A stretch of 64,000 nt of DNA from assembly GCF_000830005.1 (NCBI RefSeq), contig NZ_CP010407.1, positions 124,001 to 188,000 of the forward strand, written 5' to 3'. The notes below the pieces were generated by a model that had not been told where the DNA came from, did no database searches, and was given only the letters and a program-made list of their open reading frames with translations. Below, one piece after another: positions 1 through 64,000 of the stretch. A program made the translations under genes and the position numbers. The DNA is from Streptomyces vietnamensis (GTDB taxonomy: Bacteria; Actinomycetota; Actinomycetes; Streptomycetales; Streptomycetaceae). Numbering within the stretch: the first letter of the stretch is position 1; each line of letters opens with the position of its first letter.

Positions 1-1383
1 CTTCTCGGCGCAGTGCAGGGCGACGGCGGCCGCGTACGCCTGGAAGTAGGTCCGGGCGCGGTTGCGCTCCAGGGCGTTGCTCCACTTCGGGATCTTCCAC
101 TCGAAGGTGGTCTCCGGCTTGGTCATCGTCCGGGGGAGGTTGATCACGACGCTGTGCCCGGTGGCCTTGACGTAGCCGATGTCGACGAGGCCGGAGAGCG
201 CGGTGGACCACAGGCGCGCGATGGGGCCGCCGCCGGTGTCGAGTGCCAGGTGGTCCTTGCCGTCGAACCAGCGCGGGGACATGACCCAGCTGTACTTGTC
301 GTCGAAGTTCCGCTTCTGCGGGGCAGGGATCGTGTGCTGGTTCCACGGGTGGCGCGGGTCGACCGGGTTGCCCAGCGGATCGTGGGTGACGAACTGCTCC
401 TGGCCCTGCCAGTCCTCGTAGTACGAGCTGCCGAGCAGGATGCGGATGCCGAGGTTGATCTCGGTGAGGTCGTTGGTCACCAGCTTGCCGTCGACGACGA
501 CACCGGGGGTGACGAACATCCGCCGACCCCAGTCGGTCATGTTGGCGTAGGTGAAGTCGCAGTGCTCGGGGTCGTTGAGCGCGCCCCAGCAGCCGAGCAG
601 CACACGGCGGCGGCCGACCTCCTCGTAGCCGGGCAGCGCCTCGTAGAAGAAGTCGAAGAGGTCGTCGTGGAGCGGGACGACCCGCTTCATGAACTCCACG
701 TAGCGCATGAGGCGGCTCATGTAGTCGGTGAACAGCTGCACGGACGCGACCGTGCCGACGCCGCCGGGGTAGAGGGTGGAGGGGTGGACGTGCCGCCCCT
801 CCATGAGACAGAACATCTCCCGGGTGTAGCGGCTGACCTGGAGCGCCTCGCGGTAGAACTCGCCCTCGAGGGGGTTGAGAGAGCGCATGATGTCCGCGAT
901 CGTGCGGTAGCCGTGCTCGGCGGCGTGCGGCGCCTCGGTGCGCTCGGCCAGCTCCAGGACGCCGGGGTTGGTCTCGCGGACCATCTTCTCGCAGTAGTCG
1001 ACCCCGACCAGGTTCTCCTGGAAGATGTTGTGGTCGAACATGTACTCTGCGGACTCGCCGAGGTTGATGATCCACTCGCCGAGATGCGGGGGCTTCACGC
1101 CGTACGCCATGTTCTGCGCGTACACGGAGCAGGTCGCGTGGTTGTCACCGCAGATGCCGCAGATGCGGCTGGTGATGAAGTGCGCGTCGCGGGGGTCCTT
1201 GCCCCGCATGAAGACGCTGTAGCCGCGGAAGACGGAGGACGTGCTGTAGCACTCCGCGACGCGCTTCTGCTTGAAATCGATCTTCGTGTGGATGCCGAGG
1301 CTGCCCACGATCCGGGTGATGGGGTCCCAGGCCATCTCCACAAGGCCGGAGCCGTCACCCGTCGTCTTCGCCGGAGATGCCAT
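1..1383 (-). CDS. hhyL: [NiFe] hydrogenase large subunit, group 1h (partial, C-terminus outside window)
   Basis: The first 461 codons are present; the 3' end lies beyond base 1. The protein carries the N-terminal nickel-binding motif RICGICGDNH at residues 73-82 (Cys75 and Cys78). The C-terminal DPCxxCxxH motif would be outside the window. The ATG at 1383 has a GAAGGG ribosome site about 12 bases upstream. It lies 88 bases downstream of hhyS in the same direction. The family holds the NiFe(CN)2CO centre, and the group 1h enzymes oxidise H2 at atmospheric concentrations in dormant or starving actinobacteria. The physiological role here is inferred from the family. Confidence 0.93.
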   Translation of the reverse strand, partial: MASPAKTTGDGSGLVEMAWDPITRIVGSLGIHTKIDFKQKRVAECYSTSSVFRGYSVFMRGKDPRDAHFITSRICGICGDNHATCSVYAQNMAYGVKPPHLGEWIINLGESAEYMFDHNIFQENLVGVDYCEKMVRETNPGVLELAERTEAPHAAEHGYRTIADIMRSLNPLEGEFYREALQVSRYTREMFCLMEGRHVHPSTLYPGGVGTVASVQLFTDYMSRLMRYVEFMKRVVPLHDDLFDFFYEALPGYEEVGRRRVLLGCWGALNDPEHCDFTYANMTDWGRRMFVTPGVVVDGKLVTNDLTEINLGIRILLGSSYYEDWQGQEQFVTHDPLGNPVDPRHPWNQHTIPAPQKRNFDDKYSWVMSPRWFDGKDHLALDTGGGPIARLWSTALSGLVDIGYVKATGHSVVINLPRTMTKPETTFEWKIPKWSNALERNRARTYFQAYAAAVALHCAEK

Positions 1384-1471
1384 GGTCGCTGTGATGCCCT
1401 TCGTCAACTCTTCGACTACACGAACAGTGGGTTGGATGGGGGTCTTGCGGGGTGGCGCGATGGCGTCACGG

Positions 1472-2554
1472 TCACCAGGGCGGCCGGTAGCCGGTGGTGA
1501 TGCGCTCGCCGGTGTGCCGCCACTTCGGCTCCTTGTCCACGGTCTTGGCCGTGATGGTCCGCAGGCGGCGGATGACGGAGCCGTACACGCCGCTGGCGGT
1601 GCTGGAGACCTTGCCGCCGGGAGGTTCGTCCATGAACGGCATGAACTTGTCCGGGAATCCGGGCATCGTGCACGCGATGCAGATGCCGCCGACGTTCGGA
1701 CAGCCGCCGACACCGTTCATCCAGCCGCGCTTGGGGACGTTGCACTTGACGACGGGGCCCCAGCAACCGAGCTTGACCAGGCACTTGGGCGAGTCGTACG
1801 TCGAGGCGAACTGGCCCTGCTCGTAGTAGCCGGCCCGGTCGCAGCCCTCGTGCACGGTCGCCCCGAACAGCCAGGTGGGGCGGAGCTTGTCGTCCAGCGG
1901 GATCATGGGTGCGGAGCCGACCGCCTGGTAGAGCAGGTAGGTCAGCGTCTCCGCGAAGTTGTCCGGCTGGATGGGGCAGCCGGGCACGCACACGATCGGG
2001 ATGCCGGCGTGGGACTTCCAGTCCCAGCCCAGGTAGTCGGGCACGCCCATCGCGCCGGTCGGGTTCCCCGCCATGGCGTGGATGCCGCCGTACGTGGCGC
2101 AGGTGCCGATCGCGACCACCGCGAGGGCCTTGGGCGCCAGCCGGTCGATCCACTCGCTGGTGGTGATGGGCTGACCGGTCTCCGGGTCGTCGCCGAAGCC
2201 GCACCAGTAGCCCTCCTGCTTGATCGCCTCGTTCGGGATCGAGCCCTCGATCACCAGCACGAACGGGTCGATCTCGCCCCGCTCACCCTTGAAGAACCAC
2301 TCGATGAACGTGTCGGCGCCTCCCACCGGACCGCACTCGAAGTCGATCAGGGGCCAGTGGACCGCGATCCTGGGCAGCCCTGGCAGCCCCGCGAGGGCGA
2401 TCTCCTCGATGCTGGGCTGCATGGCGGCGGTCAGGGCCACCGAGTCTCCGTCACAGCTCAGACCCGCGTTGATCCAGAGGATGTGGATCGGCTTCTCTTC
2501 GCTGCCGGGTGCGGCACCCTGATCCTCGACCGGGGCCGGCTTCACTGCGCTCAT
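1472..2554 (-). CDS. hhyS: [NiFe] hydrogenase small subunit, group 1h
   Basis: The 360-residue protein carries Fe-S ligand motifs: CDGD (Cys34 to Asp37) near the N-terminus, then GTCATYGG, PGCPI and a Cys-rich stretch GCPNVGGICIAC. The usual CxxC of the proximal cluster is CxxD here, which is the 3Cys-1Asp proximal cluster known from actinobacterial-type hydrogenases. No twin-arginine signal peptide is visible, unlike classical membrane-bound uptake enzymes. An AGGAGG site precedes the ATG. It sits between hypX (56 bases upstream) and hhyL. It would pass electrons from the large subunit towards the respiratory chain. Confidence 0.95.
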   Translation of the reverse strand: MSAVKPAPVEDQGAAPGSEEKPIHILWINAGLSCDGDSVALTAAMQPSIEEIALAGLPGLPRIAVHWPLIDFECGPVGGADTFIEWFFKGERGEIDPFVLVIEGSIPNEAIKQEGYWCGFGDDPETGQPITTSEWIDRLAPKALAVVAIGTCATYGGIHAMAGNPTGAMGVPDYLGWDWKSHAGIPIVCVPGCPIQPDNFAETLTYLLYQAVGSAPMIPLDDKLRPTWLFGATVHEGCDRAGYYEQGQFASTYDSPKCLVKLGCWGPVVKCNVPKRGWMNGVGGCPNVGGICIACTMPGFPDKFMPFMDEPPGGKVSSTASGVYGSVIRRLRTITAKTVDKEPKWRHTGERITTGYRPPW

Positions 2555-2610
2555 GGGTCGCCTCCTGAGGAGGGATGGGGCGAAGGCCTCATGTCGGGCC
2601 TAGGTCTTGC

Positions 2611-4311
2611 TTAACAGTCGGCCGATCCGCCCGCGCCCGCACCTGGGCCGTTCGGGAGCGGCGCTCGGAGGGCCTCCTTCCGGACGAAGGCCCGGCGCCG
2701 CGCGTGGTAGCTCGCGGCGGGATCGTCGAAGATCGTCCGCATCCGGGAGAGCTCCCGCTCACGGTGGGCCGCGAGGGGAGCGACGGACTCCCGGCGCTCG
2801 TGCTCCGCCTTCTTGGCCGCGATCCGCGGCTGGAGACCGCCACGGGATGCCAGGTGGAGGGCCAATCGGGTGACCTCGGCGGCGAACTCCCCGGGTCCGC
2901 AGTCGACGACCCGGTCGACCAGCCCCATGTCGAGCGATGCGGCCGCGGACACCGGCGTGGCCTCTTCGGTGAGGCGCGCGGCCAGGGCCTCGCCCACCTT
3001 CCCGGGCAGGGTGCGGGTCCAGTACTCCGATCCGTACAGGCCCATGCGCCGGTAGTGCGGGTTGAGCACCGCCCCCGAACGGCACCAGACCTCGTCGGCG
3101 GCGAGGGCGAGCATCACCCCGCCGGCGGCGGCGTTGCCGCCGATCGCGCTCACGACGAGCCGGTCGGTCGTGGTGAGAACCGCCTCGACCAGGTCGTTCA
3201 TGGCATTGATGTTGGCCCAGGACTCGGCGGCGGGGTCGGCGGCGGCCTCGATGACGTTCAGATGGATGCCGTTGGAGAAGAAGTCGCGCTGCCCGCCGAG
3301 CACCAGGACGGAGGTGGGACGCCCACGGGCGGTCTCGTACGCGTCCAGCAGGCGGCGGCACTGGTCGGTGCTCATCGCCCCGCCGGGGAACGCGAAGGAC
3401 AGGACGCCGACCGGCCCCTGTTCGCGGTACGAGATGTCGGTCCAGGTCCGCCGGCCCGGCGCCGGATCGGCGGGTGCCGGCAGTTCGGGGAGCTCCGGCA
3501 GCCGGCCCGCGAGGGCCAGGGTGGCGGGGAGCTTGCAGGCACGCGGCCTGCCGGGGCCGGTGCGGGCACGGAGTTCGGGGATCCACACCGCGCCGTCCAC
3601 GGTGGCGCGGCAGACCGCGCCCGCCCGGGTGGCCAGCAGAGCGCCGGGCCGCCCGCGCAGACCGTCCTCCGCGTGGCCGCCGTGCAGGAACCACTCGGCG
3701 CCGAGCAGCCGGTCCGGGACGCCGGGCTGCGAGTCGGCGGCCCGCAGGGTGCGCAGCACGGTCCCGGTGGTGTCCTCGCCCCACGAGATCCGGCGCTCCT
3801 CCTGGCGGAGAGCGGGACGGGCGCGGATCTCGCCGGTCTGCGGACGCGGTACCGCCCCGGCGGCGACCCTCTCGACGGCGCGGAGCACGGCGGCCACGGC
3901 GGCGTCGGACAGTTCGTTGCGGTACAGATCGCTCTTGCCGACCTCCGGCACGCGGAAGGTCGCGGATGCCCAGACGTCGCCCGCGTCCATCTCCTCGTCG
4001 GCCTGGAGGACGGTGACGCCCCACTCCTCGGCCCCGTCGTGGATCGCGTGGTCCAGCGAGGACGGGCCGCGGTCGCCCACGGGTCCGGGGTGCACGATCA
4101 GGCAACGGTGCGCCGTCCACACATCGCGGGGCACGACGGCCTTCAGCATGGGGGCCACGACCAGATCGGGCGCGTGGCGCGCCACGGCCTCGCGCACGGC
4201 GGCACCGTCGGGGGTGACCTCCACGGGAACGATGTGCCCGCGGTCGCGCAGCTCGACCAGGACGCGCTGGGTCAGGCTGTTGAAGCTGCTGGCGACGAGC
4301 AGGATGCGCAT
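2611..4311 (-). CDS. hypX: HypX/HoxX hydrogenase maturation protein (formyltransferase-enoyl-CoA hydratase fusion)
   Basis: The start at 4311 is chosen because MRILLVASS begins the formyltransferase fold and a GGAAAG ribosome site lies just upstream; the reading frame stays open further 5' but that extension looks noncoding. The N-terminal half has the formyl-THF transferase motif HPGPVGDRGPSSLD at residues 74-87. The C-terminal half is a crotonase fold with GGNAAAGGVMLALAADE. HypX is known to make the CO ligand of the NiFe centre under oxic conditions. Its position first in the operon with hhyS and hhyL fits that job. 566 residues, a typical length. Confidence 0.93.
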   Translation of the reverse strand: MRILLVASSFNSLTQRVLVELRDRGHIVPVEVTPDGAAVREAVARHAPDLVVAPMLKAVVPRDVWTAHRCLIVHPGPVGDRGPSSLDHAIHDGAEEWGVTVLQADEEMDAGDVWASATFRVPEVGKSDLYRNELSDAAVAAVLRAVERVAAGAVPRPQTGEIRARPALRQEERRISWGEDTTGTVLRTLRAADSQPGVPDRLLGAEWFLHGGHAEDGLRGRPGALLATRAGAVCRATVDGAVWIPELRARTGPGRPRACKLPATLALAGRLPELPELPAPADPAPGRRTWTDISYREQGPVGVLSFAFPGGAMSTDQCRRLLDAYETARGRPTSVLVLGGQRDFFSNGIHLNVIEAAADPAAESWANINAMNDLVEAVLTTTDRLVVSAIGGNAAAGGVMLALAADEVWCRSGAVLNPHYRRMGLYGSEYWTRTLPGKVGEALAARLTEEATPVSAAASLDMGLVDRVVDCGPGEFAAEVTRLALHLASRGGLQPRIAAKKAEHERRESVAPLAAHRERELSRMRTIFDDPAASYHARRRAFVRKEALRAPLPNGPGAGAGGSADC

Positions 4312-4571
4312 GGGCGGCCTTTCCGGGTCGCGGAGGGGGTTGCGGCCCTGGGAACCGCGGTCCACCAACCGCCTGCGATCATCGGCCAGCACGAGGAGGC
4401 CGGCAGGGTGGCGGAGCCCGCACCTCACCCGTTCGAGGTGTGCGTCCGGCCGATTGGCGGCCTGATCGCCGCAGAGCGCCGTCCAGGAGACGCGCCATGC
4501 GTCTCGTGGGAAGATCAGAGTCCCAAGGGTTTGCGAACGCATGCCCCTCGCACGGACAGGCAGGTCGGCTC

Positions 4572-4955
4572 ATGGCCGAGAAACCGAAGTCCTCCAGGCC
4601 CTCGCGCGGCGAGCCGAGCCGCGACGGTATGGCCGGGCAGCACGGCTGGTCCCCTGATGTGGACGAAACGCGACAGCAGGAGAATCCGAGCGCTTCGCGT
4701 TCCTTCCGCCCCGAGAAGCACGCGCCCCCACCCGGCAAGGGACGGAAGACCTCCAAGGAGGAAGAAGGGAACGTCCCCGGCGACACCGTTCACGGCGACA
4801 CGGCCAGGGGCGAGAAACGAGGCCGCTCATCGGAGAAGGGCATGCGCGACACCGGCCGAAGGGGTCGGACACAGCGCCCCAGTGGCACGAAGGACGACTC
4901 GGCGTTCACCGGCGTGAACCCGGACGACGACTCCTCCGGTCCCCGCCCGGGCTGA
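4572..4955 (+). CDS. Small hydrophilic, probably disordered protein of unknown function
   Basis: The 127-residue reading frame starts MAEKPKSSRPSRG and is rich in Lys, Arg, Ser, Gly, Glu and Asp with almost no hydrophobic stretches, so it is predicted to be disordered. I do not recognise the family. The frame extends upstream to 4440, but the Lys/Ser-rich composition only begins at this ATG. It is divergent from hypX with about 260 bases between them. It could be a real small stress-type protein or a chance open frame in high-GC DNA. Confidence 0.4.
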   Translation: MAEKPKSSRPSRGEPSRDGMAGQHGWSPDVDETRQQENPSASRSFRPEKHAPPPGKGRKTSKEEEGNVPGDTVHGDTARGEKRGRSSEKGMRDTGRRGRTQRPSGTKDDSAFTGVNPDDDSSGPRPG

Positions 4956-5057
4956 CGCGGCGCCGAGGACGAAGGGCCACCACGCCATACGGAGCGTTCC
5001 TCACCGCCGCTTCGGCCATCAGACGGCGGGGACTGCTCACCCTGCAGTGGACGACAC

Positions 5058-5159
5058 GTGCCGTCGTTCCTGCTGGCCAGAAGGGCGCCTCGTCTGTACC
5101 ACCAGCAGACCAAGAACATCTTGCAGAGTTACAGTCCCAAGAAGCTTGGGTTCTTCTAG
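5058..5159 (+). CDS. Possible micro-ORF with YHQ...SYSPKKLGF tail
   Basis: From a GTG at 5058 the frame encodes about 33 residues ending in LYHQQTKNILQSYSPKKLGF followed by one Phe and TAG. A second copy of the tail, VYHQHSKNLLVSYSPKKLGF, ends at 43761. The two differ at many third positions while keeping the peptide, which looks like coding conservation. No convincing ribosome site is seen. The start is uncertain and this may be the 3' end of a decayed gene. The surrounding bases 4956-5444 hold nothing else I recognise. Confidence 0.35.
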   Translation: MPSFLLARRAPRLYHQQTKNILQSYSPKKLGFF

Positions 5160-5444
5160 AGGCACGAAGGAGGCGCCGGACCTGGTCTTCCACCCGTCAG
5201 ACACCTCCTCGCTCGCCCCACGTAAGGAGAAGTCGCGTCCACACCAGAACTCCCGGATTTCACTGGCGGGAGGGGCACAGTCCGGGCGTGGGTATCCGCC
5301 CGACAGATTGAGCATTACCGGCGTTTTCTGAGGTCAGAAACTATCTATTCCAGCGGAGCGGTTTTGCACCGAGCCGCGAAGTGGTCGAGGAAGCGCCAAC
5401 GGATGTTGGCAGTGCGCGAGGGTCTCACTGCTCTGGTCGATGGG

Positions 5445-5682
5445 TCAGAAGGGACGAGGGACGGCTGCGCGGGGCGCGGGGTGGGTGACCTGGGCCCAGC
5501 CCTCCCGCTCGTAGAAGGCGACGGCGTCACGGGCGGCGGCAGAACACAGCAGCTGGCAGCACCCGTCGGCCCGGGCCGTCGCGGCGGCGGCCAGCAGCTC
5601 ATCGGCGAGCCGCCTCAGGTAGACGACGCCCGCCCGGACACCGAGGCCGCTCGCCGCGACCTCGGCGCCCGCCTGGTGGCCG
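5445..5682 (-). pseudogene. GNAT acetyltransferase remnant (C-terminal part)
   Basis: The last 78 codons of a minus-strand frame read like the end of a GNAT acetyltransferase: a Gly/Arg-rich turn, LADELLAAAATARADGC, then DAVAFYEREGW, the usual C-terminal beta strand and helix. Upstream sequence in the same frame is not protein-like and no start or acetyl-CoA core is visible. It is therefore a 5'-truncated relic. Confidence 0.5.
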
Positions 5683-6000
5683 CTCTGGCTCCGCTGCCGG
5701 AGGGCCCGACCTGTCCCCCGTTCACGGTATTCGCAACCTACAACCGATACCGCGGAGCAAAGGACACGCAGGTGTGGCCCTTTGCGGACCACGGAGGCGG
5801 ACACGGAACCGAGCGGCGTACGCAGCTGAACCGGATCAAGGACCAGCGTCTGCTGTCGACCCGGATGTGACGCGAAGGCGACGCGATCGATCCGACTCCA
5901 TGGAGGAGCCAGGGACTCACTGGGCATTCGAGTGTCGCCGCAAGCCGACCCCGCAAGCCGCCAGGCATGCTCGTCGTGGACGCGGCGACATCGCGGTGTG
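5683..6000. other. Gene-free stretch
   Basis: Open frames here have no recognisable domain and no ribosome sites. It separates the GNAT relic from the cyclophilin gene. Confidence 0.4.
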
Positions 6001-6726
6001 TCAGTACCGCCAGGACAGCCGGACGTGGAGCAGCTCGGTCCGCAGTGCGGGTGTGCCGTCGACCGGTGCCGGGTTCTCCGCGGTCGGCTCGATGCCTCCG
6101 GCGGCGACCTTGTCGAGTGTCGCCAGACCGGCGGGGCCGACCGTGCCGAACACCGTGTAGTTCGGTCGCAGTGCGGAGTCGCCGTAGACGACGAAGAACT
6201 GAGAGCCGTTCGTGTTCGGGCTGGCGTTGGCCATCGCCAGCAGGCCGCGTCCGTAGAGCCGGCGCGTGCCCGTGGGATCGGTGGCTGCGGGCGGTAGGTC
6301 CACCGGCAGTTCGTCCTTGTACTTGTACCCGGGCCCGCCCTCACCGGTGCCGGTCGGGTCACCGCACTGCAAGACCTTCAGCGTCGGGTACGCCGTCAGG
6401 CGGTGGCACACCGTACGGTCGTAGAAACCGTGCCGCGCCAGGTGCAGGAAACTCTGGACCGTGCATGGCGCCTTGGCCCGGTCCAAGCGCAGCGGAAGCG
6501 GGCCCTGACTGGTCGGAACAGCCAGGTCGACCGTGCCACGAGCAGGGGTGCGCCGTGGGTCGGGCGGCAGCGGAACACGGCGCGCCGGCGGCTCGTCCGG
6601 GGTCTGGGTGTACTGGCAGGGACCGTGCGTGGTGCGCGGCGGAGCGCTGTCGGAAGCGGTGGCGACACTCCCCCCGGACACCACTAACGCCGCGGCCGCG
6701 AATGCACTGATCAGTGCTCGTCTCAT
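6001..6726 (-). CDS. Secreted cyclophilin-type peptidyl-prolyl cis-trans isomerase
   Basis: The 241-residue protein begins with a signal peptide (MRRALISAFAAAALVVSGG, probable cut near residue 25) and has no lipobox. The cyclophilin core includes ARHGFYDRTVCHRL, GDPTGTGEGGPGYKYKDE, LLAMANASPNTNGSQFFV and YTVFGTV. GGGAGGG lies shortly before the ATG. Family role: proline isomerisation during folding of exported proteins. It appears monocistronic. Confidence 0.9.
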   Translation of the reverse strand: MRRALISAFAAAALVVSGGSVATASDSAPPRTTHGPCQYTQTPDEPPARRVPLPPDPRRTPARGTVDLAVPTSQGPLPLRLDRAKAPCTVQSFLHLARHGFYDRTVCHRLTAYPTLKVLQCGDPTGTGEGGPGYKYKDELPVDLPPAATDPTGTRRLYGRGLLAMANASPNTNGSQFFVVYGDSALRPNYTVFGTVGPAGLATLDKVAAGGIEPTAENPAPVDGTPALRTELLHVRLSWRY

Positions 6727-6995
6727 CTTGCACGCCCTCCCGATGATCTCCAGGTCTTGGAGCGGTCGCAGTCTAGGGCGTGGTGTGACCTGCGGGAGTG
6801 GGATTTCCGGCCGATCAGCGTGACCAGAGTCCCATCATTCAGACGACGCGGCCTTGGCCTTGCCGGGACCGCTGGAGCCCGTACCGAATCGACGGCACCG
6901 TGGAACACCCCGCGAGTGAGGGGAACAACGGTGCCCTGTCGCGGGGCCCGGGAAGGCGCCGCCGTCGGTCTGGGTCGGCACATATCCAGCATTCG

Positions 6996-7013
6996 CCTAG
7001 TAGTGCTTCGTTA
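6996..7013 (+). repeat. IS701-family left terminal inverted repeat with CTAG
   Basis: CCTAGTAGTGCTTCGTTA is the exact reverse complement of 8390-8407. The CTAG at 6997-7000 recurs at 8403-8406 and is the expected four-base target duplication of IS701-family elements. Confidence 0.85.
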
Positions 7014-8402
7014 CGTCGAGTGATCTCGCCTGGTGGTGGGCATCTCCCGGTCATGAGGCTTGGGGAGGTGGAACGGCTCCGGGATGAGTTGTCGGAGTTC
7101 GTTGCCGATGTGTTCGCCTCGTTGCCGCGGCGGGATCAGCGCCGGTGGGGCGGGTGTTATCTGCGGGGTCTGATGCTGGACGGCCGGCGGAAGTCGATCC
7201 AGCCGATGGCCGAGCGGCTGCCGGACGGGAACATGCAGGCCCTGCAGCAGTTCGTGAACCAGTCGCCGTGGGATCCGCTACCGGTGCGGCGGCGGATCGC
7301 CGAGCGGTTGAGCGAGGCGATCCGGCCTGAGGTGTGGGTGATCGACGATGTGTCGTTCCCCAAGTGCGGCACCGCTTCGGTGGGGGTGGCCCGGCAGTAC
7401 TGCGGAGCGTTGGGCAAGCGGGCGAACTGCCAGGTCGCCGTCAGCGTGCACGCGGCCACCGACACCGCATCGTGCCCGCTCGACTGGGAACTGTTTCTGC
7501 CCGAGGACTGGGCGGCCGATCACGTACGACGTCAGCGTGCCGGGATTCCCGACGAGGTCGGGCACGTCTCGAAGCCCTACTTGGCTCTGGGACTGTTGGA
7601 CCGGATGGCCGAGCAGGGTCTCGCGGTGCCGGTGATCGTGGCCGATGCCGGTTACGGCCGAAGCGTGGGTTTCCGCCTCGCTTTGGAGGAACGCGGCTGG
7701 TCCTATGTCATAGCGGTGGATCCGAAGGAAGTCGCCCGCCCGGCCGCGGCCGACCCGTTCCAGCCCGCCTACGGCGGTCTGGGGCCGCCCACGCTGCCCC
7801 GCTACCGAGAGCCGGCCCGGCCCCTGACCTCGTTCGTCACCCCGGACACCTCGTTCCAACAAGTCGCCTGGCGGCAGGGCAGCAAGGGCCTGATGACCTC
7901 CCGCTTCGCCGTGATCGAAGTCCGGCCGTCGGGCAAGGAAGCCTGCCGCACCGCCCAGGAACAGGCCGGTGGACGCAACCGCTGGGACGGTGTTCTCCCG
8001 CTGAAGACCCTGCTGGTCGAACAGCCGGCGGATGCCGCCGGGCCGACCGGTTTCTGGATGACCGACCTGCCCGCCACCACACCCGTCACCGACCTGGTCC
8101 GCTGGGCGAAGATGCGCTGGCGCATCGAACACGACTACCGCGAGCTCAAGCACGGCCTGGGCCTGGACCACTTCGAGGGCCGGACCTGGCGCGGCTGGCA
8201 CCATCACGTCACCCTCGTCACCGCCGCCCAGGCCTTCCTCACCCTGCGGCGCCTCGACCCAAAAGCACGCACGCCGGCCTGACCCTCTACCAGGTCCTCG
8301 ACGCCCTTCAGGACCTGCTGCAGTGCTGGACCGGCACCTGCACCACCTGCGGCCGACGCCTGCCCCGCAACACAACCAGACTCAGAACCTAACGAAGCAC
8401 TA
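7001..8402 (+). mobile_element. IS701-family insertion sequence
   Basis: The element of about 1.4 kb is bounded by inverted ends TAGTGCTTCGTTA and flanked by CTAG on both sides. It carries one transposase gene. Removing it and one CTAG restores a CTAG followed by GGAGCTGTCCGGG, the left end of the neighbouring inverted-repeat unit, so this insertion is the younger event. Confidence 0.85.
7053..8282 (+). CDS. IS701-family DDE transposase
   Basis: 409 residues from the ATG at 7053; the frame is open further upstream beyond the left end of the element, so the internal ATG is chosen. DDE residues are visible in VWVIDDVSFPKCG, VIVADAGYG and RIEHDYRELKHGLGLDHFEGR. The protein ends at KARTPA, but the next frame continues with LTLYQVLDALQDLL and CTTCGRRLP, which looks like the normal family tail. 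A one-base indel near 8270 probably shortened the C-terminus, so activity is uncertain. Confidence 0.85.
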   Translation: MRLGEVERLRDELSEFVADVFASLPRRDQRRWGGCYLRGLMLDGRRKSIQPMAERLPDGNMQALQQFVNQSPWDPLPVRRRIAERLSEAIRPEVWVIDDVSFPKCGTASVGVARQYCGALGKRANCQVAVSVHAATDTASCPLDWELFLPEDWAADHVRRQRAGIPDEVGHVSKPYLALGLLDRMAEQGLAVPVIVADAGYGRSVGFRLALEERGWSYVIAVDPKEVARPAAADPFQPAYGGLGPPTLPRYREPARPLTSFVTPDTSFQQVAWRQGSKGLMTSRFAVIEVRPSGKEACRTAQEQAGGRNRWDGVLPLKTLLVEQPADAAGPTGFWMTDLPATTPVTDLVRWAKMRWRIEHDYRELKHGLGLDHFEGRTWRGWHHHVTLVTAAQAFLTLRRLDPKARTPA

Positions 8403-8407
8403 CTAGG
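8390..8407 (-). repeat. IS701-family right terminal inverted repeat with CTAG
   Basis: Exact 18-base inverted partner of 6996-7013. Its last bases CTAGG also form the first bases of the adjoining inverted-repeat unit. Confidence 0.85.
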
Positions 8408-8460
8408 AGCTGTCCGGGCGATCACGCGTCCCCGTTAGGGTGACTCAGCGGAGGGACGTC

Positions 8461-8691
8461 ATGAGTGCTGTGGAGATGAGTCGCGCGGAGGCGGTCACGC
8501 TCGTGCAGCGGATCATGGAGGCGGACTACGCCTCGGACGACGAGGTGGACCGCTGGCTGGACAGACTGGACAGAGCCCTGGCATGCCCGTCTGGTCATGT
8601 CAGCGACTTGATCTTTTGGTCGCGGGCGCGGGAGCTTTCGGCTGACGAGGTAGTCGACCAGGCTCTGGCGTACCGGCCGATCGCTTTGTGA
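8461..8691 (+). CDS. Colicin E/pyocin-type DNase immunity protein homologue
   Basis: The 76-residue acidic protein starts at the ATG preceded by GGAGGG. Its layout follows the Im2/Im7/Im9 four-helix family: an N-terminal helix with AVTLVQRIMEAD, an acidic second helix DDEVDRWLDRLDRAL, the loop CPSGHVSDLIFW at residues 42-53 (compare HPSGSDLIYY in Im9), and a C-terminal helix. Family members bind and block the HNH DNase domain of a cognate toxin. No toxin gene is visible nearby, so it is an orphan in this window. Assignment is by eye and length. Confidence 0.65.
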   Translation: MSAVEMSRAEAVTLVQRIMEADYASDDEVDRWLDRLDRALACPSGHVSDLIFWSRARELSADEVVDQALAYRPIAL

Positions 8692-8700
8692 GGTGACGGC

Positions 8701-9644
8701 TCAACTCCGAAGCCAGATGAGCAGAGCTGCGGTGGTGGCCGTGCCGAGGAAGACGTAGCCGCGCTTGTCATAGCGAGTGGCCACGGCCCGGGACTGCTTC
8801 AGCCTGTTGATCGCCCGTTCGACGGTGTTGCGCTTCTTGTACCGCTCTTCGCCGAAGCCTGGCGGCCGTCCGCCGCGTGAGCCCTTGCGCAGGCGGGCGG
8901 CCTGGCTGTCGGTCTTCTCCGGGATCGTGTGCCGAATGCCCCGGTGCCGCAGGTACTTGCGGCACGGACCGTTGCTGTAGCCCTTGTCGGCCGCGAGGCT
9001 GTCGGGCTTCATGCGCGGTCGGCCCGGACCGACCCGCGGGACGCGGATCTTTTCCAGCACCGTCTGGAAGTGAGTGCAGTCCGCCCGCTGTCCGGCGGTG
9101 ACGACCAGGGAGAGCGGGCGGCAGCGGCCGTCCGCGCTCAGGTGGAGCTTGCTGGTGAACCCGCCACGCGAGCGGCCCAAGCCCTCACCTCCAGCACCAC
9201 CTCCACCAGGCGGGCGACCAGACTCTGCCACGGCGTCTCGGCCTGGTGTTCCATCTCTTCGGCCCCCTTTGATCCCGGAGCCGGAGCCGGAGCCGGAGGC
9301 GGGTCGGTGCGGGCGCCGGCCGCGTGCTGGTGCGCGCGGACAATGGTGGAGTCGACCGAGATATCCCAGTCGATCTCGCCTGCGGCGTCGGCCGCGGCCT
9401 GGACTTGCTGGAGCAGGCGTTCCCAGGTTCCGTCGGCCGACCACAGGCGGTGGCGTTCGTAGACGGTCTTCCACGGCCCGAAACGTTCGGGCAGGTCACG
9501 CCACTGCACCCCGGTCCGCACCCGGTGCAGAATCCCGTCGATCACCTGCCGGTGGTTCCGCCACCGGCCACAACGCCCGTTGCTGACCGGCAGGAACGGG
9601 CGCAGCCGTTCCCACTCGCCATCACTCAGATCACCTCGTCCCAT
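8701..9644 (-). pseudogene. IS5-family transposase in two overlapping frames
   Basis: The first frame (9644 down to 9138) gives the N-terminal part: LSDGEWERLRPFLP, HRVRTGVQWRDLPERFGPW and the first catalytic Asp in WDISVDSTIVRAH. The second frame (ending at 8701) gives the rest: GRSRGGFTSKLHLSADG, SLAADKGYSN and the terminal ERAINRLKQSRAVATRYDKR with the catalytic Glu. The frames meet near 9190. Many IS5 elements join such frames by programmed frameshifting, so this may still be functional rather than broken. Confidence 0.8.
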
Positions 9645-9700
9645 GGCAGGAAGAACGACCTGGACAAACGGCAGTCACAAGATCGCACGAGCCCTGATCC

Positions 9701-10174
9701 CTAGTCCGTGACGAAGGGTGCGTATCCGACCGGGACCTCGCTCACCTGAAGGTCCGAGAAGAGCAAGGTCACGTTGTGCGCGCTGGTTTCCATGCGCACC
9801 TCGTGAAATTCGATCCCGAGGGCCTTCGACCAGCGGCGGGTCGCCTCGGACTCAGGAAGGAGTTTGGCTCCTGGGTACAGGGCGTGCCACTTCACCCCCC
9901 AGACGTATCCGTCGAGGTCGGCACCCGTTTTGTGGTCGATGAGCCGGTCGTCCAAGGAGACCCGCCAGGTGTCCGCCGGCACTGACGTCTCACACCGGGC
10001 CTCGACGCAGTACCGGAAGAGATACCGCAGGTGGGACGGCGCAATGCCGGTTCGGGGATCAGCCGTCGCGTAGATGATGACCTCGTAGTCGCGCATGTAG
10101 TTGGTGTATCCGTGGTGCACGACGGCGTGATCGAAGGTCTCGTCCAGCATCTGCTTAAGTACGGCGGTGTCCAT
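9701..10174 (-). CDS. YxiG-like protein, possible immunity/accessory protein
   Basis: 157 residues, starting MDTAVLKQMLDETFDHAVV. The stretch HHGYTNYMRDYEVIIYATAD and the following YLFRYCVEA resemble proteins annotated YxiG-like; I recall them near polymorphic toxin loci such as the Bacillus wapA region, but this is memory rather than a search. The stop TAG sits in a CTAG immediately before the transposase promoter region. It is cargo of the same inverted-repeat unit as the immunity gene. Confidence 0.5.
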   Translation of the reverse strand: MDTAVLKQMLDETFDHAVVHHGYTNYMRDYEVIIYATADPRTGIAPSHLRYLFRYCVEARCETSVPADTWRVSLDDRLIDHKTGADLDGYVWGVKWHALYPGAKLLPESEATRRWSKALGIEFHEVRMETSAHNVTLLFSDLQVSEVPVGYAPFVTD

Positions 10175-10263
10175 GCCGCCCTTCTACCTCACTGGGCAAG
10201 ACCCTCGGTAACGAGATTCACGGATGCTGGGCGCCGCTGCCTTCAGAGATCGCCCGGACAGTC

Positions 10264-11031
10264 CTAGTCGTCCCTCTCCATGGCGCGCTTCATCTCCGCG
10301 TTCAGCGTGAGGTAGTACGCGGTGCTATGGGTTCGGGTGTAGGAGCAGACCAGGCAGGCGCCGCTGCCGGTCCCCTCGAACTCGGCCGGATAGTCGAGCT
10401 TGAAGCTCTCGTACCCGCACACCCCGCAGTCTTCGAGGTCGCAACCCTCCCGGTCTGGATTGTGCTTGGGGTCGGGGTACTCGACGAGCTCGGGAGCCCG
10501 CTCGGCGCGGAACTCCGCTTCCTCGTCGCCGAGAAATTCGAGGTACTTCTGCGCCCGGTCCCGCTCGTAGATATCGCGAACCTCGGCCTTGACCCATTGG
10601 CCGTCGCTCACCACCTCGGCGATGCGCCTCAGCGCCCGATGCTCGTCCAGGACCAGGAGCGCATCGACGTGGCGTCGCTCCAGCTTTCCCGATCCGCGGC
10701 CATGGCGGGCGGCCTGAGTCTTGTCAACGCCGTCGCGCAGGGTCGTCGTGTCGACGCAGACACCGTCCGAGTCGGGATCGGTTCCCGGTATGAGGGAGGT
10801 GCCGTCAGGCTGCTCGTCCGCCTTCTCCTTGATGACGCCGAGGAGAGCGGCAGCGGAACGCATCCGTGGCCCCTTCGGCTCGCGCTCTTCGCCGGGCCAC
10901 TCGGCGGCCACAACGGCGAGGAGCCCGTTGCTCAGGGCCTGATCGAAGATGGCCTCACCCCCGGGGACCTCGTGGTCTCTGTCCAAGACCGCCGAGCAGC
11001 GGGCGAACTGGTAGCTGCGCTCTATGTCCAT
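10264..11031 (-). CDS. Unknown 255-residue protein with C-terminal Cys-rich region
   Basis: The start at 11031 (MDIERSYQFARCSAVLDRD) is chosen because coding-like composition begins there; the frame is open upstream but reads as a shadow of the opposite gene. The C-terminal third has CDLEDCGVCGYESFKL and ACLVCSYTRT, likely one zinc-binding site, followed by a short helix. The middle is acidic and contains a DALLVLDEHRALRRIAEVV segment. I do not recognise the family. Its TAG stop is part of the CTAG at the edge of the neighbouring mobile unit, so the native C-terminus may have been altered by insertion. Confidence 0.6.
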   Translation of the reverse strand: MDIERSYQFARCSAVLDRDHEVPGGEAIFDQALSNGLLAVVAAEWPGEEREPKGPRMRSAAALLGVIKEKADEQPDGTSLIPGTDPDSDGVCVDTTTLRDGVDKTQAARHGRGSGKLERRHVDALLVLDEHRALRRIAEVVSDGQWVKAEVRDIYERDRAQKYLEFLGDEEAEFRAERAPELVEYPDPKHNPDREGCDLEDCGVCGYESFKLDYPAEFEGTGSGACLVCSYTRTHSTAYYLTLNAEMKRAMERDD

Positions 11032-11310
11032 CGAGCGATTATCCCGGCTCGGCTGGCTGGTGCTACCGGCTCTCCCGCAGGCACGGGTTTGGAGAATCGG
11101 GTCGGCGGTACGGCGGGCGGCGCGGCGGTGGCCTCGGTGGCGGTGATCTGGGCGCGGTCGTAGAAGGCGGTGATGCCGGCAGCGTCCTGGGCGAAGTCGT
11201 CGGCTTGGCCGACTGAAACATCGTGCGACAATCCGCCAGAAAGGGAGGAGCACGCTCCGCTTATCCTCTCGTCGCCCGATCCGACCATGGCGTAGCTCCG
11301 TCGTACCCTT

Positions 11311-11988
11311 TTGGCGGTGACCTCCATACTTCCGGGCACGCCCGCGTTCGGCCAGCCGCCCTACTTCTGGGGCGAACTCGGCCCCTTCTTCAACCCGCCG
11401 CCCCAGCAGCTCCCCTGCTGCGGCGTCCATGGCGAGAACCTCGACCTTCGCGACCGCACCGCGGTCGTCGCGGTCCACGAGGCCGGCCACGCCGTCGCCG
11501 CCTTCCTCCTCGGCGTCCACGTCGCGGAGATCTCCCTCACCTTCACCGAGGAGGACCGCGCCTGCGGCAAGACCACGAAGGTCGAGGGCGCCAACACCGG
11601 CATCGTGTTCGAGCACACGAAGCGGACTGCGCTCACCGTCCTCGCGGCTGGCGTGGCCGCGAACTTCTGGGTCCTGCGGGAGGGTGGTCTCGTCACCCCG
11701 GAGCGCCTGTTCTTCGCCGAGCTCGGCGGCTCGGCCGACTGGGCATGGGCCCAGCGCGCCGTACGCGAGAACACCGGCGAGGAGCTCAATCCGGTGGACT
11801 ACTGGCGGCACTGGGCCATCGCCGACGAGCTACTGGCCGACCACCGCGTAGCGGTCGCGCAAGTGGCCGAGATGGTGATCGCCGGACCCGTATCGGGAGA
11901 CGAAGCAGCCGCCGCGTGCGGGCTGCTCAACGCCCCGCCGATCAAGCGGCCCACTCCGGCTGTTCAAGGAGAAAAGGCCCCCGGATGA
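11311..11988 (+). CDS. M41/FtsH-like HEAGH metallopeptidase-domain protein
   Basis: The 225-residue frame has VHEAGHAVAAFLLG around residues 55-68, the zinc motif HExxH of M41 (FtsH protease) and related domains, followed by GGSADWAWAQRAV, which could supply the third ligand. No AAA ATPase module is present, so this is a stand-alone peptidase-like domain. A TTG at 11311 or the GTG at 11317 could be the start; neither has a clear ribosome site. Substrate is unknown. The stop overlaps the ATG of the next small frame. Confidence 0.65.
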   Translation: MAVTSILPGTPAFGQPPYFWGELGPFFNPPPQQLPCCGVHGENLDLRDRTAVVAVHEAGHAVAAFLLGVHVAEISLTFTEEDRACGKTTKVEGANTGIVFEHTKRTALTVLAAGVAANFWVLREGGLVTPERLFFAELGGSADWAWAQRAVRENTGEELNPVDYWRHWAIADELLADHRVAVAQVAEMVIAGPVSGDEAAAACGLLNAPPIKRPTPAVQGEKAPG

Positions 11989-12191
11989 ACCCAGCCGCGT
12001 CCGGGGCGGACACGAACAGCACCCAGCCGAGCGCCGGCCTCCCGAGTTCCAGGCTTAAGTGCGCGGCGAAAGATAGCCGGAAATCTCCGGTTAGCCTAAC
12101 TGGGGATTCTCCGGATGATGGCTATTCCACCGCCACTTCCTACCCACCCGTCGAAGGCAGCCCCACGACAAAAAAGCCGAGTGCGCCTTGA
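11985..12191 (+). CDS. Small hypothetical protein coupled to the HEAGH gene
   Basis: A 68-residue frame whose ATG overlaps the upstream TGA (ATGA). AAGGAG lies 12 bases before it. The product is Ser/Pro/Thr-rich with no recognisable domain. An iron-box-like GGTTAGCCTAAC lies inside it at 12089-12100. Translational coupling supports it; the composition does not, so confidence is low. Confidence 0.35.
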   Translation: MNPAASGADTNSTQPSAGLPSSRLKCAAKDSRKSPVSLTGDSPDDGYSTATSYPPVEGSPTTKKPSAP

Positions 12192-12225
12192 AAGGCAGTT
12201 GTGCGCGGACGCGTCTATGACGCCA

Positions 12226-12558
12226 TCACGCCGCCGCGTAGCTTGCACGGAACAGGTCATGTGCACGCTCCAAGTCCCGTTCGGTACGCAGCCGTACCTC
12301 CATGTCGCCCATTGTGTGATGCCCAAGGCCCGTAACGTCCCCGGTGAAGTCAGGAACGAGGTCAACCTCGGCCGGGTCGAGCGAGAGATACACGTGCACC
12401 TTGGTGCGCTGCGGCGGACAGAGGCTCGCAAAGTTCTGTAGCCGGCGGTAAGCGCTGTACTGCTTGCGCTGGACCTTCGTGATCCCGTCGCCGAGACCGA
12501 GCAGGACCTCGTCCGCCGCTTTCGCCAGTGCTGCGATCCGCTCGCACCCCGAACGCAC
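12226..12558 (-). CDS. DUF5655-like protein, possibly 5'-truncated
   Basis: The 110-residue frame contains KVQRKQYSAYRRLQNFASLC, KVHVYLSLDPAEVDLVPDF and GHHTMGDMEVRLRTERDLERA, the order of segments I associate with DUF5655. This domain normally ends proteins in this way. The only starts are a GTG at 12558 or internal codons and no ribosome site is seen, so an N-terminal part may be lost. Function unknown. Confidence 0.55.
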   Translation of the reverse strand: MRSGCERIAALAKAADEVLLGLGDGITKVQRKQYSAYRRLQNFASLCPPQRTKVHVYLSLDPAEVDLVPDFTGDVTGLGHHTMGDMEVRLRTERDLERAHDLFRASYAAA

Positions 12559-12700
12559 CGGTCCGGTGCGCCGCTCCGGCCTGCCCTGTACCGCCCCCCA
12601 GCCGTCGCCACGGCCTCAAGGCCGATCAGGAGCGTGCCTGAACACCCTCGACCACAGGTGCAGCGAGAGGCGCAGTTGCTTGGGGGCACATGCAGCGGAA

Positions 12701-12744
12701 AGCCGCCCTCCCAGCCGGATGTCGTACCGGCTGGGAGGGCGGCT
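12701..12744. terminator. Long perfect hairpin, likely terminator
   Basis: Arms AGCCGCCCTCCCAGCCGG and CCGGCTGGGAGGGCGGCT are exact 18-base inverses around an eight-base loop. There is no strong T-tract, as is usual for high-GC actinobacterial terminators. It could act in either direction. Confidence 0.65.
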
Positions 12745-12782
12745 CTCTGCTGCTGACGGTAGGTCAGCTCGGACGTCAGACG

Positions 12783-12868
12783 TGCGTCAGGCGTGCGTCA
12801 GGCGTGCGTCACGTGCATCAGATATGCGTCAAGATATCGCCCGTAACGCATATCACGCACATAACGCA
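12783..12868. repeat. Iteron-like TGCGTCA repeat cluster
   Basis: TGCGTCA occurs at 12783, 12794, 12805 and 12825, with TGCATCA at 12814; steps are 11, 11, 9 and 11 bases, near one helical turn. Inverted copies follow as TAACGCA at 12844, TCACGCA at 12853 and TAACGCA at 12862, nine bases apart. Helical phasing suggests cooperative protein binding, as in replication iterons, transfer loci or operators. Confidence 0.6.
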
Positions 12869-13172
12869 CACTCGACAAAGCGGCAGGTCAGCGGCCCTTA
12901 GCGGCAGGCTCAAGGATCGCCACGCACTCGACATGGTGGGTCATCGCAAACATGTCAACAGAAAACACGTTAAAGAAAACCGCAGGTCAGCGACCCGCGC
13001 GGCGCAAATGGGACTCAAGATCAATGTGCATTACGGGCACTATGGGCCCTACGTGCGCCCCCGTGACGCACACCCGCAGCCCGCCCCGCGAACGCCACCC
13101 AGCCCCGGCCCAGGGTGAACAGGGGAGGAGACGGGGCGCGCCCGGGTACTTCGGTGGCGGTGGTTCGCCCTG

Positions 13173-13625
13173 TCAGCGTGGCTCTGCCGGCCAGCCGAGG
13201 GCTTGGAAGACGGCGATGGGGTCGAGGTAGTCGCGCCAGTGGGTCACCTGGCGGTCCTTGATGGTGATCACGGAGACGAAGTGGTTGTCGTAGGCGCGTC
13301 CGGTGTGGACCGCCCGTCCGTGCACGGCGTACTCCAGGACGACCACGGACTTGCCGGTGTCGTGGTGCACTGCCAGCTCGTCCGCGCCGGCCAGGACCAT
13401 CGCGTCGCCGTACCCGCGGTACAGGTCGGCGACGGCGCGCCGTCCCTCGACTCGACGCGGGTAGCCGGGGACGGAGACCACGTACTCGACCACGACGTCC
13501 TCGGCCAGGAGATCGAAGAAGTGCTCCCCGTCGACCAGGCCCGCGAGGCCCTCCTGGATGATCCCGAAGAACGGGTCCAGGGCCGCGAAATCCTCGAGGT
13601 TCTCGATGACGTTCTCGATGGACAT
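13173..13625 (-). CDS. SnoaL-like (NTF2-fold) protein
   Basis: 150 residues from an ATG with GGAGGTG upstream. MSIENVIENLEDFAALDPFF leads into a typical NTF2-fold pattern with FFDLLAEDVVVEYVVSVPGYP, GRRAVADLYRGYGDAM and a C-terminal VSVITIKDRQVTHWRDYLDP. The family covers polyketide cyclases, isomerases and binding proteins; no catalytic assignment is possible. It starts two bases after the NmrA-like gene ends, so the two are probably co-translated. Confidence 0.8.
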   Translation of the reverse strand: MSIENVIENLEDFAALDPFFGIIQEGLAGLVDGEHFFDLLAEDVVVEYVVSVPGYPRRVEGRRAVADLYRGYGDAMVLAGADELAVHHDTGKSVVVLEYAVHGRAVHTGRAYDNHFVSVITIKDRQVTHWRDYLDPIAVFQALGWPAEPR

Positions 13626-13627
13626 GG

Positions 13628-14482
13628 TCACACCTCCGCCGTTGCCATCCAGGCGTGGGCGTTGCGCTGCGCGAACTCGCGGAACGTGGTCGCCTTCTGG
13701 CCTGTCACCTTCTCGATGTCGTCGTTCGGCGTGGAGCCGTGTCCTGTGATGATGGTGCCGGTCAGCCACCGGAGCATCACTGCGTAGTCGGCGGGCACGA
13801 TTCCGGCCGCGACGGCGCCGTCGATCCACGCCTCGGGGTCGAGGTCCTGGTGTGTGACGGACTGTCCGGTCACGGCGGTGATGATGTCGGCGACTTCACC
13901 GACCGTGAGTGCCTGCGGGCCGGTGGGCGCGTACACGGCCCCGTCGTGTACCTCGGGGGCGAGCAGCGTCTCGGCCGCGACGGCAGCGATGTCGGCCGCG
14001 TCCACGAAGGCTTCCGTGCCGCTGCCGGTGGGGACCGTGATCGCACCGTTGATGACGGGCAGGTGGGCGTCGGCGAAGTTCTGCATCACCCAGGCCGGGC
14101 GCACGACGGAGTGGGTGATGGTCGTTCGGGCGGCCAGATCGGCTTCGACGGCCTTGATGTCGATCTGCGGCGGCACGTGGTCGGCGCCGTAGGTGCTCAG
14201 GTAGGTGACGTGGCGAACCCCGGCGGCCTCGGCGAGGTCGAGGAAGGCCGCGACCTGATCGGCGTACGCGACCCGCATGACGGGCGTGACAAGGTAGAGG
14301 CTGTCGACGCCGGCCAGGGCGTCGGCGTGGGTGGCCGGGTTGTCCCAGTCGAACGGTACGGCAGCTCCGTGACGGGCCGCGGTGCGGGCGTTCCGGCCCC
14401 GCTCGATGAGCCTCTCGGCCAGGAGCGAGCCGGTGCGGCCGGTGCCGCCGAGAACAAGCGTGGTCTGCGGTGATTCGGTCAT
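13628..14482 (-). CDS. NmrA-like NAD(P)-binding oxidoreductase
   Basis: 284 residues from ATG 14482 (MTESPQTTLVLGGTGRTG). The Rossmann motif GGTGRTGS is at the N-terminus. Segments VRHVTYLSTYGADH, VRPAWVMQNF and the late IVPADYAVMLRWLTG are typical of atypical SDRs such as NmrA/quinone oxidoreductase QorB. Its substrate is unknown. It is divergent from an AraC-type regulator 112 bases away, which is its likely regulator. Confidence 0.85.
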   Translation of the reverse strand: MTESPQTTLVLGGTGRTGSLLAERLIERGRNARTAARHGAAVPFDWDNPATHADALAGVDSLYLVTPVMRVAYADQVAAFLDLAEAAGVRHVTYLSTYGADHVPPQIDIKAVEADLAARTTITHSVVRPAWVMQNFADAHLPVINGAITVPTGSGTEAFVDAADIAAVAAETLLAPEVHDGAVYAPTGPQALTVGEVADIITAVTGQSVTHQDLDPEAWIDGAVAAGIVPADYAVMLRWLTGTIITGHGSTPNDDIEKVTGQKATTFREFAQRNAHAWMATAEV

Positions 14483-14594
14483 GGCTTCATCGTGAGAGAT
14501 GCCATAGGAGCGGATCAATGCGTGATTCGCTTGTTCTTTTACGTCAAACGCTCTGATTGTTGCCCACGGCGATCGCCCTGCTGATACTGGTCGT

Positions 14595-15539
14595 ATGGAC
14601 CTACTGCGTGATCACCTCGCGCGGGCTCGCGCCGGCGGCGCGGTGTTCGCCCGTACGGTCGCCGAGCCCCCGTGGGGTTTGCGACTGGCCGGCACGATCC
14701 AGCTGTCCTTGCACACCGTCGTCCGGGGACGGGGATGGCTGTGGTTTGACGCCGACGACCCGGGGCGCGCGGTGGAGCTCGTGCCCGGGGAGGTGACCCT
14801 CGTACGCGGCGGCATCGACCACTACATCGGCCACGAGCCCGGCACCGATTGCCTCGAACCAGACGAGTTTCGGGCCCGGCACGCCACCGACGGGGAGTCG
14901 GACAACCCCGGAGCGACCGTGTTCCTCTGCGGCGCGTACCGGTTCTCCGGCGACATCGGCAACGGGCTGCTCAACGCCCTGCCGCAGGTCCTGACCCTGC
15001 AAGCAGCCGTCGGTGATCCGCTGAGGGACGTGATCTCCCTGCTCTCCCACGAGCTCGCCCACCCCGAACCGGGCCAGCCCACCGTGCTCGACCGACTCCT
15101 CGACGTCCTCCTGGTCCTCGCCATCCGCAGCGACTTCCGCCGCAGCCCGAACGCCCCCCGCTGGTACCGCGCCTCCGCCGACCCCCGCCTGAGCGCCGTG
15201 CTCCAGGCCATGCACGAGGACGCAGGCCGCCCCTGGTCCGTCCCTGAACTCGCAGCGGTCAGCGGTCTGTCCCGGGCCGCCTTCGCACGTACCTTCCACG
15301 AGGCGCTCGGCCAGACCCCCATGCAGTACCTGACCGACTGGCGCATGGCCCTCGCACGCGAACAGCTGCGCACGGGCGAACTCGGTATGGCGGGCATCGC
15401 GCGGAGCGTCGGCTACAGCTCGCCCTACGCCTTCGCAGCCGCCTTCCGCCGCCATCACGGCGAACCACCCGGTGCTTGGCGTGAGCGAGAGTCCATGCGT
15501 GACAGGGAGCCCCAGCCAGGAGGCCCCCACCTCCACTGA
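14595..15539 (+). CDS. AraC-family transcriptional regulator
   Basis: 314 residues. The N-terminal cupin-like sensor domain includes PPWGLRLAGTIQLSLHTVVRG. The C-terminal double HTH includes SVPELAAVSGLSRAAFARTFHEALGQTPMQYL (about residues 225-255) and MAGIARSVGYSSPYAFAAAFRRHHG. It resembles the cupin_6/AraC type found next to short-chain and NmrA-like reductases. The shared divergent promoter with the NmrA-SnoaL pair suggests local control. Confidence 0.88.
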   Translation: MDLLRDHLARARAGGAVFARTVAEPPWGLRLAGTIQLSLHTVVRGRGWLWFDADDPGRAVELVPGEVTLVRGGIDHYIGHEPGTDCLEPDEFRARHATDGESDNPGATVFLCGAYRFSGDIGNGLLNALPQVLTLQAAVGDPLRDVISLLSHELAHPEPGQPTVLDRLLDVLLVLAIRSDFRRSPNAPRWYRASADPRLSAVLQAMHEDAGRPWSVPELAAVSGLSRAAFARTFHEALGQTPMQYLTDWRMALAREQLRTGELGMAGIARSVGYSSPYAFAAAFRRHHGEPPGAWRERESMRDREPQPGGPHLH

Positions 15540-15820
15540 CGCCCAGAAGCTCCTCCCCGCTGCATGCCTCGGCCGCCACGCCATGATCTGCGGGCCGTTG
15601 GGCCGAGGAGCTGCACGACCAACACCACGCGAATGTGGTGCACATCACACTCACGGGTTCGAACTTCGCGCCTTTTCATGCATCCGGTTGATGCCAGTCA
15701 ACGGACAGCCCGGGAAGACATACCTCCTGCGGCCTCCTTGACGGGTCGCCAGTTCCGTACATCCACACCTGGCCGGCGGGCAACGGGTCCTACGACGACC
15801 GGCCGAAGAAGGAGCGTGTC

Positions 15821-16522
15821 GTGAGCAGTAGCCAGCAGGCGCGGAATGTCGTCCTCGTTCATGGCGGGTTCGTCGACGGATCGGGCTGGAAGGGGGTATA
15901 CGACGCTCTGCGAACGGACGGCTTCAACGTGAGCGTCGTGCAGAACCCCACTTTCTCGCTCGACGGCGACGTCGCCGCGACCAGGCTGATCCTCGACGGG
16001 CAGGAGGGCCCGACCGTCCTGGTCGGCCACTCGTACGGAGGCGCGGTGATCTCCGAGGCCGGCAATCACGAGAAGGTGCGCTCGCTCGTGTACGTCGCGG
16101 CGTTCGCGCCGGACAAGGGCGAGTCGGTGAACACGCTCATCGCCGATCCGCCGCCCGGCGCCCCCGTTCCCCCGATCCTGCCGCCGGCCGACGGGTTCCT
16201 CTTCCTGGACCGGGAGAAGTTCGCCGACTCCTTCGCCGGCGACCTGCCCGCCGACGAGGCCCGGTTCCTGGCTGACTCCCAGGTGCCGTGGGGAGTCGAG
16301 GCGCTGGCCGGCACGGTCACCAGTCCGGCCTGGCGGACCAAGCCGAGCTTCTACCTGGTGGCCACGGACGACCGGATGATCCCGCCGCCCGCCCAGCGGT
16401 TCATGGCCGAGCGGGCCGGCGCAACGGTCACCGAGACCGGCGGTAGCCACGCTGTCTACGTCTCCAAGCCCGCCGAGGTGGCCGCGCTCATCAGGAAGGC
16501 CGCGTCGGCGGCTGCTTCCTGA
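15821..16522 (+). CDS. Alpha/beta hydrolase
   Basis: 233 residues from a GTG preceded by AAGGAG. VVLVHGGFVDGSGWKGVYDAL carries the oxyanion loop, LVGHSYGGAVI the nucleophile elbow (GHSYG), DDRMIPP the acid region and SHAVYVSKP the His. The family includes esterases and salicylate-esterase-like proteins. It appears monocistronic; the 281 bases before it hold no gene. Confidence 0.85.
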   Translation: MSSSQQARNVVLVHGGFVDGSGWKGVYDALRTDGFNVSVVQNPTFSLDGDVAATRLILDGQEGPTVLVGHSYGGAVISEAGNHEKVRSLVYVAAFAPDKGESVNTLIADPPPGAPVPPILPPADGFLFLDREKFADSFAGDLPADEARFLADSQVPWGVEALAGTVTSPAWRTKPSFYLVATDDRMIPPPAQRFMAERAGATVTETGGSHAVYVSKPAEVAALIRKAASAAAS

Positions 16523-16960
16523 AATCCGTCCGCAGTGGGCCCGCGGTCATCACGCGAGGCCGTGGCCCACTGCGGGCGCCATCGCCCACAGTGGAACCCG
16601 GCACGCGGTCACTCCGAGGCTGAGCGTCGGCATCTCTCGCAGAAGTCACCGCGCAGTACCCCCACGGCCTCGTCGAGGGGCGACACCGAGCGGAGTACGC
16701 CCGGCCACCCGCCAAATGGATTAGTCCGACGCGCCTACCCGCCCCTGCAGCTTCTTGCGTAGGTCGGGTCAGACAGACGACCGTGCCATCCACGTGCTGT
16801 GTCGTTTACAGCTCTCAACCGGCGTATTTCCACTGGCAGCCCCGCCGGGCCTGCCGCGGTGGGCTTTACTCTATGGAGCCCGCCTCGTGCGCGAGGGCCG
16901 TCGTTCCCGGTCCCGCGCCGGGCCTCGATCATCTGCGTCCGGCCACGGAGGCGTTCAGGC
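16523..16960. other. Gene-free stretch upstream of ECF sigma gene
   Basis: No protein-like frame. The sigma-factor frame stays open back to 16799, but sequence before 16961 is not family-like. Confidence 0.4.
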
Positions 16961-17953
16961 ATGGCGATCATGAGCTCGCCCACTGACGAGGAACTGACCC
17001 GAAGAGCCCAGGCGGGTGAGACCGGCGCCCTCGGGCTGCTGCTGGCACGCCATCAGGCGCCGATGCGCGCGGTGGCGCTGAGCCTGCTCGGCCACGGTCC
17101 CGACGCGGAGGACGCAGTCCAGGATGCAGCGCTGACCGCGCTGCGCCGGATCGGTGATGTACGCGACCCGGCAGCGGTCGGGGCATGGATGCGGGCGATC
17201 GTGCGGAACAACGCCCGTATGTTGCTGCGCTCCGCCCGGCGTGAGACACCCGGTCTGGAGGGGCTCGAAAGCTCGAACCTCCACGCCGAAGAGCAGTCGA
17301 ACCCTGAGCAACTGATCGAGCGGCATGCGATGCGCGACTGGATCGGTGCGGCGCTGGAGGGACTTCCGCCGCAGCTCCGGCTGGTGCTCATGCTGCGGCA
17401 CTTCAGCGGGATCAGCTCCTACCAGGAGATCGCGGACGCGTGCGAGGTGCCAGTGGGGACCGTACGCAGCCGTCTCCATCAGGCCCGGGGAAAGCTCGCA
17501 GAGGTCCTGATGTCGACCGCCGCCCAAGCCCACGACGACGCCGCCATGCTCACGGAGAGCAGTCGAAAGGAAGCCGTGGCTACGCTGGAGGCGTGGGAAG
17601 CCGGTGGCCTGCCCTTTGAGATCTCCGAGCTGTGGCCGATGGAGGCCGAAATGGTCGGACGGCTCGGCCGGCCGGGAGAACATGTCCACCCCATCCCGGT
17701 CATGCGCCACTATCTGGAGGGCGGTGTACGGCAACACCTGCGCCATGTGGTGGCCGGCCAGGACATCGACATCTGGGAGATGGACGTGACCCACGAGGGT
17801 GCCACCCATGTCTGCCCGCCGTCCCTCACGTGGCTCATGTTCCGCCACGACGGACGCGTCCAGAAGCTCAGGGTCGTCTTCCCCCGGCCTCCGCGTGCAG
17901 TTCCGACGGCAGGAGGTGCCGAGCCATCGGAACTGTCCTGGCCGGATTGGTGA
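16961..17953 (+). CDS. ECF RNA polymerase sigma factor with SnoaL-like C-terminal extension
   Basis: 330 residues from ATG 16961 with GGAG eleven bases upstream. Region 2 is ALGLLLARHQAPMRAVALSLL and GHGPDAEDAVQDAALTALRRI; region 4 is LPPQLRLVLMLRHFSGISSYQEIADACEVPVGTVRSRLHQAR (split motif). The last 130 residues form an extra domain with LEAWEAGGLPFEISELWP, resembling NTF2/SnoaL extensions known to modulate such ECFs. No anti-sigma gene is adjacent, which fits regulation by the extension. Confidence 0.88.
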   Translation: MAIMSSPTDEELTRRAQAGETGALGLLLARHQAPMRAVALSLLGHGPDAEDAVQDAALTALRRIGDVRDPAAVGAWMRAIVRNNARMLLRSARRETPGLEGLESSNLHAEEQSNPEQLIERHAMRDWIGAALEGLPPQLRLVLMLRHFSGISSYQEIADACEVPVGTVRSRLHQARGKLAEVLMSTAAQAHDDAAMLTESSRKEAVATLEAWEAGGLPFEISELWPMEAEMVGRLGRPGEHVHPIPVMRHYLEGGVRQHLRHVVAGQDIDIWEMDVTHEGATHVCPPSLTWLMFRHDGRVQKLRVVFPRPPRAVPTAGGAEPSELSWPDW

Positions 17954-18140
17954 GTGCTCCCGAGGCCGTTTCCCTGCGGTCGGTGGAGTCGATCACCGCG
18001 TCCCTGGACCGTCGCCGCGGCTACCGACGGGTCCCGACTCCTTGCCCCGGGCGCGGGAGCCGCCTGCCCCGAAGGGGCAGGGCGTAAGACACGCGGCGGG
18101 TGGCCCGGGCGGGTCAGTGACCGGCAGGGGCGGGCGAGAT

Positions 18141-18368
18141 CTACTGCATGAGGCCGATGATGTCGGGGGCGACCCGCTCCTCGGCGATCCGGTCGCCCTG
18201 GAAGCGGTAGACCTCGATGCTTCCGAAGCCGACCTGCCGGCCCGTGGCCTCGATCTGCTGGAACGCGCCCTGGTGCGTTCCCTCGAAGTCGACCAGCACG
18301 GTCACCTTGTCACCGACGCCGAAGAGGTCCCGGACGTTGATCTTGAGGTCGGGGAAGGCGTCCTTCAT
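18141..18368 (-). pseudogene. SnoaL-like ester cyclase, 5'-truncated
   Basis: The 75 codons MKDAFPDLKINVRDLF to VAPDIIGLMQ match the second half of SnoaL-type cyclases (FEGTHQGAFQQI, GFGSIEVYRFQGDRIAEER). The N-terminal half and native start are missing; upstream lies the operator and start of a divergent TetR gene. Possibly lost by deletion when the regulator arrived. Confidence 0.6.
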
Positions 18369-18437
18369 TCCCTGTGCGTCGCAGCAAGGGCAAGGCGGCT
18401 TTGGAGGTCCGGCCGGGACGGCGGGATCACCGCACTC

Positions 18438-18479
18438 CTCAAGCGACTGCTTGACAAGGAAGTCAAGCAGTCGCTTGAG
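18438..18479. promoter_or_regulatory. Long palindromic operator before TetR gene
   Basis: CTCAAGCGACTGCTTGAC and GTCAAGCAGTCGCTTGAG are perfect 18-base arms around AAGGAA. TTGACA at 18451-18456 could be a -35 box. The position just ahead of the TetR start suggests autorepression. Confidence 0.6.
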
Positions 18480-18486
18480 TTCAAGG

Positions 18487-19110
18487 GTGAGGCCAGAGAA
18501 GACGGACCTTCGCCGCGAGGCCGGCCAGCGAACGCGGGACGACCTGTTGATGGCTGCCCTCGAACTGCTCTCCCGGCGCGGGCAGGAAGGCGTGACCCTT
18601 CGGGAGATCACCCAGAGCGCCGGAGCCAACGTCTCCGCGGTGAGCTACCACTTCGGTTCCCTGAAGTCGCTGTGCGATGTGGCCATCGAGCACGCCCTGG
18701 AGCGTTACCTGGACGCGCAGATCCGGGAGCTCGACGCTCTGGCGGCGAACGCGACGCTGAGCGAGCTGGCCGAGGCGTTCGCACGGCCGATGATGCACGC
18801 ACTCGGTGCCGGGGGGCGGGATCTGGCCGTGATGCGGACCGTCGCGCGGATGGGGATCGACCCGCCCGAGGGATGGGAGCGGCTGTACGGGAAGTTCGAA
18901 GCGGCCCGACGGCAGGCGCTGCGGGTGCTGGCGACGAACCTTCCCGAGGTCGACGAGCAGGAGCTCCTCTTCCGCACCCGCAGCGCGGCCGGGATGCTGA
19001 ACTGGCTCGCCCTGTCACCCATCGGGTCCGAGCTGGCCGCCCAGCCCGCCGAGCTCGTCGAGCGGAGGATCATCGCCGTGGTAGCCGGCGCGTTCCGGGG
19101 AGTCCCGTAG
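18487..19110 (+). CDS. TetR-family transcriptional regulator
   Basis: About 207 residues from the GTG at 18487; this start keeps the first helix (REAGQRTRDDLLMAALELL) and excludes sequence overlapping the operator. HTH: GVTLREITQSAGANVSAVSYHFGS. The C-terminal domain is TetR_C-like with GWERLYGKFEAARRQALRVL. It likely binds the 18-base palindrome upstream and possibly the smaller one before the next gene. Confidence 0.85.
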   Translation: MRPEKTDLRREAGQRTRDDLLMAALELLSRRGQEGVTLREITQSAGANVSAVSYHFGSLKSLCDVAIEHALERYLDAQIRELDALAANATLSELAEAFARPMMHALGAGGRDLAVMRTVARMGIDPPEGWERLYGKFEAARRQALRVLATNLPEVDEQELLFRTRSAAGMLNWLALSPIGSELAAQPAELVERRIIAVVAGAFRGVP

Positions 19111-19204
19111 GCGTCCGAGGCCGCCACTCGTACCCCACCTGGCCCGACCTTTCCGAAGAATTCAATCGATCGCTTGACAATCCGCCCACCCGGGAGAAAC
19201 ATTT

Positions 19205-19222
19205 CAATCAAGGGTTTGATTG
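19205..19222. promoter_or_regulatory. Palindrome before SnoaL-like gene
   Basis: CAATCAA and TTGATTG flank GGGT, 24 bases before the ATG at 19246. A TTGACA (19174-19179) lies upstream in a CGCTTGAC context that also occurs in the TetR palindrome. Likely operator; the binding protein is inferred. Confidence 0.45.
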
Positions 19223-19245
19223 GATTCTCTCAGGCGGGAGACACC

Positions 19246-19713
19246 ATGAGCACCGATGCGGAGGCCGTGGTCCGCGCGGCGTACCACGCGGCCGAGGGCA
19301 GCGTCCTGGACGTCCAGGGCTTCAAGGACCTCTTCGCGGCGGACGGCGTGTTCAACAACGTCGTCGCCGGCGAGAGCTACCGCGGTGACCACCTGGGCGA
19401 CCTGGTCGTCTTCATGGGCCGGCTGGCCCCCGACCTGCACCGCGAGCTCCACAGGTTCCACGTCATGGGCGACGTCGTCGCCGTCGAGCTGTCGATCCAG
19501 GGCACGTTCACCGGGCCCTTCGAGACCCCCGCCGGCGTCATACAGCCGACCGGCGCCAGGCTCGACGTCCCGACCGCCGACTTCTGGTACGTCGAGGACG
19601 GCAAGATCAAGGAATTCAACTGCTACGTCGGCGTGAGTGTGATGCTCGCCCAGCTCGGCGTGCAGCCGGACTTCGCCTCCGCCGTCAACGAGTCGGCCGT
19701 CGTGCCGAGCTGA
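19246..19713 (+). CDS. SnoaL-like ester cyclase family protein
   Basis: 155 residues. MSTDAEAVVRAAYHAAEGSV starts the NTF2 fold; HRELHRFHVMGDVVAVELSI and TADFWYVEDGKIKEFNCYVG are the usual central and late strands. CGGGAG precedes the ATG. It heads a run with an FMN reductase and a second NTF2-fold gene, downstream of the TetR gene. The substrate is unknown. Confidence 0.82.
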   Translation: MSTDAEAVVRAAYHAAEGSVLDVQGFKDLFAADGVFNNVVAGESYRGDHLGDLVVFMGRLAPDLHRELHRFHVMGDVVAVELSIQGTFTGPFETPAGVIQPTGARLDVPTADFWYVEDGKIKEFNCYVGVSVMLAQLGVQPDFASAVNESAVVPS

Positions 19714-19843
19714 CCGAACAGCTCCGGGCCCGCTACACGCTGCCGGACGACGCGCCCTCCCCATGGCCGACCTTCTGGGCAACGCGCCTCAGGCAGAGAG
19801 CAGGCGGCCCTGAAACCAAGGACCACAAGAAGGCAGACCAACC

Positions 19844-20419
19844 ATGCTCACCATCGGGATCATTCTCGGCAGCACCCGACCCAACCGCGTCGGCGACCAG
19901 GTGGCGCGCTGGGTCCTCGAGCACGCCTCGCGCCGCACCGACGCGCGCTTCGATCTGCTCGACCTGCGCGACCATCCACTCCCCCACCTCGACGAGCCGA
20001 TGCCGCCCTCGTTCGGTCAGTACCAGAACGAGCACACCCGCCGCTGGGCCGAGACCATCGCCTCGTACGACGGATTCGTCATCGTCACCCCCGAGTACAA
20101 CCACGGCATCCCCGGCGTCCTGAAGAACGCCCTGGACTTCCTGTACGCCGAGTGGAACAACAAGGCCCTCGGCCTGGTCTCCTACGGCGCCACAGGCGGC
20201 ACACGGTCCGCCGAACACCTGCGCCTGGTCGCCGCCGAACTCCAGATGGCGGACGTTCGCCAGCAGGTCGTGCTCTCCATGATCACCGAATTCGAGAACT
20301 TCACCCTGTTCAAGCCCGGCGACTACAACCTGGGCGCGCTCAACACCATGCTCGACCAGGTCGTCGCCTGGACCACGGCACTCGCACCCCTGCGGACGAC
20401 CCCAGCCGCCGTGGCCTGA
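19844..20419 (+). CDS. NADPH-dependent FMN reductase (NADPH:quinone/azoreductase type)
   Basis: 191 residues with the flavodoxin-like N-terminal GSTRPNRVGDQVARW phosphate loop and the FMN-binding VTPEYNHGIPGVLKNALDF. GLVSYGATGGTRSAEHLR is also conserved. The family reduces FMN, quinones or chromate. A related but truncated copy lies at 29273-29649. Confidence 0.9.
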   Translation: MLTIGIILGSTRPNRVGDQVARWVLEHASRRTDARFDLLDLRDHPLPHLDEPMPPSFGQYQNEHTRRWAETIASYDGFVIVTPEYNHGIPGVLKNALDFLYAEWNNKALGLVSYGATGGTRSAEHLRLVAAELQMADVRQQVVLSMITEFENFTLFKPGDYNLGALNTMLDQVVAWTTALAPLRTTPAAVA

Positions 20420-20442
20420 GCGGCCCGCCCGCGATCGGAGCC

Positions 20443-20470
20443 AGGGAGCAGGGAGCAGGGAGCAGGGAGC
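20443..20470 (+). repeat. Four tandem copies of AGGGAGC
   Basis: Exact 7-base unit repeated four times, ending four bases before the ATG of the next gene. Every unit contains a GGGAG ribosome-binding core. Confidence 0.85.
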
Positions 20471-20474
20471 CACC

Positions 20475-20843
20475 ATGACCAGATCCCCCGCCGACCTGAT
20501 GCGAGTCAACCTCCTCGAGGTGTTCAACGAACCCGATCCGGTCCGCCGGGCCGCGGTCATCGCCGAGAACTACGCCGAAGACGTGGTGTGGCACGAACCG
20601 GACCGCGTCAACCACGGGCGCACGGAGTTCGTGCGCCGCGCCGCGGAGTTGCTTGCCGAGACCCCGGACTGGGCCTTCCGACCCGCAGGCCCCGCGTCGG
20701 GCCTCGACGACATCGGCCACCTCGGTTTCGAGTTCGGCCCGGTCGGCCGGCCTCCGGTGGTAACCGGCATGGACATCGCTCGCACTGACAACGGCGTCAT
20801 CGTCGAGCTCTACACCATCGTGACGGAGGCCCCGCAGCCGTGA
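20475..20843 (+). CDS. SnoaL-like NTF2-fold protein
   Basis: 122 residues, MTRSPADLMRVNLLEVFNEP, with YAEDVVWHEPDRVNHGR and GFEFGPVGRPPVVTGMDIA. Family as for its neighbours. Its stop overlaps the GTG of the LuxR-type regulator (GTGA), indicating coupling. Confidence 0.78.
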   Translation: MTRSPADLMRVNLLEVFNEPDPVRRAAVIAENYAEDVVWHEPDRVNHGRTEFVRRAAELLAETPDWAFRPAGPASGLDDIGHLGFEFGPVGRPPVVTGMDIARTDNGVIVELYTIVTEAPQP

Positions 20844-23653
20844 TCCAGGACGGCAAGGATCTTCTGCGGAGGCCGAAGCAGCGGCCGCGTCCGCCTGTCC
20901 GAACAGCGACAGGTCGACGCCACGATCCACGGCTGCCGGTCGGCTACGCCGGCCACGTGCCTGATGACCTCGGCGCGTTGTCCTTGTCCGGTCCACTGGA
21001 CGCCCTGGACCAATGCCGTGCTCCGGGCCGGGGGCGGCATCGGCTCATCGACCGCCGCGACCTGGTCTTCGCCCTGGACCGTGCGGCCGAGAAGCAGGTG
21101 ACGCTGATCTCGGCGCCTGCCGGCAGCGGCAAGACGTCCCTGCTGCGTGCGTGGGCCGACCGCACCGGTCCTCCAGACCGCCGTATTGCCTTCCTGTCCG
21201 TACGGCCGGGCCAGAACGAGGCGCAGCTGTTCTGGCTCGCGCTTCTGGACGCGGTTCGCGCCACGTCCGGCGCCGACGGCGAACCACAGGCTGTGACGCC
21301 CGGTTTCAGCCCCGGCGCCCTGGTGGAAGAGGTGCGGTCCGAGCTCGCGGTGTCGCGCGGGCCCTTCTTCCTCGTCATCGACGACCTGCACGAACTGACC
21401 GCCGACGATGCCACCGAGCAGCTCGCGGACCTGCTGACAAGCCTCCCGCCGAGCGTCCACGCGATCGTGGCCACCCGCCGCGACCCGCCTCTGCGCCTGC
21501 ACAAGCTGCGGCTGGCCGGGGAGCTGGCCGAGATCCGCGCCGCGGCGCTGCGTTTCACCGAGGACGAGACCCGCGAGCTGCTGGTCGCCGCCGGGATCGC
21601 GCTGCCCGACCACGTGGCCGGCATGCTGCATCAGCGGACCGAGGGCTGGGCGGCCGGGCTGCGGCTCGCCGTGCTCTCACTCGCCGGGCACCCGGACCCC
21701 GAGCGCTTCGTCGCCGAGTTCTCGGGGAGTCACCGTACGGTCGCCGATTACCTCATGGCCGAGATGCTGGAACGGCAGCCGGCCGACGTGCAGCGGCTGC
21801 TGCTGCGCACCTCCCTGCTGGACCGGGTGAACGGCGAACTGGCCGATCTGCTCACCGGTGCAACCGGGTCGGAACGGATCCTGCTGGACCTGGAGGACGC
21901 CAACGCGTTCGTGGTGTCCCTCGATCCCGGACGCACCTGGTTCCGCTGTCACCGCCTGTTCGGCGACCTGCTCAGACTGGAACTGCGCCGCACGTCGCCT
22001 CAGGACGTACCGAAACTGCACCGGCTCGCCGGGGACTGGTTCGCCGAACACGGCCAGACCGCGGAAGCCGTGCGGCATCTCCAGGCTGCGGGCGACTGGT
22101 CCGGGGCGGCCTGTCTGCTCGCCGACCACGCCGTCAGCCTCACTCTCGACGGGCAGGCGGCAACCGTGGCGGCGCTGCTGAGCGCTTTCCCCACGCGTAC
22201 CGGTGAAGAGTCGCCGGAGCTGGCCCTGGTGCACGGGATCGCCGACCTCAGCCAGAGCCGCCTCGGGGAGGCCCAGGCACACCTGGAGATCGCCAGGTCG
22301 TACGCCGCGTCGGCACCGCCCGAGCGGCGGCACCGGCTGCGGACGGCCGTCGCGTCGCTGGAGCTGCTGCTGGCCCGGCTGCAGGGGGACTTCGACGCCG
22401 TGTTCGAGCGGTCCGGGGCGTTGCCCTCGTCGGCCTGCGGCCGGTCCCACGCCGAGGTCGCGCTCTCCGGCGACCTCCGGGCCCTCGCGCTGCTCGATCT
22501 GGGCGTTGCCGAGGCGTGGTCGCTGCGGCTCGCCGACAGCGAGCGGCACCTCCAGGAGGGTGCCGCGCTCGCCCGCGACATCGGCCGGCCCTATCTTGAG
22601 GTCGCCTGCACGGCCCACCTGGGCTTCGCCTCCGGCTTCCGCTCCTTCGCCCTGGTTCGGCAGCGGTGTGAGGAGGCCGTGGCGCTGGCCGCGCGGTACG
22701 GCTGGGACGCCGAGCCGGTGATCGCCCCCGCGCAAGCCGCGCTCGCCTGGACGCTGATCTGCACGGGCGAGTTCGAGGACGCAGAACGGTGGCTGGACCG
22801 GGCTCGGAACGCCACCAGTGCCGAGGGGGAACCCGGTGTCCGGCTGCTCGTGCGTCTGGTCTCCGCGCTGCTTCTGGCAGCGCGCGGGCAGCACCGCCAG
22901 GCGCTGGCCGAGCTGGCCGCAGCCGAGCAGGTGCAGGCGCACATGGTCGGCCGGCATGGACTGTCGCCCCGGGTGGCAGGCTGGAAGATGACCGTGCAGG
23001 CCCGTCTCGGGATGGTCGACCGGGCACGGACTGCTCTGGGCGGCCTCGACGGCCGGAAGGCCGCAGCCGGTGAGATTCGCACAGCAGCCGCGTCGATCCG
23101 CCTCGCCGAGCGGGACCCCGCTGGCGCCCGCGCAGAGCTCCGGACCGTCTTCGACGGCACCGCCCCCGTCATCTCGCACCTCACCCGGATCGAGGCCCAT
23201 CTCCTGGAAGCACTTGCCTGCCGCGATCTGAACGACGACCCGGCGGCGTACGCGGCCGTCGAACACGCGCTGGATCTGGCCGAGCCGGACCGGCTTGTCC
23301 TGCCGTTCGCGATGACCGGCGCATGGGAACTGCTGGAGGCCCTGCCGCAGGCGAAGACCTCGCACGCCGCCCTCGTCTCCGACATCCTCGACGCCACCCG
23401 CGGCAGCGCCCGGGCCAGGACCGCCCGACCGCGCCGGGGGCCGGCCGAGGAACTCAGCCCCAGCGAGCTTCGAGTCCTTCGTTACCTGCCGACGAATCTC
23501 ACCCGGCCCGAGATCGCCGGAGAGCTGTCGGTCTCGATCAACACCGTCAGCACCCACGTCCGCCGGATCTACTCCAAACTCGGTGCCGGAGACCGGTCCT
23601 CGGCCGTACGGCGGGGCCGCGAGCTCGGGTTGCTGTCGAGCGGTCGGCAGTGA
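20840..23653 (+). CDS. LuxR-family (MalT/LAL-type) ATP-dependent regulator
   Basis: 937 residues. The NTPase module has Walker A SAPAGSGKTSLLRAW and Walker B FFLVIDDLHEL, followed by TPR-like helices over about 500 residues and a C-terminal LuxR HTH (LSPSELRVLRYLPTNLTRPE, SINTVSTHVRRIYSKLG). The first 60 residues are atypical, so a later start is possible although coupling with the upstream gene supports GTG 20840. MalT-type proteins are activators responding to a small ligand; it probably controls this operon and its neighbours. Confidence 0.88.
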   Translation: MIQDGKDLLRRPKQRPRPPVRTATGRRHDPRLPVGYAGHVPDDLGALSLSGPLDALDQCRAPGRGRHRLIDRRDLVFALDRAAEKQVTLISAPAGSGKTSLLRAWADRTGPPDRRIAFLSVRPGQNEAQLFWLALLDAVRATSGADGEPQAVTPGFSPGALVEEVRSELAVSRGPFFLVIDDLHELTADDATEQLADLLTSLPPSVHAIVATRRDPPLRLHKLRLAGELAEIRAAALRFTEDETRELLVAAGIALPDHVAGMLHQRTEGWAAGLRLAVLSLAGHPDPERFVAEFSGSHRTVADYLMAEMLERQPADVQRLLLRTSLLDRVNGELADLLTGATGSERILLDLEDANAFVVSLDPGRTWFRCHRLFGDLLRLELRRTSPQDVPKLHRLAGDWFAEHGQTAEAVRHLQAAGDWSGAACLLADHAVSLTLDGQAATVAALLSAFPTRTGEESPELALVHGIADLSQSRLGEAQAHLEIARSYAASAPPERRHRLRTAVASLELLLARLQGDFDAVFERSGALPSSACGRSHAEVALSGDLRALALLDLGVAEAWSLRLADSERHLQEGAALARDIGRPYLEVACTAHLGFASGFRSFALVRQRCEEAVALAARYGWDAEPVIAPAQAALAWTLICTGEFEDAERWLDRARNATSAEGEPGVRLLVRLVSALLLAARGQHRQALAELAAAEQVQAHMVGRHGLSPRVAGWKMTVQARLGMVDRARTALGGLDGRKAAAGEIRTAAASIRLAERDPAGARAELRTVFDGTAPVISHLTRIEAHLLEALACRDLNDDPAAYAAVEHALDLAEPDRLVLPFAMTGAWELLEALPQAKTSHAALVSDILDATRGSARARTARPRRGPAEELSPSELRVLRYLPTNLTRPEIAGELSVSINTVSTHVRRIYSKLGAGDRSSAVRRGRELGLLSSGRQ

Positions 23654-24027
23654 CTGCCCAGGACCACCGGATTCCGGTGATGACCTCTCACCCGGTGCGT
23701 GACGACGATGAACGCATGGGTGACGACCCCGTCCTGTACCAGCTCCGGGTGCGCGGCCACCTCGGTCCCACCCTGCTGACGGCGTTCCCGGCGTTCGTCC
23801 CCGAGTTCGTCTCCGAGCGGCGGGGCGCCGAGACCGTGCTCACCGGCCCGGTGCCGGACGCTGCGGCGCTCTACGGCGTCCTCTTCCAATGCGAGGCCCT
23901 CGGCCTCGAACTCCTCGACGTGCACAGGGTCCGGCCACTGTTCCGTCAGGAGCCGGCGGACGGGTCCGGGCAGGGCCGGTACCACGTGCTGCCGGACCGC
24001 CCTCAACCGATGGGAGACCCTTCATGA
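23650..24027 (+). CDS. Small conserved-looking hypothetical protein
   Basis: From GTG 23650 (overlapping the LuxR stop as GTGA) to a stop overlapping the esterase ATG (ATGA), 125 residues; ATGs at 23680 and 23716 are alternatives. The core LYQLRVRGHLGPTLLTAFPA to VLTGPVPDAAALYGVLFQ resembles short Streptomyces proteins that often sit beside hydrolases and regulators. Function unknown. Confidence 0.6.
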   Translation: MTAQDHRIPVMTSHPVRDDDERMGDDPVLYQLRVRGHLGPTLLTAFPAFVPEFVSERRGAETVLTGPVPDAAALYGVLFQCEALGLELLDVHRVRPLFRQEPADGSGQGRYHVLPDRPQPMGDPS

Positions 24028-24935
24028 CTGCCGAGCAGCGACGACAGCTTGACGCGATCCTGCGCCAGTCGGCCATTCCCTCGGACAGCGATGTCGCCGA
24101 GCAGCGGAGGCTCCTGCATGCGTTGGCGTCGGCACAGCCTCTGGCCTCGGACGTGGTCGTGACCACGACGGAGCTGGGCGGCGTCCCGACCGTCGAGATC
24201 ACGGTCGAGGGAATCGCATCGCGGCACGTGGTTCTGTACTTCCACGGCGGTGTCTACGTACTGGGGGACGCGTTCAGCGCCGCCGGCCTGGCCTCGGAGG
24301 TCGGCCGACGGGCCGGGGCCAAGGTCTTCTCCGTCGACTACCGGCTCGCACCCGAGCACCCGTTTCCGGCGGCCGTGGACGATGCCCTGTCGGCCTACGA
24401 AGCCCTCCTGCGCCGCGGCACCGCCCCTTCCGACGTGGTCTTCGCAGGAGAGTCGGCGGGCGGCGGGCTCTCGGTCGCCACCCTGGTCAACGCCCGCGAC
24501 CAGGGGTTGCCCCTGCCCGCCGCGGCCTACGCGATGTCACCGTATGCCGACCTCACCCTGGCCGGGGCGACCATCGAGACCAAACGGGAAGTCGACGCAA
24601 CGCTCAGCCGGGAACTCCTCCAGCCCCGGGTCACGGACTACACGGCAGGCGAGGATCCCGCCCTTGGCCTGATCAGTCCCGTCTTCGCGGTCCTGTCCGG
24701 GCTGCCGCCCCTGCTCATCCAGGTCGGCTCCCACGAAGTCCTCCTCGACGACGCCGTACGCCTCGCCCGCCAGGCGGCCACAGCGGACGTGGACGTCACC
24801 CTGGACATCACCGCCGGGGTGCCGCACGTCTTCCAGACCTTCCGCCCGCTCCTCGACGAAGCAGACACCGCGCTGAACCGGGCCGGCCAGTTCCTGTCCG
24901 CCCACCTGACCGATGCGGACCTGCTCACCGGGTAG
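24024..24935 (+). CDS. Alpha/beta hydrolase, hormone-sensitive lipase (HSL) family
   Basis: 303 residues. The HSL oxyanion motif YFHGGVYVLG, nucleophile elbow FAGESAGGGL, acid loop in the LIQVGSHEVLLDDA region (Asp of EVLLDD) and His in GVPHVFQTF are present. Family members hydrolyse short-chain esters. The ATGA overlap with the preceding gene suggests one operon with the LuxR regulator. Confidence 0.9.
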   Translation: MTAEQRRQLDAILRQSAIPSDSDVAEQRRLLHALASAQPLASDVVVTTTELGGVPTVEITVEGIASRHVVLYFHGGVYVLGDAFSAAGLASEVGRRAGAKVFSVDYRLAPEHPFPAAVDDALSAYEALLRRGTAPSDVVFAGESAGGGLSVATLVNARDQGLPLPAAAYAMSPYADLTLAGATIETKREVDATLSRELLQPRVTDYTAGEDPALGLISPVFAVLSGLPPLLIQVGSHEVLLDDAVRLARQAATADVDVTLDITAGVPHVFQTFRPLLDEADTALNRAGQFLSAHLTDADLLTG

Positions 24936-24998
24936 CGGGAGACCACCAAGCGCCTCAGGGCGGCCGGACTCGACCGCCCGCGACACAAGGAGACCGGC

Positions 24999-26513
24999 AT
25001 GTCGCATGTGCCCGAGACCGCCGACGTGATCGTCGTGGGCGGAGGTTCGGCCGGTGCGGTCCTCGCGGCCCGCTTGAGCCAGGATTCCGCGCGAGCCGTC
25101 CTGCTGCTGGAGGCCGGCCGCGTCTACGCGCCCGACGCCTACCCGCCCGCTCTGTTGGACGCCGGCAGGGTCGCCGACCCGGACCACGACTGGGGCTACA
25201 CCTCGTACGGCAGCGCCGAGCAGCCCGAGCTTCCGACACCGCGGGGCAAGGTGATCGGCGGCAGCTCCGCGGTCAACGCCGGCGTGGCCCTGCGAGCCCG
25301 GCCCGTGGACTTCGCCGCATGGGGCGAGCACGGGGTCGAGGGATGGTCCTACGACGACGTGCTCCCGGCGTTCAGACTTCTGGAGAACACCCCTACCGGC
25401 GACGACGCCTACCACGGACGCACAGGCCCCCTGCCGATCCGGCAGCGCACCGACGAGGAACTGACGCCCTCCCTGCGAGGCTTCGTCGAGGCATCTGTCG
25501 CGCACGGGTTCAAACGAGTGCACGACTTCAACGGCGTCGAGCAGAACGGGACCGACGGCTACCCGTTGAACGTGGTCGACGGAGTCCGGCAGCACACGGC
25601 CCTGGTCTACCTGACCGCCGACGTGCGCCGGCGGCCCAACCTCACCATCCGCGGCGACGTGAACATCGACCGCGTACTCTTCGACGGCACGACCGCCACC
25701 GGCGTACTCGCCGCGGACGGCACGGTGTACCGGAGCCGTGAGGTGATCCTGTGCGCCGGGGCCTACGGCAGCCCGGCCATCCTGCTGCGGTCCGGCATCG
25801 GCCCCTCCGCCGACCTGACCGCGCTGGGCATCCCGGTCGTCGCCGACCTGCCCGTCGGACAGCGCCTCCAGGACCAGCCGGGCTACTACAACGCCTACGC
25901 TCTGGCCCCCGGCCACCTGGAATCGGCCCCCGCCGTCGGCTCCCTGCTGTGGACAGCCTCCAGTGAGGCCGTCGGTGGCGAACTGGACCTCCACGTCAGC
26001 GCCACCCACCTGATGGACGGATCGCTCAGTCCCACCGGAGGAGCGATCGTCCTGCTGGCCGCCCTCACCCGTCCCGAGTCGACGGGAACGCTGAAGCTGG
26101 CCGGCCGGGACCCCGCCCTCGCCCCGCTCATCGACGCCAACTACCTCGGCACCGACCGCGACGCCCGGCGCATGCTGGAAGCAGTCAAACTGGGCCGCGC
26201 CATCGCCCGTAACCCGCTCTTCGCACCGTACGTCGCCGCAGAACTCACCCCTGGCGACACGGTCACCGACGACGCCGAACTGGCCCGGATCATCGCCGCC
26301 AACCCGGCCGTCTACGGCCACCCCACCTCCACCGCACCCATGGGCGGCCACGCCGACCCGTGGGCCGTGGTCGATTCCGGCGGCGCCGTCAAGGGCGTCA
26401 GCGCACTGCGGGTCGCCGACGCGTCCATCATCCCCGAAGTCCCCTCAGCCACCACCAACGTCACCGTCATGATGCTGGCAGAACGCATCTACCAGCGCTT
26501 CTACGCCAACTGA
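24999..26513 (+). CDS. GMC-family FAD-dependent oxidoreductase
   Basis: 504 residues. FAD Rossmann motif DVIVVGGGSAGAVLAARLS at residues 10-28, GMC signature GKVIGGSSAVNAGVALRARP, and C-terminal active-site region VYGHPTSTAPMGGHADPWAVV. Related to choline dehydrogenase/alcohol oxidases; substrate unknown. It is 63 bases after the esterase in the same direction with AAGGAG upstream. Confidence 0.92.
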   Translation: MSHVPETADVIVVGGGSAGAVLAARLSQDSARAVLLLEAGRVYAPDAYPPALLDAGRVADPDHDWGYTSYGSAEQPELPTPRGKVIGGSSAVNAGVALRARPVDFAAWGEHGVEGWSYDDVLPAFRLLENTPTGDDAYHGRTGPLPIRQRTDEELTPSLRGFVEASVAHGFKRVHDFNGVEQNGTDGYPLNVVDGVRQHTALVYLTADVRRRPNLTIRGDVNIDRVLFDGTTATGVLAADGTVYRSREVILCAGAYGSPAILLRSGIGPSADLTALGIPVVADLPVGQRLQDQPGYYNAYALAPGHLESAPAVGSLLWTASSEAVGGELDLHVSATHLMDGSLSPTGGAIVLLAALTRPESTGTLKLAGRDPALAPLIDANYLGTDRDARRMLEAVKLGRAIARNPLFAPYVAAELTPGDTVTDDAELARIIAANPAVYGHPTSTAPMGGHADPWAVVDSGGAVKGVSALRVADASIIPEVPSATTNVTVMMLAERIYQRFYAN

Positions 26514-26800
26514 CCTCCCCGCAACCACACTCGGAAGGTGAGCCGCTGACACTTCAGAATGCGGACGCGCGGCTTCGCCGGCGACTTGATGGAGTGCGAG
26601 GATTCCGCAAGGTAGTGCTTGGTGCCGAAGAACTCGCATTCACCTCCCTCCCCCAGGGCGACTACCTCACCCCGTGCGTTGCCCGACGTGGCGAGGGCCC
26701 CTGAGCACCCGGGACGCCGCGCCCGATGCCCCGCCGAGCCGGCTGCCTTCATGACGCATGATCCCGCGCCAGCCTCCCTCATCTGTCCAGCGGACCTGGC

Positions 26801-28039
26801 CTACTCCTGGGCAACCGTCTCCTCGTGGCGCAGGCGGTAGGCAACGGCGAGCCCCCAAGGGATTCCGAAGATCAAGACAAGGATGAGGGCGAGCACCGGC
26901 GGCGCGGGGCGGGCAGCGCCGAGCGCGAGGCATGCGAGGGCAGCCGCCGCGCAGGTTCGTGACAGCGGACGGTAGAGGCCCTGTCTGGTACGCCATGCCT
27001 GGAGGGTGGCGGAGACGAGCACTGTACTGATGAGCACAACGGCCGCACCGCCGCACAGTACCCAGGCCGTGGCGGGGGCGGTGCTGGGGTCGTGGGCGTG
27101 CTCGACGAGGCTGACCATGGCCGCGCCCATGGCGGCGACCGCGGCCGTGAGTGGCAGATGGGTGAGCATCCACTGGACTGTGGCCGCGGGTGTCCGCCGG
27201 GGCTCGCGATGTCCGGCGAAGTCGAAGTAGGTCCACCAGGCGCCGAATCCGACCACGACGGCAATCAGTCCCACGGTCAGGGTGAGGGCGTCGACCGGCT
27301 CGGCTGCGAGGCCGCTCACGACGCCAGTCACTGTCTCACCGAGGACGATGATGATGAGCAGGCCGAACCGTTCGATCAGTGCATGGGTGACGCTGAGCGC
27401 AGCGAGCGCGACCGGTGCGGCTTTCAACACCACGGCTGCGAAGCATGCCAGATAGGCGGCAGCCAGCACCCCCCAGGTCCAGACCCGCGCGGCGGCCGGG
27501 AGTACAGCGCTCACGATGAGAACCGCGGCGCACACAGCTGTCCCGATGACGTAGAGCCTGCTGGAGCGGCGGTACTCGGGCCGGTCGCGCAGGGAGGCCA
27601 GCAGCCACAGCAACGCCAGCACCGCGAACAGCACCCCCGCCGCGACGGCGAACGCGGCGCCCTCGGCGCCGCCCGCCCCCGGGATGAACGCACCCAGCGG
27701 GACCATCACCAGGATCTGCAGCAGGAAGGTGACTCGGGCTCGGACGTCCTCGTGCCCGTGCAGTTCATGATGGAGGCTTCCATTGAGCCAGGCGATCCAC
27801 ACGAGCACGAAAACGGCGCTGTACTCGCCGATACCGCGCCAGGTGAGGTGCTCGGCAAGGTGGTGGGCGGCCTGGGCTACCAGGGCGACCACGACCAAGT
27901 CGTAGAAGAGCTCGAGCGGGCCCACGGCGCGTTCGCGCGGCTGCTCGCCATGGGGGCGCGGCGGCTGCCACAGCTGGTGCCGCAACCGCCTCCAGAACGT
28001 GGGTTTCCCGGCTGCGGCGGGGGCGTCTTCATCCTTCAT
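26801..28039 (-). CDS. ltrA: Low temperature requirement A (LtrA) family membrane protein
   Basis: 412 residues with about ten hydrophobic segments. Signature ELFYDLVVVALVAQAAHHLA near residue 43 and ERFGLLIIIVLGETV later are characteristic of LtrA. The charged N-terminus is cytoplasmic. Family function is poorly defined. It is convergent with the GMC gene; the 287 bases between hold no gene. Confidence 0.9.
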   Translation of the reverse strand: MKDEDAPAAAGKPTFWRRLRHQLWQPPRPHGEQPRERAVGPLELFYDLVVVALVAQAAHHLAEHLTWRGIGEYSAVFVLVWIAWLNGSLHHELHGHEDVRARVTFLLQILVMVPLGAFIPGAGGAEGAAFAVAAGVLFAVLALLWLLASLRDRPEYRRSSRLYVIGTAVCAAVLIVSAVLPAAARVWTWGVLAAAYLACFAAVVLKAAPVALAALSVTHALIERFGLLIIIVLGETVTGVVSGLAAEPVDALTLTVGLIAVVVGFGAWWTYFDFAGHREPRRTPAATVQWMLTHLPLTAAVAAMGAAMVSLVEHAHDPSTAPATAWVLCGGAAVVLISTVLVSATLQAWRTRQGLYRPLSRTCAAAALACLALGAARPAPPVLALILVLIFGIPWGLAVAYRLRHEETVAQE

Positions 28040-28087
28040 CCGCTGTCAACTCCCCACCGGCGGCCGCTCCTCGATCACGTCGCAGGT

Positions 28088-28555
28088 TCAGGGCGTGCTG
28101 GGGCGGGTCTCGGTCCAGTCGACCATCAGACGGCGTTCGGCGAAGTACCACGCGTCATCCTGCTTGACGAATTCGTCGAGATAGCGGATGGACGCGATCA
28201 TGATGGTGCGCTGTGCGTCGTCGCCGGACGAGATGTGGTGGGCCAGGCAGTAGCTCTCGCCGGTCGCCCGGTCGCCGGCCAGAGAGAGGGTGCTCTGGCC
28301 ATTGAAGTGGGTGGTGGCACGGTACGTGTTCAGATGCTCGAAGACCGGGGCGAGGGCCTCGCGTCCGTGCAGATCCTGGGTCGGCTCGGCCGCAGTCGCG
28401 TCCATGTAGACCAGGAAGCGGGTGTCCTCGGTGAACAGCGCCATCTGTCCCTTGGCATCGCGCCGGTCGGCGCAGTGCGCATAGGCGTCGATCAGCTCAC
28501 GGATGGCCAGCCGGTCGGCGGCTTCCTGGGGTGAGATCGAGGTGTGGGAGGCCAT
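28088..28555 (-). CDS. SnoaL-like (SnoaL_4) protein
   Basis: 155 residues with AADRLAIRELIDAYAHCADR, GQMALFTEDTRFLVYMDA and AWYFAERRLMVDW, the pattern of the SnoaL_4 branch that includes dehydratase-like proteins. It is divergent from a TetR regulator and 48 bases upstream of ltrA. Confidence 0.82.
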   Translation of the reverse strand: MASHTSISPQEAADRLAIRELIDAYAHCADRRDAKGQMALFTEDTRFLVYMDATAAEPTQDLHGREALAPVFEHLNTYRATTHFNGQSTLSLAGDRATGESYCLAHHISSGDDAQRTIMIASIRYLDEFVKQDDAWYFAERRLMVDWTETRPSTP

Positions 28556-28649
28556 GTCGACTCCCTCGTGAAACTATTTGACATCTGTATAAAAACACCG
28601 GCCGGTGGCCACCGCAACCGGACGGGGGACGTCCCGGGAAGGCAGCACG

Positions 28650-29252
28650 ATGACCAAGGGAACCGATCCGCGCGTCACCCGGACCACCAGCGCCCTGCGA
28701 CAGGCCGTCGTCGAGCTCGCCTCGCAGCGACCCGTCTCCCGGATCACCGTCGCCGAGCTGGCCGAACGCGCAGGTGTCACCCGGGCGACGTTCTACAACC
28801 GCTACAGCACCCCGCTCGATCCGCTTGTCGAGGCGCTCTACGCGGACCTGGAGACCGGCCACCGCCTGGAGGACCGGCGTCGCGCCGAAGGCGCTCCGGG
28901 CCCGGAGCTGCTGCGCCTGGCCACCGCGGAGGTCGCCGATCACGTCGAGCGCTTCGGCGACGTCTACCGCCATGCCCTCGTCGATCCGGCGGACCGGGGC
29001 GTCTACGACGCGCTGGTGCGCCACTTCAGCGACTACGCCGTCTCCTTCCTGTCACGCGCCGCGGGCCCCGACCTCCCCGGCGTCAAGCACCAGGTAGTCG
29101 CAGAGTTCCTGGCCCACGGCTTCGCCGGCGCGATCACGGCATGGGTTGCCGACCCGTCCGTCACAAAGGAGGACCTGGTCGACGCCGCAGTGGCGTGTGC
29201 CCCCGCCTGGTGGGCCCAGCTCGACGCCACCCGCTCGCCGGGGACCGCCTGA
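28650..29252 (+). CDS. TetR-family transcriptional regulator
   Basis: 200 residues from ATG 28650 with GGGAAGG upstream. HTH: SRITVAELAERAGVTRATFYNRYS. C-terminal TetR ligand domain. Divergent from the SnoaL_4 gene, which it probably represses. The 94-base gap contains an AT-rich TTGACA and TATAAA, but no clear palindrome. Confidence 0.88.
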   Translation: MTKGTDPRVTRTTSALRQAVVELASQRPVSRITVAELAERAGVTRATFYNRYSTPLDPLVEALYADLETGHRLEDRRRAEGAPGPELLRLATAEVADHVERFGDVYRHALVDPADRGVYDALVRHFSDYAVSFLSRAAGPDLPGVKHQVVAEFLAHGFAGAITAWVADPSVTKEDLVDAAVACAPAWWAQLDATRSPGTA

Positions 29253-29272
29253 CGGGCCAGAGACGGGTCGGC

Positions 29273-29649
29273 TCAGGAGCGCAGCGTCCTCATGGCCTCC
29301 GACCATGCCTCCACCTGCTCGAACAGCCTGGTGGCCGCGCCGTCGTGGTGTGCGCCGGGTTGAACAGGGAGAGCCGCTCGAAGTCGGTGAGCAGAGAGAA
29401 GCACAGCTGCTGCTCGACGTGGGCGAGCTGGAGCGCGCTCGCGATGGTGCGCAGGTGCTCGACGGCTCGGACCCCGCCGACGGTCCCGTAGGAGACGAAA
29501 GCGGCGGCCTGGGTATCGCACTCCGCGTAGGCGAAGTCGATGGCGTTGTTCAGCACGCCGGGCGCCGAGTGGTTGTACTCCGGCGTGACGAAGACGTAGC
29601 CGTCGAACTCGCCGATCTTGGTGGTCCACGCAAGAAAGGTCTGCTGCAT
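29273..29649 (-). pseudogene. NADPH-dependent FMN reductase, truncated and frameshifted
   Basis: The frame begins abruptly at MQQTFLAWTTKIGEFDGYVF, so the first 60 or so residues with the phosphate loop are missing. VTPEYNHSAPGVLNNAIDFA is intact. After FNPAH the reading frame shifts near 29355; the other frame restores GAATRLFEQVEAWSEAMRTL. Paralogue of 19844-20419. Confidence 0.75.
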
Positions 29650-29688
29650 GGCGCGGCGGCGCGCTTCGGGCTCCGGGCCCGCTGCGGT

Positions 29689-30300
29689 TCACCCGCCGGG
29701 CGCAGCGCTCAGAGCGACGTCCAAGAGCGTCTTGGCGGCTTGCCGGGCATCCAGGAACGCCTGCGCGTCATTGCAGGAAGCCGCCAGCGCATTCGCGCCT
29801 TCGAAGATCACGGCGAGCTGCCTGCCGAGGGACTCCGGATCGGCTGCTCCGGCCTCTGCGGCCGTGGCCACCAGGCGATCGCGGAAAGCCTGCTTGTGTC
29901 GCTGCGCGAGGAGGGCGACCTCCGTGAGTTCTCCGGCGCCCTCGATGACGGCGTTATGGAAGGGGCATCCGCGGATGAGCGTCGGCGGGTCGCCCTCGCC
30001 GGGGGTGAAGATCGCCAGCAGTCTCTGCGCCGGAGTCAAGTCGCCGCGCTCCAGCTCTGCTTCAGAGGCGATCGACTTATCCCGCTCGAACCGACGGAGA
30101 TACTCCTCCACCAGCGCGTTCTTGGTCGGAAAATGCACGTAGAAGGTCCGAGGCGAGACGCGTGCAGCCTTCATGAGGGCCGCCACGCCGGTGGCATGGA
30201 TGCCGCGCGTATAGAACAGCTCCTCGGCAGCCCTCAGGATCCGCTCACGCGCGCCACGCCCGCCGCGGGCCACCCCGGTGATCGATGTCGATGCCCCCAT
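29689..30300 (-). CDS. TetR-family transcriptional regulator
   Basis: 203 residues. ARERILRAAEELFYTRGIHA then TGVAALMKAARVSPRTFYVH form the HTH; the C-terminal domain has CPFHNAVIEGAGELTEVALL. It belongs to the AcrR-like group that often guards redox or hydrolase genes. Two similar 18-base palindromes lie between it and the divergent hydrolase. Confidence 0.9.
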   Translation of the reverse strand: MGASTSITGVARGGRGARERILRAAEELFYTRGIHATGVAALMKAARVSPRTFYVHFPTKNALVEEYLRRFERDKSIASEAELERGDLTPAQRLLAIFTPGEGDPPTLIRGCPFHNAVIEGAGELTEVALLAQRHKQAFRDRLVATAAEAGAADPESLGRQLAVIFEGANALAASCNDAQAFLDARQAAKTLLDVALSAAPGG

Positions 30301-30308
30301 GTCCAGAA

Positions 30309-30326
30309 GTATAGCGAACGCTTTAC
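30309..30326. promoter_or_regulatory. TetR-type operator 1
   Basis: GTATAGCGAACGCTTTAC: near-perfect palindrome, half-site GTAWAGCG, nine bases before the TetR start. Confidence 0.65.
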
Positions 30327-30359
30327 ATCTGCCGGGAAGCGGCGTAGCTTGGGTGTCAA

Positions 30360-30377
30360 GTAAAGCGATCGATATAC
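30360..30377. promoter_or_regulatory. TetR-type operator 2
   Basis: GTAAAGCGATCGATATAC repeats operator 1's half-site GTAAAGCG with a weaker second arm. Centres are 51 bases apart. Confidence 0.55.
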
Positions 30378-30455
30378 CTTCGATGGCGCTCGCGACACCT
30401 GGCGCCCGAGTATCGATCGCGGCTCTGGCGGGGCCGGCCCTGAAGGGACACCGCT

Positions 30456-31328
30456 ATGACACACTCCTACGCGCAGGCGCCCATCAAGACGGTGTCTGCC
30501 TCCAACGGCATCGAGTACGCGTTCCGCGAGGTCGGCGAGGGCGGTGTGCCGCTCGTCCTGCTCATGCATTTCCGGGGCAACCTCGACTACTGGGATCCCG
30601 CGCTGGTCGACGCCCTCGCCCGCAGCCGGCGCGTCATCGCCTTCGACAACACCGGCGTCGGCGGCTCCAGCGGCACGACGCCCGGCACGATCGCGCAGAT
30701 GGCCCTGGACGCCATCTCCTTCACCGAAGCCCTGGAGCTGGCCAGGGTCGACATCCTCGGCTTCTCCCTGGGCTCCTTCGTGGCCCAGGAGATCGCGCTG
30801 ATCCGGCCCGCGCTCGCACGGCGCGTCGTACTCGCCTCGGCGGCGCCGCAGGGCGCACCCGGCATGCACGGCTGGACGAAAGGGGTCATCGACGCCGTGG
30901 GCGAGCCGGAGGTCGTACCCGCATCCGTGCTCGACGTCTTCTACACCCGTTCGCCGGAGAGCCGGTCGGCGGGCGAGAAGGCCATGGGGCGGATGTTCTC
31001 CCGGGCGGAGCTGGACGCGCCCACGACCTGGCAGACCCGCCAGGCGCAGTACGACGCCGTCTCCGCCTGGGGCGTCCCCACCTTCTCGCTCCTGGAGCGG
31101 GTGACGGCCATCCAGGCGCCGGTGTTCGTCGCCAACGGCGACAGCGACCCGATGATCCTCCCGCGTTACTCCCACCTTCTGGCCGGGCTCATCCCCGGTG
31201 CGGAGATCAAGATCTACCCGGACGCGGCCCACGGCTTCCTCTTCCAGCACCACGAAGAGTTCGCGCACGACGTCGCGGAATTCCTCGACCGCCGGCACAC
31301 CACCCCGACAACCACACCCATCGCCTGA
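30456..31328 (+). CDS. Alpha/beta hydrolase
   Basis: 290 residues. LVLLMHFRGNLDYWDP is the oxyanion region (MHFRG in place of HGGxG), ILGFSLGSFVAQEIA the nucleophile elbow, NGDSDPMI the acid and AAHGFLFQ the His. Such proteins, with GFSLG, are frequent TetR targets. Followed after 29 bases by an MBL-fold gene, probably one operon. Confidence 0.9.
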   Translation: MTHSYAQAPIKTVSASNGIEYAFREVGEGGVPLVLLMHFRGNLDYWDPALVDALARSRRVIAFDNTGVGGSSGTTPGTIAQMALDAISFTEALELARVDILGFSLGSFVAQEIALIRPALARRVVLASAAPQGAPGMHGWTKGVIDAVGEPEVVPASVLDVFYTRSPESRSAGEKAMGRMFSRAELDAPTTWQTRQAQYDAVSAWGVPTFSLLERVTAIQAPVFVANGDSDPMILPRYSHLLAGLIPGAEIKIYPDAAHGFLFQHHEEFAHDVAEFLDRRHTTPTTTPIA

Positions 31329-31357
31329 CCACGTGTCAGTGATCGACGGGAGAGATC

Positions 31358-32254
31358 ATGTCCACCCACACTGACATCGGCTACGACGTGTTCGTGGCGG
31401 ACCCGCTGCCGATGAACGGTCCCGGGCCGCTGCCCAACGGACAGCCCCGCGCCTTCCAGCCCCTCGCAGTCACCCTGATCCACGGCCGTCAGGACGCCGC
31501 GCTCGTCGACCCGCCGCTGACCCGCGAGCAGGCGGAGCAGGTCGGAGACTGGGTCAAGGCGAGCGGGAAGCGGCTGACGCACATCTTCGCCACCCACGGG
31601 CACGGTGACCACTGGTTCACCGCCCGGGTGCTCGCTGAGCGCTTCGGCGCCCAGGTGGTCGCCACTGCAGGCGCCATCGCACGGATGCACAACAACGTGT
31701 ACGCCCGGGAGGTGCTGTGGGACGTACTGTGGCCTGGCCAGATCCCCCCGACCCCGGTCACGGCCGTCACGGCTCCCGGCAACCGCCTCACCCTCGAAGG
31801 ACATGACCTCCGCATCGTCGAAGTGGGGCACGCGGACAGCGACGACAACGCGGTTCTGCACGTGCCGGACCTCGACCTGGTGGTGGCCGGCGACGTGCTC
31901 TACAACGGAGTGCACATGTACCTCGCCGAGTCCCCCGACGGCGACTTCGGCCCCTGGCGCAAGGCCATCGACACCGTCGCCACGCTGAAGCCGCGCCGCA
32001 TCGTGGCGAGCCACCAGAACAAGCACCTCGACGACGACGCGGATCGGCTCATCGTCGAGACCCGCCGGTATCTCGACGACGCCGAGGCCGCCCTGGCCGC
32101 GCACGACACCCCGGCCGAGTTCTTCGACGCGATGCTGAAGCGCTACCCGACACACCTGGGCCCGACCGTTCTCTGGGTCAGCACACGTGCGCTCTACCTC
32201 GCACGAGAGGGCGGCGACCCCGTGCAGAACCTCGTCGCAGCCTGGCGGCAGTAG
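31358..32254 (+). CDS. MBL-fold metallohydrolase
   Basis: 298 residues. Metal-binding THGHGDHW near residue 84, later HADSDDNAV and GDVLYNGVHMYL, and SHQNKH near the C-terminus. Glyoxalase II/lactonase-like fold; substrate unknown. GGGAGAG before the ATG. Confidence 0.9.
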   Translation: MSTHTDIGYDVFVADPLPMNGPGPLPNGQPRAFQPLAVTLIHGRQDAALVDPPLTREQAEQVGDWVKASGKRLTHIFATHGHGDHWFTARVLAERFGAQVVATAGAIARMHNNVYAREVLWDVLWPGQIPPTPVTAVTAPGNRLTLEGHDLRIVEVGHADSDDNAVLHVPDLDLVVAGDVLYNGVHMYLAESPDGDFGPWRKAIDTVATLKPRRIVASHQNKHLDDDADRLIVETRRYLDDAEAALAAHDTPAEFFDAMLKRYPTHLGPTVLWVSTRALYLAREGGDPVQNLVAAWRQ

Positions 32255-32345
32255 CCGATCCCACACGAAGAGCACAGCCGACCCGAACACCGGCAGAAGC
32301 CGAAACCAGAGAAAGTCCCAGATCAGGGGTGTAGCGGGAGTAACC

Positions 32346-32410
32346 TGCGCGCCAACTCCGGCGCGCAAGGTGCCAACTCAAGTGCGCAGGTGCCAACTGA
32401 GGTGCGCAGT
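32346..32410. repeat. Alternating GCCAACT / GTGCGCA repeats
   Basis: GCCAACT occurs at 32351, 32372 and 32392, about two helical turns apart, alternating with GCGCGCA and two GTGCGCAG copies. The block lies between the 3' ends of the convergent MBL and YceI genes. Confidence 0.6.
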
Positions 32411-32456
32411 CTCAGGACAGCGGCATCGTCGCGTCGGCACGATCCTCGCGTCTGTG

Positions 32457-32984
32457 CTAGGCCGAGCCTGCGTCGGCATGGCGGGCGCGGACGGTGGCGG
32501 TCAGCTGCAGGTAGCGCGCCGCCACGCCCTTGAGCCTGGTGACGCCGTGGGCGTAGCGGTCGACGGTCGCGGTGGCCACCACGGCGATCTCGTCGCCGTC
32601 GACCTCGGCCTTGGTCACGGTGAAGGTGACAGGGGCGCGGACGCCATGGGCGCTCAGCTGCCCCGGAAGGGCCCAGGCGCCGGCCGCGTCCAGCTCGGCC
32701 CGGGTTGAGGTGAAGACGATCTCGGGGTAGGCGTCCGCGTCCAGCAGAGCCTTGGACACGACCTGTCGGTCCCGGTTGCTGTTGCCGGTGTGGAAACTGC
32801 CCGCGTCGGCGACGGCGTGTACGCGGCTTCCGGTGAGCGGCTCGGCGAGGGAGACGCTTCCATCGCGCAGCCGGAAGCTGCCTCGGACGGTGCCCAGCCC
32901 GAACATGTGCTTGGTGACAAAGGTGATCTCGGAACGGGGCCCGTCGATGGCGTACTGTCCCGGCTTCGGCGATGCGGTGGTCAT
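32457..32984 (-). CDS. YceI-family protein
   Basis: 175 residues, MTTASPKPGQYAIDGPRSEI then FVTKHMFGLGTVRGSF, GSFHTGNSNRDRQV, YPEIVFTSTRAEL and VTFTVTKAEVDGDEIAV. The family binds isoprenoid-type lipids. No signal peptide, so cytoplasmic. AGAGG precedes the ATG. Confidence 0.9.
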   Translation of the reverse strand: MTTASPKPGQYAIDGPRSEITFVTKHMFGLGTVRGSFRLRDGSVSLAEPLTGSRVHAVADAGSFHTGNSNRDRQVVSKALLDADAYPEIVFTSTRAELDAAGAWALPGQLSAHGVRAPVTFTVTKAEVDGDEIAVVATATVDRYAHGVTRLKGVAARYLQLTATVRARHADAGSA

Positions 32985-33298
32985 GACGACCTCTTCATGT
33001 CTGGTCCGGTGAAGGCGTGCTGATGCCACGGCCGTGAGCCCTGCCCCGACGCGGTGCCCGTCTTCTCGATCGTTCCCAGGATCACGGCCCGCGAGGTGAT
33101 CGCCCGTCACCGGCATCCGGTGATTTCCGATGCGGGTCGCGGCGCTGAGACATCCCTGCGGGGAGAAGGCCCCTGAAGGCTCACGCCGGCCCGCCAGTGG
33201 GCACACGTGCCGGGACCCAGGTACACGCCTGACCCAGCGGCGGAGCGACGCTGATACCTGCCCGAGACGGCCTGCGAGCAGCAAGGTGGCGGCCGGAG
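32985..33298. other. Gene-free stretch before yceI-like gene
   Basis: Holds the presumed promoter of the YceI-family gene; I see no further structure or gene. Confidence 0.4.
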
Positions 33299-35131
33299 TC
33301 AGCCGAGGGCGCGGTCGAGGTTGAAGGCGGCGCTGATCAGCGAGAGATGGGTGAACGCCTGGGGGAAGTTGCCGAGTTGTTCCCCGGTCCGGCCGATCTC
33401 CTCGGCGTAGAGGCCGAGGTGGTTGGCGTAGGTGAGCATCTTCTCGAAGGCAAGCCGGGCCTCCTCCAGGCGTCCGGCGCGGGTGAGCGCCTCGACGTAC
33501 CAGAAGGAGCAGATCGAGAACGTGCCCTCGGAGCCCCGCAGTCCGTCCGGGCTGGCCTCCGGGTCGTAGCGGTAGACCAGCGAGTCGGAGACCAGATCCG
33601 TGGTGAGCGCGTCCAGGGTCGCGAGCCACTTGGGGTCGGTGGGCGAGATGAACTTGGCCATCGGCATCATGAGCACGGAAGCGTCGAGCACGTCGTCGCC
33701 CAGCCCTTGGACGAACGCACCGCGCTCGGCCGACCAGCCCTCTCGCATGATCTGCCGGTAGATCGCGTCCCGGTTCTGCCGCCAGCGGGGAAGATCGGCG
33801 GGCAGGCCGCGCCGGTTGGCCATCCGGATGGCCCGTTCGATCGCCACCCAGCACATCAGCCGCGAGTAGACGTAGTTCTTCCGGCCGCCTCGGGTCTCCC
33901 AGATGCCCTCGTCGGGCTGGTCCCAGTGGTCGCAGAGCCAGTCCACCACGGCGCCGACCTCGTCCCAGTGGTCGCTGCTGATGGGCTGCCCCCACTTGTC
34001 GTACAGGTAGACGGAATCGATCAGCGCTCCGTAGACGTCCAGTTGGAGCTGTTTGGTGGCAGCGTTTCCCACCCGCACGGGAGCGGATCCCAGGTGCCCC
34101 TCGAGGTGAGCGAGTTCGGACTCGGGCAGGTCCCTGCGGCCGTCGATGCCGTACATGATCTGCAGCGGGCCGGTGGGGCCGGTGCCCTTCCCGATGCCCT
34201 GTTCGGACAGGAAGCCCATGAATGCCTCGGCTTCCGAGGTGAAGCCCAGGCGGAGCATGGCGTACACGCAGAAGGCGGCGTCGCGGACCCACACGTACCG
34301 GTAGTCCCAGTTGCGCTCGCCACCGACCTGCTCGGGCAGGCTGGTCGTCGGCGCGGCCACGATCGCACCGCTCGGCACGTAGGTGAGCAGTTTCAACGCC
34401 AGGGCGGAGCGGTGCACCATCTCCCGCCAGCGGCCGCGGTAGCGGGACTGGCCCAGCCAGTGGCTCCAGAACTTGACCGTCGCCTGGAACTGCTCCTCCG
34501 CCTCGGAGTGCGGACAGGCCCGCGGGCGGACGTCGTCGCTGATCTGGTCGAGGGCGAACACCACGGACTCGCCTTCGAGGAGCTTGAAGTGCGACCACAC
34601 GTCGGTGCCGTCGCATTCGAGCGGGGCGGTGGAGGTCAGCGCCAGTGAGATCGACGGGGACTCGAAGATGGCCTCGTGGGCCTGTGCGCGTGCCGTGTGG
34701 GCTTCGGCGCCGTAGCCGAAGCGCGGAGCTATTCGCGCTCCGAACGGGAGGTTTCCCCGCACGCATATCACCCGCCGGATCAGTCTGTGCCTGGCGGCCT
34801 CGCGTGACTCGTCGAGGATCGGCATGAAGTCCTGGATCTCCGCCACGCCGTCGGCGGCGTAGAACCGTGTGATCAGCACGTTGGTGTCGGGGAAGTAGAA
34901 CTGCCGCGTACGCGCCGGCACGTCGGCGGCCAGTTCGAACGATCCACCCTTCTCGGCGTCGAGGAGGGACGCGAACACGCTTGGTGCGTCGAAGCGCGGC
35001 GGGCAGTACCAGTCGATCGTGCCGTTGGTCCCGACAAGCGCGGCGGTGCGAAGATCACCGATCAGGCCGTGCTCGGAAATCGGCAGATAGCGTGAGCCGT
35101 CCCCTCGCCCGGATCCGTTCTCGAATTCCAT
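33299..35131 (-). CDS. Glycoside hydrolase family 15 (glucoamylase/trehalase-like)
   Basis: 610 residues. N-terminal ISEHGLIGDLRTAALVGTNG and IDWYCPPRFDAPSVF are typical of actinobacterial GH15. The catalytic (alpha/alpha)6 barrel has YRYVWVRDAAF, the general-acid motif DEGIWETRGG and the base GSEGTFSICSFWYVEAL. No signal peptide, so intracellular. Mycobacterial relatives are trehalases; specificity is undecided. Confidence 0.93.
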   Translation of the reverse strand: MEFENGSGRGDGSRYLPISEHGLIGDLRTAALVGTNGTIDWYCPPRFDAPSVFASLLDAEKGGSFELAADVPARTRQFYFPDTNVLITRFYAADGVAEIQDFMPILDESREAARHRLIRRVICVRGNLPFGARIAPRFGYGAEAHTARAQAHEAIFESPSISLALTSTAPLECDGTDVWSHFKLLEGESVVFALDQISDDVRPRACPHSEAEEQFQATVKFWSHWLGQSRYRGRWREMVHRSALALKLLTYVPSGAIVAAPTTSLPEQVGGERNWDYRYVWVRDAAFCVYAMLRLGFTSEAEAFMGFLSEQGIGKGTGPTGPLQIMYGIDGRRDLPESELAHLEGHLGSAPVRVGNAATKQLQLDVYGALIDSVYLYDKWGQPISSDHWDEVGAVVDWLCDHWDQPDEGIWETRGGRKNYVYSRLMCWVAIERAIRMANRRGLPADLPRWRQNRDAIYRQIMREGWSAERGAFVQGLGDDVLDASVLMMPMAKFISPTDPKWLATLDALTTDLVSDSLVYRYDPEASPDGLRGSEGTFSICSFWYVEALTRAGRLEEARLAFEKMLTYANHLGLYAEEIGRTGEQLGNFPQAFTHLSLISAAFNLDRALG

Positions 35132-35350
35132 GCCGGCCTCCCTACCGTCTCACTGCGGGCAGGTGTGGGGATCAAGAAGACCTCGGCTTTCATGGTAGAT
35201 CGCCCCCGGATGTGCGCGCGGTCCACGAACAGTGTTTCTCATGTGCCAGGCGCGCGAATCACCTCATTCCGGTGATGCCTCCTCACCTGCGCGGCGGTAA
35301 GACTCACAGTGGACGCTCATGGGAAGCAGGCCGAACGACAGGAATTCGAC

Positions 35351-35779
35351 ATGAGCGAACCGCACGACTGGAACGCGAAGACCATCGCGGAGTTCCGGGC
35401 GAACGAGGGCAGGGTCGGCAGAGTGTTCGAGGGCGCCCCTCTGGTCCTGCTGCATCACCGCGGTCGCAAGAGCGGGCGGGAGTACGTCAATCCGGCGATG
35501 TACCTCCCGCACGACACCGAGCCGGACATCGTCTACGTCTTCGCAACCACGGGCGGAGGACCCACCAACCCGGACTGGTATCGCAACTTGACCGCCAGCG
35601 GTGTCGGCGCCGTCGAACGCGGAACCGACACATACAACGTGACCGTCCGCGATGTGCACGGCGCCGAACGCGACCGCATCTACGCCGAGCAGGCGCGACG
35701 CTACCCAGGCTTCGCCGATTACGAACGTCGCACCGCTGGGGTCCGCACCATTCCTGTGCTTGAGCTTCGGCGGGCGTAG
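35351..35779 (+). CDS. Nitroreductase/deazaflavin-dependent (Ddn-like) protein
   Basis: 142 residues from ATG 35351. FEGAPLVLLHHRGRKSGREYVNP, TGGGPTNPDWYRNLTAS and YPGFADYERRTAG match the F420H2-dependent Ddn family (split barrel). Role likely quinone or xenobiotic reduction. Divergent from GH15; followed by the oxidoreductase gene after 55 bases. Confidence 0.9.
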   Translation: MSEPHDWNAKTIAEFRANEGRVGRVFEGAPLVLLHHRGRKSGREYVNPAMYLPHDTEPDIVYVFATTGGGPTNPDWYRNLTASGVGAVERGTDTYNVTVRDVHGAERDRIYAEQARRYPGFADYERRTAGVRTIPVLELRRA

Positions 35780-35834
35780 CCCCAGCCCCCGCGCGTTCGC
35801 CTGGACCGGGACCCGGCGTCGAAGGAGAGAGATC

Positions 35835-36758
35835 ATGCCAAAGGCTGTCAGGTACAACGAGTTCGGCGGGATCGACGTGCTGCGGGTCGACGAGGTGGAA
35901 CGCCCCGCGCCTGCGGACGGGCAGGTCCTCGTACGCGTGAAGGCGGCAGGCATCAACCCCAGTGAGGCGGTCATCCGCACAGGGGCCTTGGCAGAAATGT
36001 TCCCGTCGACGTTCCCCTCCGGGCAGGGCAGCGACCTCGCCGGAGTCATCGAGGAGGTGGGCGCCGGGGGCGGCGGATTCAGGCCCGGTGACGAGGTGAT
36101 CGGGTTCAGCAACAAGCGGGCGTCCCAGGCCGAGCTGGTCCTGGTCGAGGAGGGCGACCTCACGCTCAAGCCGGAGAAGGTCTCCTGGGAGGTGGCCGGC
36201 GGCCTGTACGTCATCGGCGTGACCGCGTGGGGGGCGGTACAGGCCGTGCAGCCCAAGGAGGGCGAGACCGTCGTCGTCTCCGGCGCCGCCGGCGGCGTCG
36301 GCTCACTCGCCGTCCAGCTCGCGCGCCGTACCGGGGCCACGGTCGTCGGCCTGGCGAGCGAGAGCAACCACGAGTGGCTGAAGAGCCACGGTGTGATCCC
36401 GGTCGCGTACGGTGACGGCGTCGCGGACCGGATCAGGGCCGTCGCGCCCCGTGGCGTGGCCGCCTTCATCGACACCTACGGCCACGGGTACGTCGAGCTG
36501 GCCCTCGCCCTCGGCGTCGCGACGGATCGGATCGACACCATCGCCGATTTCGCGGCCGCCGCAAAGTACGGGGTGAAGACCGACGGGGGGACAGCGGCCG
36601 GGCCGGGCGCCAAGGTGCTCGCCGAGCTGGCCGGCCTGATCGCGGACGGACACGTCGAGGTGCCGATCGCGAACGTCTACCCGCTGGAGCAGGTCCGCGA
36701 TGCCTACACCGAGCTCGAACGCCGGCACACCCACGGCAAGATCGTGCTCAGGCCCTAG
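35835..36758 (+). CDS. NADP-dependent quinone oxidoreductase (MDR family)
   Basis: 307 residues. MPKAVRYNEFGGIDVLRVDE, VRVKAAGINPSEAVIRTG and the cofactor motif VSGAAGGVGSLAVQLARRTG define a zinc-independent MDR protein. C-terminal YTELERRHTHGKIVLRP. GAAGGAGAGA before the ATG. Confidence 0.92.
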   Translation: MPKAVRYNEFGGIDVLRVDEVERPAPADGQVLVRVKAAGINPSEAVIRTGALAEMFPSTFPSGQGSDLAGVIEEVGAGGGGFRPGDEVIGFSNKRASQAELVLVEEGDLTLKPEKVSWEVAGGLYVIGVTAWGAVQAVQPKEGETVVVSGAAGGVGSLAVQLARRTGATVVGLASESNHEWLKSHGVIPVAYGDGVADRIRAVAPRGVAAFIDTYGHGYVELALALGVATDRIDTIADFAAAAKYGVKTDGGTAAGPGAKVLAELAGLIADGHVEVPIANVYPLEQVRDAYTELERRHTHGKIVLRP

Positions 36759-37025
36759 CAGGACCAGCACGCGCTTCGCGTCCTGGGTCAGCTGTGCGGT
36801 GGCGGTGCCTGGGATGTGGACAGTTGCGTGGCGATGGCGGTGAGGCGTTCGGCCAGGGCGCCGGGGGTGGATCTCGTCATGGCGGTGAGTTCGATGGTCG
36901 CCGTCGCGTGGCGCAGTGGTCTGAGAGGGCGGAATGAAAGGTGATGTCCGTTCTGTCGTCGCCTGAACGTGTGGCCTTGCCGCCTCCGCCGGGTCGCGGG
37001 GCTGGCGCCGTACTGAGCTGGCTGC
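36759..37025. other. Intergenic with possible minus-strand coding remnant
   Basis: A minus-strand frame ending at 36788 reads TATIELTAMTRSTPGALAER near its end, perhaps the tail of a gene cut by the neighbouring IS5 element. I cannot name it. Confidence 0.25.
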
Positions 37026-37855
37026 GTGAGCGACCGCAAGTCCTACAAGAGCGACTTATCCGACGAACGCTGGGCGCTGGTCGAGCCGGTGATCACCGCA
37101 TGGAAGGCCCAGCACCCCCCGTCAGCGGACATGAGGGCCGCTACGCGATGCGGGAGATCGTCAACGCGCTGCTCTACCAGTCCCGGACCGGCTGCCAGTG
37201 GGAGTACCTTCCGCACGACCTGCCGCCTGCTGGGGCGGTGAAGTACTACTTCTACACGTGGCGTGACGATGGCACTGACCAGGTCATTCACGACCTTCTG
37301 CGCTGGCAGGTCCGCGAGAAGAGGGGCCGATTAGCCGACGTCAGCCTGGTGGTGCTCGACACCCAGAGCCTGCACGCGGCGGCCGGGGTGCCGGCCGAGA
37401 CGACGGGGCGCGATGCGGCGAAGAAGGTGCCGGGACGTAAGCGGGGGCTTGCCGTGGACGTGCTGGGTCTGGTGATCGCCGTGGTGGTGCTGGCCGCCTC
37501 CGTCCACGACAACGCCTTCGGCACCGCTCTGCTCGACAAGGTCGCAGCCGGTAGCGGCGGCACCGTGACGAAGGCTCTGGTGGATCAGGGGTTCAAGAAG
37601 ACCGTCGTGGACCACGGTCAGCGGGTGGGCATCGACGTCGAAGTCGTCGAGCGCAACCCGGCCGAGACCGGGTTCGTCCCGCAGCCGATCCGCCGGCGGG
37701 TGGAGCAGACGAACGGGATCTTGATGCTGCACCGGCGGCTGGTACGCGACTACGAGCACTGACCTGCCTCGGCCGAGTCCCGGGTCTACTGGGCGATAAG
37801 CGGCGTGATGGCCCGTCGGCTGACCGGCAGTGCGACCTCCTGGCGCGGCGCATGA
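37026..37855 (+). pseudogene. IS5-family transposase, frameshifted and with in-frame stop
   Basis: Begins MSDRKSYKSDLSDERWALVE in one frame. At the C6 run 37115-37120 the homologous sequence moves to another frame (HEGRYAMREIVNALLYQSRT, VVLDTQSLHAA). An in-frame TGA at 37760 interrupts DYEH/PASAESRVYWA, and the normal end is at 37853-37855. The C6 run might be a programmed slip site; the TGA makes the gene defective. Confidence 0.8.
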
Positions 37856-38275
37856 CCAGCGGGGAGCTGACCCTGGGGGCGGTGCTGGTACGTCTGGAGG
37901 AGCGCGAGCGGGAGATCGTCGAGCAGGCCGAAGAGACCCGTGAGCAGATCACGCGGCTCACCGCCGTGCTGGACGAACTCGGCCGGGCCGCCGAGGAAGT
38001 GCGGATCACCCGCAAGACGCTGCTGGAACTGCCCGACCCCGACCCGCCCGCGCCGTCGGCGTCCGCCCCGGAGCTGCCGGACGGGGCGGCCTACCAGGAG
38101 ATCATGGCGGTGTTCGCCCAGGCAGGCGGTCCGCTACGGGCACGGGGCGTGTGCGAGGCGATGGACCTGGACCCGGCTCCGAACAACATCAACAATGTCC
38201 GTTTGAAGCTCAAGCGCCTGACCGGGCGCCACATCCTGACCGAGCCGGAACCGGGGCTGTTCACCCTGCCATGTC
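37852..38275 (+). pseudogene. Transposase-linked passenger protein (coiled coil + winged-helix-like), 3' end lost
   Basis: The ATG overlaps the transposase stop (ATGA). Residues 10-55 form a heptad-rich helix (LVRLEEREREIVEQAEETRE). The C-terminal part AYQEIMAVFAQAGGPLRARG to RHILTEPEPGLFTL looks like a small winged helix. I recall such proteins beside Streptomyces transposases but know no function. Homology ends at 38275, where an antisense IS110 remnant begins; the frame then runs on by chance into the next gene. Confidence 0.55.
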
Positions 38276-38283
38276 CGTGGTCG

Positions 38284-38650
38284 TCAGACGAGGGCCGAGC
38301 GGATCGGCCGCAGATCACGGCGCATTCGGGCCTGGTCCGCGATGACATGCGCGTCCCGGGCGTCGGTCTTGCCCTCGCCGCGGTAAACGTCGGCGGCCCG
38401 GTTCACCAGGTGGCCAGGCAGGTAGAGGACCTCCTGGCCGTGGTTGCGCAGGAGGGCGAGCAGCAACGCCAGTTCGCGCCGGTCATGTCGATCGCCCAGG
38501 TCACCTGGCTTCCGTCCGCCAGGGCCAAGACAGCGCCGATGAACGTGAGCAGCTCGGGCTCGTCGTTGGCCACACGCCGCGACAGCAACACGCTGCCCTC
38601 GGCGTCCAGGTCGAGGCCGTGGAAGCGCACTCGGACCGTCGGCCGTTCTT
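38284..38650 (-). pseudogene. IS110-family transposase N-terminal fragment
   Basis: Two minus-strand frames together give FHGLDLDAEGSVLLSRRVAN, VTWAIDMTGA then LALLLALLRNHGQEVLYLPG and YRGEGKTDARDAHVIADQAR, the DEDD N-terminal domain of IS110 transposases. A frameshift lies near 38490 and the C-terminal Ser domain is absent. Confidence 0.75.
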
Positions 38651-38888
38651 TGCCTAGACCACCGACCGCCCTGTGGGCCGACAGCGTTCGGGTCGCATGC
38701 GCGTCGCGACGTCCGCCAAGGACATGGCGGCCCCGTCTCCGAGGGGCACGCCGGCCTCGCTGTTCCGCCGGTCATCGTCCCTTTCGCCGACCAGTCGGTC
38801 AGCGCGGCGCTGACGTAGGGCGTGGCTCAGGACCCAGCGGAGACGTGGCGTGTTCGTTGCCGCCGACTTGCTTTACAGCCCCGCAATA

Positions 38889-38922
38889 TTGGATTACCTT
38901 CCAACATTGGAAGCACTTCCAA
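38889..38922. promoter_or_regulatory. Two tandem TTGGAN-N4-TTCCAA operators
   Basis: TTGGATTACCTTCCAA (38889-38904) and TTGGAAGCACTTCCAA (38907-38922) are 16-base palindromes repeated every 18 bases, 42 bases before the hydrolase ATG. The TetR encoded at the end of this operon is the likely ligand. The remaining bases from 38651 hold no gene. Confidence 0.6.
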
Positions 38923-38964
38923 GTTTCCGCGAGCCCACGATGCGAGCCGTGTTACGGAGGTCCG

Positions 38965-39891
38965 ATGACCGCCCGATTGAATGTGACGTTTCCTTCAGGG
39001 CCGGACGAGTGTCACGCCTGGCTGTACCTGCCCGAGGGCGGGGGGCGGCGTCCCGTGGTGGTCATGGCCCACGGTCTCGGTGGGGTCCGGGAAATGCGTC
39101 TGGATGCCTATGCCGAGCGCTTCACCGCCGCGGGATACGCCTGCCTGGTCTTCGACTACCGACACTTCGGCGCCAGCGGGGGCCAGCCCCGCCAGCTCCT
39201 GAGCATCCGCCGACAGCTTCAGGACTGGCAGGCGGCTGTGGCCTTCGCCCGCTCCCGGCAGGAGGTCGCCCCCCGGCGCGTGGTGCTGTGGGGCACCTCT
39301 TTCGGCGGCGGCCATGTCCTGGCGACAGCCGCGCAGGACCCGGATGTCGCCGCCGTCATCGCTCAGGGCCTGTTCACCGACGGTGTCGCCTCTGCCCTGG
39401 CGATGCGCCCGGACACCTCGGTGAAGGTGATGGCCCGCGCGGTCCGTGACGTGGTCGGCGCCCGCCTTGGGCGCCCTCCCGTCATGGTCGCGACGGCGGG
39501 GCCGCCCGGATCCGCCGCGTTGATGGCCGCTGCGGACGCCGAGCCCGGCTACCTGGCCCTCGTGCCCAACGACGCGCCCTTCTCTAACCAGGTTGCGGCG
39601 CGGTTCGCCCTGGACATCCTCCGCTACCGGCCGGGCCGCCGGACCGCGAAGATCGCATGCCCGGTGTTGTTCTGCGTATGCGAGCACGACAGCGTGGCCC
39701 CCGCACGGCCGACCCTGCGCCATGCCCGCAGGGCCCCGCGCGGCGAGATCCGCCTCTACCCCGACGGCCACTTCGACATCTACCTCGGCGAGCCCTTCGA
39801 ACGCGTTGTCACGGACCAGCTCGCCTTCCTGGCGCGGCACGTCCCCATCGGCTCCGCAGCTGGTGAAGCCCCGGGACCCACGACACCCTAA
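38965..39891 (+). CDS. Alpha/beta hydrolase (DUF1100/S15-like)
   Basis: 308 residues from ATG 38965 with ACGGAGG upstream, despite an open frame reaching back to 37852. VVVMAHGLGGVREMRLDAYA, FDYRHFGASGG, LWGTSFGGGHVLATA (elbow GTSFGG), CEHDSVAP and DGHFDIY supply oxyanion loop, nucleophile, acid and His. First gene of a four-gene run with two SDRs and TetR, resembling mycobacterial mymA-type loci. Confidence 0.9.
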   Translation: MTARLNVTFPSGPDECHAWLYLPEGGGRRPVVVMAHGLGGVREMRLDAYAERFTAAGYACLVFDYRHFGASGGQPRQLLSIRRQLQDWQAAVAFARSRQEVAPRRVVLWGTSFGGGHVLATAAQDPDVAAVIAQGLFTDGVASALAMRPDTSVKVMARAVRDVVGARLGRPPVMVATAGPPGSAALMAAADAEPGYLALVPNDAPFSNQVAARFALDILRYRPGRRTAKIACPVLFCVCEHDSVAPARPTLRHARRAPRGEIRLYPDGHFDIYLGEPFERVVTDQLAFLARHVPIGSAAGEAPGPTTP

Positions 39892-39903
39892 AAGAGGTAC
39901 GAG

Positions 39904-40788
39904 ATGCCCACCTACCCGGTTGCGGGGAAGACCGTCTTCATCACCGGCGCAGCCGGAGGCATCGGTGCGGCCACCGCCCGCACGCTGCACTCGCGCGGAG
40001 CCAACGTGGTCCTCGCCGACCGGGGCATCGACGCCATATCGGCCCTCGCCCGCGACCTCGGCGGCGACAGGACACTGGCGCTGTCGGTGGATGTCACCGA
40101 CAGCGCCGCACTGGCCGACACGGTGGACCGTACGGTCGACCGGTTCGGCGGCCTGGATGTCGTCTTCGCCAACGCGGGGATCGCGGCCGATCCGCCGGCG
40201 ACGATCGCCACCATCGACCCGGCCATGTTCGAGCGCGTCGTCGAAGTGGACCTGCTGGGCGTCTGGCGCACCGTTCGCGCCGCACTGCCGCACGTCATCG
40301 CGGCGCGCGGGCACGTCCTGGTCACCGCTTCGGTGTACGCCTACTTCAACGGCATGACCAACGCCCCCTACGCCATGTCGAAGGCCGGCGTCGAGCAGTT
40401 CGGCCGCGCCCTGCGCGCCGAACTCGGCATCCACGGCGCCAGCGCCGGGGTGCTCTACCCCGGCTGGGTCCACACGCCCATCGCTGGAGCAGCCTTCGGA
40501 AGCAACGACATCACCACCCGCATGCGCGAGATCGCCTTCCCGTCCCTGCTCGGCAAGGCCATCGCCCCCACGCGCATCGCGGACGCCGTCGTCCGCGGCA
40601 TCGAGAACCGCTCGGCCCGTGTCATGGTCCCCCGCAGGTGGGCACCGTTTTCGGCCCTGCGCGGCGTCCTTAACCCCGTCACCGATCTCATCGCCGAACG
40701 CCACCCCGAACTGCGCCGACTCCTGCGCCGACTCGAGGAATCCGCCGACCCCACAGGCAAGTCCCCGCAGACCAACTCACCGAGGTAG
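39904..40788 (+). CDS. Short-chain dehydrogenase/reductase
   Basis: 294 residues. TGAAGGIGAATARTL cofactor loop near residue 15, NAG in VFANAGIAADP, catalytic Ser/Tyr/Lys in VTASVYAYFNGMTNAPYAMS and its following K. A C-terminal extension of about 50 residues is typical for the hydrolase-linked SDRs. Twelve bases after the hydrolase stop; AAGAGGTACGAG upstream. Confidence 0.92.
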   Translation: MPTYPVAGKTVFITGAAGGIGAATARTLHSRGANVVLADRGIDAISALARDLGGDRTLALSVDVTDSAALADTVDRTVDRFGGLDVVFANAGIAADPPATIATIDPAMFERVVEVDLLGVWRTVRAALPHVIAARGHVLVTASVYAYFNGMTNAPYAMSKAGVEQFGRALRAELGIHGASAGVLYPGWVHTPIAGAAFGSNDITTRMREIAFPSLLGKAIAPTRIADAVVRGIENRSARVMVPRRWAPFSALRGVLNPVTDLIAERHPELRRLLRRLEESADPTGKSPQTNSPR

Positions 40789-40794
40789 GCCGTC

Positions 40795-41676
40795 ATGACC
40801 CGTTACGACCTGGCCGGGCGCACCGTCGTCCTCACTGGTTCCACAGGCGGCCTGGGCGCTGCCCTCGCCCGGGCCCTGCGCGGGCGCGGCGCCAACCTCG
40901 CGCTGCTCGACCTCAGCCTCGCGGCTACCACGGCCCAAGCCCAGGACCTGGGAGACGAAACAGTCGCCCGTGGCTGGCACGCCGACGTACGCGACCTCGC
41001 CGGCCTGCAGCAAGCCATGGACGAGGCCGCCACGCACTTCGGGCGCCTCGACATCGTCATCGCAGGCGCCGGGATCGACACCATGGCCCCGATGGCGACC
41101 ATCGACCCGTCGGCCTACGAACGTGTCATCGACGTCAACCTCAACGGGGTCTGGCGCACCTTCCGTGCCGCACTCCCCCACGTGCAACGCCACGAGGGCT
41201 ACCTGCTCGCCGTCTCGTCCATGGCCGCCTTCGTGCACTCGCCGCTCCAGATCTCCTACACCGCGAGCAAGGCCGGCGTGTGGGCGATGTGCGACAGCCT
41301 TCGCCTGGAGGTTCGCCACCTGGGTGTCGGTGTCGGCAGCGCCCACCCCACGTTCTTCCGCACTCCGATGATGGACGACGTGACCGCGGACCCGGCCGGG
41401 CACGCCCTCTGGGGCGGCAACTCCAAGGGGCTGTGGAAGATGGTGCCGCTGGAGAAGGTCATCGCCGGCATCGTCCGCGGCATCGAGCGCCGTGCGGACC
41501 GCGTCGTCGTCCCCAGGTCCCTCACCCTGACCGCGAACGCTCCCGGTCTGTTCCGGCCGGTACTCGAACGTGTCGGTTTCCGCCCTCAGACGGTCCAGCG
41601 CGCCCTCGGCCTCGCCTCGGCGTCGGGCTGGCACGACCCGGCGGTGCACGAGCGCCACCAGGCCGGTTCCCACTGA
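40795..41676 (+). CDS. Short-chain dehydrogenase/reductase (second copy)
   Basis: 293 residues, paralogous to the preceding gene: TGSTGGLGAALARALRG, IAGAGIDTMAP, AVSSMAAFVHSPLQISYTAS then K. The pair share the long C-terminus with RGIERRADRVVVPRS. Six bases follow the first SDR stop, so co-translated. Substrates unknown; the paired arrangement suggests successive or heteromeric roles. Confidence 0.92.
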   Translation: MTRYDLAGRTVVLTGSTGGLGAALARALRGRGANLALLDLSLAATTAQAQDLGDETVARGWHADVRDLAGLQQAMDEAATHFGRLDIVIAGAGIDTMAPMATIDPSAYERVIDVNLNGVWRTFRAALPHVQRHEGYLLAVSSMAAFVHSPLQISYTASKAGVWAMCDSLRLEVRHLGVGVGSAHPTFFRTPMMDDVTADPAGHALWGGNSKGLWKMVPLEKVIAGIVRGIERRADRVVVPRSLTLTANAPGLFRPVLERVGFRPQTVQRALGLASASGWHDPAVHERHQAGSH

Positions 41677-41742
41677 AATCCGCTGAAGGAAGCGGCCCAG
41701 GGGGGTCCGGCCGTTCGAACACCTCGTAAAGTAGCGAAGACC

Positions 41743-42357
41743 ATGACAATCAAGGTCACACGCACGACACGTCGGGCCGCCGCAACCCGTGCGGCCATCG
41801 TCGACGCCGCCGAGGAACTGCTGGCCGCCGGAGGCCCCGAGGCGGTCACCTTGGAAGGCATCGCCGAACGCGCGGATGTCGCCGTGCAGACGGTGTACAA
41901 CCGCGTGGGCGGCCGCGCGGCCGTTCTCATCGCGGTTGCCGAGCGGGCACTCGAGGACAACCGGACCTACATGGACGACGCCTACGCTGCCCCGGGCACC
42001 CCCGTGGAACGCATCAGGGCCGCCTCGGCCGCGTACGTCCGCTTCGCCGCCGAGCGCCCGCACCAGTTCCGCCTGCTGGCCGAGCCGCCGGACGAACCCG
42101 CGGCCCTGGAACGGGTCGCCGCGCTCGTCGACGAGCAGAACGCCAAACTCGCCGCCGCCCTGGCCGACGGGGTGGCCGACGGCTCGCTCGCCGCCGACCT
42201 CGATCCCGTCACCACCGCCACCGCGTTGTGGGCGGCCATGAACGGCGTTCTCGGCCTCTCCTGGCGCGCCGACCGACTCCGCGCTGACGCCTCCCATGTG
42301 ACGGAACTCGTCGCAGCTGTGGAAAGGGTGGTTCTCCGCGGACTGCTCGCCCGCTGA
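41743..42357 (+). CDS. TetR-family transcriptional regulator
   Basis: 204 residues. TRAAIVDAAEELLAAGGPEA then VTLEGIAERADVAVQTVYNR form the HTH; C-terminal domain TetR_C_33-like. Last gene of the hydrolase-SDR-SDR operon and probable ligand of the TTGGAN-N4-TTCCAA sites. Confidence 0.88.
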   Translation: MTIKVTRTTRRAAATRAAIVDAAEELLAAGGPEAVTLEGIAERADVAVQTVYNRVGGRAAVLIAVAERALEDNRTYMDDAYAAPGTPVERIRAASAAYVRFAAERPHQFRLLAEPPDEPAALERVAALVDEQNAKLAAALADGVADGSLAADLDPVTTATALWAAMNGVLGLSWRADRLRADASHVTELVAAVERVVLRGLLAR

Positions 42358-42390
42358 AGTCCGCCCGGGCCGACCTGTGCCCGGAGCCGG

Positions 42391-42564
42391 TCAATGCGCA
42401 CCGCCGAGGTTGAGGATCACGACCCCCGCGATCACCAGGGCGACCCCGGTCACCTTGGCCAGTGTCAACGGTTCGTTTAGCAACAATGCGCCGACGAGCA
42501 CGATGAGGGTGGTGCCCAGACTCGACCAGACCGCGTAGACGATGCCCACCTGCAGACCACGGGC
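42391..42564 (-). pseudogene. SMR-family multidrug efflux protein, 5'-truncated
   Basis: The final 57 codons (ARGLQVGIVYAVWSSLGTTL, ALLLNEPLTLAKVTGVALVI and the closing ILNLGGAH) match the last two transmembrane helices of EmrE/QacC-type pumps. The first half, including the essential Glu14 helix, is replaced by passenger-gene debris. Confidence 0.75.
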
Positions 42565-42570
42565 GATTGC

Positions 42571-42660
42571 GGGCACGGGGCGTGTGCGAGGCGATGGACC
42601 TGGGCGCCTGACCGGGCGCAACATCCTGACCGAGCCAGAGCCAGGGCTGTTCACCTGCCA
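42571..42660 (+). repeat. Second, deleted copy of the transposase passenger gene 3' region
   Basis: GGCACGGGGCGTGTGCGAGG continues to GATGGACCTGG, then jumps over about 50 bases to TGACCGGGCGCAACATCCTG and the EPEPGLFT codons. It matches 38139-38270 with an internal deletion. Confidence 0.75.
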
Positions 42661-42683
42661 CGTCCGAAGTCGTCAGGCGAAGG

Positions 42684-43311
42684 CTACTTCATCCACAACG
42701 ACGAAACGGACATCAGCTCACATCCCGCCCTCTCATAAGACTCCGGGGCGAGCCGGGCGCGGAGCTGATTCTCGATTTCGGCAGTGCCGCGGAGCTCAGC
42801 GGCCATCCCCGGCACCGTGCGGGAGAGCCGATCCAGGTACACCTCCGCAGTGGCCAGGGCCCTGGGCCGGCGCGGACGGACCCCCAGCTCGGTCTCGGCC
42901 ACCCAGCGCAGGTCGTCCGACTCAAGCTCGACGACGAGATCGCCGAGGTCGACGATCTCCAGGTCCACCCCGAAGTCGTTCTTCGCCCGATCCCTCTGCT
43001 TCTTCTTCGAGATGTCGTTCGTCGAACGGTTCGTCACGAAGATGGCCGGCGCAGTACGCCCGTGCTGCTTGTGCTTCTGCAACTCGATGGTGAGCTTCGT
43101 TGGTCCACGTACGCTGCATACTGACCCACAGCGCGACGTCGATCTCGCCCTCGAACAAGGGGCGATCGTAGCCGTCGAGGCCGGTTTCACCGGTGGCGCT
43201 GGTGAGGCGGAGATTGGGGTAGCGCTTCCGGAGCACTCGCAGGGCCACCCGTTCCAGGGCCCGATCGTCCGTGAGCTGTTCCAGCGCCATCTTTGCGGTT
43301 TCGTACAGCAC
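42684..43311 (-). pseudogene. Nuclease-like N-terminal domain of a putative defence NTPase, frameshifted
   Basis: Frame A: MLYETAKMALEQLTDDRALE to TGETGLDGYDRPLFEGEIDV. After a shift near 43106 frame B continues: KLTIELQKHKQHGRTAPAIF, VTNRSTNDISKKKQRDRA and DFGVDLEIVDLGDLVVELES. This order suggests a restriction-endonuclease-like fold (E...D...ELQKHK) that usually precedes an NTPase. The frame ends soon after AELRGTAEIENQLRARLAPE, so the NTPase part is missing. Family naming is tentative. Confidence 0.5.
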
Positions 43312-43408
43312 CCCTCGCCCCTCCGCCTCACTGAGACCTGCGCGGGACCATTCTCCTCCACCTCGCTGCCGGACCGGTTAGTCGCTAGAGGCGGCCGTCC
43401 CGGGGCGG

Positions 43409-43497
43409 GTGGTCTTCGCGCGAGGGGGGTGTTCCGCGGGTCGCGGTGGTGATGCACAGGGCGGTGCCGTGGTCCCCGCGCGAGCGGGGGTGTAAGG
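43409..43497 (+). CRISPR. Relic type I-E CRISPR: two repeats, one spacer
   Basis: Repeat 1 (43409-43436, 28 bases) reads GTGGTCTTCGCGCGAGGGGG then GTGTTCCG; repeat 2 (43469-43497, 29 bases) reads GTGGTCCCCGCGCGAGCGGG then GGTGTAAGG. Both resemble the actinobacterial type I-E repeat with its CCCCGC-GCGA-GCGGGG hairpin. Spacing is one 32-base spacer (43437-43468), the type I-E norm. Both repeats are diverged and no cas gene is in the window. Bases 43498-43575 hold nothing else. Confidence 0.6.
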
Positions 43498-43575
43498 ATC
43501 ACGACTCGCGGCTCATCGCGGCCATAAGGGGGCGGGGCTGAGCGGCTGTCGTCCTTCGGTGCGAACTGCTCCCGC

Positions 43576-43761
43576 ATGGCGGTCGCTCTTCGGGGCCAGG
43601 GACGAGGCCGATCAAGATTCGGGCCATACACGGACCAGCCGCCTACAGCCAGGCCGAATCATGGCCGTTTCCGCTGGTCAGCGGCCACGCGAGGCGTGTA
43701 CCACCAGCACTCGAAGAACCTGCTGGTCAGCTACTCGCCGAAGAAGCTCGGCTTCGTCTGA
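43576..43761 (+). CDS. Possible micro-ORF with YHQ...SYSPKKLGF tail (copy 2)
   Basis: 61 codons from ATG 43576 ending VYHQHSKNLLVSYSPKKLGF then Val and TGA. Only the last 25 or so residues are similar to the copy ending at 5159; the start is therefore uncertain. An Arg-rich segment precedes the conserved tail in both. Function unknown. Confidence 0.35.
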   Translation: MAVALRGQGRGRSRFGPYTDQPPTARPNHGRFRWSAATRGVYHQHSKNLLVSYSPKKLGFV

Positions 43762-43845
43762 CCGTCCCCGCCAAGGCGGGCCGGGAGACACTGCGTGGGG
43801 CGACCGAGTCCCTGAGCCACGAAGTGGTCCTGCCGTGGAGAGCAG

Positions 43846-44310
43846 GTGATGCCGCCTCGCGCTTCCAGCGGTCCCGGCGGCGGAACGGAACACAGCCCTG
43901 TGACGACGCCGTGGACCGCGCCGACGCGCAGCAACACCAACGACTGCACCCGGTTCACCACCGTGATGCAAGCGATCCGGGTGCCCCGACCCGGACCCGG
44001 GCGGCCCCGCATCCGACCCGATCACGTCCTGGACGACAAGGGCTACAGCTCGAAAGCGATCCGCGCCCGGCGCGGCAGCCACAGAGGTCGGCCGTCGGCC
44101 TTCGACCGCGCGGTCTCCAAGCACCACCATGTCGCGGAACGGTGCTTCAACTACGTGAAGCAGTGCCGCGGCAGCGCCACCCGATACGACAAAGCCGCCG
44201 AACCCTACGAAGCAGCCGTCGCCCTCACCTCACTCTTGATGGGCGTGACATTGGACGACAGAACCTGGGTACAACCTGAAGCGAATCACGCGATTCTCGA
44301 ACGTTGCTGA
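43846..44310 (+). pseudogene. IS5-family transposase C-terminal remnant
   Basis: MQAIRVPRPGPGRPRIRPDH, VLDDKGYSSKAIRARRG, then a jump to VAERCFNYVKQCRGSATRYD and AAVALTSLLMG. The middle (IPERADQ region) is deleted and the N-terminal catalytic part is absent. Different from the 8701 and 37026 copies. Confidence 0.75.
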
Positions 44311-44326
44311 ACGGTAGAATCGCGGC

Positions 44327-44845
44327 ATGCTCGGAGATCCCGTGGTCGTGCTGCCGGAGGCCGAGTACCGACGTGTATGGGACCGTTTCTACGAGGATTT
44401 CAGCTTCCGTCCGAGTACGAGTACGATCAAGTGGCCGGCCATCGAGGAGCCCGTCGCGTCGGTGACCTGGAGCCTCGCCGCACTTGACGATGATCCGGGT
44501 GACGAGCGTCTGGACCGCCTGGTCGCGGTCGTCGAGCAGGGGCTGTCTTACTGCGTCGGCCCGTCGAGCACTCTGTTCGCCCTCGACTGGCAGCACACGT
44601 CGTACCGCTTCGCACCGCAGGGGGTCGGCGGTCCTGGGCGACCGGCCTGGCCGCTGAGCCCGTATCCCGACGGGGACTACTTCTTCTTCCTTGCGGAGGA
44701 CTTCCGCTTCGGCAGTTTTGGCCACCCTTGGGAAGGGTCTCTCTGCTTGTTCGGTGAGGAACTCCTCGACGTCGCGGCCACGGAAGTCGACAAGGTTCTT
44801 GGCCCGCCGATCCGCAGGTCGGGAAAGGCGGTAGGCCCGGCCTGA
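44327..44845 (+). CDS. DUF2716 family protein
   Basis: 172 residues. WDRFYEDFSFRPSTSTIKWP, EEPVASVTWSLAALDDD, TLFALDWQHTSYRF and SPYPDGDYFFFLAEDFRFGS, FGHPWEGSLCLFGEELL follow the DUF2716 pattern. Function is unknown. It survives intact between IS5 and ISL3 remnants. Confidence 0.8.
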   Translation: MLGDPVVVLPEAEYRRVWDRFYEDFSFRPSTSTIKWPAIEEPVASVTWSLAALDDDPGDERLDRLVAVVEQGLSYCVGPSSTLFALDWQHTSYRFAPQGVGGPGRPAWPLSPYPDGDYFFFLAEDFRFGSFGHPWEGSLCLFGEELLDVAATEVDKVLGPPIRRSGKAVGPA

Positions 44846-44859
44846 TCCTGGGCCCGGGC

Positions 44860-45939
44860 TCAGGATCTCGCGAGAATACGTGCCCGCAGCAGAAGGAAGG
44901 GCTCGTAGCGGTCCAGGGGGACGTTGCGCCGATCACGGGCGGACACGATCAGAACGTCGAGCTCGGTGTCGCGATAGCGCCGGGCGGTCTTCCGGTCCAG
45001 GCCGACTCTGCGAGCCACTTCGCTCAGCGGGTAGCCCTTGTCGAGCATGCGGTTGATGAGTTCGTATCGTTGCTGAACGCGCTGCACGATGAACGTGGGA
45101 GGCTGCGCCTCCAGCAGCGGCATGCGGGGTATCGGGGAAGGCGTCCGTTCCGCGTACTTCCGCAGGCAGGCTCGATGCTGCTGGCAGGTCTTCTCCACCG
45201 CTTGCGACAGATTCCGCAGCAGGTGCCAGCGGTCCGCAACCTCCATTGCAAGCGGCGCCGCTTCCTTGATCGCTCGCGTGTAAGCACTGGCTCGATCCCG
45301 GCAGACGATCTCCACTCCAGGATGGGCAACGAGCCAGGACGCGAGCGTCTCAGACGTGCGATCGGGTAGAACGTCGACGGGGCGACGCTTTTCCACGTCG
45401 ACGAGGATCGTGCCGTAGGTGTGTCCCCGTCTGAAGGCGAACTCGTCCACGCCCAGAATGCGCGGTGCCCGTTGTGCAACGGGTGGAGCGTGAAGGAGCT
45501 TCAGCAGCCGCATTCTCCCCGCTGGCACACCCGTTTTCCGACACAGCCTGGATCCGGGGCGCCCTCCGAGCTCAATCGTGATGGCGTGCAACAACTGACA
45601 CAGCCCCATGCTGGCCTGGCGGTGTCGCTCACTGACCCCGGCGATCTGCTCGACGAACGTACGACGCATGCACTCGGTGTTGTCACAGAAGAACCGGCGA
45701 ACCGTCAGCAGAATGATCGTCGACCGGTCGGCAACAGGGCGATCAGAGATCCTCCGTCCGTACCGGCTGTGGACGCGTTTCGACGGGACGCCGCAGGCAG
45801 AGCATGAGCGGAGGGGCGTTCGACTGAAAGCTCGGGCAATGACGAGACAGTCGTCGGCCCTGAAGCCCTCCATCACAACGCCGTCGGCGTCTGGGTACAG
45901 CAGCTCTTCGATCGATCGCGCAGTAGCCCCCACCGCCAA
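44860..45939 (-). pseudogene. ISL3-family transposase, C-terminally truncated
   Basis: 359 codons from TTG 45939. Zinc finger CSACGVPSKRVHSRYGRRIS, second Cys pair CDNTECMRRTF, catalytic Asp in ILGVDEFAFRRGHTYGTILV and VCRDRASAYTRA, then ADRWHLLRNLSQAVEKTCQQ. Family proteins are about 150 residues longer; the 3' end with the Glu is absent. The inward minus-strand sequence GGTTCTGTCCGCACTTCC ending at 46009 looks like the intact ISL3 terminal repeat; no partner is seen near 44850. Confidence 0.8.
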
Positions 45940-46130
45940 GAGCTGCCCAGGAGGAACGATCCGTCGTCCAAGGCGGCCGGACCTCGTTCACGGAAGTGCG
46001 GACAGAACCATTTTCAAGGATCCTCGTCAACGGCGTACGTCAGGCACTTCGTGGCCTCCACGACGCTGGGCGTGCCGCTCGGCGACAGCGGTCCGGCACC
46101 AGGTGCCCTGGAACCGGACGCGCACAGGAC

Positions 46131-46165
46131 GAGGGACCCCGGCCGCCGTACGGCCGGGGTCCCTC
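46131..46165 (-). terminator. Terminator hairpin after GH62 gene
   Basis: GAGGGACCCCGGCCG and CGGCCGGGGTCCCTC are perfect 15-base arms around CCGTA, 39 bases past the GH62 stop. Confidence 0.8.
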
Positions 46166-46203
46166 AAGGCGTTGAGTATCGGCTATCAGGTGGACCGGGC
46201 GGG

Positions 46204-48026
<1,823 letters not shown>

Positions 48027-48730
48027 TCAATCCACGTTCGCCACCTTCCACAGCTGGATGCCGGCGTTCGTGTCCGCCGCCTGAACGAGCCGGGCCCCTG
48101 CCGAGGTCGACGCGCCTGACACGTCGACCAGCTTGCCGCTGTTCACGTTCTTGATCTCGTAGTAGCCGTTTCCGGCGTCGATGAGCGTCCAGCGCTGGTC
48201 CGGCTGGCGATCCGGACCCTGATCATGTGGGGCCCGCGGCGAGATCCGTCTTCTCGAACAGCGGCACCCGCTTCGTCACCGTCGCGGCGTAGGCGTCGAT
48301 GCCCGCCTGGGCCAGGGCGCCGTCGAGGTAGACGTCCACCTTGCCCATGTTGGGCTGCGCCATGCCGAGGTAGCGGACGTCCGAGCCGGTGAACGCGTAC
48401 TCGGTGTGGTTGCCCGCGGTGCTGGTGAACCTCTCGGACCCGTTCATGCCCTTCGCGTCGGTCCGGTTCGACCACGTGCCGGAGCAGGTGACACCGGCCG
48501 CCCTGTCGTCGACGTGGTTCCAGCGCTGCCGCACGATCGAGTTCGACGCGGCGGACGCGTTGCCCTGCGCGTTCACGACGTAGAGGTGGTGGTCACCCGC
48601 CGTCTGCGGGACGCTGATGGTCGCCGAGACGCCGCTCGCGCTGGCCGTGGTGGGACCGGCGGCGAACGTCGTCGTACCGACGGGGGCGAGCCAGAGGGTC
48701 TTGGTCCCGTCTCCGGGGCTGCACACCGGA
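48027..48730 (-). pseudogene. C-terminal remnant of a secreted glycosidase with CBM13 tail
   Basis: Three frames in sequence give TLWLAPVGTTTFAAGPTTAS, GSERFTSTAGNHTEYAFTGS, PNMGKVDVYLDGALAQAGID and, in another frame, DQRWTLIDAGNGYYEIKNVN then GARLVQAADTNAGIQLWKVA. These are carbohydrate-binding modules of extracellular hydrolases. The catalytic domain is missing and frames shift near 48220. Confidence 0.65.
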
Positions 48731-48734
48731 ATGG

Positions 48735-49141
48735 TCATCACACCGGTCGCCACCGCGCTGGCCGCCACCCGGATCTCCGACGAGCAGCTGGCCGAGGTGG
48801 AACGGCACCTGGACGCCATGCGCGACGCCCATGACGACGTGGAGCGGCTCAACGCCCACGATGCCGCGTTCCACCGCGCTGTCATCTCGGCCACGGGCAA
48901 CGAGACCCTGGCCACGGTCCTGGAGGGCGTCTCCGGGCGTACGCTGCGCGCCCGCATCTGGCGCGGTCTGGTCGACACCCAGGCCGCGGGCCGGACCATC
49001 TCCGAGCACGAGGCGATCTTCCGGGCACTGTCGATCCGCGACGCCTCCCTCAGCCAGGCCGCTGCGTTGATGCACGTCAGCAACACCGCGCAGTGGCTGA
49101 GCGAGCACTTTCGTTCGGGAGAAGCCCTCCCGTGGACATGA
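48735..49141 (+). pseudogene. GntR-family (FadR/FCD) regulator, HTH lost
   Basis: LAATRISDEQLAEVERHLDA, LNAHDAAFHRAVISATGNET and EHEAIFRALSIRDASLSQAA form the FCD sensor helices with metal-binding His residues. The GntR HTH is absent; upstream is the antisense glycosidase relic. Confidence 0.7.
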
Positions 49142-49265
49142 AAGCCGAGGGACGAGAGGCGCAGCGCCGCCACTGACAGGCGGACCGGACGGCCCACCGC
49201 GCTCATCAGCACCGCCGCAGTGCCCGACATCAGCCCATGTGAGCATCTGCGCCGTCGCGCGGTGC

Positions 49266-50048
49266 CTACGGGACGGGACGGGCGGCACGGATGCCGCGCG
49301 GGGACGCCCCGAGTTCACGACGGCAGGTCTTGTTGAACGCCTGCAGGTCGGGAATGCCGACCGAGGCGGCTACGGCGGGGATGGAGAGCGTGGTGGCGCG
49401 CAGGAAGTGTCGAGCCCGCTCCATCCGCCGGGCCCGGATGTAGCCGACCACCGTCTCCCCCGTGGCAGCCCGGAACAGCCGGGTCAGGTGGTTGTGGGAG
49501 ACGCCGACCGTCTTCGCGATCTCCGGCACCGCCAGGGGCTCCGTCAGCCGCGCCTCGATCAAGGCCACCGCGGCTGCCACCGCGGGATGGACGGCTTGCG
49601 CGCTCCGATCCTGTGGCGGGGCGAGCCGGGCGACCCGCCACAGGGCGCCCCACACCTCGGCGACCGCCCGTGACGGCGTGTGCGGCCAGGCGGCCAACGC
49701 CTGCCGCAGCTGCACGGCGAGGAAATCCAGTTCTGGACCGGCCGGCTGAATCACCGGGATGCTCGTGGCCGCTCCCCTGGCGCCCAGGCGGAGGTGGACG
49801 TAGAGGTGCTCGGAGCGGCCCCGGTAGCGGTAGCGGACTTCGGTCCCGGGCGGTACGAGGCTGACCCGGCCGGGGCGGATCGAGTGCTCGGTACCGTCGA
49901 CCGTCAAGTCGGCGTCGTAGCTGTACAGGTGGAGCTGCCACAGGTCCGGCAGCGAGAACACGTCCACGTGGCCGGCCGGCCCGTGCACGCCGATGCCGAC
50001 GGCGGCGAGTTCCGGAGGCTCGTCGAGGCGGGCGATGACCGTGTGCAT
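49266..50048 (-). CDS. AraC-family transcriptional regulator
   Basis: 260 residues from ATG 50048. N-terminal cupin with WQLHLYSYDADLTVDG and PGRVSLVPPGTEVRYRYRG; C-terminal HTHs LAVPEIAKTVGVSHNHLTRL and IPAVAASVGIPDLQAFNKTC. The form is typical of sugar-responsive AraC proteins. Divergent from the PhyH-like gene, 144 bases away, which it probably controls. Confidence 0.88.
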   Translation of the reverse strand: MHTVIARLDEPPELAAVGIGVHGPAGHVDVFSLPDLWQLHLYSYDADLTVDGTEHSIRPGRVSLVPPGTEVRYRYRGRSEHLYVHLRLGARGAATSIPVIQPAGPELDFLAVQLRQALAAWPHTPSRAVAEVWGALWRVARLAPPQDRSAQAVHPAVAAAVALIEARLTEPLAVPEIAKTVGVSHNHLTRLFRAATGETVVGYIRARRMERARHFLRATTLSIPAVAASVGIPDLQAFNKTCRRELGASPRGIRAARPVP

Positions 50049-50192
50049 GGTCACGAGTCCTACCACGGCGTCCGCGGCCCGATCCAGGGGCGTGGACCTC
50101 GATTCACCGCAGGACGGCATGGTGAGAATCGACCACTACTGGGTGAACGCGGCCCACCCGGCGGGGCCGCGGGCAGGCCTAGCGTGGCCGCC

Positions 50193-51008
50193 ATGGAGAA
50201 CAGGAAGGAACTGCTCAGCTCAGTACAGATGGCGCGCTTCGTCGCGCGCGGATCGCTGCGGCTGGACGCCGTGGTCCCGGCGGAGCTGAACGCCGAGGGC
50301 CTGAAGGTGCTGGCTGACGACGTGCCGCCGGTTCCGTACGGGACGCCGTTGTCCGCGGCCTACCCCGAGGGCTCGTTCGTCCGCAGGCTGCTCGAACTGC
50401 CGCGGGTCGCAGGGGCGCTGCGCAGCCTGGTGGGCCCCGAGCCGTGGGTGGACCACCACTTCGTGCACACCCGCGAACCCCGCGGCGGCGACGCCCAGGC
50501 GTTGCACGGGGACGCCATCATCGACGTCCGGCCGGACGCCTTCGATGTGCAGCTGATGTACTACCCGCAGGCGGTGACGCTGGAGATGGGCGGCACCCTC
50601 AGCGTGCCGGGCAGCCATCTGCGCCGGACCAACGAGTCGGACACCGGCCGCTACCAGAACCTGCGCGGCCAGGACCGGCTGGTCTGCCCGGCCGGGACGG
50701 TGGTGTTTCTACACCACGGCCTCTGGCACGGGGGCAGGCGCAACGACAGCGACACGCTGCGCTACATGTTCAAGATCCGCTTCAATCCGACGGTGCGTCA
50801 ACAACGGCTGTGGGACACCTCGGATCTCCACGATCCGCAGGTGAACGCGGAGTTGGACGCGATGTTCCCGTGGTACGAGGGGGCGACCGGTCGCCTGGAG
50901 CGGTACAACCGCATCCTGCTGTGGCGGGCGCTGACCGGCGACGACAGCTACGACCTCGACCACTGGGTGACCAGGGTCTCCAACCGCCCGAAGGGAACCG
51001 TGGCATGA
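50193..51008 (+). CDS. Phytanoyl-CoA dioxygenase (PhyH) family protein
   Basis: 271 residues from ATG 50193. Fe(II)/2-oxoglutarate facial triad fits LHGDAIIDVRP (HxD) and LWHGGRRNDSD (distal His and Arg). QLMYYPQAVTLEMGGTLSVP, GSHLRRTN lie between. Substrate unknown; the AraC partner and glycosidase context suggest carbohydrate-related or specialised metabolism. Confidence 0.82.
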   Translation: MENRKELLSSVQMARFVARGSLRLDAVVPAELNAEGLKVLADDVPPVPYGTPLSAAYPEGSFVRRLLELPRVAGALRSLVGPEPWVDHHFVHTREPRGGDAQALHGDAIIDVRPDAFDVQLMYYPQAVTLEMGGTLSVPGSHLRRTNESDTGRYQNLRGQDRLVCPAGTVVFLHHGLWHGGRRNDSDTLRYMFKIRFNPTVRQQRLWDTSDLHDPQVNAELDAMFPWYEGATGRLERYNRILLWRALTGDDSYDLDHWVTRVSNRPKGTVA

Positions 51009-51340
51009 CGACCGAAGCGATTCTTCCCGCCCGGGCCGGCACCGCGGACGCCACCGCCCCGGTGCTGCGGCAGCAGGTGCTCGTGCTGTACCTGGCGGAC
51101 TCGTCGCTGGACTCCCATGTCGTCGGCTGGTCGCGTTACGACGGCACCGGCCGCACCTCGCCCACCACCGGCGACAGCGACGAGCCGCCGTACGAGTCGG
51201 GGGTGGCGGCGCTCCGGGACGGCTGGCGGCTGTTCCAGGCCGCCCAGCTGATCCCGCCGTACCCGGGTCACGAGTACGACGTCTCCTTCCTCAAGCACGA
51301 GTTCTTCTTCGAACGGATCGTCGACGCATCGGCGCCATGA
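51005..51340 (+). CDS. Unknown protein coupled to PhyH-like gene
   Basis: 111 residues; ATG overlaps the PhyH stop (ATGA). LRQQVLVLYLADSSLDSHVV, VAALRDGWRLFQAAQLIPPY and GHEYDVSFLKHEFFFERIVD are distinctive and look like a compact alpha/beta fold. I do not recognise it. The coupling suggests a partner or next step for the oxygenase. Confidence 0.65.
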   Translation: MTTEAILPARAGTADATAPVLRQQVLVLYLADSSLDSHVVGWSRYDGTGRTSPTTGDSDEPPYESGVAALRDGWRLFQAAQLIPPYPGHEYDVSFLKHEFFFERIVDASAP

Positions 51341-51840
51341 CACGCCAGGGGGACCATCGGCCCGCCCCGGCCCGCCTCCTGGATCGTGGCGGTCGGTCGG
51401 TGCGGCCCCCCAATCCTCCTGACGATGCCGCCGCCCGGTGAGCAGCTTTGTCGACCCGGGACCGTCATCGCGGCTCCTGCGCCCGTTCCCGGCCGTGGGA
51501 TGTTCAGCGCGAGGGCGAACGTGCTATTTCTTGGAGTGCACTTCGTCGGGCGGGGGCGCGGAACCAACCCGCCGACGTAGGGATCCCGAACCGGCGAACG
51601 CGGCGGATCAGGGCATCATTTGTGAGCGCTAACAGAACTCCCGACGGAACCGAACAGGCCTGTGGCCGGACGGCTCCGGACGTGGCCCCGGGCGGACGAG
51701 GAAGCTTCCGCGCCGAGCACGGCTCGTTGGCCGCTGCGGTGACCGCGTCGCCCCTGTGTCCCACGACTGCCCTGCTGCCGAGGGTGTGGCGCGGCACCCG
51801 TCGGGCACTGGACCAGGACCATCCCCTGAACGAGGACGAA
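51341..51840. other. Gene-free upstream region of GH36
   Basis: The GH36 frame remains open back to 51448 but sequence before 51841 is not family-like. It holds one operator at 51621. Confidence 0.45.
51621..51634. promoter_or_regulatory. LacI-family operator (GH36)
   Basis: TGTGAGCGCTAACA, identical to the GH62 site, 207 bases before the GH36 ATG. Confidence 0.7.
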
Positions 51841-53985
51841 ATGACTGAGGCGAATCTCGTCGTACTGTCGGCCGGTGATACGGCCCTCGCGCTCGACGCC
51901 ACCGGACCCGAGATGCCCCGGGTATTGCACTGGGGCGTCGATCCCGGCTTCCGCGCCGACGATGCCGCGCAGGTACTCGACGCCATGGGCCGGACCTCGC
52001 GCCACCAGGCCGGGAGCCTGATGCCTTCCCAGGGGCGGGGCTGGGGTTGGTTCGGACGTCCGACCCTCGCCGGGCACCGCGACGGCCGGGTCCGCCCGAC
52101 GCGCTTCGAGCTCGCCGAACCGGTCGCCGTACGCGCCCAGGACGGCCGGGGCGGCACCGTCCACGTGCGGGCCCTGGACCCCGGCGCGGGGCTCGCGCTG
52201 CACACCGAGCTGCAGATGACGGAGCAGGGCGTGGTGCGGCTGCGCCACACCCTGACCAACACGGCGACGGACACCTACACCCTGGACGTGCTGGCCTGCG
52301 TGCTGCCGGTCCCCGCCCACGCCGCGGAACTGCTGGACTTCGCCGGCCGCTGGGCCCGTGAGCGCTCCCCGCAGCGCTCCCCGCTGCGGCAGGGCGTCTG
52401 GTCGAGGGAGAACCGGCGCGGCCGCACGGGCTTCGACGCCGGGCTGCTGCTCGCCGGCAGCGAGGGCTTCGGCTTCCGGCACGGCGAGGTCTGGGGCGTG
52501 CACCCCGCCTGGAGCGGCAACCACGTCCAGTACGCGGAGCGGCTGGCCGACGGGACGACGGTCCTCGGCGGCGGCGAACTGCTGGACGCGGGTGAGATCC
52601 GGCTGGCGGAGGGCGAGTCCTACCGAACCCCGTGGGTGTACTTCGCGACCTCCGGCACGGGTCTGGACGGAATCAGCCGAGGATTCCACGACATGCTCCG
52701 GGCCCGGCCACAGCACCCGACCACCGCCCGGCCGGTCACCATGAACATCTGGGAGGCGGTCTACTTCGACCACGACCCCGAACGGGTACGCGCCCTCGCG
52801 AACACCGCGGCAGCGGTCGGCGTGGAACGGTTCGTCGTGGACGACGGCTGGTTCCGCCACCGCCGCCACGACCGGGCCGGCCTCGGCGACTGGTACGTCG
52901 ACGAGAAGGTGTGGCCCGACGGACTCCGCCCGCTCGCCGACCACGTCCACGGGCTCGGCATGCAGTTCGGCCTCTGGTTCGAGCCCGAGATGGTCAACCC
53001 CGACTCCGACCTGGCCCGCGCCCACCCCGACTGGTTCCTCGCCGACCCCGACCGCCTCCCGTTCGAACAGCGCAGCCAGCACGTCCTGGACGTCGCGCAC
53101 CCCGACGCCCACGCCTACCTGCTGGAGCGGATCAGCACCCTCGTCGGGGACGTGGGCGTCGACTACATCAAGTGGGACCACAACCGCGACCTCGCCGACG
53201 CCGTCCACGACGGCCGACCCGGCGTGCACGCGCAGACCACGGCCGTCTACCGGCTCCTGGACGAACTGCGCGGCCGCCACACCGGCCTTGAGATCGAGTC
53301 CTGCTCCTCCGGCGGAGCCCGCGCCGACCTCGGCATCCTCGAACGCACCGACCGGATCTGGGGATCGGACAACATCGACCCGATCGAACGCCAGGCCATC
53401 CAGCGCTGGACCGGCCTGCTCCTGCCCTACGAGCTGATCGGCTCCCACATCGGCTCCGCCCCCGCCCACATCAGCCACCGCGACACCACGCTCGCCCTCC
53501 GCTGCGCCACCGCCCTGTTCGGACACGCCGGCATCGAATCCGACATCTCGAACTGGTCGCAGGACGACCTGGCCGCGCTGACCGCGTGGGTCAGCGCCTA
53601 CAAGCAGCTGCGCCCGCTGCTCCACGGCGGCGACGTCGTCCGTACCGACCACCCCGACCCGGCCGCCTGGGTGCACGGCGTCGTCTCGCGGGACCGGGCC
53701 CACGCCGTCTTCGCGTACGTCCAGCTGGAGACCTCCGTCGCCGAGAACGGCGCGCCCGTACGCCTCCCGGGCCTGGACCCCGAGACCCGCTACGTCCTGC
53801 GGGTGCGCCCCGAACTCTCCTCCCCCGAGCACACCTGGCCCGCCTGGGCGCGGCGTACGACCGCACTCACCCTCACCGGCCGGTACCTCGCCCGAGTCGG
53901 CCTCGCAGCCCCTGACCTGACCAACCGTCCGGGCCACGTGTTGGTGGTCGAGGCGCAGGCGCAGCCGTCGGCCTCACAGGAGTAG
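51841..53985 (+). CDS. GH36 alpha-galactosidase
   Basis: 714 residues from ATG 51841. N-terminal beta-sandwich, then the TIM barrel with VERFVVDDGWFRHRR, GLWFEPEMVNPDSDLARAHP, nucleophile Asp in VDYIKWDHNRD and acid/base Asp in DRIWGSDNIDPIERQ; ESCSSGGARAD is also conserved. No signal peptide, so intracellular. It releases galactose from imported oligosaccharides such as galactomannan or raffinose types. Confidence 0.95.
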   Translation: MTEANLVVLSAGDTALALDATGPEMPRVLHWGVDPGFRADDAAQVLDAMGRTSRHQAGSLMPSQGRGWGWFGRPTLAGHRDGRVRPTRFELAEPVAVRAQDGRGGTVHVRALDPGAGLALHTELQMTEQGVVRLRHTLTNTATDTYTLDVLACVLPVPAHAAELLDFAGRWARERSPQRSPLRQGVWSRENRRGRTGFDAGLLLAGSEGFGFRHGEVWGVHPAWSGNHVQYAERLADGTTVLGGGELLDAGEIRLAEGESYRTPWVYFATSGTGLDGISRGFHDMLRARPQHPTTARPVTMNIWEAVYFDHDPERVRALANTAAAVGVERFVVDDGWFRHRRHDRAGLGDWYVDEKVWPDGLRPLADHVHGLGMQFGLWFEPEMVNPDSDLARAHPDWFLADPDRLPFEQRSQHVLDVAHPDAHAYLLERISTLVGDVGVDYIKWDHNRDLADAVHDGRPGVHAQTTAVYRLLDELRGRHTGLEIESCSSGGARADLGILERTDRIWGSDNIDPIERQAIQRWTGLLLPYELIGSHIGSAPAHISHRDTTLALRCATALFGHAGIESDISNWSQDDLAALTAWVSAYKQLRPLLHGGDVVRTDHPDPAAWVHGVVSRDRAHAVFAYVQLETSVAENGAPVRLPGLDPETRYVLRVRPELSSPEHTWPAWARRTTALTLTGRYLARVGLAAPDLTNRPGHVLVVEAQAQPSASQE

Positions 53986-54260
53986 TCCTCCGCCCACCAC
54001 CCCGAGTACGTCGTTCGCCGGGGCCCTGTCCCCCGGGTTACTGGTGGTGATACCCGTCGCCCCCCCGTTCCCCGGACCCGTCCCAGCCACTGGCGGGCCC
54101 CGGCGAGCGCCGCCTCGGACCGTCCCGCCGGCGGCGCCAGTCCCGGCACCCGACCTGCTTGACCGCTACTGCCGCCCACGACCCGTATGAGCACCTCGGG
54201 AACTCGCCGCGCCACCACCTGCGACAAGCGCCGTCAGAGCGTCCCGATGGACACCCAGGT

Positions 54261-54276
54261 ATCGAAGCGCTTCGAT
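54261..54276. promoter_or_regulatory. Palindrome upstream of GH1 gene, LacI-type
   Basis: ATCGAAGCGCTTCGAT is a perfect 16-base palindrome with the central GCGC of LacI-family sites but different flanks from the AGCGCTAACA group. The rest of 53986-54341 holds no gene. Confidence 0.5.
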
Positions 54277-54341
54277 CGACTCGTCCGGCCGGCAACCGCC
54301 GCACCGAGCCGCTCACGAAGCGCCGGAGCGAGGCCCGCTGA

Positions 54342-55706
54342 CGGTGGAGGAAGCGCTGGGACACCAGCCTCATCCCGACGGACCCGCCCGCCCCCGACCT
54401 GCTCCAAGACGACGCCCCTCGGCCGGTCGGCCCCCTGTCCACCCCATTCCTCACCGGCGACACCGCCGTCGACCACTACCACCGCTTCCGCGAAGACGTC
54501 CGCCTCATGGCCGACCTCGGCCTCACCGCCTACCGCTTCTCCATCGCCTGGCCCCGCATCCAACCCACCGGGCACGGCCCCCTGTCCCACCACGGCCTCG
54601 ACTTCTACCGCGCCCTCACCGACGAACTGCTGGAGCACGGCATCACCCCCGTCGCCACCCTCTACCACTGGGACCTCCCCCAGGAACTCGAGGACGCTGG
54701 CGGCTGGCCGGCCCGCGACACCGCCTACCGCTTCGCCGAGTACGCCGCCCTGACCGCCGAGGCCCTCGGCGACCGCGTGCCCACCTGGATCACCCTCAAC
54801 GAGCCCTGGTGCAGCGCCTTCATGGGGTACGCCGGCGGCGCCCACGCTCCCGGCCGCACCGACCCCGCCGACGCGCTGCGCGCCGCCCACCACCTCAACC
54901 TCGCCCACGGCCTCGCCGTGGGCGCCCTGCGCGCCGCGCTGCCCGCCTCCGCCCAGCTCTCCGTCTCGCTGAACCTGCACGCGGTGCGACCGCGCAGCGA
55001 CCGCCCGGAGGACCAGGACGCGGCCCGCCGGATCGACGCCGTCGGCAACCGGATCTTCACCGGCCCCATGCTAAAGGGCCGCTACGACGACGACCTCCTC
55101 AAGGACACCGCCCGCCTGGTCGACTGGGACGCCCTGCTCCACGACGGCGACCTCGCCGAAACCTCCCGCCCCATCGACCTGCTCGGCCTCAACTACTACG
55201 CCCCGACCGTCGTCTCCTCCCCCGCCAGGGGCCGGCTCCTCCCGTGCGAGGACGGGCACGGCACCGGCTCGCACTCGGTGTGGCCGGGCGCCGAGGACGT
55301 CGCCTTCCACCGCGCCGACGAGAACGTGACCGCGATGGGCTGGCCGATCGACCCGACCGGCCTCTCCGACACCCTCACCACCTTGCACCACGAGTTCGGC
55401 CTGCCCCTGCTCGTCACCGAGAACGGCGCCGCCTTCGACGACGTCGTCTCTCCCGACGGCACCGTCCACGACCCGGAGCGGACCGCCTACGTCCGCGGCC
55501 ATCTCGAAGCCGTCGCCGACGCCATCGACGCCGGCGCCGACGTCCGGGGCTACTACCTGTGGTCGCTGATGGACAACTTCGAGTGGGGGTACGGCTACAG
55601 CAAGCGCTTCGGCATCGTCCACATCGACTACGCCACCCAGAAGCGCACCCCGAAGTCCAGCGCCCACTGGTACTCCGAGGCCATCCGCCGCGGCGGACTG
55701 GACTAG
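54342..55706 (+). pseudogene. GH1 beta-glucosidase, N-terminus degraded
   Basis: Family sequence begins at [20 protein letters not shown] and is intact onward: [13 protein letters not shown], acid/base [25 protein letters not shown], nucleophile [30 protein letters not shown]. The usual first 50-60 residues (barrel strand with the substrate Gln) are not found in any frame; an in-frame TGA lies at 54339-54341. The first in-frame ATG is 54507, which would cut into the barrel. It could be expressed truncated but is unlikely to be active. Confidence 0.75.
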
Positions 55707-55888
55707 ACCTTCGGTCGGGCGACAACCTTTCCGGGCCGGGCGGCCACCCAAGGGTGCGCCACCCCGGCGGCCCGGTCGCCGACGCCTATCCCTGGAAGAC
55801 CCACACCGTCACCGGCGGCAGCCGGGCCGCACCCGGTACCGACTTCGACCACTTCGAGGGAGAGCTTGCACGGCCGTGCCTTCCTTCG

Positions 55889-57925
55889 TCAGGCCTCAGA
55901 AGACGTCAGCCGGGCCGCGACGTCGGCGCCTTCCCGTACGAAGACCGGTATGCGCTCCAGCGGGGCCTCGGCGTCGAGCGTCGTTCCGCCCTCCAGCACA
56001 CGGCCGGTGGCCGGGTCGAGCCAGCGGGTGCCGGACGGCAGGTACACCCGGCGGGCCCGGACGCCCCCCTCGTACACGGGTGCCACCAGCAGGTCGGGGC
56101 CGAGCAGGAACTGGTCGTCCACCTCCCAGGAACGCTCGTCCTCGGGGAAGTCGAAGAACAGCGGGCGCATCGGCGGGGCGCCGGTGCGGTGGGCGTCCTC
56201 GGACAGGCCGTGCAGGTAGGGGCGCAGGCGCTCGCGCAGCAGCAGGTGGTCGCGGAGGATGTTGTACGCCTGCTCCCCGTACGACCAGACCTCGTTCGGC
56301 CCGCCGGTCATGTCCGTGGCGAAGGCGGGGTGGTTGGGCTCGCGGTCCCCGTGCAGCCGCATGACCGGGCTGAAGGTGCCGTACTGGAACCACCGGATCA
56401 GCAGTTCGCGGTACTCCGGGTCGTCCGGGTCGCCGCCGAAGAAGCCTCCGATGTCGGTGTTCCACCAGGGGATGCCGCTCATCGCGACGTTCAGCCCCGC
56501 CCTGATCTGGCGCCCCAGGGAGTCGAAGGTCGTGGGGATGTCGCCGGACCACAGCAGGGCGCCGTACTTCTGGCTGCCCGCCCACGCCGAGCGGACCAGC
56601 GACAGCGGCCGGTCCTCGCCCACCGCGCGCAGGCCCTCGGCCGCCATGCGGGCGTGCTCCAGCGGGTAGAGGTTCGCGGCCTCGGCGGCCGGCCCTGCCG
56701 CGTAGACGGCGCGCTCGGCGAGGCCCGGGGGCACATCGGGTTCGCAGGCGTCCAGCCAGAAGCACGCCACGCCCAGCGAGCGGTAGTTGTCGTTCAGCCG
56801 CTGCCACAGCGCGGCGCGCGCTCCGGGGTGGGTGGCGTCGTAGTACGCCATCGGGCGGATCAGTGCTTCCCCGGCGTACCGGGAGGGCCACGGGAAGGTG
56901 AGCAGGCCGCCGTCCGCGTCCCGGACGAGGTGTCCGGCCGAGCGCAGTTCCCCGTACGCGTCGCTTCCGGGCTCGACGGTGGGCCACACCGAGACGGCGA
57001 GCTTCACGCCGAGGTCCGTCAGCTCCTTGACCATGGCGGCGGGGCCGGGCCACTCGCTCTCTTCGAAGCGCCAGTCGCCCATCCTCGGCCAGTGGAAGAA
57101 GTCGCAGACGATGACGGACAGCGGCAGTCCCCGCTTCTTGTACTGCCGTGCCACGGCCAGGAGTTCGTCCTGGGTGCGGTAGCGGAGTTTCGACTGCCAG
57201 AAGCCGGACGCCCACTCGGGAAGGAGGGGCGGACGGCCGGTGGCCCGGGTGTAGGAGTCCAGGATCCGGGCCGGGGTGTCGCCCGCGGTGATCCAGTAGT
57301 CGATGCGCCCGCCGCCGTCGGCGGTCCACCGGGTGGTGTCGACGCCCAGTTCGACGCGGCCGGTGGCGGGGTTGTTCCAGAGCAGTCCGTAGCCGCGCGA
57401 GGAGTGCAGGAAGGGGATGGCCGCCACGGTGTTGCTCTGGACGAGGTCGATCACACAGCCCTTCTGGTCCAGGCGCCCGTGCAGGTGCTGCCCCAGACCG
57501 TGCAGCCGTTCACCGTCGTAGGCCTCGAAGGACTGCTCCGTCCGGCCGCCGGCCACGTGGACGCGGGAGCCGGTGTGGAGCGCGTGCGGGCTGCGCTCGG
57601 CGAGGAGTTCGCGGCCCGAGACGGCGTGGCGGAATCGCAGCCGGCCGTCCGCCGAGGCCTCGACGGCGATGCTGCCGTTGACCAGGCGGGCACTGCCGTC
57701 GTCCGACAGGGACACCTCGGCGTGCGGGGCGGGCCGCGGGTTCTCCAGCGCACCGGGGGCGGTGGGGTCGATGGTCCCGGACGAGGCCCGCACCCGGACG
57801 GCGTCCGGTCCCCAGGGCTCGATGCGGAGGATCTCTGCGGCGGTGTGCCGTTCCAGGCCGCCCGCGCGGATGCTGTAGGACAAGGGTCGGTTCCTCTGCT
57901 CTCGGGGTCGGTCGGGTGGTGTCAC
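55889..57925 (-). CDS. GH31 family glycosidase (alpha-xylosidase-like)
   Basis: 678 codons from GTG 57925; a TTG at 57883 (AGAGGA upstream, giving MSYSIRAGGLERHTAAEILR) fits the family N-terminus better. LHGLGQHLHGRLDQKG, WASGFWQSKLRYRTQDELLA, nucleophile Asp in CFWLDACEPDV, and WWNTDIGGFFGGDPDD are present. No signal peptide. It resembles GH31 xylosidases acting on xylose-substituted glucans; exact specificity is uncertain. Follows GH54 across a terminator. Confidence 0.9.
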   Translation of the reverse strand: MTPPDRPREQRNRPLSYSIRAGGLERHTAAEILRIEPWGPDAVRVRASSGTIDPTAPGALENPRPAPHAEVSLSDDGSARLVNGSIAVEASADGRLRFRHAVSGRELLAERSPHALHTGSRVHVAGGRTEQSFEAYDGERLHGLGQHLHGRLDQKGCVIDLVQSNTVAAIPFLHSSRGYGLLWNNPATGRVELGVDTTRWTADGGGRIDYWITAGDTPARILDSYTRATGRPPLLPEWASGFWQSKLRYRTQDELLAVARQYKKRGLPLSVIVCDFFHWPRMGDWRFEESEWPGPAAMVKELTDLGVKLAVSVWPTVEPGSDAYGELRSAGHLVRDADGGLLTFPWPSRYAGEALIRPMAYYDATHPGARAALWQRLNDNYRSLGVACFWLDACEPDVPPGLAERAVYAAGPAAEAANLYPLEHARMAAEGLRAVGEDRPLSLVRSAWAGSQKYGALLWSGDIPTTFDSLGRQIRAGLNVAMSGIPWWNTDIGGFFGGDPDDPEYRELLIRWFQYGTFSPVMRLHGDREPNHPAFATDMTGGPNEVWSYGEQAYNILRDHLLLRERLRPYLHGLSEDAHRTGAPPMRPLFFDFPEDERSWEVDDQFLLGPDLLVAPVYEGGVRARRVYLPSGTRWLDPATGRVLEGGTTLDAEAPLERIPVFVREGADVAARLTSSEA

Positions 57926-57959
57926 TGCCGTTTCCGGGCTCCTCCGTCGCGCGAGCCGG

Positions 57960-57990
57960 GCCCGCCACCGCCGGCGAAGCGGTGGCGGGC
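57960..57990 (-). terminator. Hairpin after GH54 gene
   Basis: GCCCGCCACCGC and GCGGTGGCGGGC, 12-base arms around CGGCGAA, 29 bases past the GH54 stop. Confidence 0.75.
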
Positions 57991-58018
57991 CGGTGCGCGG
58001 TGGTGTTGCCCCGGTGGC

Positions 58019-59572
58019 TCAGCCCCAGGGCTGGGCGATGAGCCAGCTGGTGTCGGCGGCCCAGCTGGTGCCGCTGTCCCAGCTGTTGGAGCCGCCGTTG
58101 CTCGCTATGTAGGCCGTGTAGTTGTAGTGCCGGATGTACTTCGTCGGGAAGTTGACGGACTGGAAGGAGGTGCCGACCCCGCTGTTGCCCCTGGTGGGGC
58201 AGAAGGTGGCGTCCTGGGCGAAGGCGCCGGCGCCGTTGTCGAAGTCCAGGTAGAGCTCGTAGTCGTAGTGGTGCAGGAACTTCCCGGGGTTGTTGGCGGA
58301 CTCGAAGGAGAGGCAGGAGGTGTTGGCCAGGCCGGCGCGGACGATCCAGGTGGCGTCGGCCTTGTCGGTGGCCGAGCTGGAGGAGGCGGTGCCGGCGATG
58401 ACGACCTTGTTGTCGGCGTCGTTGTGGCGGAGGTAGTGCGAGGTGCAGCAGGGCGCGGTGGTGGCCCGCAGGGAGATCCGGGAGCCGGGGGTCAGCGTGC
58501 CGGTGCCGGTCGAGCCGCTGTTGTAGCCGGCGGCGGTGATGTTGGCCTGGACCGCGTTCTCGGTGGCGTCCGACGGGTAGCCCTGGGTCATGACCCCTTC
58601 GTAGAAGGTGCCTTGGGCCCACTTGCTGTTGTCGCCGCCGATGCCGAGGATGATCGCGCCCTCCTTGTGCATCGGGTTGTAGCCGGTGGCGTTGGGGCGT
58701 GCGCCGTTGTAGAAGGTGGACAGGCCGCCCGACTGGGCGTCGCCCCCGCGGAGGGCCCACTGGTTCGGGCCGCCCTTGAGCATGGCGGTCAGGAACCGGT
58801 TGTTGACGCTGGGGTCATTGGCGTTGAACCCTCGGTTGACCCCGGAGAACAGGCCGTTCTCCAGGTCGGCCATGACCCAGGGGCCGTTGCCGCTGCCCCA
58901 GCCCCAGCCCTTGTTGTCGCCGAAGTAGAGGGCCTCCATGTGGCCGTTGCCGGTGTCCAGGTTGTTGGTCTCGGCGTTGCCGTAGTCGAAGCAGCAGCCG
59001 CCGTTGAAGTGCGTGCCGTCGAAGATGGCGTACATGCCCTCGGGCTGGTCGCCGGTGGCGATGCCGTTGGTGTTGTTGTTGCGGTAGCCGGTTCCGGGGG
59101 CGACGTAGACGCCGTACGCCTTGTGCCCGCCGACGGTGACCGGCGCCTCGAAGGCGTTGGCGAGGTTGTCCGGCCCGCCGGCCGCCCCGCCGGCGGGCGC
59201 CTGGGTGAGGTGGTTGCCCTTGCCGGACTGGTCGTAGAGGACGGTGATGACGCAGCTGGTGCCGGCGCAGAAGGAGTCCTGCGCGGCGGCGTCGGCGTAT
59301 CCGCCGGCGCTCAGCGGGCCGATGTCCCTGGTCGCGCTGTCGGAGGCGCGCCTGACCTGGTACAGGGGGCCGTTGTACGCGCCGTACAGTGCCCGGGTGG
59401 TGCTGTGCGCCGCCACGCACGGCGTGCCACCGGCGAGGTAGATGTCGCACGGCCCCTGGGTGGCCGCCTGCGAGGTCCCGGCCGTGGCGGTGAGCAGGCC
59501 GACGGAGAGCGCGGCGGTCGCACCGACCGCGAGGAGGGCGCGCCTGACCCTGCGGATCGACGATTTGATCAT
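58019..59572 (-). CDS. Secreted GH54 alpha-L-arabinofuranosidase with CBM42
   Basis: 517 residues from ATG 59572, chosen over ATG 59584 because GGAG lies seven bases before it. Signal peptide with ALLAVGATAALSVGLLTATA, cut near AQA. Catalytic region: PCDIYLAGGTPCVAAHSTTR, YDQSGKGNHLTQAPAGG, GGCCFDYGNAETNN (adjacent Cys pair), MEALYFGDNKGWGWGSGNGP. The C-terminal AbfB domain has SLRATTAPCCTSHYLRHNDA and repeated FLHHYDYELYLD, YIRHYNYTAYIA units binding arabinose side chains. Removes arabinose from arabinoxylan or arabinan. Confidence 0.94.
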   Translation of the reverse strand: MIKSSIRRVRRALLAVGATAALSVGLLTATAGTSQAATQGPCDIYLAGGTPCVAAHSTTRALYGAYNGPLYQVRRASDSATRDIGPLSAGGYADAAAQDSFCAGTSCVITVLYDQSGKGNHLTQAPAGGAAGGPDNLANAFEAPVTVGGHKAYGVYVAPGTGYRNNNTNGIATGDQPEGMYAIFDGTHFNGGCCFDYGNAETNNLDTGNGHMEALYFGDNKGWGWGSGNGPWVMADLENGLFSGVNRGFNANDPSVNNRFLTAMLKGGPNQWALRGGDAQSGGLSTFYNGARPNATGYNPMHKEGAIILGIGGDNSKWAQGTFYEGVMTQGYPSDATENAVQANITAAGYNSGSTGTGTLTPGSRISLRATTAPCCTSHYLRHNDADNKVVIAGTASSSSATDKADATWIVRAGLANTSCLSFESANNPGKFLHHYDYELYLDFDNGAGAFAQDATFCPTRGNSGVGTSFQSVNFPTKYIRHYNYTAYIASNGGSNSWDSGTSWAADTSWLIAQPWG

Positions 59573-59732
59573 GAAGTACTCCATTCACCAGTGTGGGGTG
59601 TGAGGTGAGCGGTCCGGTTCGGGCTCCGTCCCTCGCCGTCGCCGCCGGACCCGGCTCGGGCTCCCGCTCGGGTAGCTCCGGGGGACGGCCGCGAGCACTC
59701 CTTCGCGGAGGGAAGGAGGAAGGCACCTGATT

Positions 59733-59748
59733 TTGTTAGCGCTAACAA
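59733..59748. promoter_or_regulatory. LacI-family operator (GH54)
   Basis: TTGTTAGCGCTAACAA is a perfect 16-base palindrome 160 bases upstream of the GH54 ATG. Apart from it, 59585-59927 holds no gene. Confidence 0.75.
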
Positions 59749-59927
59749 TTCCGACCGGAAGGAGCGCGCGTGATGACGGCACGGACACCTCCCGTGCCGC
59801 AACGGGCATCACTATGGCCAGCCGCCAGGACACCGTCAAGACATCGCGCATCGACGGACGGTCCAGCCTCAACTGCCGGTTGACACTTCGCATTGGCCCG
59901 GCAGCGTCGAGGTCGGGGTTGCACCCG

Positions 59928-60920
59928 TCACCCCAGGGCCCGGAGGCGGGTGACGGCGTCGGCGAGCATCCGGCGGCAGAACGCCAGGTGTTCGCCCCCG
60001 TAGCCGCGCGGGGCGCACTCCACGACGAGCAGCAGGCCCAAGTACAGCTGGTAGAGCGCCAGTCGGTGCCGGAGGGCGGGGGTGAAGTCGAGGCTGCCGC
60101 CGGCTCCGGTGTACCCAGCGGCGAGCTCGCTGTCCGGGCCGGTGCCGCCGCCGAAGTCCAGCGAGACCAGTTCGGCGGCCGGGTCGCCCCAGAACGCCCG
60201 CTCGTGGTCGATGAGGCCGGTGATCCGGGCCGGCCCGGCGTCGTCGGCCGCCCGGACGAAGATGTTGCCCGGCCAGAGGTCGAAGTGGACGAGCCGCGGC
60301 TCGGTGACCTCGTCGAGTGCGTACCCGCCGTCGGACACCAGGGCGCGGAGGTCACGGGGCGGGACGTCCAGCGGCGACCGCCAGCGGTCGGCGTCGTCGA
60401 GCAGGGCCTCGACCATGGCGGTGAAGGCGGTGCGCCAGTCGGCGGCGGTGAGCGCGGAGTCGCCGGCCGGGTAGCCGAATCGGCCGTCAGCCGGGGTCAG
60501 GGTGTGCAGGCGGGCGGTGACCGCGCCCAGCTCGCGGCGCAGGGCCTCCCCCGCTCCGGGCGGCAGATGGTCGCCCGCCTTGTCCCAGGGTGTTCCCTCC
60601 AGCACCGACAGGACGATGAACTCCTCGTCCGCGTGGAGCAGTTCGGGTGCCGGGACGCTGCCCTCCGGCAGGTCCGCGAGCCGCCGGTAGACCATCGTCT
60701 CCGTCCCGAGGATGCCCCGCTCGTAGCGGAGCACCGGTGCGGCGGGCGGTGGGGCGAGCTTGACGACGGCGGGTCGGCCGTCGTCCAGCAGGACGCGGTA
60801 GGCGCTGTTGAACCAGCCGTCGGTCAGCTCGTGTTCCAGGCGGCACCCCATGCCGGCGGAGCCGCGCAGCAGGGCGTCGAGCGCGGCGGGCGTCAGGTGG
60901 CGCTTCGTGCGGCTCTGCAT
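59928..60920 (-). CDS. Aminoglycoside phosphotransferase-fold (APH) kinase-like protein
   Basis: 330 residues from ATG 60920 with GGAAG upstream. LTDGWFNSAYRVLLDDGRPA, VVKLAPPPAAPVLRYERGI (ATP Lys), catalytic VHFDLWPGNIFV and GLIDHERAFWGDPAAEL are APH motifs. In a glycosidase cluster it may phosphorylate a sugar or inactivate a glycoside antibiotic; the sequence does not say which. Flanked by a terminator upstream, so it has its own promoter. Confidence 0.85.
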   Translation of the reverse strand: MQSRTKRHLTPAALDALLRGSAGMGCRLEHELTDGWFNSAYRVLLDDGRPAVVKLAPPPAAPVLRYERGILGTETMVYRRLADLPEGSVPAPELLHADEEFIVLSVLEGTPWDKAGDHLPPGAGEALRRELGAVTARLHTLTPADGRFGYPAGDSALTAADWRTAFTAMVEALLDDADRWRSPLDVPPRDLRALVSDGGYALDEVTEPRLVHFDLWPGNIFVRAADDAGPARITGLIDHERAFWGDPAAELVSLDFGGGTGPDSELAAGYTGAGGSLDFTPALRHRLALYQLYLGLLLVVECAPRGYGGEHLAFCRRMLADAVTRLRALG

Positions 60921-60955
60921 CGGCACTTCCGGGCGTGGGTCGGGCGGAAGGGGGC

Positions 60956-60991
60956 GAGGTCACGCGCCACGGTGCGGTGGCGCGTGACCTC
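60956..60991 (-). terminator. Hairpin after alpha-xylosidase gene
   Basis: GAGGTCACGCGCCAC and GTGGCGCGTGACCTC, perfect 15-base arms around GGTGCG, 15 bases past the GH31 stop. Confidence 0.8.
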
Positions 60992-61006
60992 ACGTCGGGG
61001 CCGGCC

Positions 61007-63285
61007 TCAGGCCGGGTAGGGCAGGTCCGCGTCACGGGTGCCCGCGGGGCTGACGTGCACGGCGCCGTCCGGGCCGCCGATCCGCAGCTGCCAGGGGTGC
61101 GGGCTGTCGGTGGTCACCCGGAGGCGGTCGCCGGTGCGGCGCAGGTGGAAGCGGGCGCTCTCGCCCGGGCCGTCGCTGCGCGGGATCACCACGGTGCGCT
61201 CGGCACCGTCGGCGAAGGCGTGGACCCGCAGCTCGACGCCCTCGGCCCAGGCGGAGACCGGACGCTGGTCGTCCGCCCCGAGCGGGATGACCGAGTCGGG
61301 GCGGGCGAGCAGCGGCAGGGTGTGGAAGCCGTGCTGTTCGCGCACCCACCGCGGGCCGGTGACCTGATCGCCGGTCAGGATGTTGGTCCACCTCCCCTCG
61401 GGCACGTAGTACTCGACCGTGCCGTCCTCGGTGAAGACCGGGGCGACGAGCAGGTCGTCTCCGAGCAGGTACTGCCGGTCGAGCGCGGCGGCGGCCGGGT
61501 CGTCCGGGAACTCCAGCACCATCGCGCGCATCACCGGCACGCCGGTGGCGTGCGCCTGCTGGGCGGCCTGCTGGAGATAGGGCGCCAGGCGGTGCTTGAG
61601 CAGGGTGAACTCACGGGTGACGTCGACGGCCTCCTCGCCGAAGTCCCACGGCACGCGGTACGACTTGCTGCCGTGCAGCCGGCTGTGCGAGGAGAGCAGG
61701 CCGAACTGGGTCCAGCGCTTGAAGACCGCGGGGGTCGGGGTGCCCTCGAAGCCGCCGATGTCGTGGCTCCAGAAGCCGAAGCCGGACAGGCCGAGGGAGA
61801 GTCCTCCGCGCAGCGACTCCGCCATGGCGTTGAAGTGCGACTCGCAGTCGCCGCCCCAGTGCACCGGGTACTGCTGGCCGCCCGCGGTGGCGGACCGGGC
61901 GAACAGCAGCGCCTCCCCCTCCCCGCGCTCCTCGCGGAGCAGCTCGAACACGGTCCGGTTGTACAGCTGGGTGTAGTAGTTGTGCATCCGCTCCGGGTCG
62001 GAGCCGTCGTGCCAGGCCACGTCGGTGGGGATGCGCTCGCCGAAGTCGGTCTTGAAGCAGTCGACGCCGACGTCGAGCAGGGTGCGCAGCTTGCCCCTGT
62101 ACCAGTCGCGGGCGGCGGGGTTGGTGAAGTCCACCAGGGCCATGCCCGGCTGCCACAGGTCCCACTGCCAGACGCTGCCGTCCGGGCGGCGCAGCAGGTA
62201 GCCCTCGCCCATGCCCTCGGCGAAGAGCTCCGACTTCTGCGCGATGTAGGGGTTGATCCAGGCGGAGATCCGCAGCCCCTGCTCCTTGAGGCGGCCCAGC
62301 ATGCCGGCCGGGTCCGGGAAGGTGTCCGGATCCCACACGAAGTCGCTCCACTGGTACTCGCGCATCCAGAAGCAGTCGAGGTGGAAGACGCTCAAGGGGA
62401 TACCGCGTTCGGCCATGCCGCCGACGAAGCGGTTGACGGTGGCCTCGTCGTACTCGGTGGTGAAGGAGGTGGTCAGCCACAGGCCCAGCGCCCAGGCCGG
62501 GGGCAGCGCGGGGCGGCCGGTGAGGGCCGTGTAGCGCTCCAGGATCGCCTTGGGGGTCGGGCCGTGGACGACGAAGTACTCCAGCGACTGGTCCTCGACG
62601 CTGAACTGCACCTGGCCGACGGACTCGGAGCCGATCTCGTAGCTGACCTTGCCGGGGTGGTTGACGAAGACGCCGTAGCCCCGGTTGGTCAGGTGGAACG
62701 GGACGTTCTTGTACGCCTGCTCGCTGCTGGTGCCGCCGTCCGCCTGCCAGATGTCCACCACCTGGCCGTTGCGGACGAACGGGGTGAACCGCTCCCCCAG
62801 GCCGTAGACCAGCTCACCGACTCCCAGCGAGAGCTGTCCGAGCATGTGGTGCCGGCCCTCGGCGTCGGTGACGAAGCCGGTGCCGCGCTCCCCCACCGAG
62901 GTGAGCACCCGGTCGCCGGCGCGGAACTCCAGCTGCCAGGGCCGGGAGGCGTCCACCCGCAACGTCAGTTCGCCGGCACTCAGCTCGACCACGTCGCCGT
63001 CCCGGCTCACCTTCCCCTGGCCCTGCTCGGCGCCGGGCAGTGCGAACTCGGGGCCGCGCCGCACCGAACCGGCGTGGTGGGTGGTGCGCACCCCGATCAC
63101 GCCCTCGGCCGGGGACCAGCATTCGACGGTCAGCAGTGGGCTGTTGAGCGTGTCACCGCGGCCGCGCACGTGCTTCACGGGCGCGTAGAGGGTCATCCGG
63201 TCCTCGCCGGCGCGGACGTCGGCGACCTCGGTGGCGTAGCGCGCGGTGACGCCCGGGCGCATCAGCCAGTAGCCGTCGGTGAACT

Positions 63286-63289
<4 letters not shown>
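61007..63289 (-). CDS. GH31 alpha-xylosidase (YicI type)
   Basis: 760 residues from ATG 63289. MKFTDGYWLMRPGVTARYAT is the YicI-type N-terminus. LVYGLGERFTPFVRNGQVVD, IPLSVFHLDCFWMREYQWSD, nucleophile Asp in VDCFKTDFGERIPTDV, acid/base region GGDCESHFNAMAESLRGGLS, and FWSHDIGGFEGTPTP are conserved. Cytoplasmic. It takes alpha-1,6 xylose off xyloglucan fragments such as isoprimeverose. ATG overlaps the stop of the upstream GH1 gene. Confidence 0.95.

Positions 63290-64000
<711 letters not shown>

Follow-up and report, generated by a model that had tools for sequence, protein, structure and literature searches.

Structure and borders of the unit

Do the genes enclosed by two CTAG tetranucleotides at positions 8403-10267 of the window (the whole 64,000-nucleotide stretch of Streptomyces vietnamensis DNA analysed here) travel as a single mobile unit, and what would such a unit bring to the cell that receives it? 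A first-pass annotation had read this 1.86 kb region as a transposon-like unit carrying two passenger genes of the immunity type. Taken as a whole, the locus is, with good confidence, best explained as a transporter insertion sequence (IS) of the IS5 family that delivers an orphan immunity gene. That the unit moves its two passengers is well supported and, we infer, one of them (Imm) would protect against DNases delivered by RHS toxins.

The unit opens with a CTAG target-site duplication (8403-8406), shared with an IS701-family element located outside it (7001-8402, plus strand), which abuts this CTAG and for which the same four bases serve as the right target duplication. The left terminal inverted repeat GAGCTGTCCGGGCGATCACGCGTC follows (8407-8430, plus strand), of the type found at the ends of plain relatives of about 1,008 bp. 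At the other border lie the right terminal inverted repeat GACTGTCCGGGCGATCTCTGAAGG (10240-10263, minus strand) and a second CTAG duplication (10264-10267), which contains the TAG stop of the adjoining frame (10264-11031, minus strand). Between these borders we find Imm (8461-8691, plus strand), a 76-aa E-colicin-type immunity homologue ('e9imm') with its ATG at 8461 and a Shine-Dalgarno-like GGAGGGA at 8450-8456; an IS5-family transposase in two frames on the minus strand, the upstream one with DUF4096 (9138-9644) and the downstream (-1) one with the DDE domain (8701-9474); and a 157-aa passenger of the YxiG_2 family (9701-10174, minus strand). The nine bases described between the stops of Imm (8689-8691) and of the transposase (8701-8703) are indeed there.

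The assignment of the transposase to the IS5 type was confirmed by NF033580, which both frames matched above its cut-off (2.8e-39 and 3.3e-40); the lineage is presumably IS427-like. A slippery heptamer, A_AAG_GGG (9264-9270, minus strand), is placed in the frame that -1 frameshifting would require, and 58 of 59 family members have the heptamer in the corresponding region; the transposase is apparently made by such a frameshift. Since the two frames and the heptamer suggest an ordinary frameshifting IS5-type element, the window copy looks potentially active, and the unit may be mobile at present.

The ends described as near-identical and adjacent to CTAG proved to share a core, CTGTCCGGGCGATC, present exactly at 8410-8423 (plus) and 10248-10261 (minus); the full inverted repeats are imperfect, and their 14-base cores are identical (100% complementary). 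In the 9.15 Mb genome this core has four exact matches, three of which are ends of the unit (two in the window and one at a second copy, see below), and a reversed control pattern has none. With up to two mismatches the bare 14-mer occurs three times in the window against 1.83 expected by chance, which is unremarkable; what gives the ends their significance is the adjoining CTAG, together with the second copy and the unit's relatives. When CTAG and the inverted repeat were combined into one motif (up to three mismatches), only two matches were found in the entire 64 kb, at 8403 and 10267. This agrees with the earlier statement that the transposase has no independent ends inside the unit, and inner ends were rejected on the same ground.

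Second copy and pre-insertion sites

A search of the source assembly (9.15 Mb, two contigs) identified one further complete copy of the unit, located on the 287 kb contig. In an end-to-end alignment the match between the copies spans the interval bounded by the CTAG pair, including the CTAGs themselves, and goes no further. The copies are identical over roughly 870 bp counted from the left end and diverge by a few per cent over the remainder, the second copy having 18 additional bases of a CCGGAG repeat and a few changes in the right repeat. On the left they have different neighbours, namely an IS701 element at the window copy and an IS630 element at the second copy, each abutting the left CTAG, and CTAG flanks both sides of both copies, as expected of a target-site duplication. 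At the level of sequence, the unit, its second copy and the CTAG duplications are thereby established: the proposed search for the whole unit at another CTAG site returned a copy with matching borders and different flanks, and the claim of one mobile unit holds, its limits being the inverted repeats of its own transposase and the CTAG duplications.

Empty sites had been proposed as a further check, which succeeded for a sibling element and yielded none for the copies in this genome or for any Imm element. Ten joined sites, in which the flanks are connected through one CTAG, were constructed and four of them searched (L086, L045, L047 and L170), with one exact result. The sibling L170 measures 1,313 bp and carries another passenger; its joined flanks align without interruption over all 444 bases in genome G243 (88%), over 286 bases in G009 and over 237 in G065, with a single CTAG in each, while the site reads CTAT in G117, G116 and G103. 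Judged by these alignments, this is the pre-insertion site of L170. Relatives of the L047 site read CTGG and diverge beyond it, and no bridging match was present for L086 and L045 among the matches listed. For the window copy no comparable empty site was found, its left flank being the IS701 element and the relatives of its right-flank gene being distant (30-57% identity, in 11 of 391 other genomes). At the second copy the left flank is the IS630 element and the right flank was matched only from at least base 121 onwards (15 listed of 92 records), and for three plasmid Imm loci there was no empty site among the matches listed.

Cargo-free relatives and exchange of cargo

Searching the unit against 392 genomes of the genus Streptomyces gave, among the matches listed, loci with the transposase only, loci with transposase and YxiG up to the right end (Tnp-YxiG), loci with Imm and transposase from the left end (Imm-Tnp), and partial matches. 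Among 29 loci (L044-L072) whose borders were read, the plain elements measure about 1,008 bp and are bounded by CTAG-GACTTGTCCGG(C/G)CGATCA, which is the repeat type of the window unit, and the same borders occur in the Imm-Tnp and in the Tnp-YxiG elements. Since cargo-free relatives carry the same repeat type directly beside the transposase, the outer repeats are, on this comparison, those of the IS5-type transposase itself. IS5 homologues ending beside the transposase had been named as a finding that would speak against the unit; such homologues do exist, but with the same repeat type, so that they represent its cargo-free form and the unit stands. As in other transporter IS, the passenger genes lie inside the inverted repeats and are absent from the plain relatives.

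The frequency of cargo was estimated from 55 loci fetched for a transposase-only match, of which the 41 with a definable end pair (up to three mismatches) were counted and the 14 without one left out. Thirteen of the 41 were plain (two of these, L167 and L195, also show a more distant left end), and 28 had at least 200 bp of additional DNA, some of these end pairs possibly being due to chance, as in the large element called at L182. The additional DNA is located on the 3' side of the transposase in 22 elements, on the 5' side in six and on both sides in none. The end motif matched 102 times in the 55 loci; when two-base blocks were shuffled, five rounds gave 1.0 matches on average. The wider collection of loci yielded 63 distinct elements, a set biased towards Imm and YxiG, which had both served as queries; CTAG is present at both ends in 45 of them and at one or both ends in 59. 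Fifteen of 18 other cargo ORFs had no Pfam match over the cut-off, and the remaining three were a SnoaL-like/DUF4440, an S1-domain and a GNAT protein; nine of these other ORFs, rescanned with NCBIfam, gave nothing over the cut-off.

On a tree built from 61 transposase genes, 26 of whose 58 forks are weak, the five labels that recur, namely Imm, YxiG, plain and two further cargo families, switch 11 times against a minimum of four; if all 22 labels are used, many of which occur once, there are 29 switches against a minimum of 21. These changes point to a family with exchangeable cargo, and the share of 28 in 41 suggests that some insertion sequences routinely move other genes.

The window element is, judged from its similarity to relatives along its length, a double-cargo mosaic. 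In the stretch of the transposase adjoining Imm it is on average closer to the Imm-Tnp than to the Tnp-YxiG elements, at bases 300-400 of the element (0.91 versus 0.83) and 600-700 (0.86 versus 0.78), and closer to Tnp-YxiG (0.84) than to the Imm elements (0.78) at bases 1200-1290, just before the transposase start. At bases 800-1200 its nearest single relatives (L053, L054 and L069; 0.95-0.97) carry a third cargo, and for this reason a simple fusion of an Imm-Tnp with a Tnp-YxiG parent was dropped. Because the nearest relatives switch along the transposase and its middle is nearest to the third-cargo elements, the element may derive from more than two lineages. Imm and YxiG would have been united when elements that differed in cargo recombined inside their transposase genes. 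Both copies of the double-cargo form are in the S. vietnamensis genome, with no other full-length match among those listed from the 392 genomes.

Probable identity of Imm and the link of its relatives to DNase toxins

Against PF01320.23 (Colicin_Pyocin) Imm scored 16.2 bits, below the cut-off of 21.2. Several other results bear on this assignment: a precomputed PF01320.25 annotation is attached to Imm homologues (120 listed of 418), profile matches in the PDB lead to Im9, and fold alignment recovers the four-helix Im fold, with 19-26% identity to Im9 chains. Together with the genomic context of its relatives, profile and fold favour the reading of Imm as an E-colicin-type immunity homologue.

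A profile search of 197 genomes of the order (Streptomycetales) found the Imm family, divergent members included, in 48 of them. Three of 12 divergent Imm loci that were fetched lie directly behind very long frames, in which Pfam recognises RHS repeats ending in a Col-Pyo_DNase domain (4.6e-35, 1e-37 and 3.2e-35), and all three Imm proteins adjoining these DNases, when scanned, passed the PF01320 cut-off. An independent search with PF21431 found the DNase family in five of 219 genomes of the genus, and in all five the next frame behind the DNase domain, in the same orientation, belongs to the Imm family. The DNase frame of one of these five genomes (G057) has an internal stop. Two further DNase-linked cases (G275 and G442) were found via Imm.

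No PF21431 DNase was found in the genome of the window. A profile of six Streptomyces DNases was run over 84 loci, most reaching 4-5 kb on each side, and matched the toxin loci alone; it had no match at 67 Imm loci of the IS type or on plasmids, among them the window, or at eight further divergent Imm loci (L275-L282). Imm is called orphan because PF21431 is absent from the genome and the DNase profile has no match at the IS-type and plasmid loci. The earlier reading of a colicin-E-type immunity gene without its toxin is hence favoured by profile, fold, DNase-linked relatives and the absence of PF21431, and Imm would be expected to inhibit a DNase. When 71 Imm proteins were placed in a tree, computed from 76 columns and having long branches and 34 weak forks among 66, the IS-borne (56), the toxin-linked (7) and the remaining divergent (8) proteins each fall on one side of a branch. 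This fits, without proving, a single capture of Imm by the IS lineage; since the IS-type group is separate from the toxin-linked one in this weakly resolved tree, the Imm of the window may neutralise a different DNase, or none.

Two other candidate pairings were rejected. The two PF12639 DNase domains of the same genome lie beside or are fused to SUKH-like sequences, which we take to be their partners, and in two plasmids considered for a pairing of Imm with Tox-REase, Imm proved to be part of an IS relic in one and a 41% homologue about 1.1 kb away in the other. A tblastn search of Imm against phage records gave no match.

Retention of Imm after transposase decay

Sixty-three Imm loci were examined, a set that includes two pairs of shared sites (L047/L078 and L220/L221) and, in two rows, the copies of the window's own genome, and from which one locus cut at a contig edge (L122) was left out. 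Because the loci were found via short conserved Imm peptides, intact genes are favoured and strongly decayed copies under-counted in the following figures. Imm is intact in 12 of 14 loci with a nearly full transposase, in 23 of 25 with a reduced or missing transposase and some trace of the IS, in 15 of 18 without an IS trace by the automatic test, and in all six that run off the contig. Among the 25, the left end is visible in 19 and both ends are still present in two (L076 and L084); among the 18, eroded ends can be recognised by eye in five (L095, L098, L104, L108 and L110). The median dN/dS of Imm is 0.31 with a nearly full transposase, 0.21 with a reduced or missing one and 0.32 without a trace, part of this divergence possibly predating the decay of the transposase. 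Intact Imm genes are in any case observed, by sequence, beside decayed transposases, and Imm may benefit its hosts.

Proposed mechanism and alternative explanations

In the mechanism that we propose, the transposase, produced via a -1 frameshift, would act on the outer inverted repeats and insert the unit at CTAG with duplication of this sequence, the two passenger genes being carried along. Imm, an orphan, is related to the immunity proteins that accompany RHS toxins whose tip is a colicin-E-type DNase; by binding a DNase of this kind when a rival delivers it, Imm would inhibit the enzyme and so protect the receiving cell. After insertion the transposase may decay while the hosts keep Imm. 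A wider reading appears somewhat more plausible than its opposite: that this Streptomyces IS5 lineage is a genus-wide system for the delivery of single genes, which swaps its cargo within the transposase gene, includes an orphan antidote to RHS DNases and accounts for many 'e9imm' genes as domesticated IS cargo.

It is conceivable, and in our view rather unlikely, that the passengers are neutral hitchhikers in a mobile unit and that Imm, giving no protection, persists by chance or through recent insertion. The diversity of the cargo, mostly without recognisable immunity (15 of the 18 other ORFs lacking a Pfam match), would suit this explanation, but the high proportion of intact Imm genes both beside reduced or missing transposases (23/25) and without any IS trace (15/18), the median dN/dS of 0.21-0.32 and the link of the family to DNases in five of five genomes all argue against it. 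Imm, and YxiG with it, might instead be accessory or regulatory proteins of transposition with no benefit for the host; both genes do lie inside the inverted repeats, and many copies share with the window a distance of about 60 bp between the end and the start of Imm, and one of 15 bp between the matches to Imm and to the transposase. Relatives of the same transposase, however, carry other DNA (28/41) or none (13/41), Imm outlives the transposase, and Imm relatives stand behind DNase toxins without this IS, which makes such a role very improbable. The least probable explanation is a coincidence, in which an ordinary IS5 is nested between two host genes with short inverted repeats arisen by chance. 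Although chance alone would produce 1.8 matches to the bare 14-mer in the window if two mismatches are allowed, the occurrence of the whole unit twice with different flanks refutes this in practice, and neither the lack of inner ends in the window nor the borders shared by Imm-Tnp and Tnp-YxiG elements agrees with it.

Relation to known systems

Insertion sequences with passenger genes are an established concept, the transporter IS (tIS), and the unit resembles them as described in part of that account in being a single IS whose own inverted repeats enclose the passengers and which moves as one (PMC9330008). It differs in that 28 of 41 sampled elements of one IS5 lineage carry additional DNA, which varies and lies mainly on the 3' side of the transposase, and in that one cargo is an orphan toxin-immunity gene, of which none is named in the part of PMC9330008 considered here. 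With the IS5 family (NF033580, transpos_IS5_3) it shares DUF4096 and DDE domains, short inverted repeats, the CTAG duplication and two overlapping frames; unlike the plain IS5 relatives of about 1.0 kb, it is 1.86 kb long and has two passengers.

Many E. coli plasmids have been reported to carry orphan bacteriocin immunity genes, and composite transposons to carry bacteriocins; whether toxin loss or immunity gain gave rise to the orphans is stated as unknown in the part of that work considered (PMC12546727). The likeness to Imm lies in the missing toxin and the mobile DNA, read there as a gain of protection; the E. coli bacteriocins, in contrast, are carried by composite transposons between two elements (PMC12546727), whereas here, in Streptomyces, a single IS has the immunity gene inside its own ends. 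Imm shares with Im9/Im7 (PF01320) and the Tox-ColE7/Imm-ColE7 system the four-helix fold and a DLI-aromatic-aromatic segment, and its relatives are paired with Col-Pyo DNases at RHS tips as in Tox-ColE7/Imm-ColE7; the Tox-ColE7 row in the table of that source has no actinobacteria (PMC3482391, as far as its relevant part goes). Unlike Im9/Im7, the IS-borne group is toxin-free and has diverged to the 19-26% identity mentioned above.

Our literature searches found no description of IS-borne orphan immunity genes in Streptomyces. As far as these searches show, a Streptomyces IS lineage with frequent and exchangeable cargo that includes an antidote gene without its toxin is new. With an IS that brings the antidote only, and whose antidote gene stays intact when the transposase decays, the gain of immunity becomes open to direct testing in a genus amenable to experiment, and the Imm-Tnp form (about 1.29 kb) offers a compact natural vector. 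Related elements in other strains carry Imm or other genes and may distribute protection between strains, a possible explanation for the many e9imm annotations scattered across Streptomyces.

The YxiG-like passenger

The second passenger belongs to the YxiG_2 family (PF24712; 5e-86, 286.8 bits against a cut-off of 27). Its description as an immunity-type gene found no support: a close relative had no NCBIfam or PADLOC match, a YxiG relative had no tblastn match in phage records, and a profile search of the PDB gave nothing meaningful (best 0.47). Of 30 YxiG loci, some with the IS and some lacking it, 24 have the gene intact.

Insertion site and adjoining elements

At the right-hand end, the unit sits at a CTAG whose last three bases also serve as the TAG stop of the adjacent frame (window 10264-11031), and this position leaves that frame intact. 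Only distant relatives of this gene were found, in 11 of the 391 other genomes of the genus. The unit's left CTAG adjoins an IS701-family element (window 7001-8402, or 6997-8406 including the CTAG at each side); the single CTAG between them is a target duplication common to both. In the second copy of the unit, located on the 287 kb contig of the same genome, the left CTAG adjoins an IS630-family element (about 3,884-5,012 of locus L035), and thus both copies have another insertion element at the same end. Within the transposase gene lies a CCGGAG repeat (window 9275-9298), to which the second copy adds three further units (18 bases).

Imm relatives and DNase toxins

Relics of Imm were present on plasmids. 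In an S. anulatus plasmid an Imm-IS relic (L231, 4930-5817) lies behind a Tox-REase-5 toxin gene and that gene's neighbour. A relic without transposase (L215, 4001-4400) extends into a gene for a MafI-type immunity protein, which a sister plasmid carries in a form annotated as intact. Divergent orphan Imm genes were located among regulator genes at L275-L280, one in the window's genome (G000:C1:2642270) and the others in five other genomes. A domain scan identified HTH_31 in L280, and other neighbours in this set are presumably GntR, integrase and integrative-element genes. At L281 and L282, outside such a regulator setting, Imm lies near what we take to be a flotillin-like gene.

At L283, L284 and L286-L291, Streptomyces genes for proteins tipped with a Col-Pyo DNase domain each have a partner gene of the Imm family; the three such proteins scanned are of the RHS type. 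Actinobacteria do not appear in the Tox-ColE7 row of PMC3482391. The window's genome itself contains two PF12639 DNase domains (L227 and L228; G000:C1 3454761 and 3496326), the first within a frame of 3583 aa that has a neighbour, the second fused to additional sequence; both neighbour and fused sequence are assumed here to be SUKH-like.
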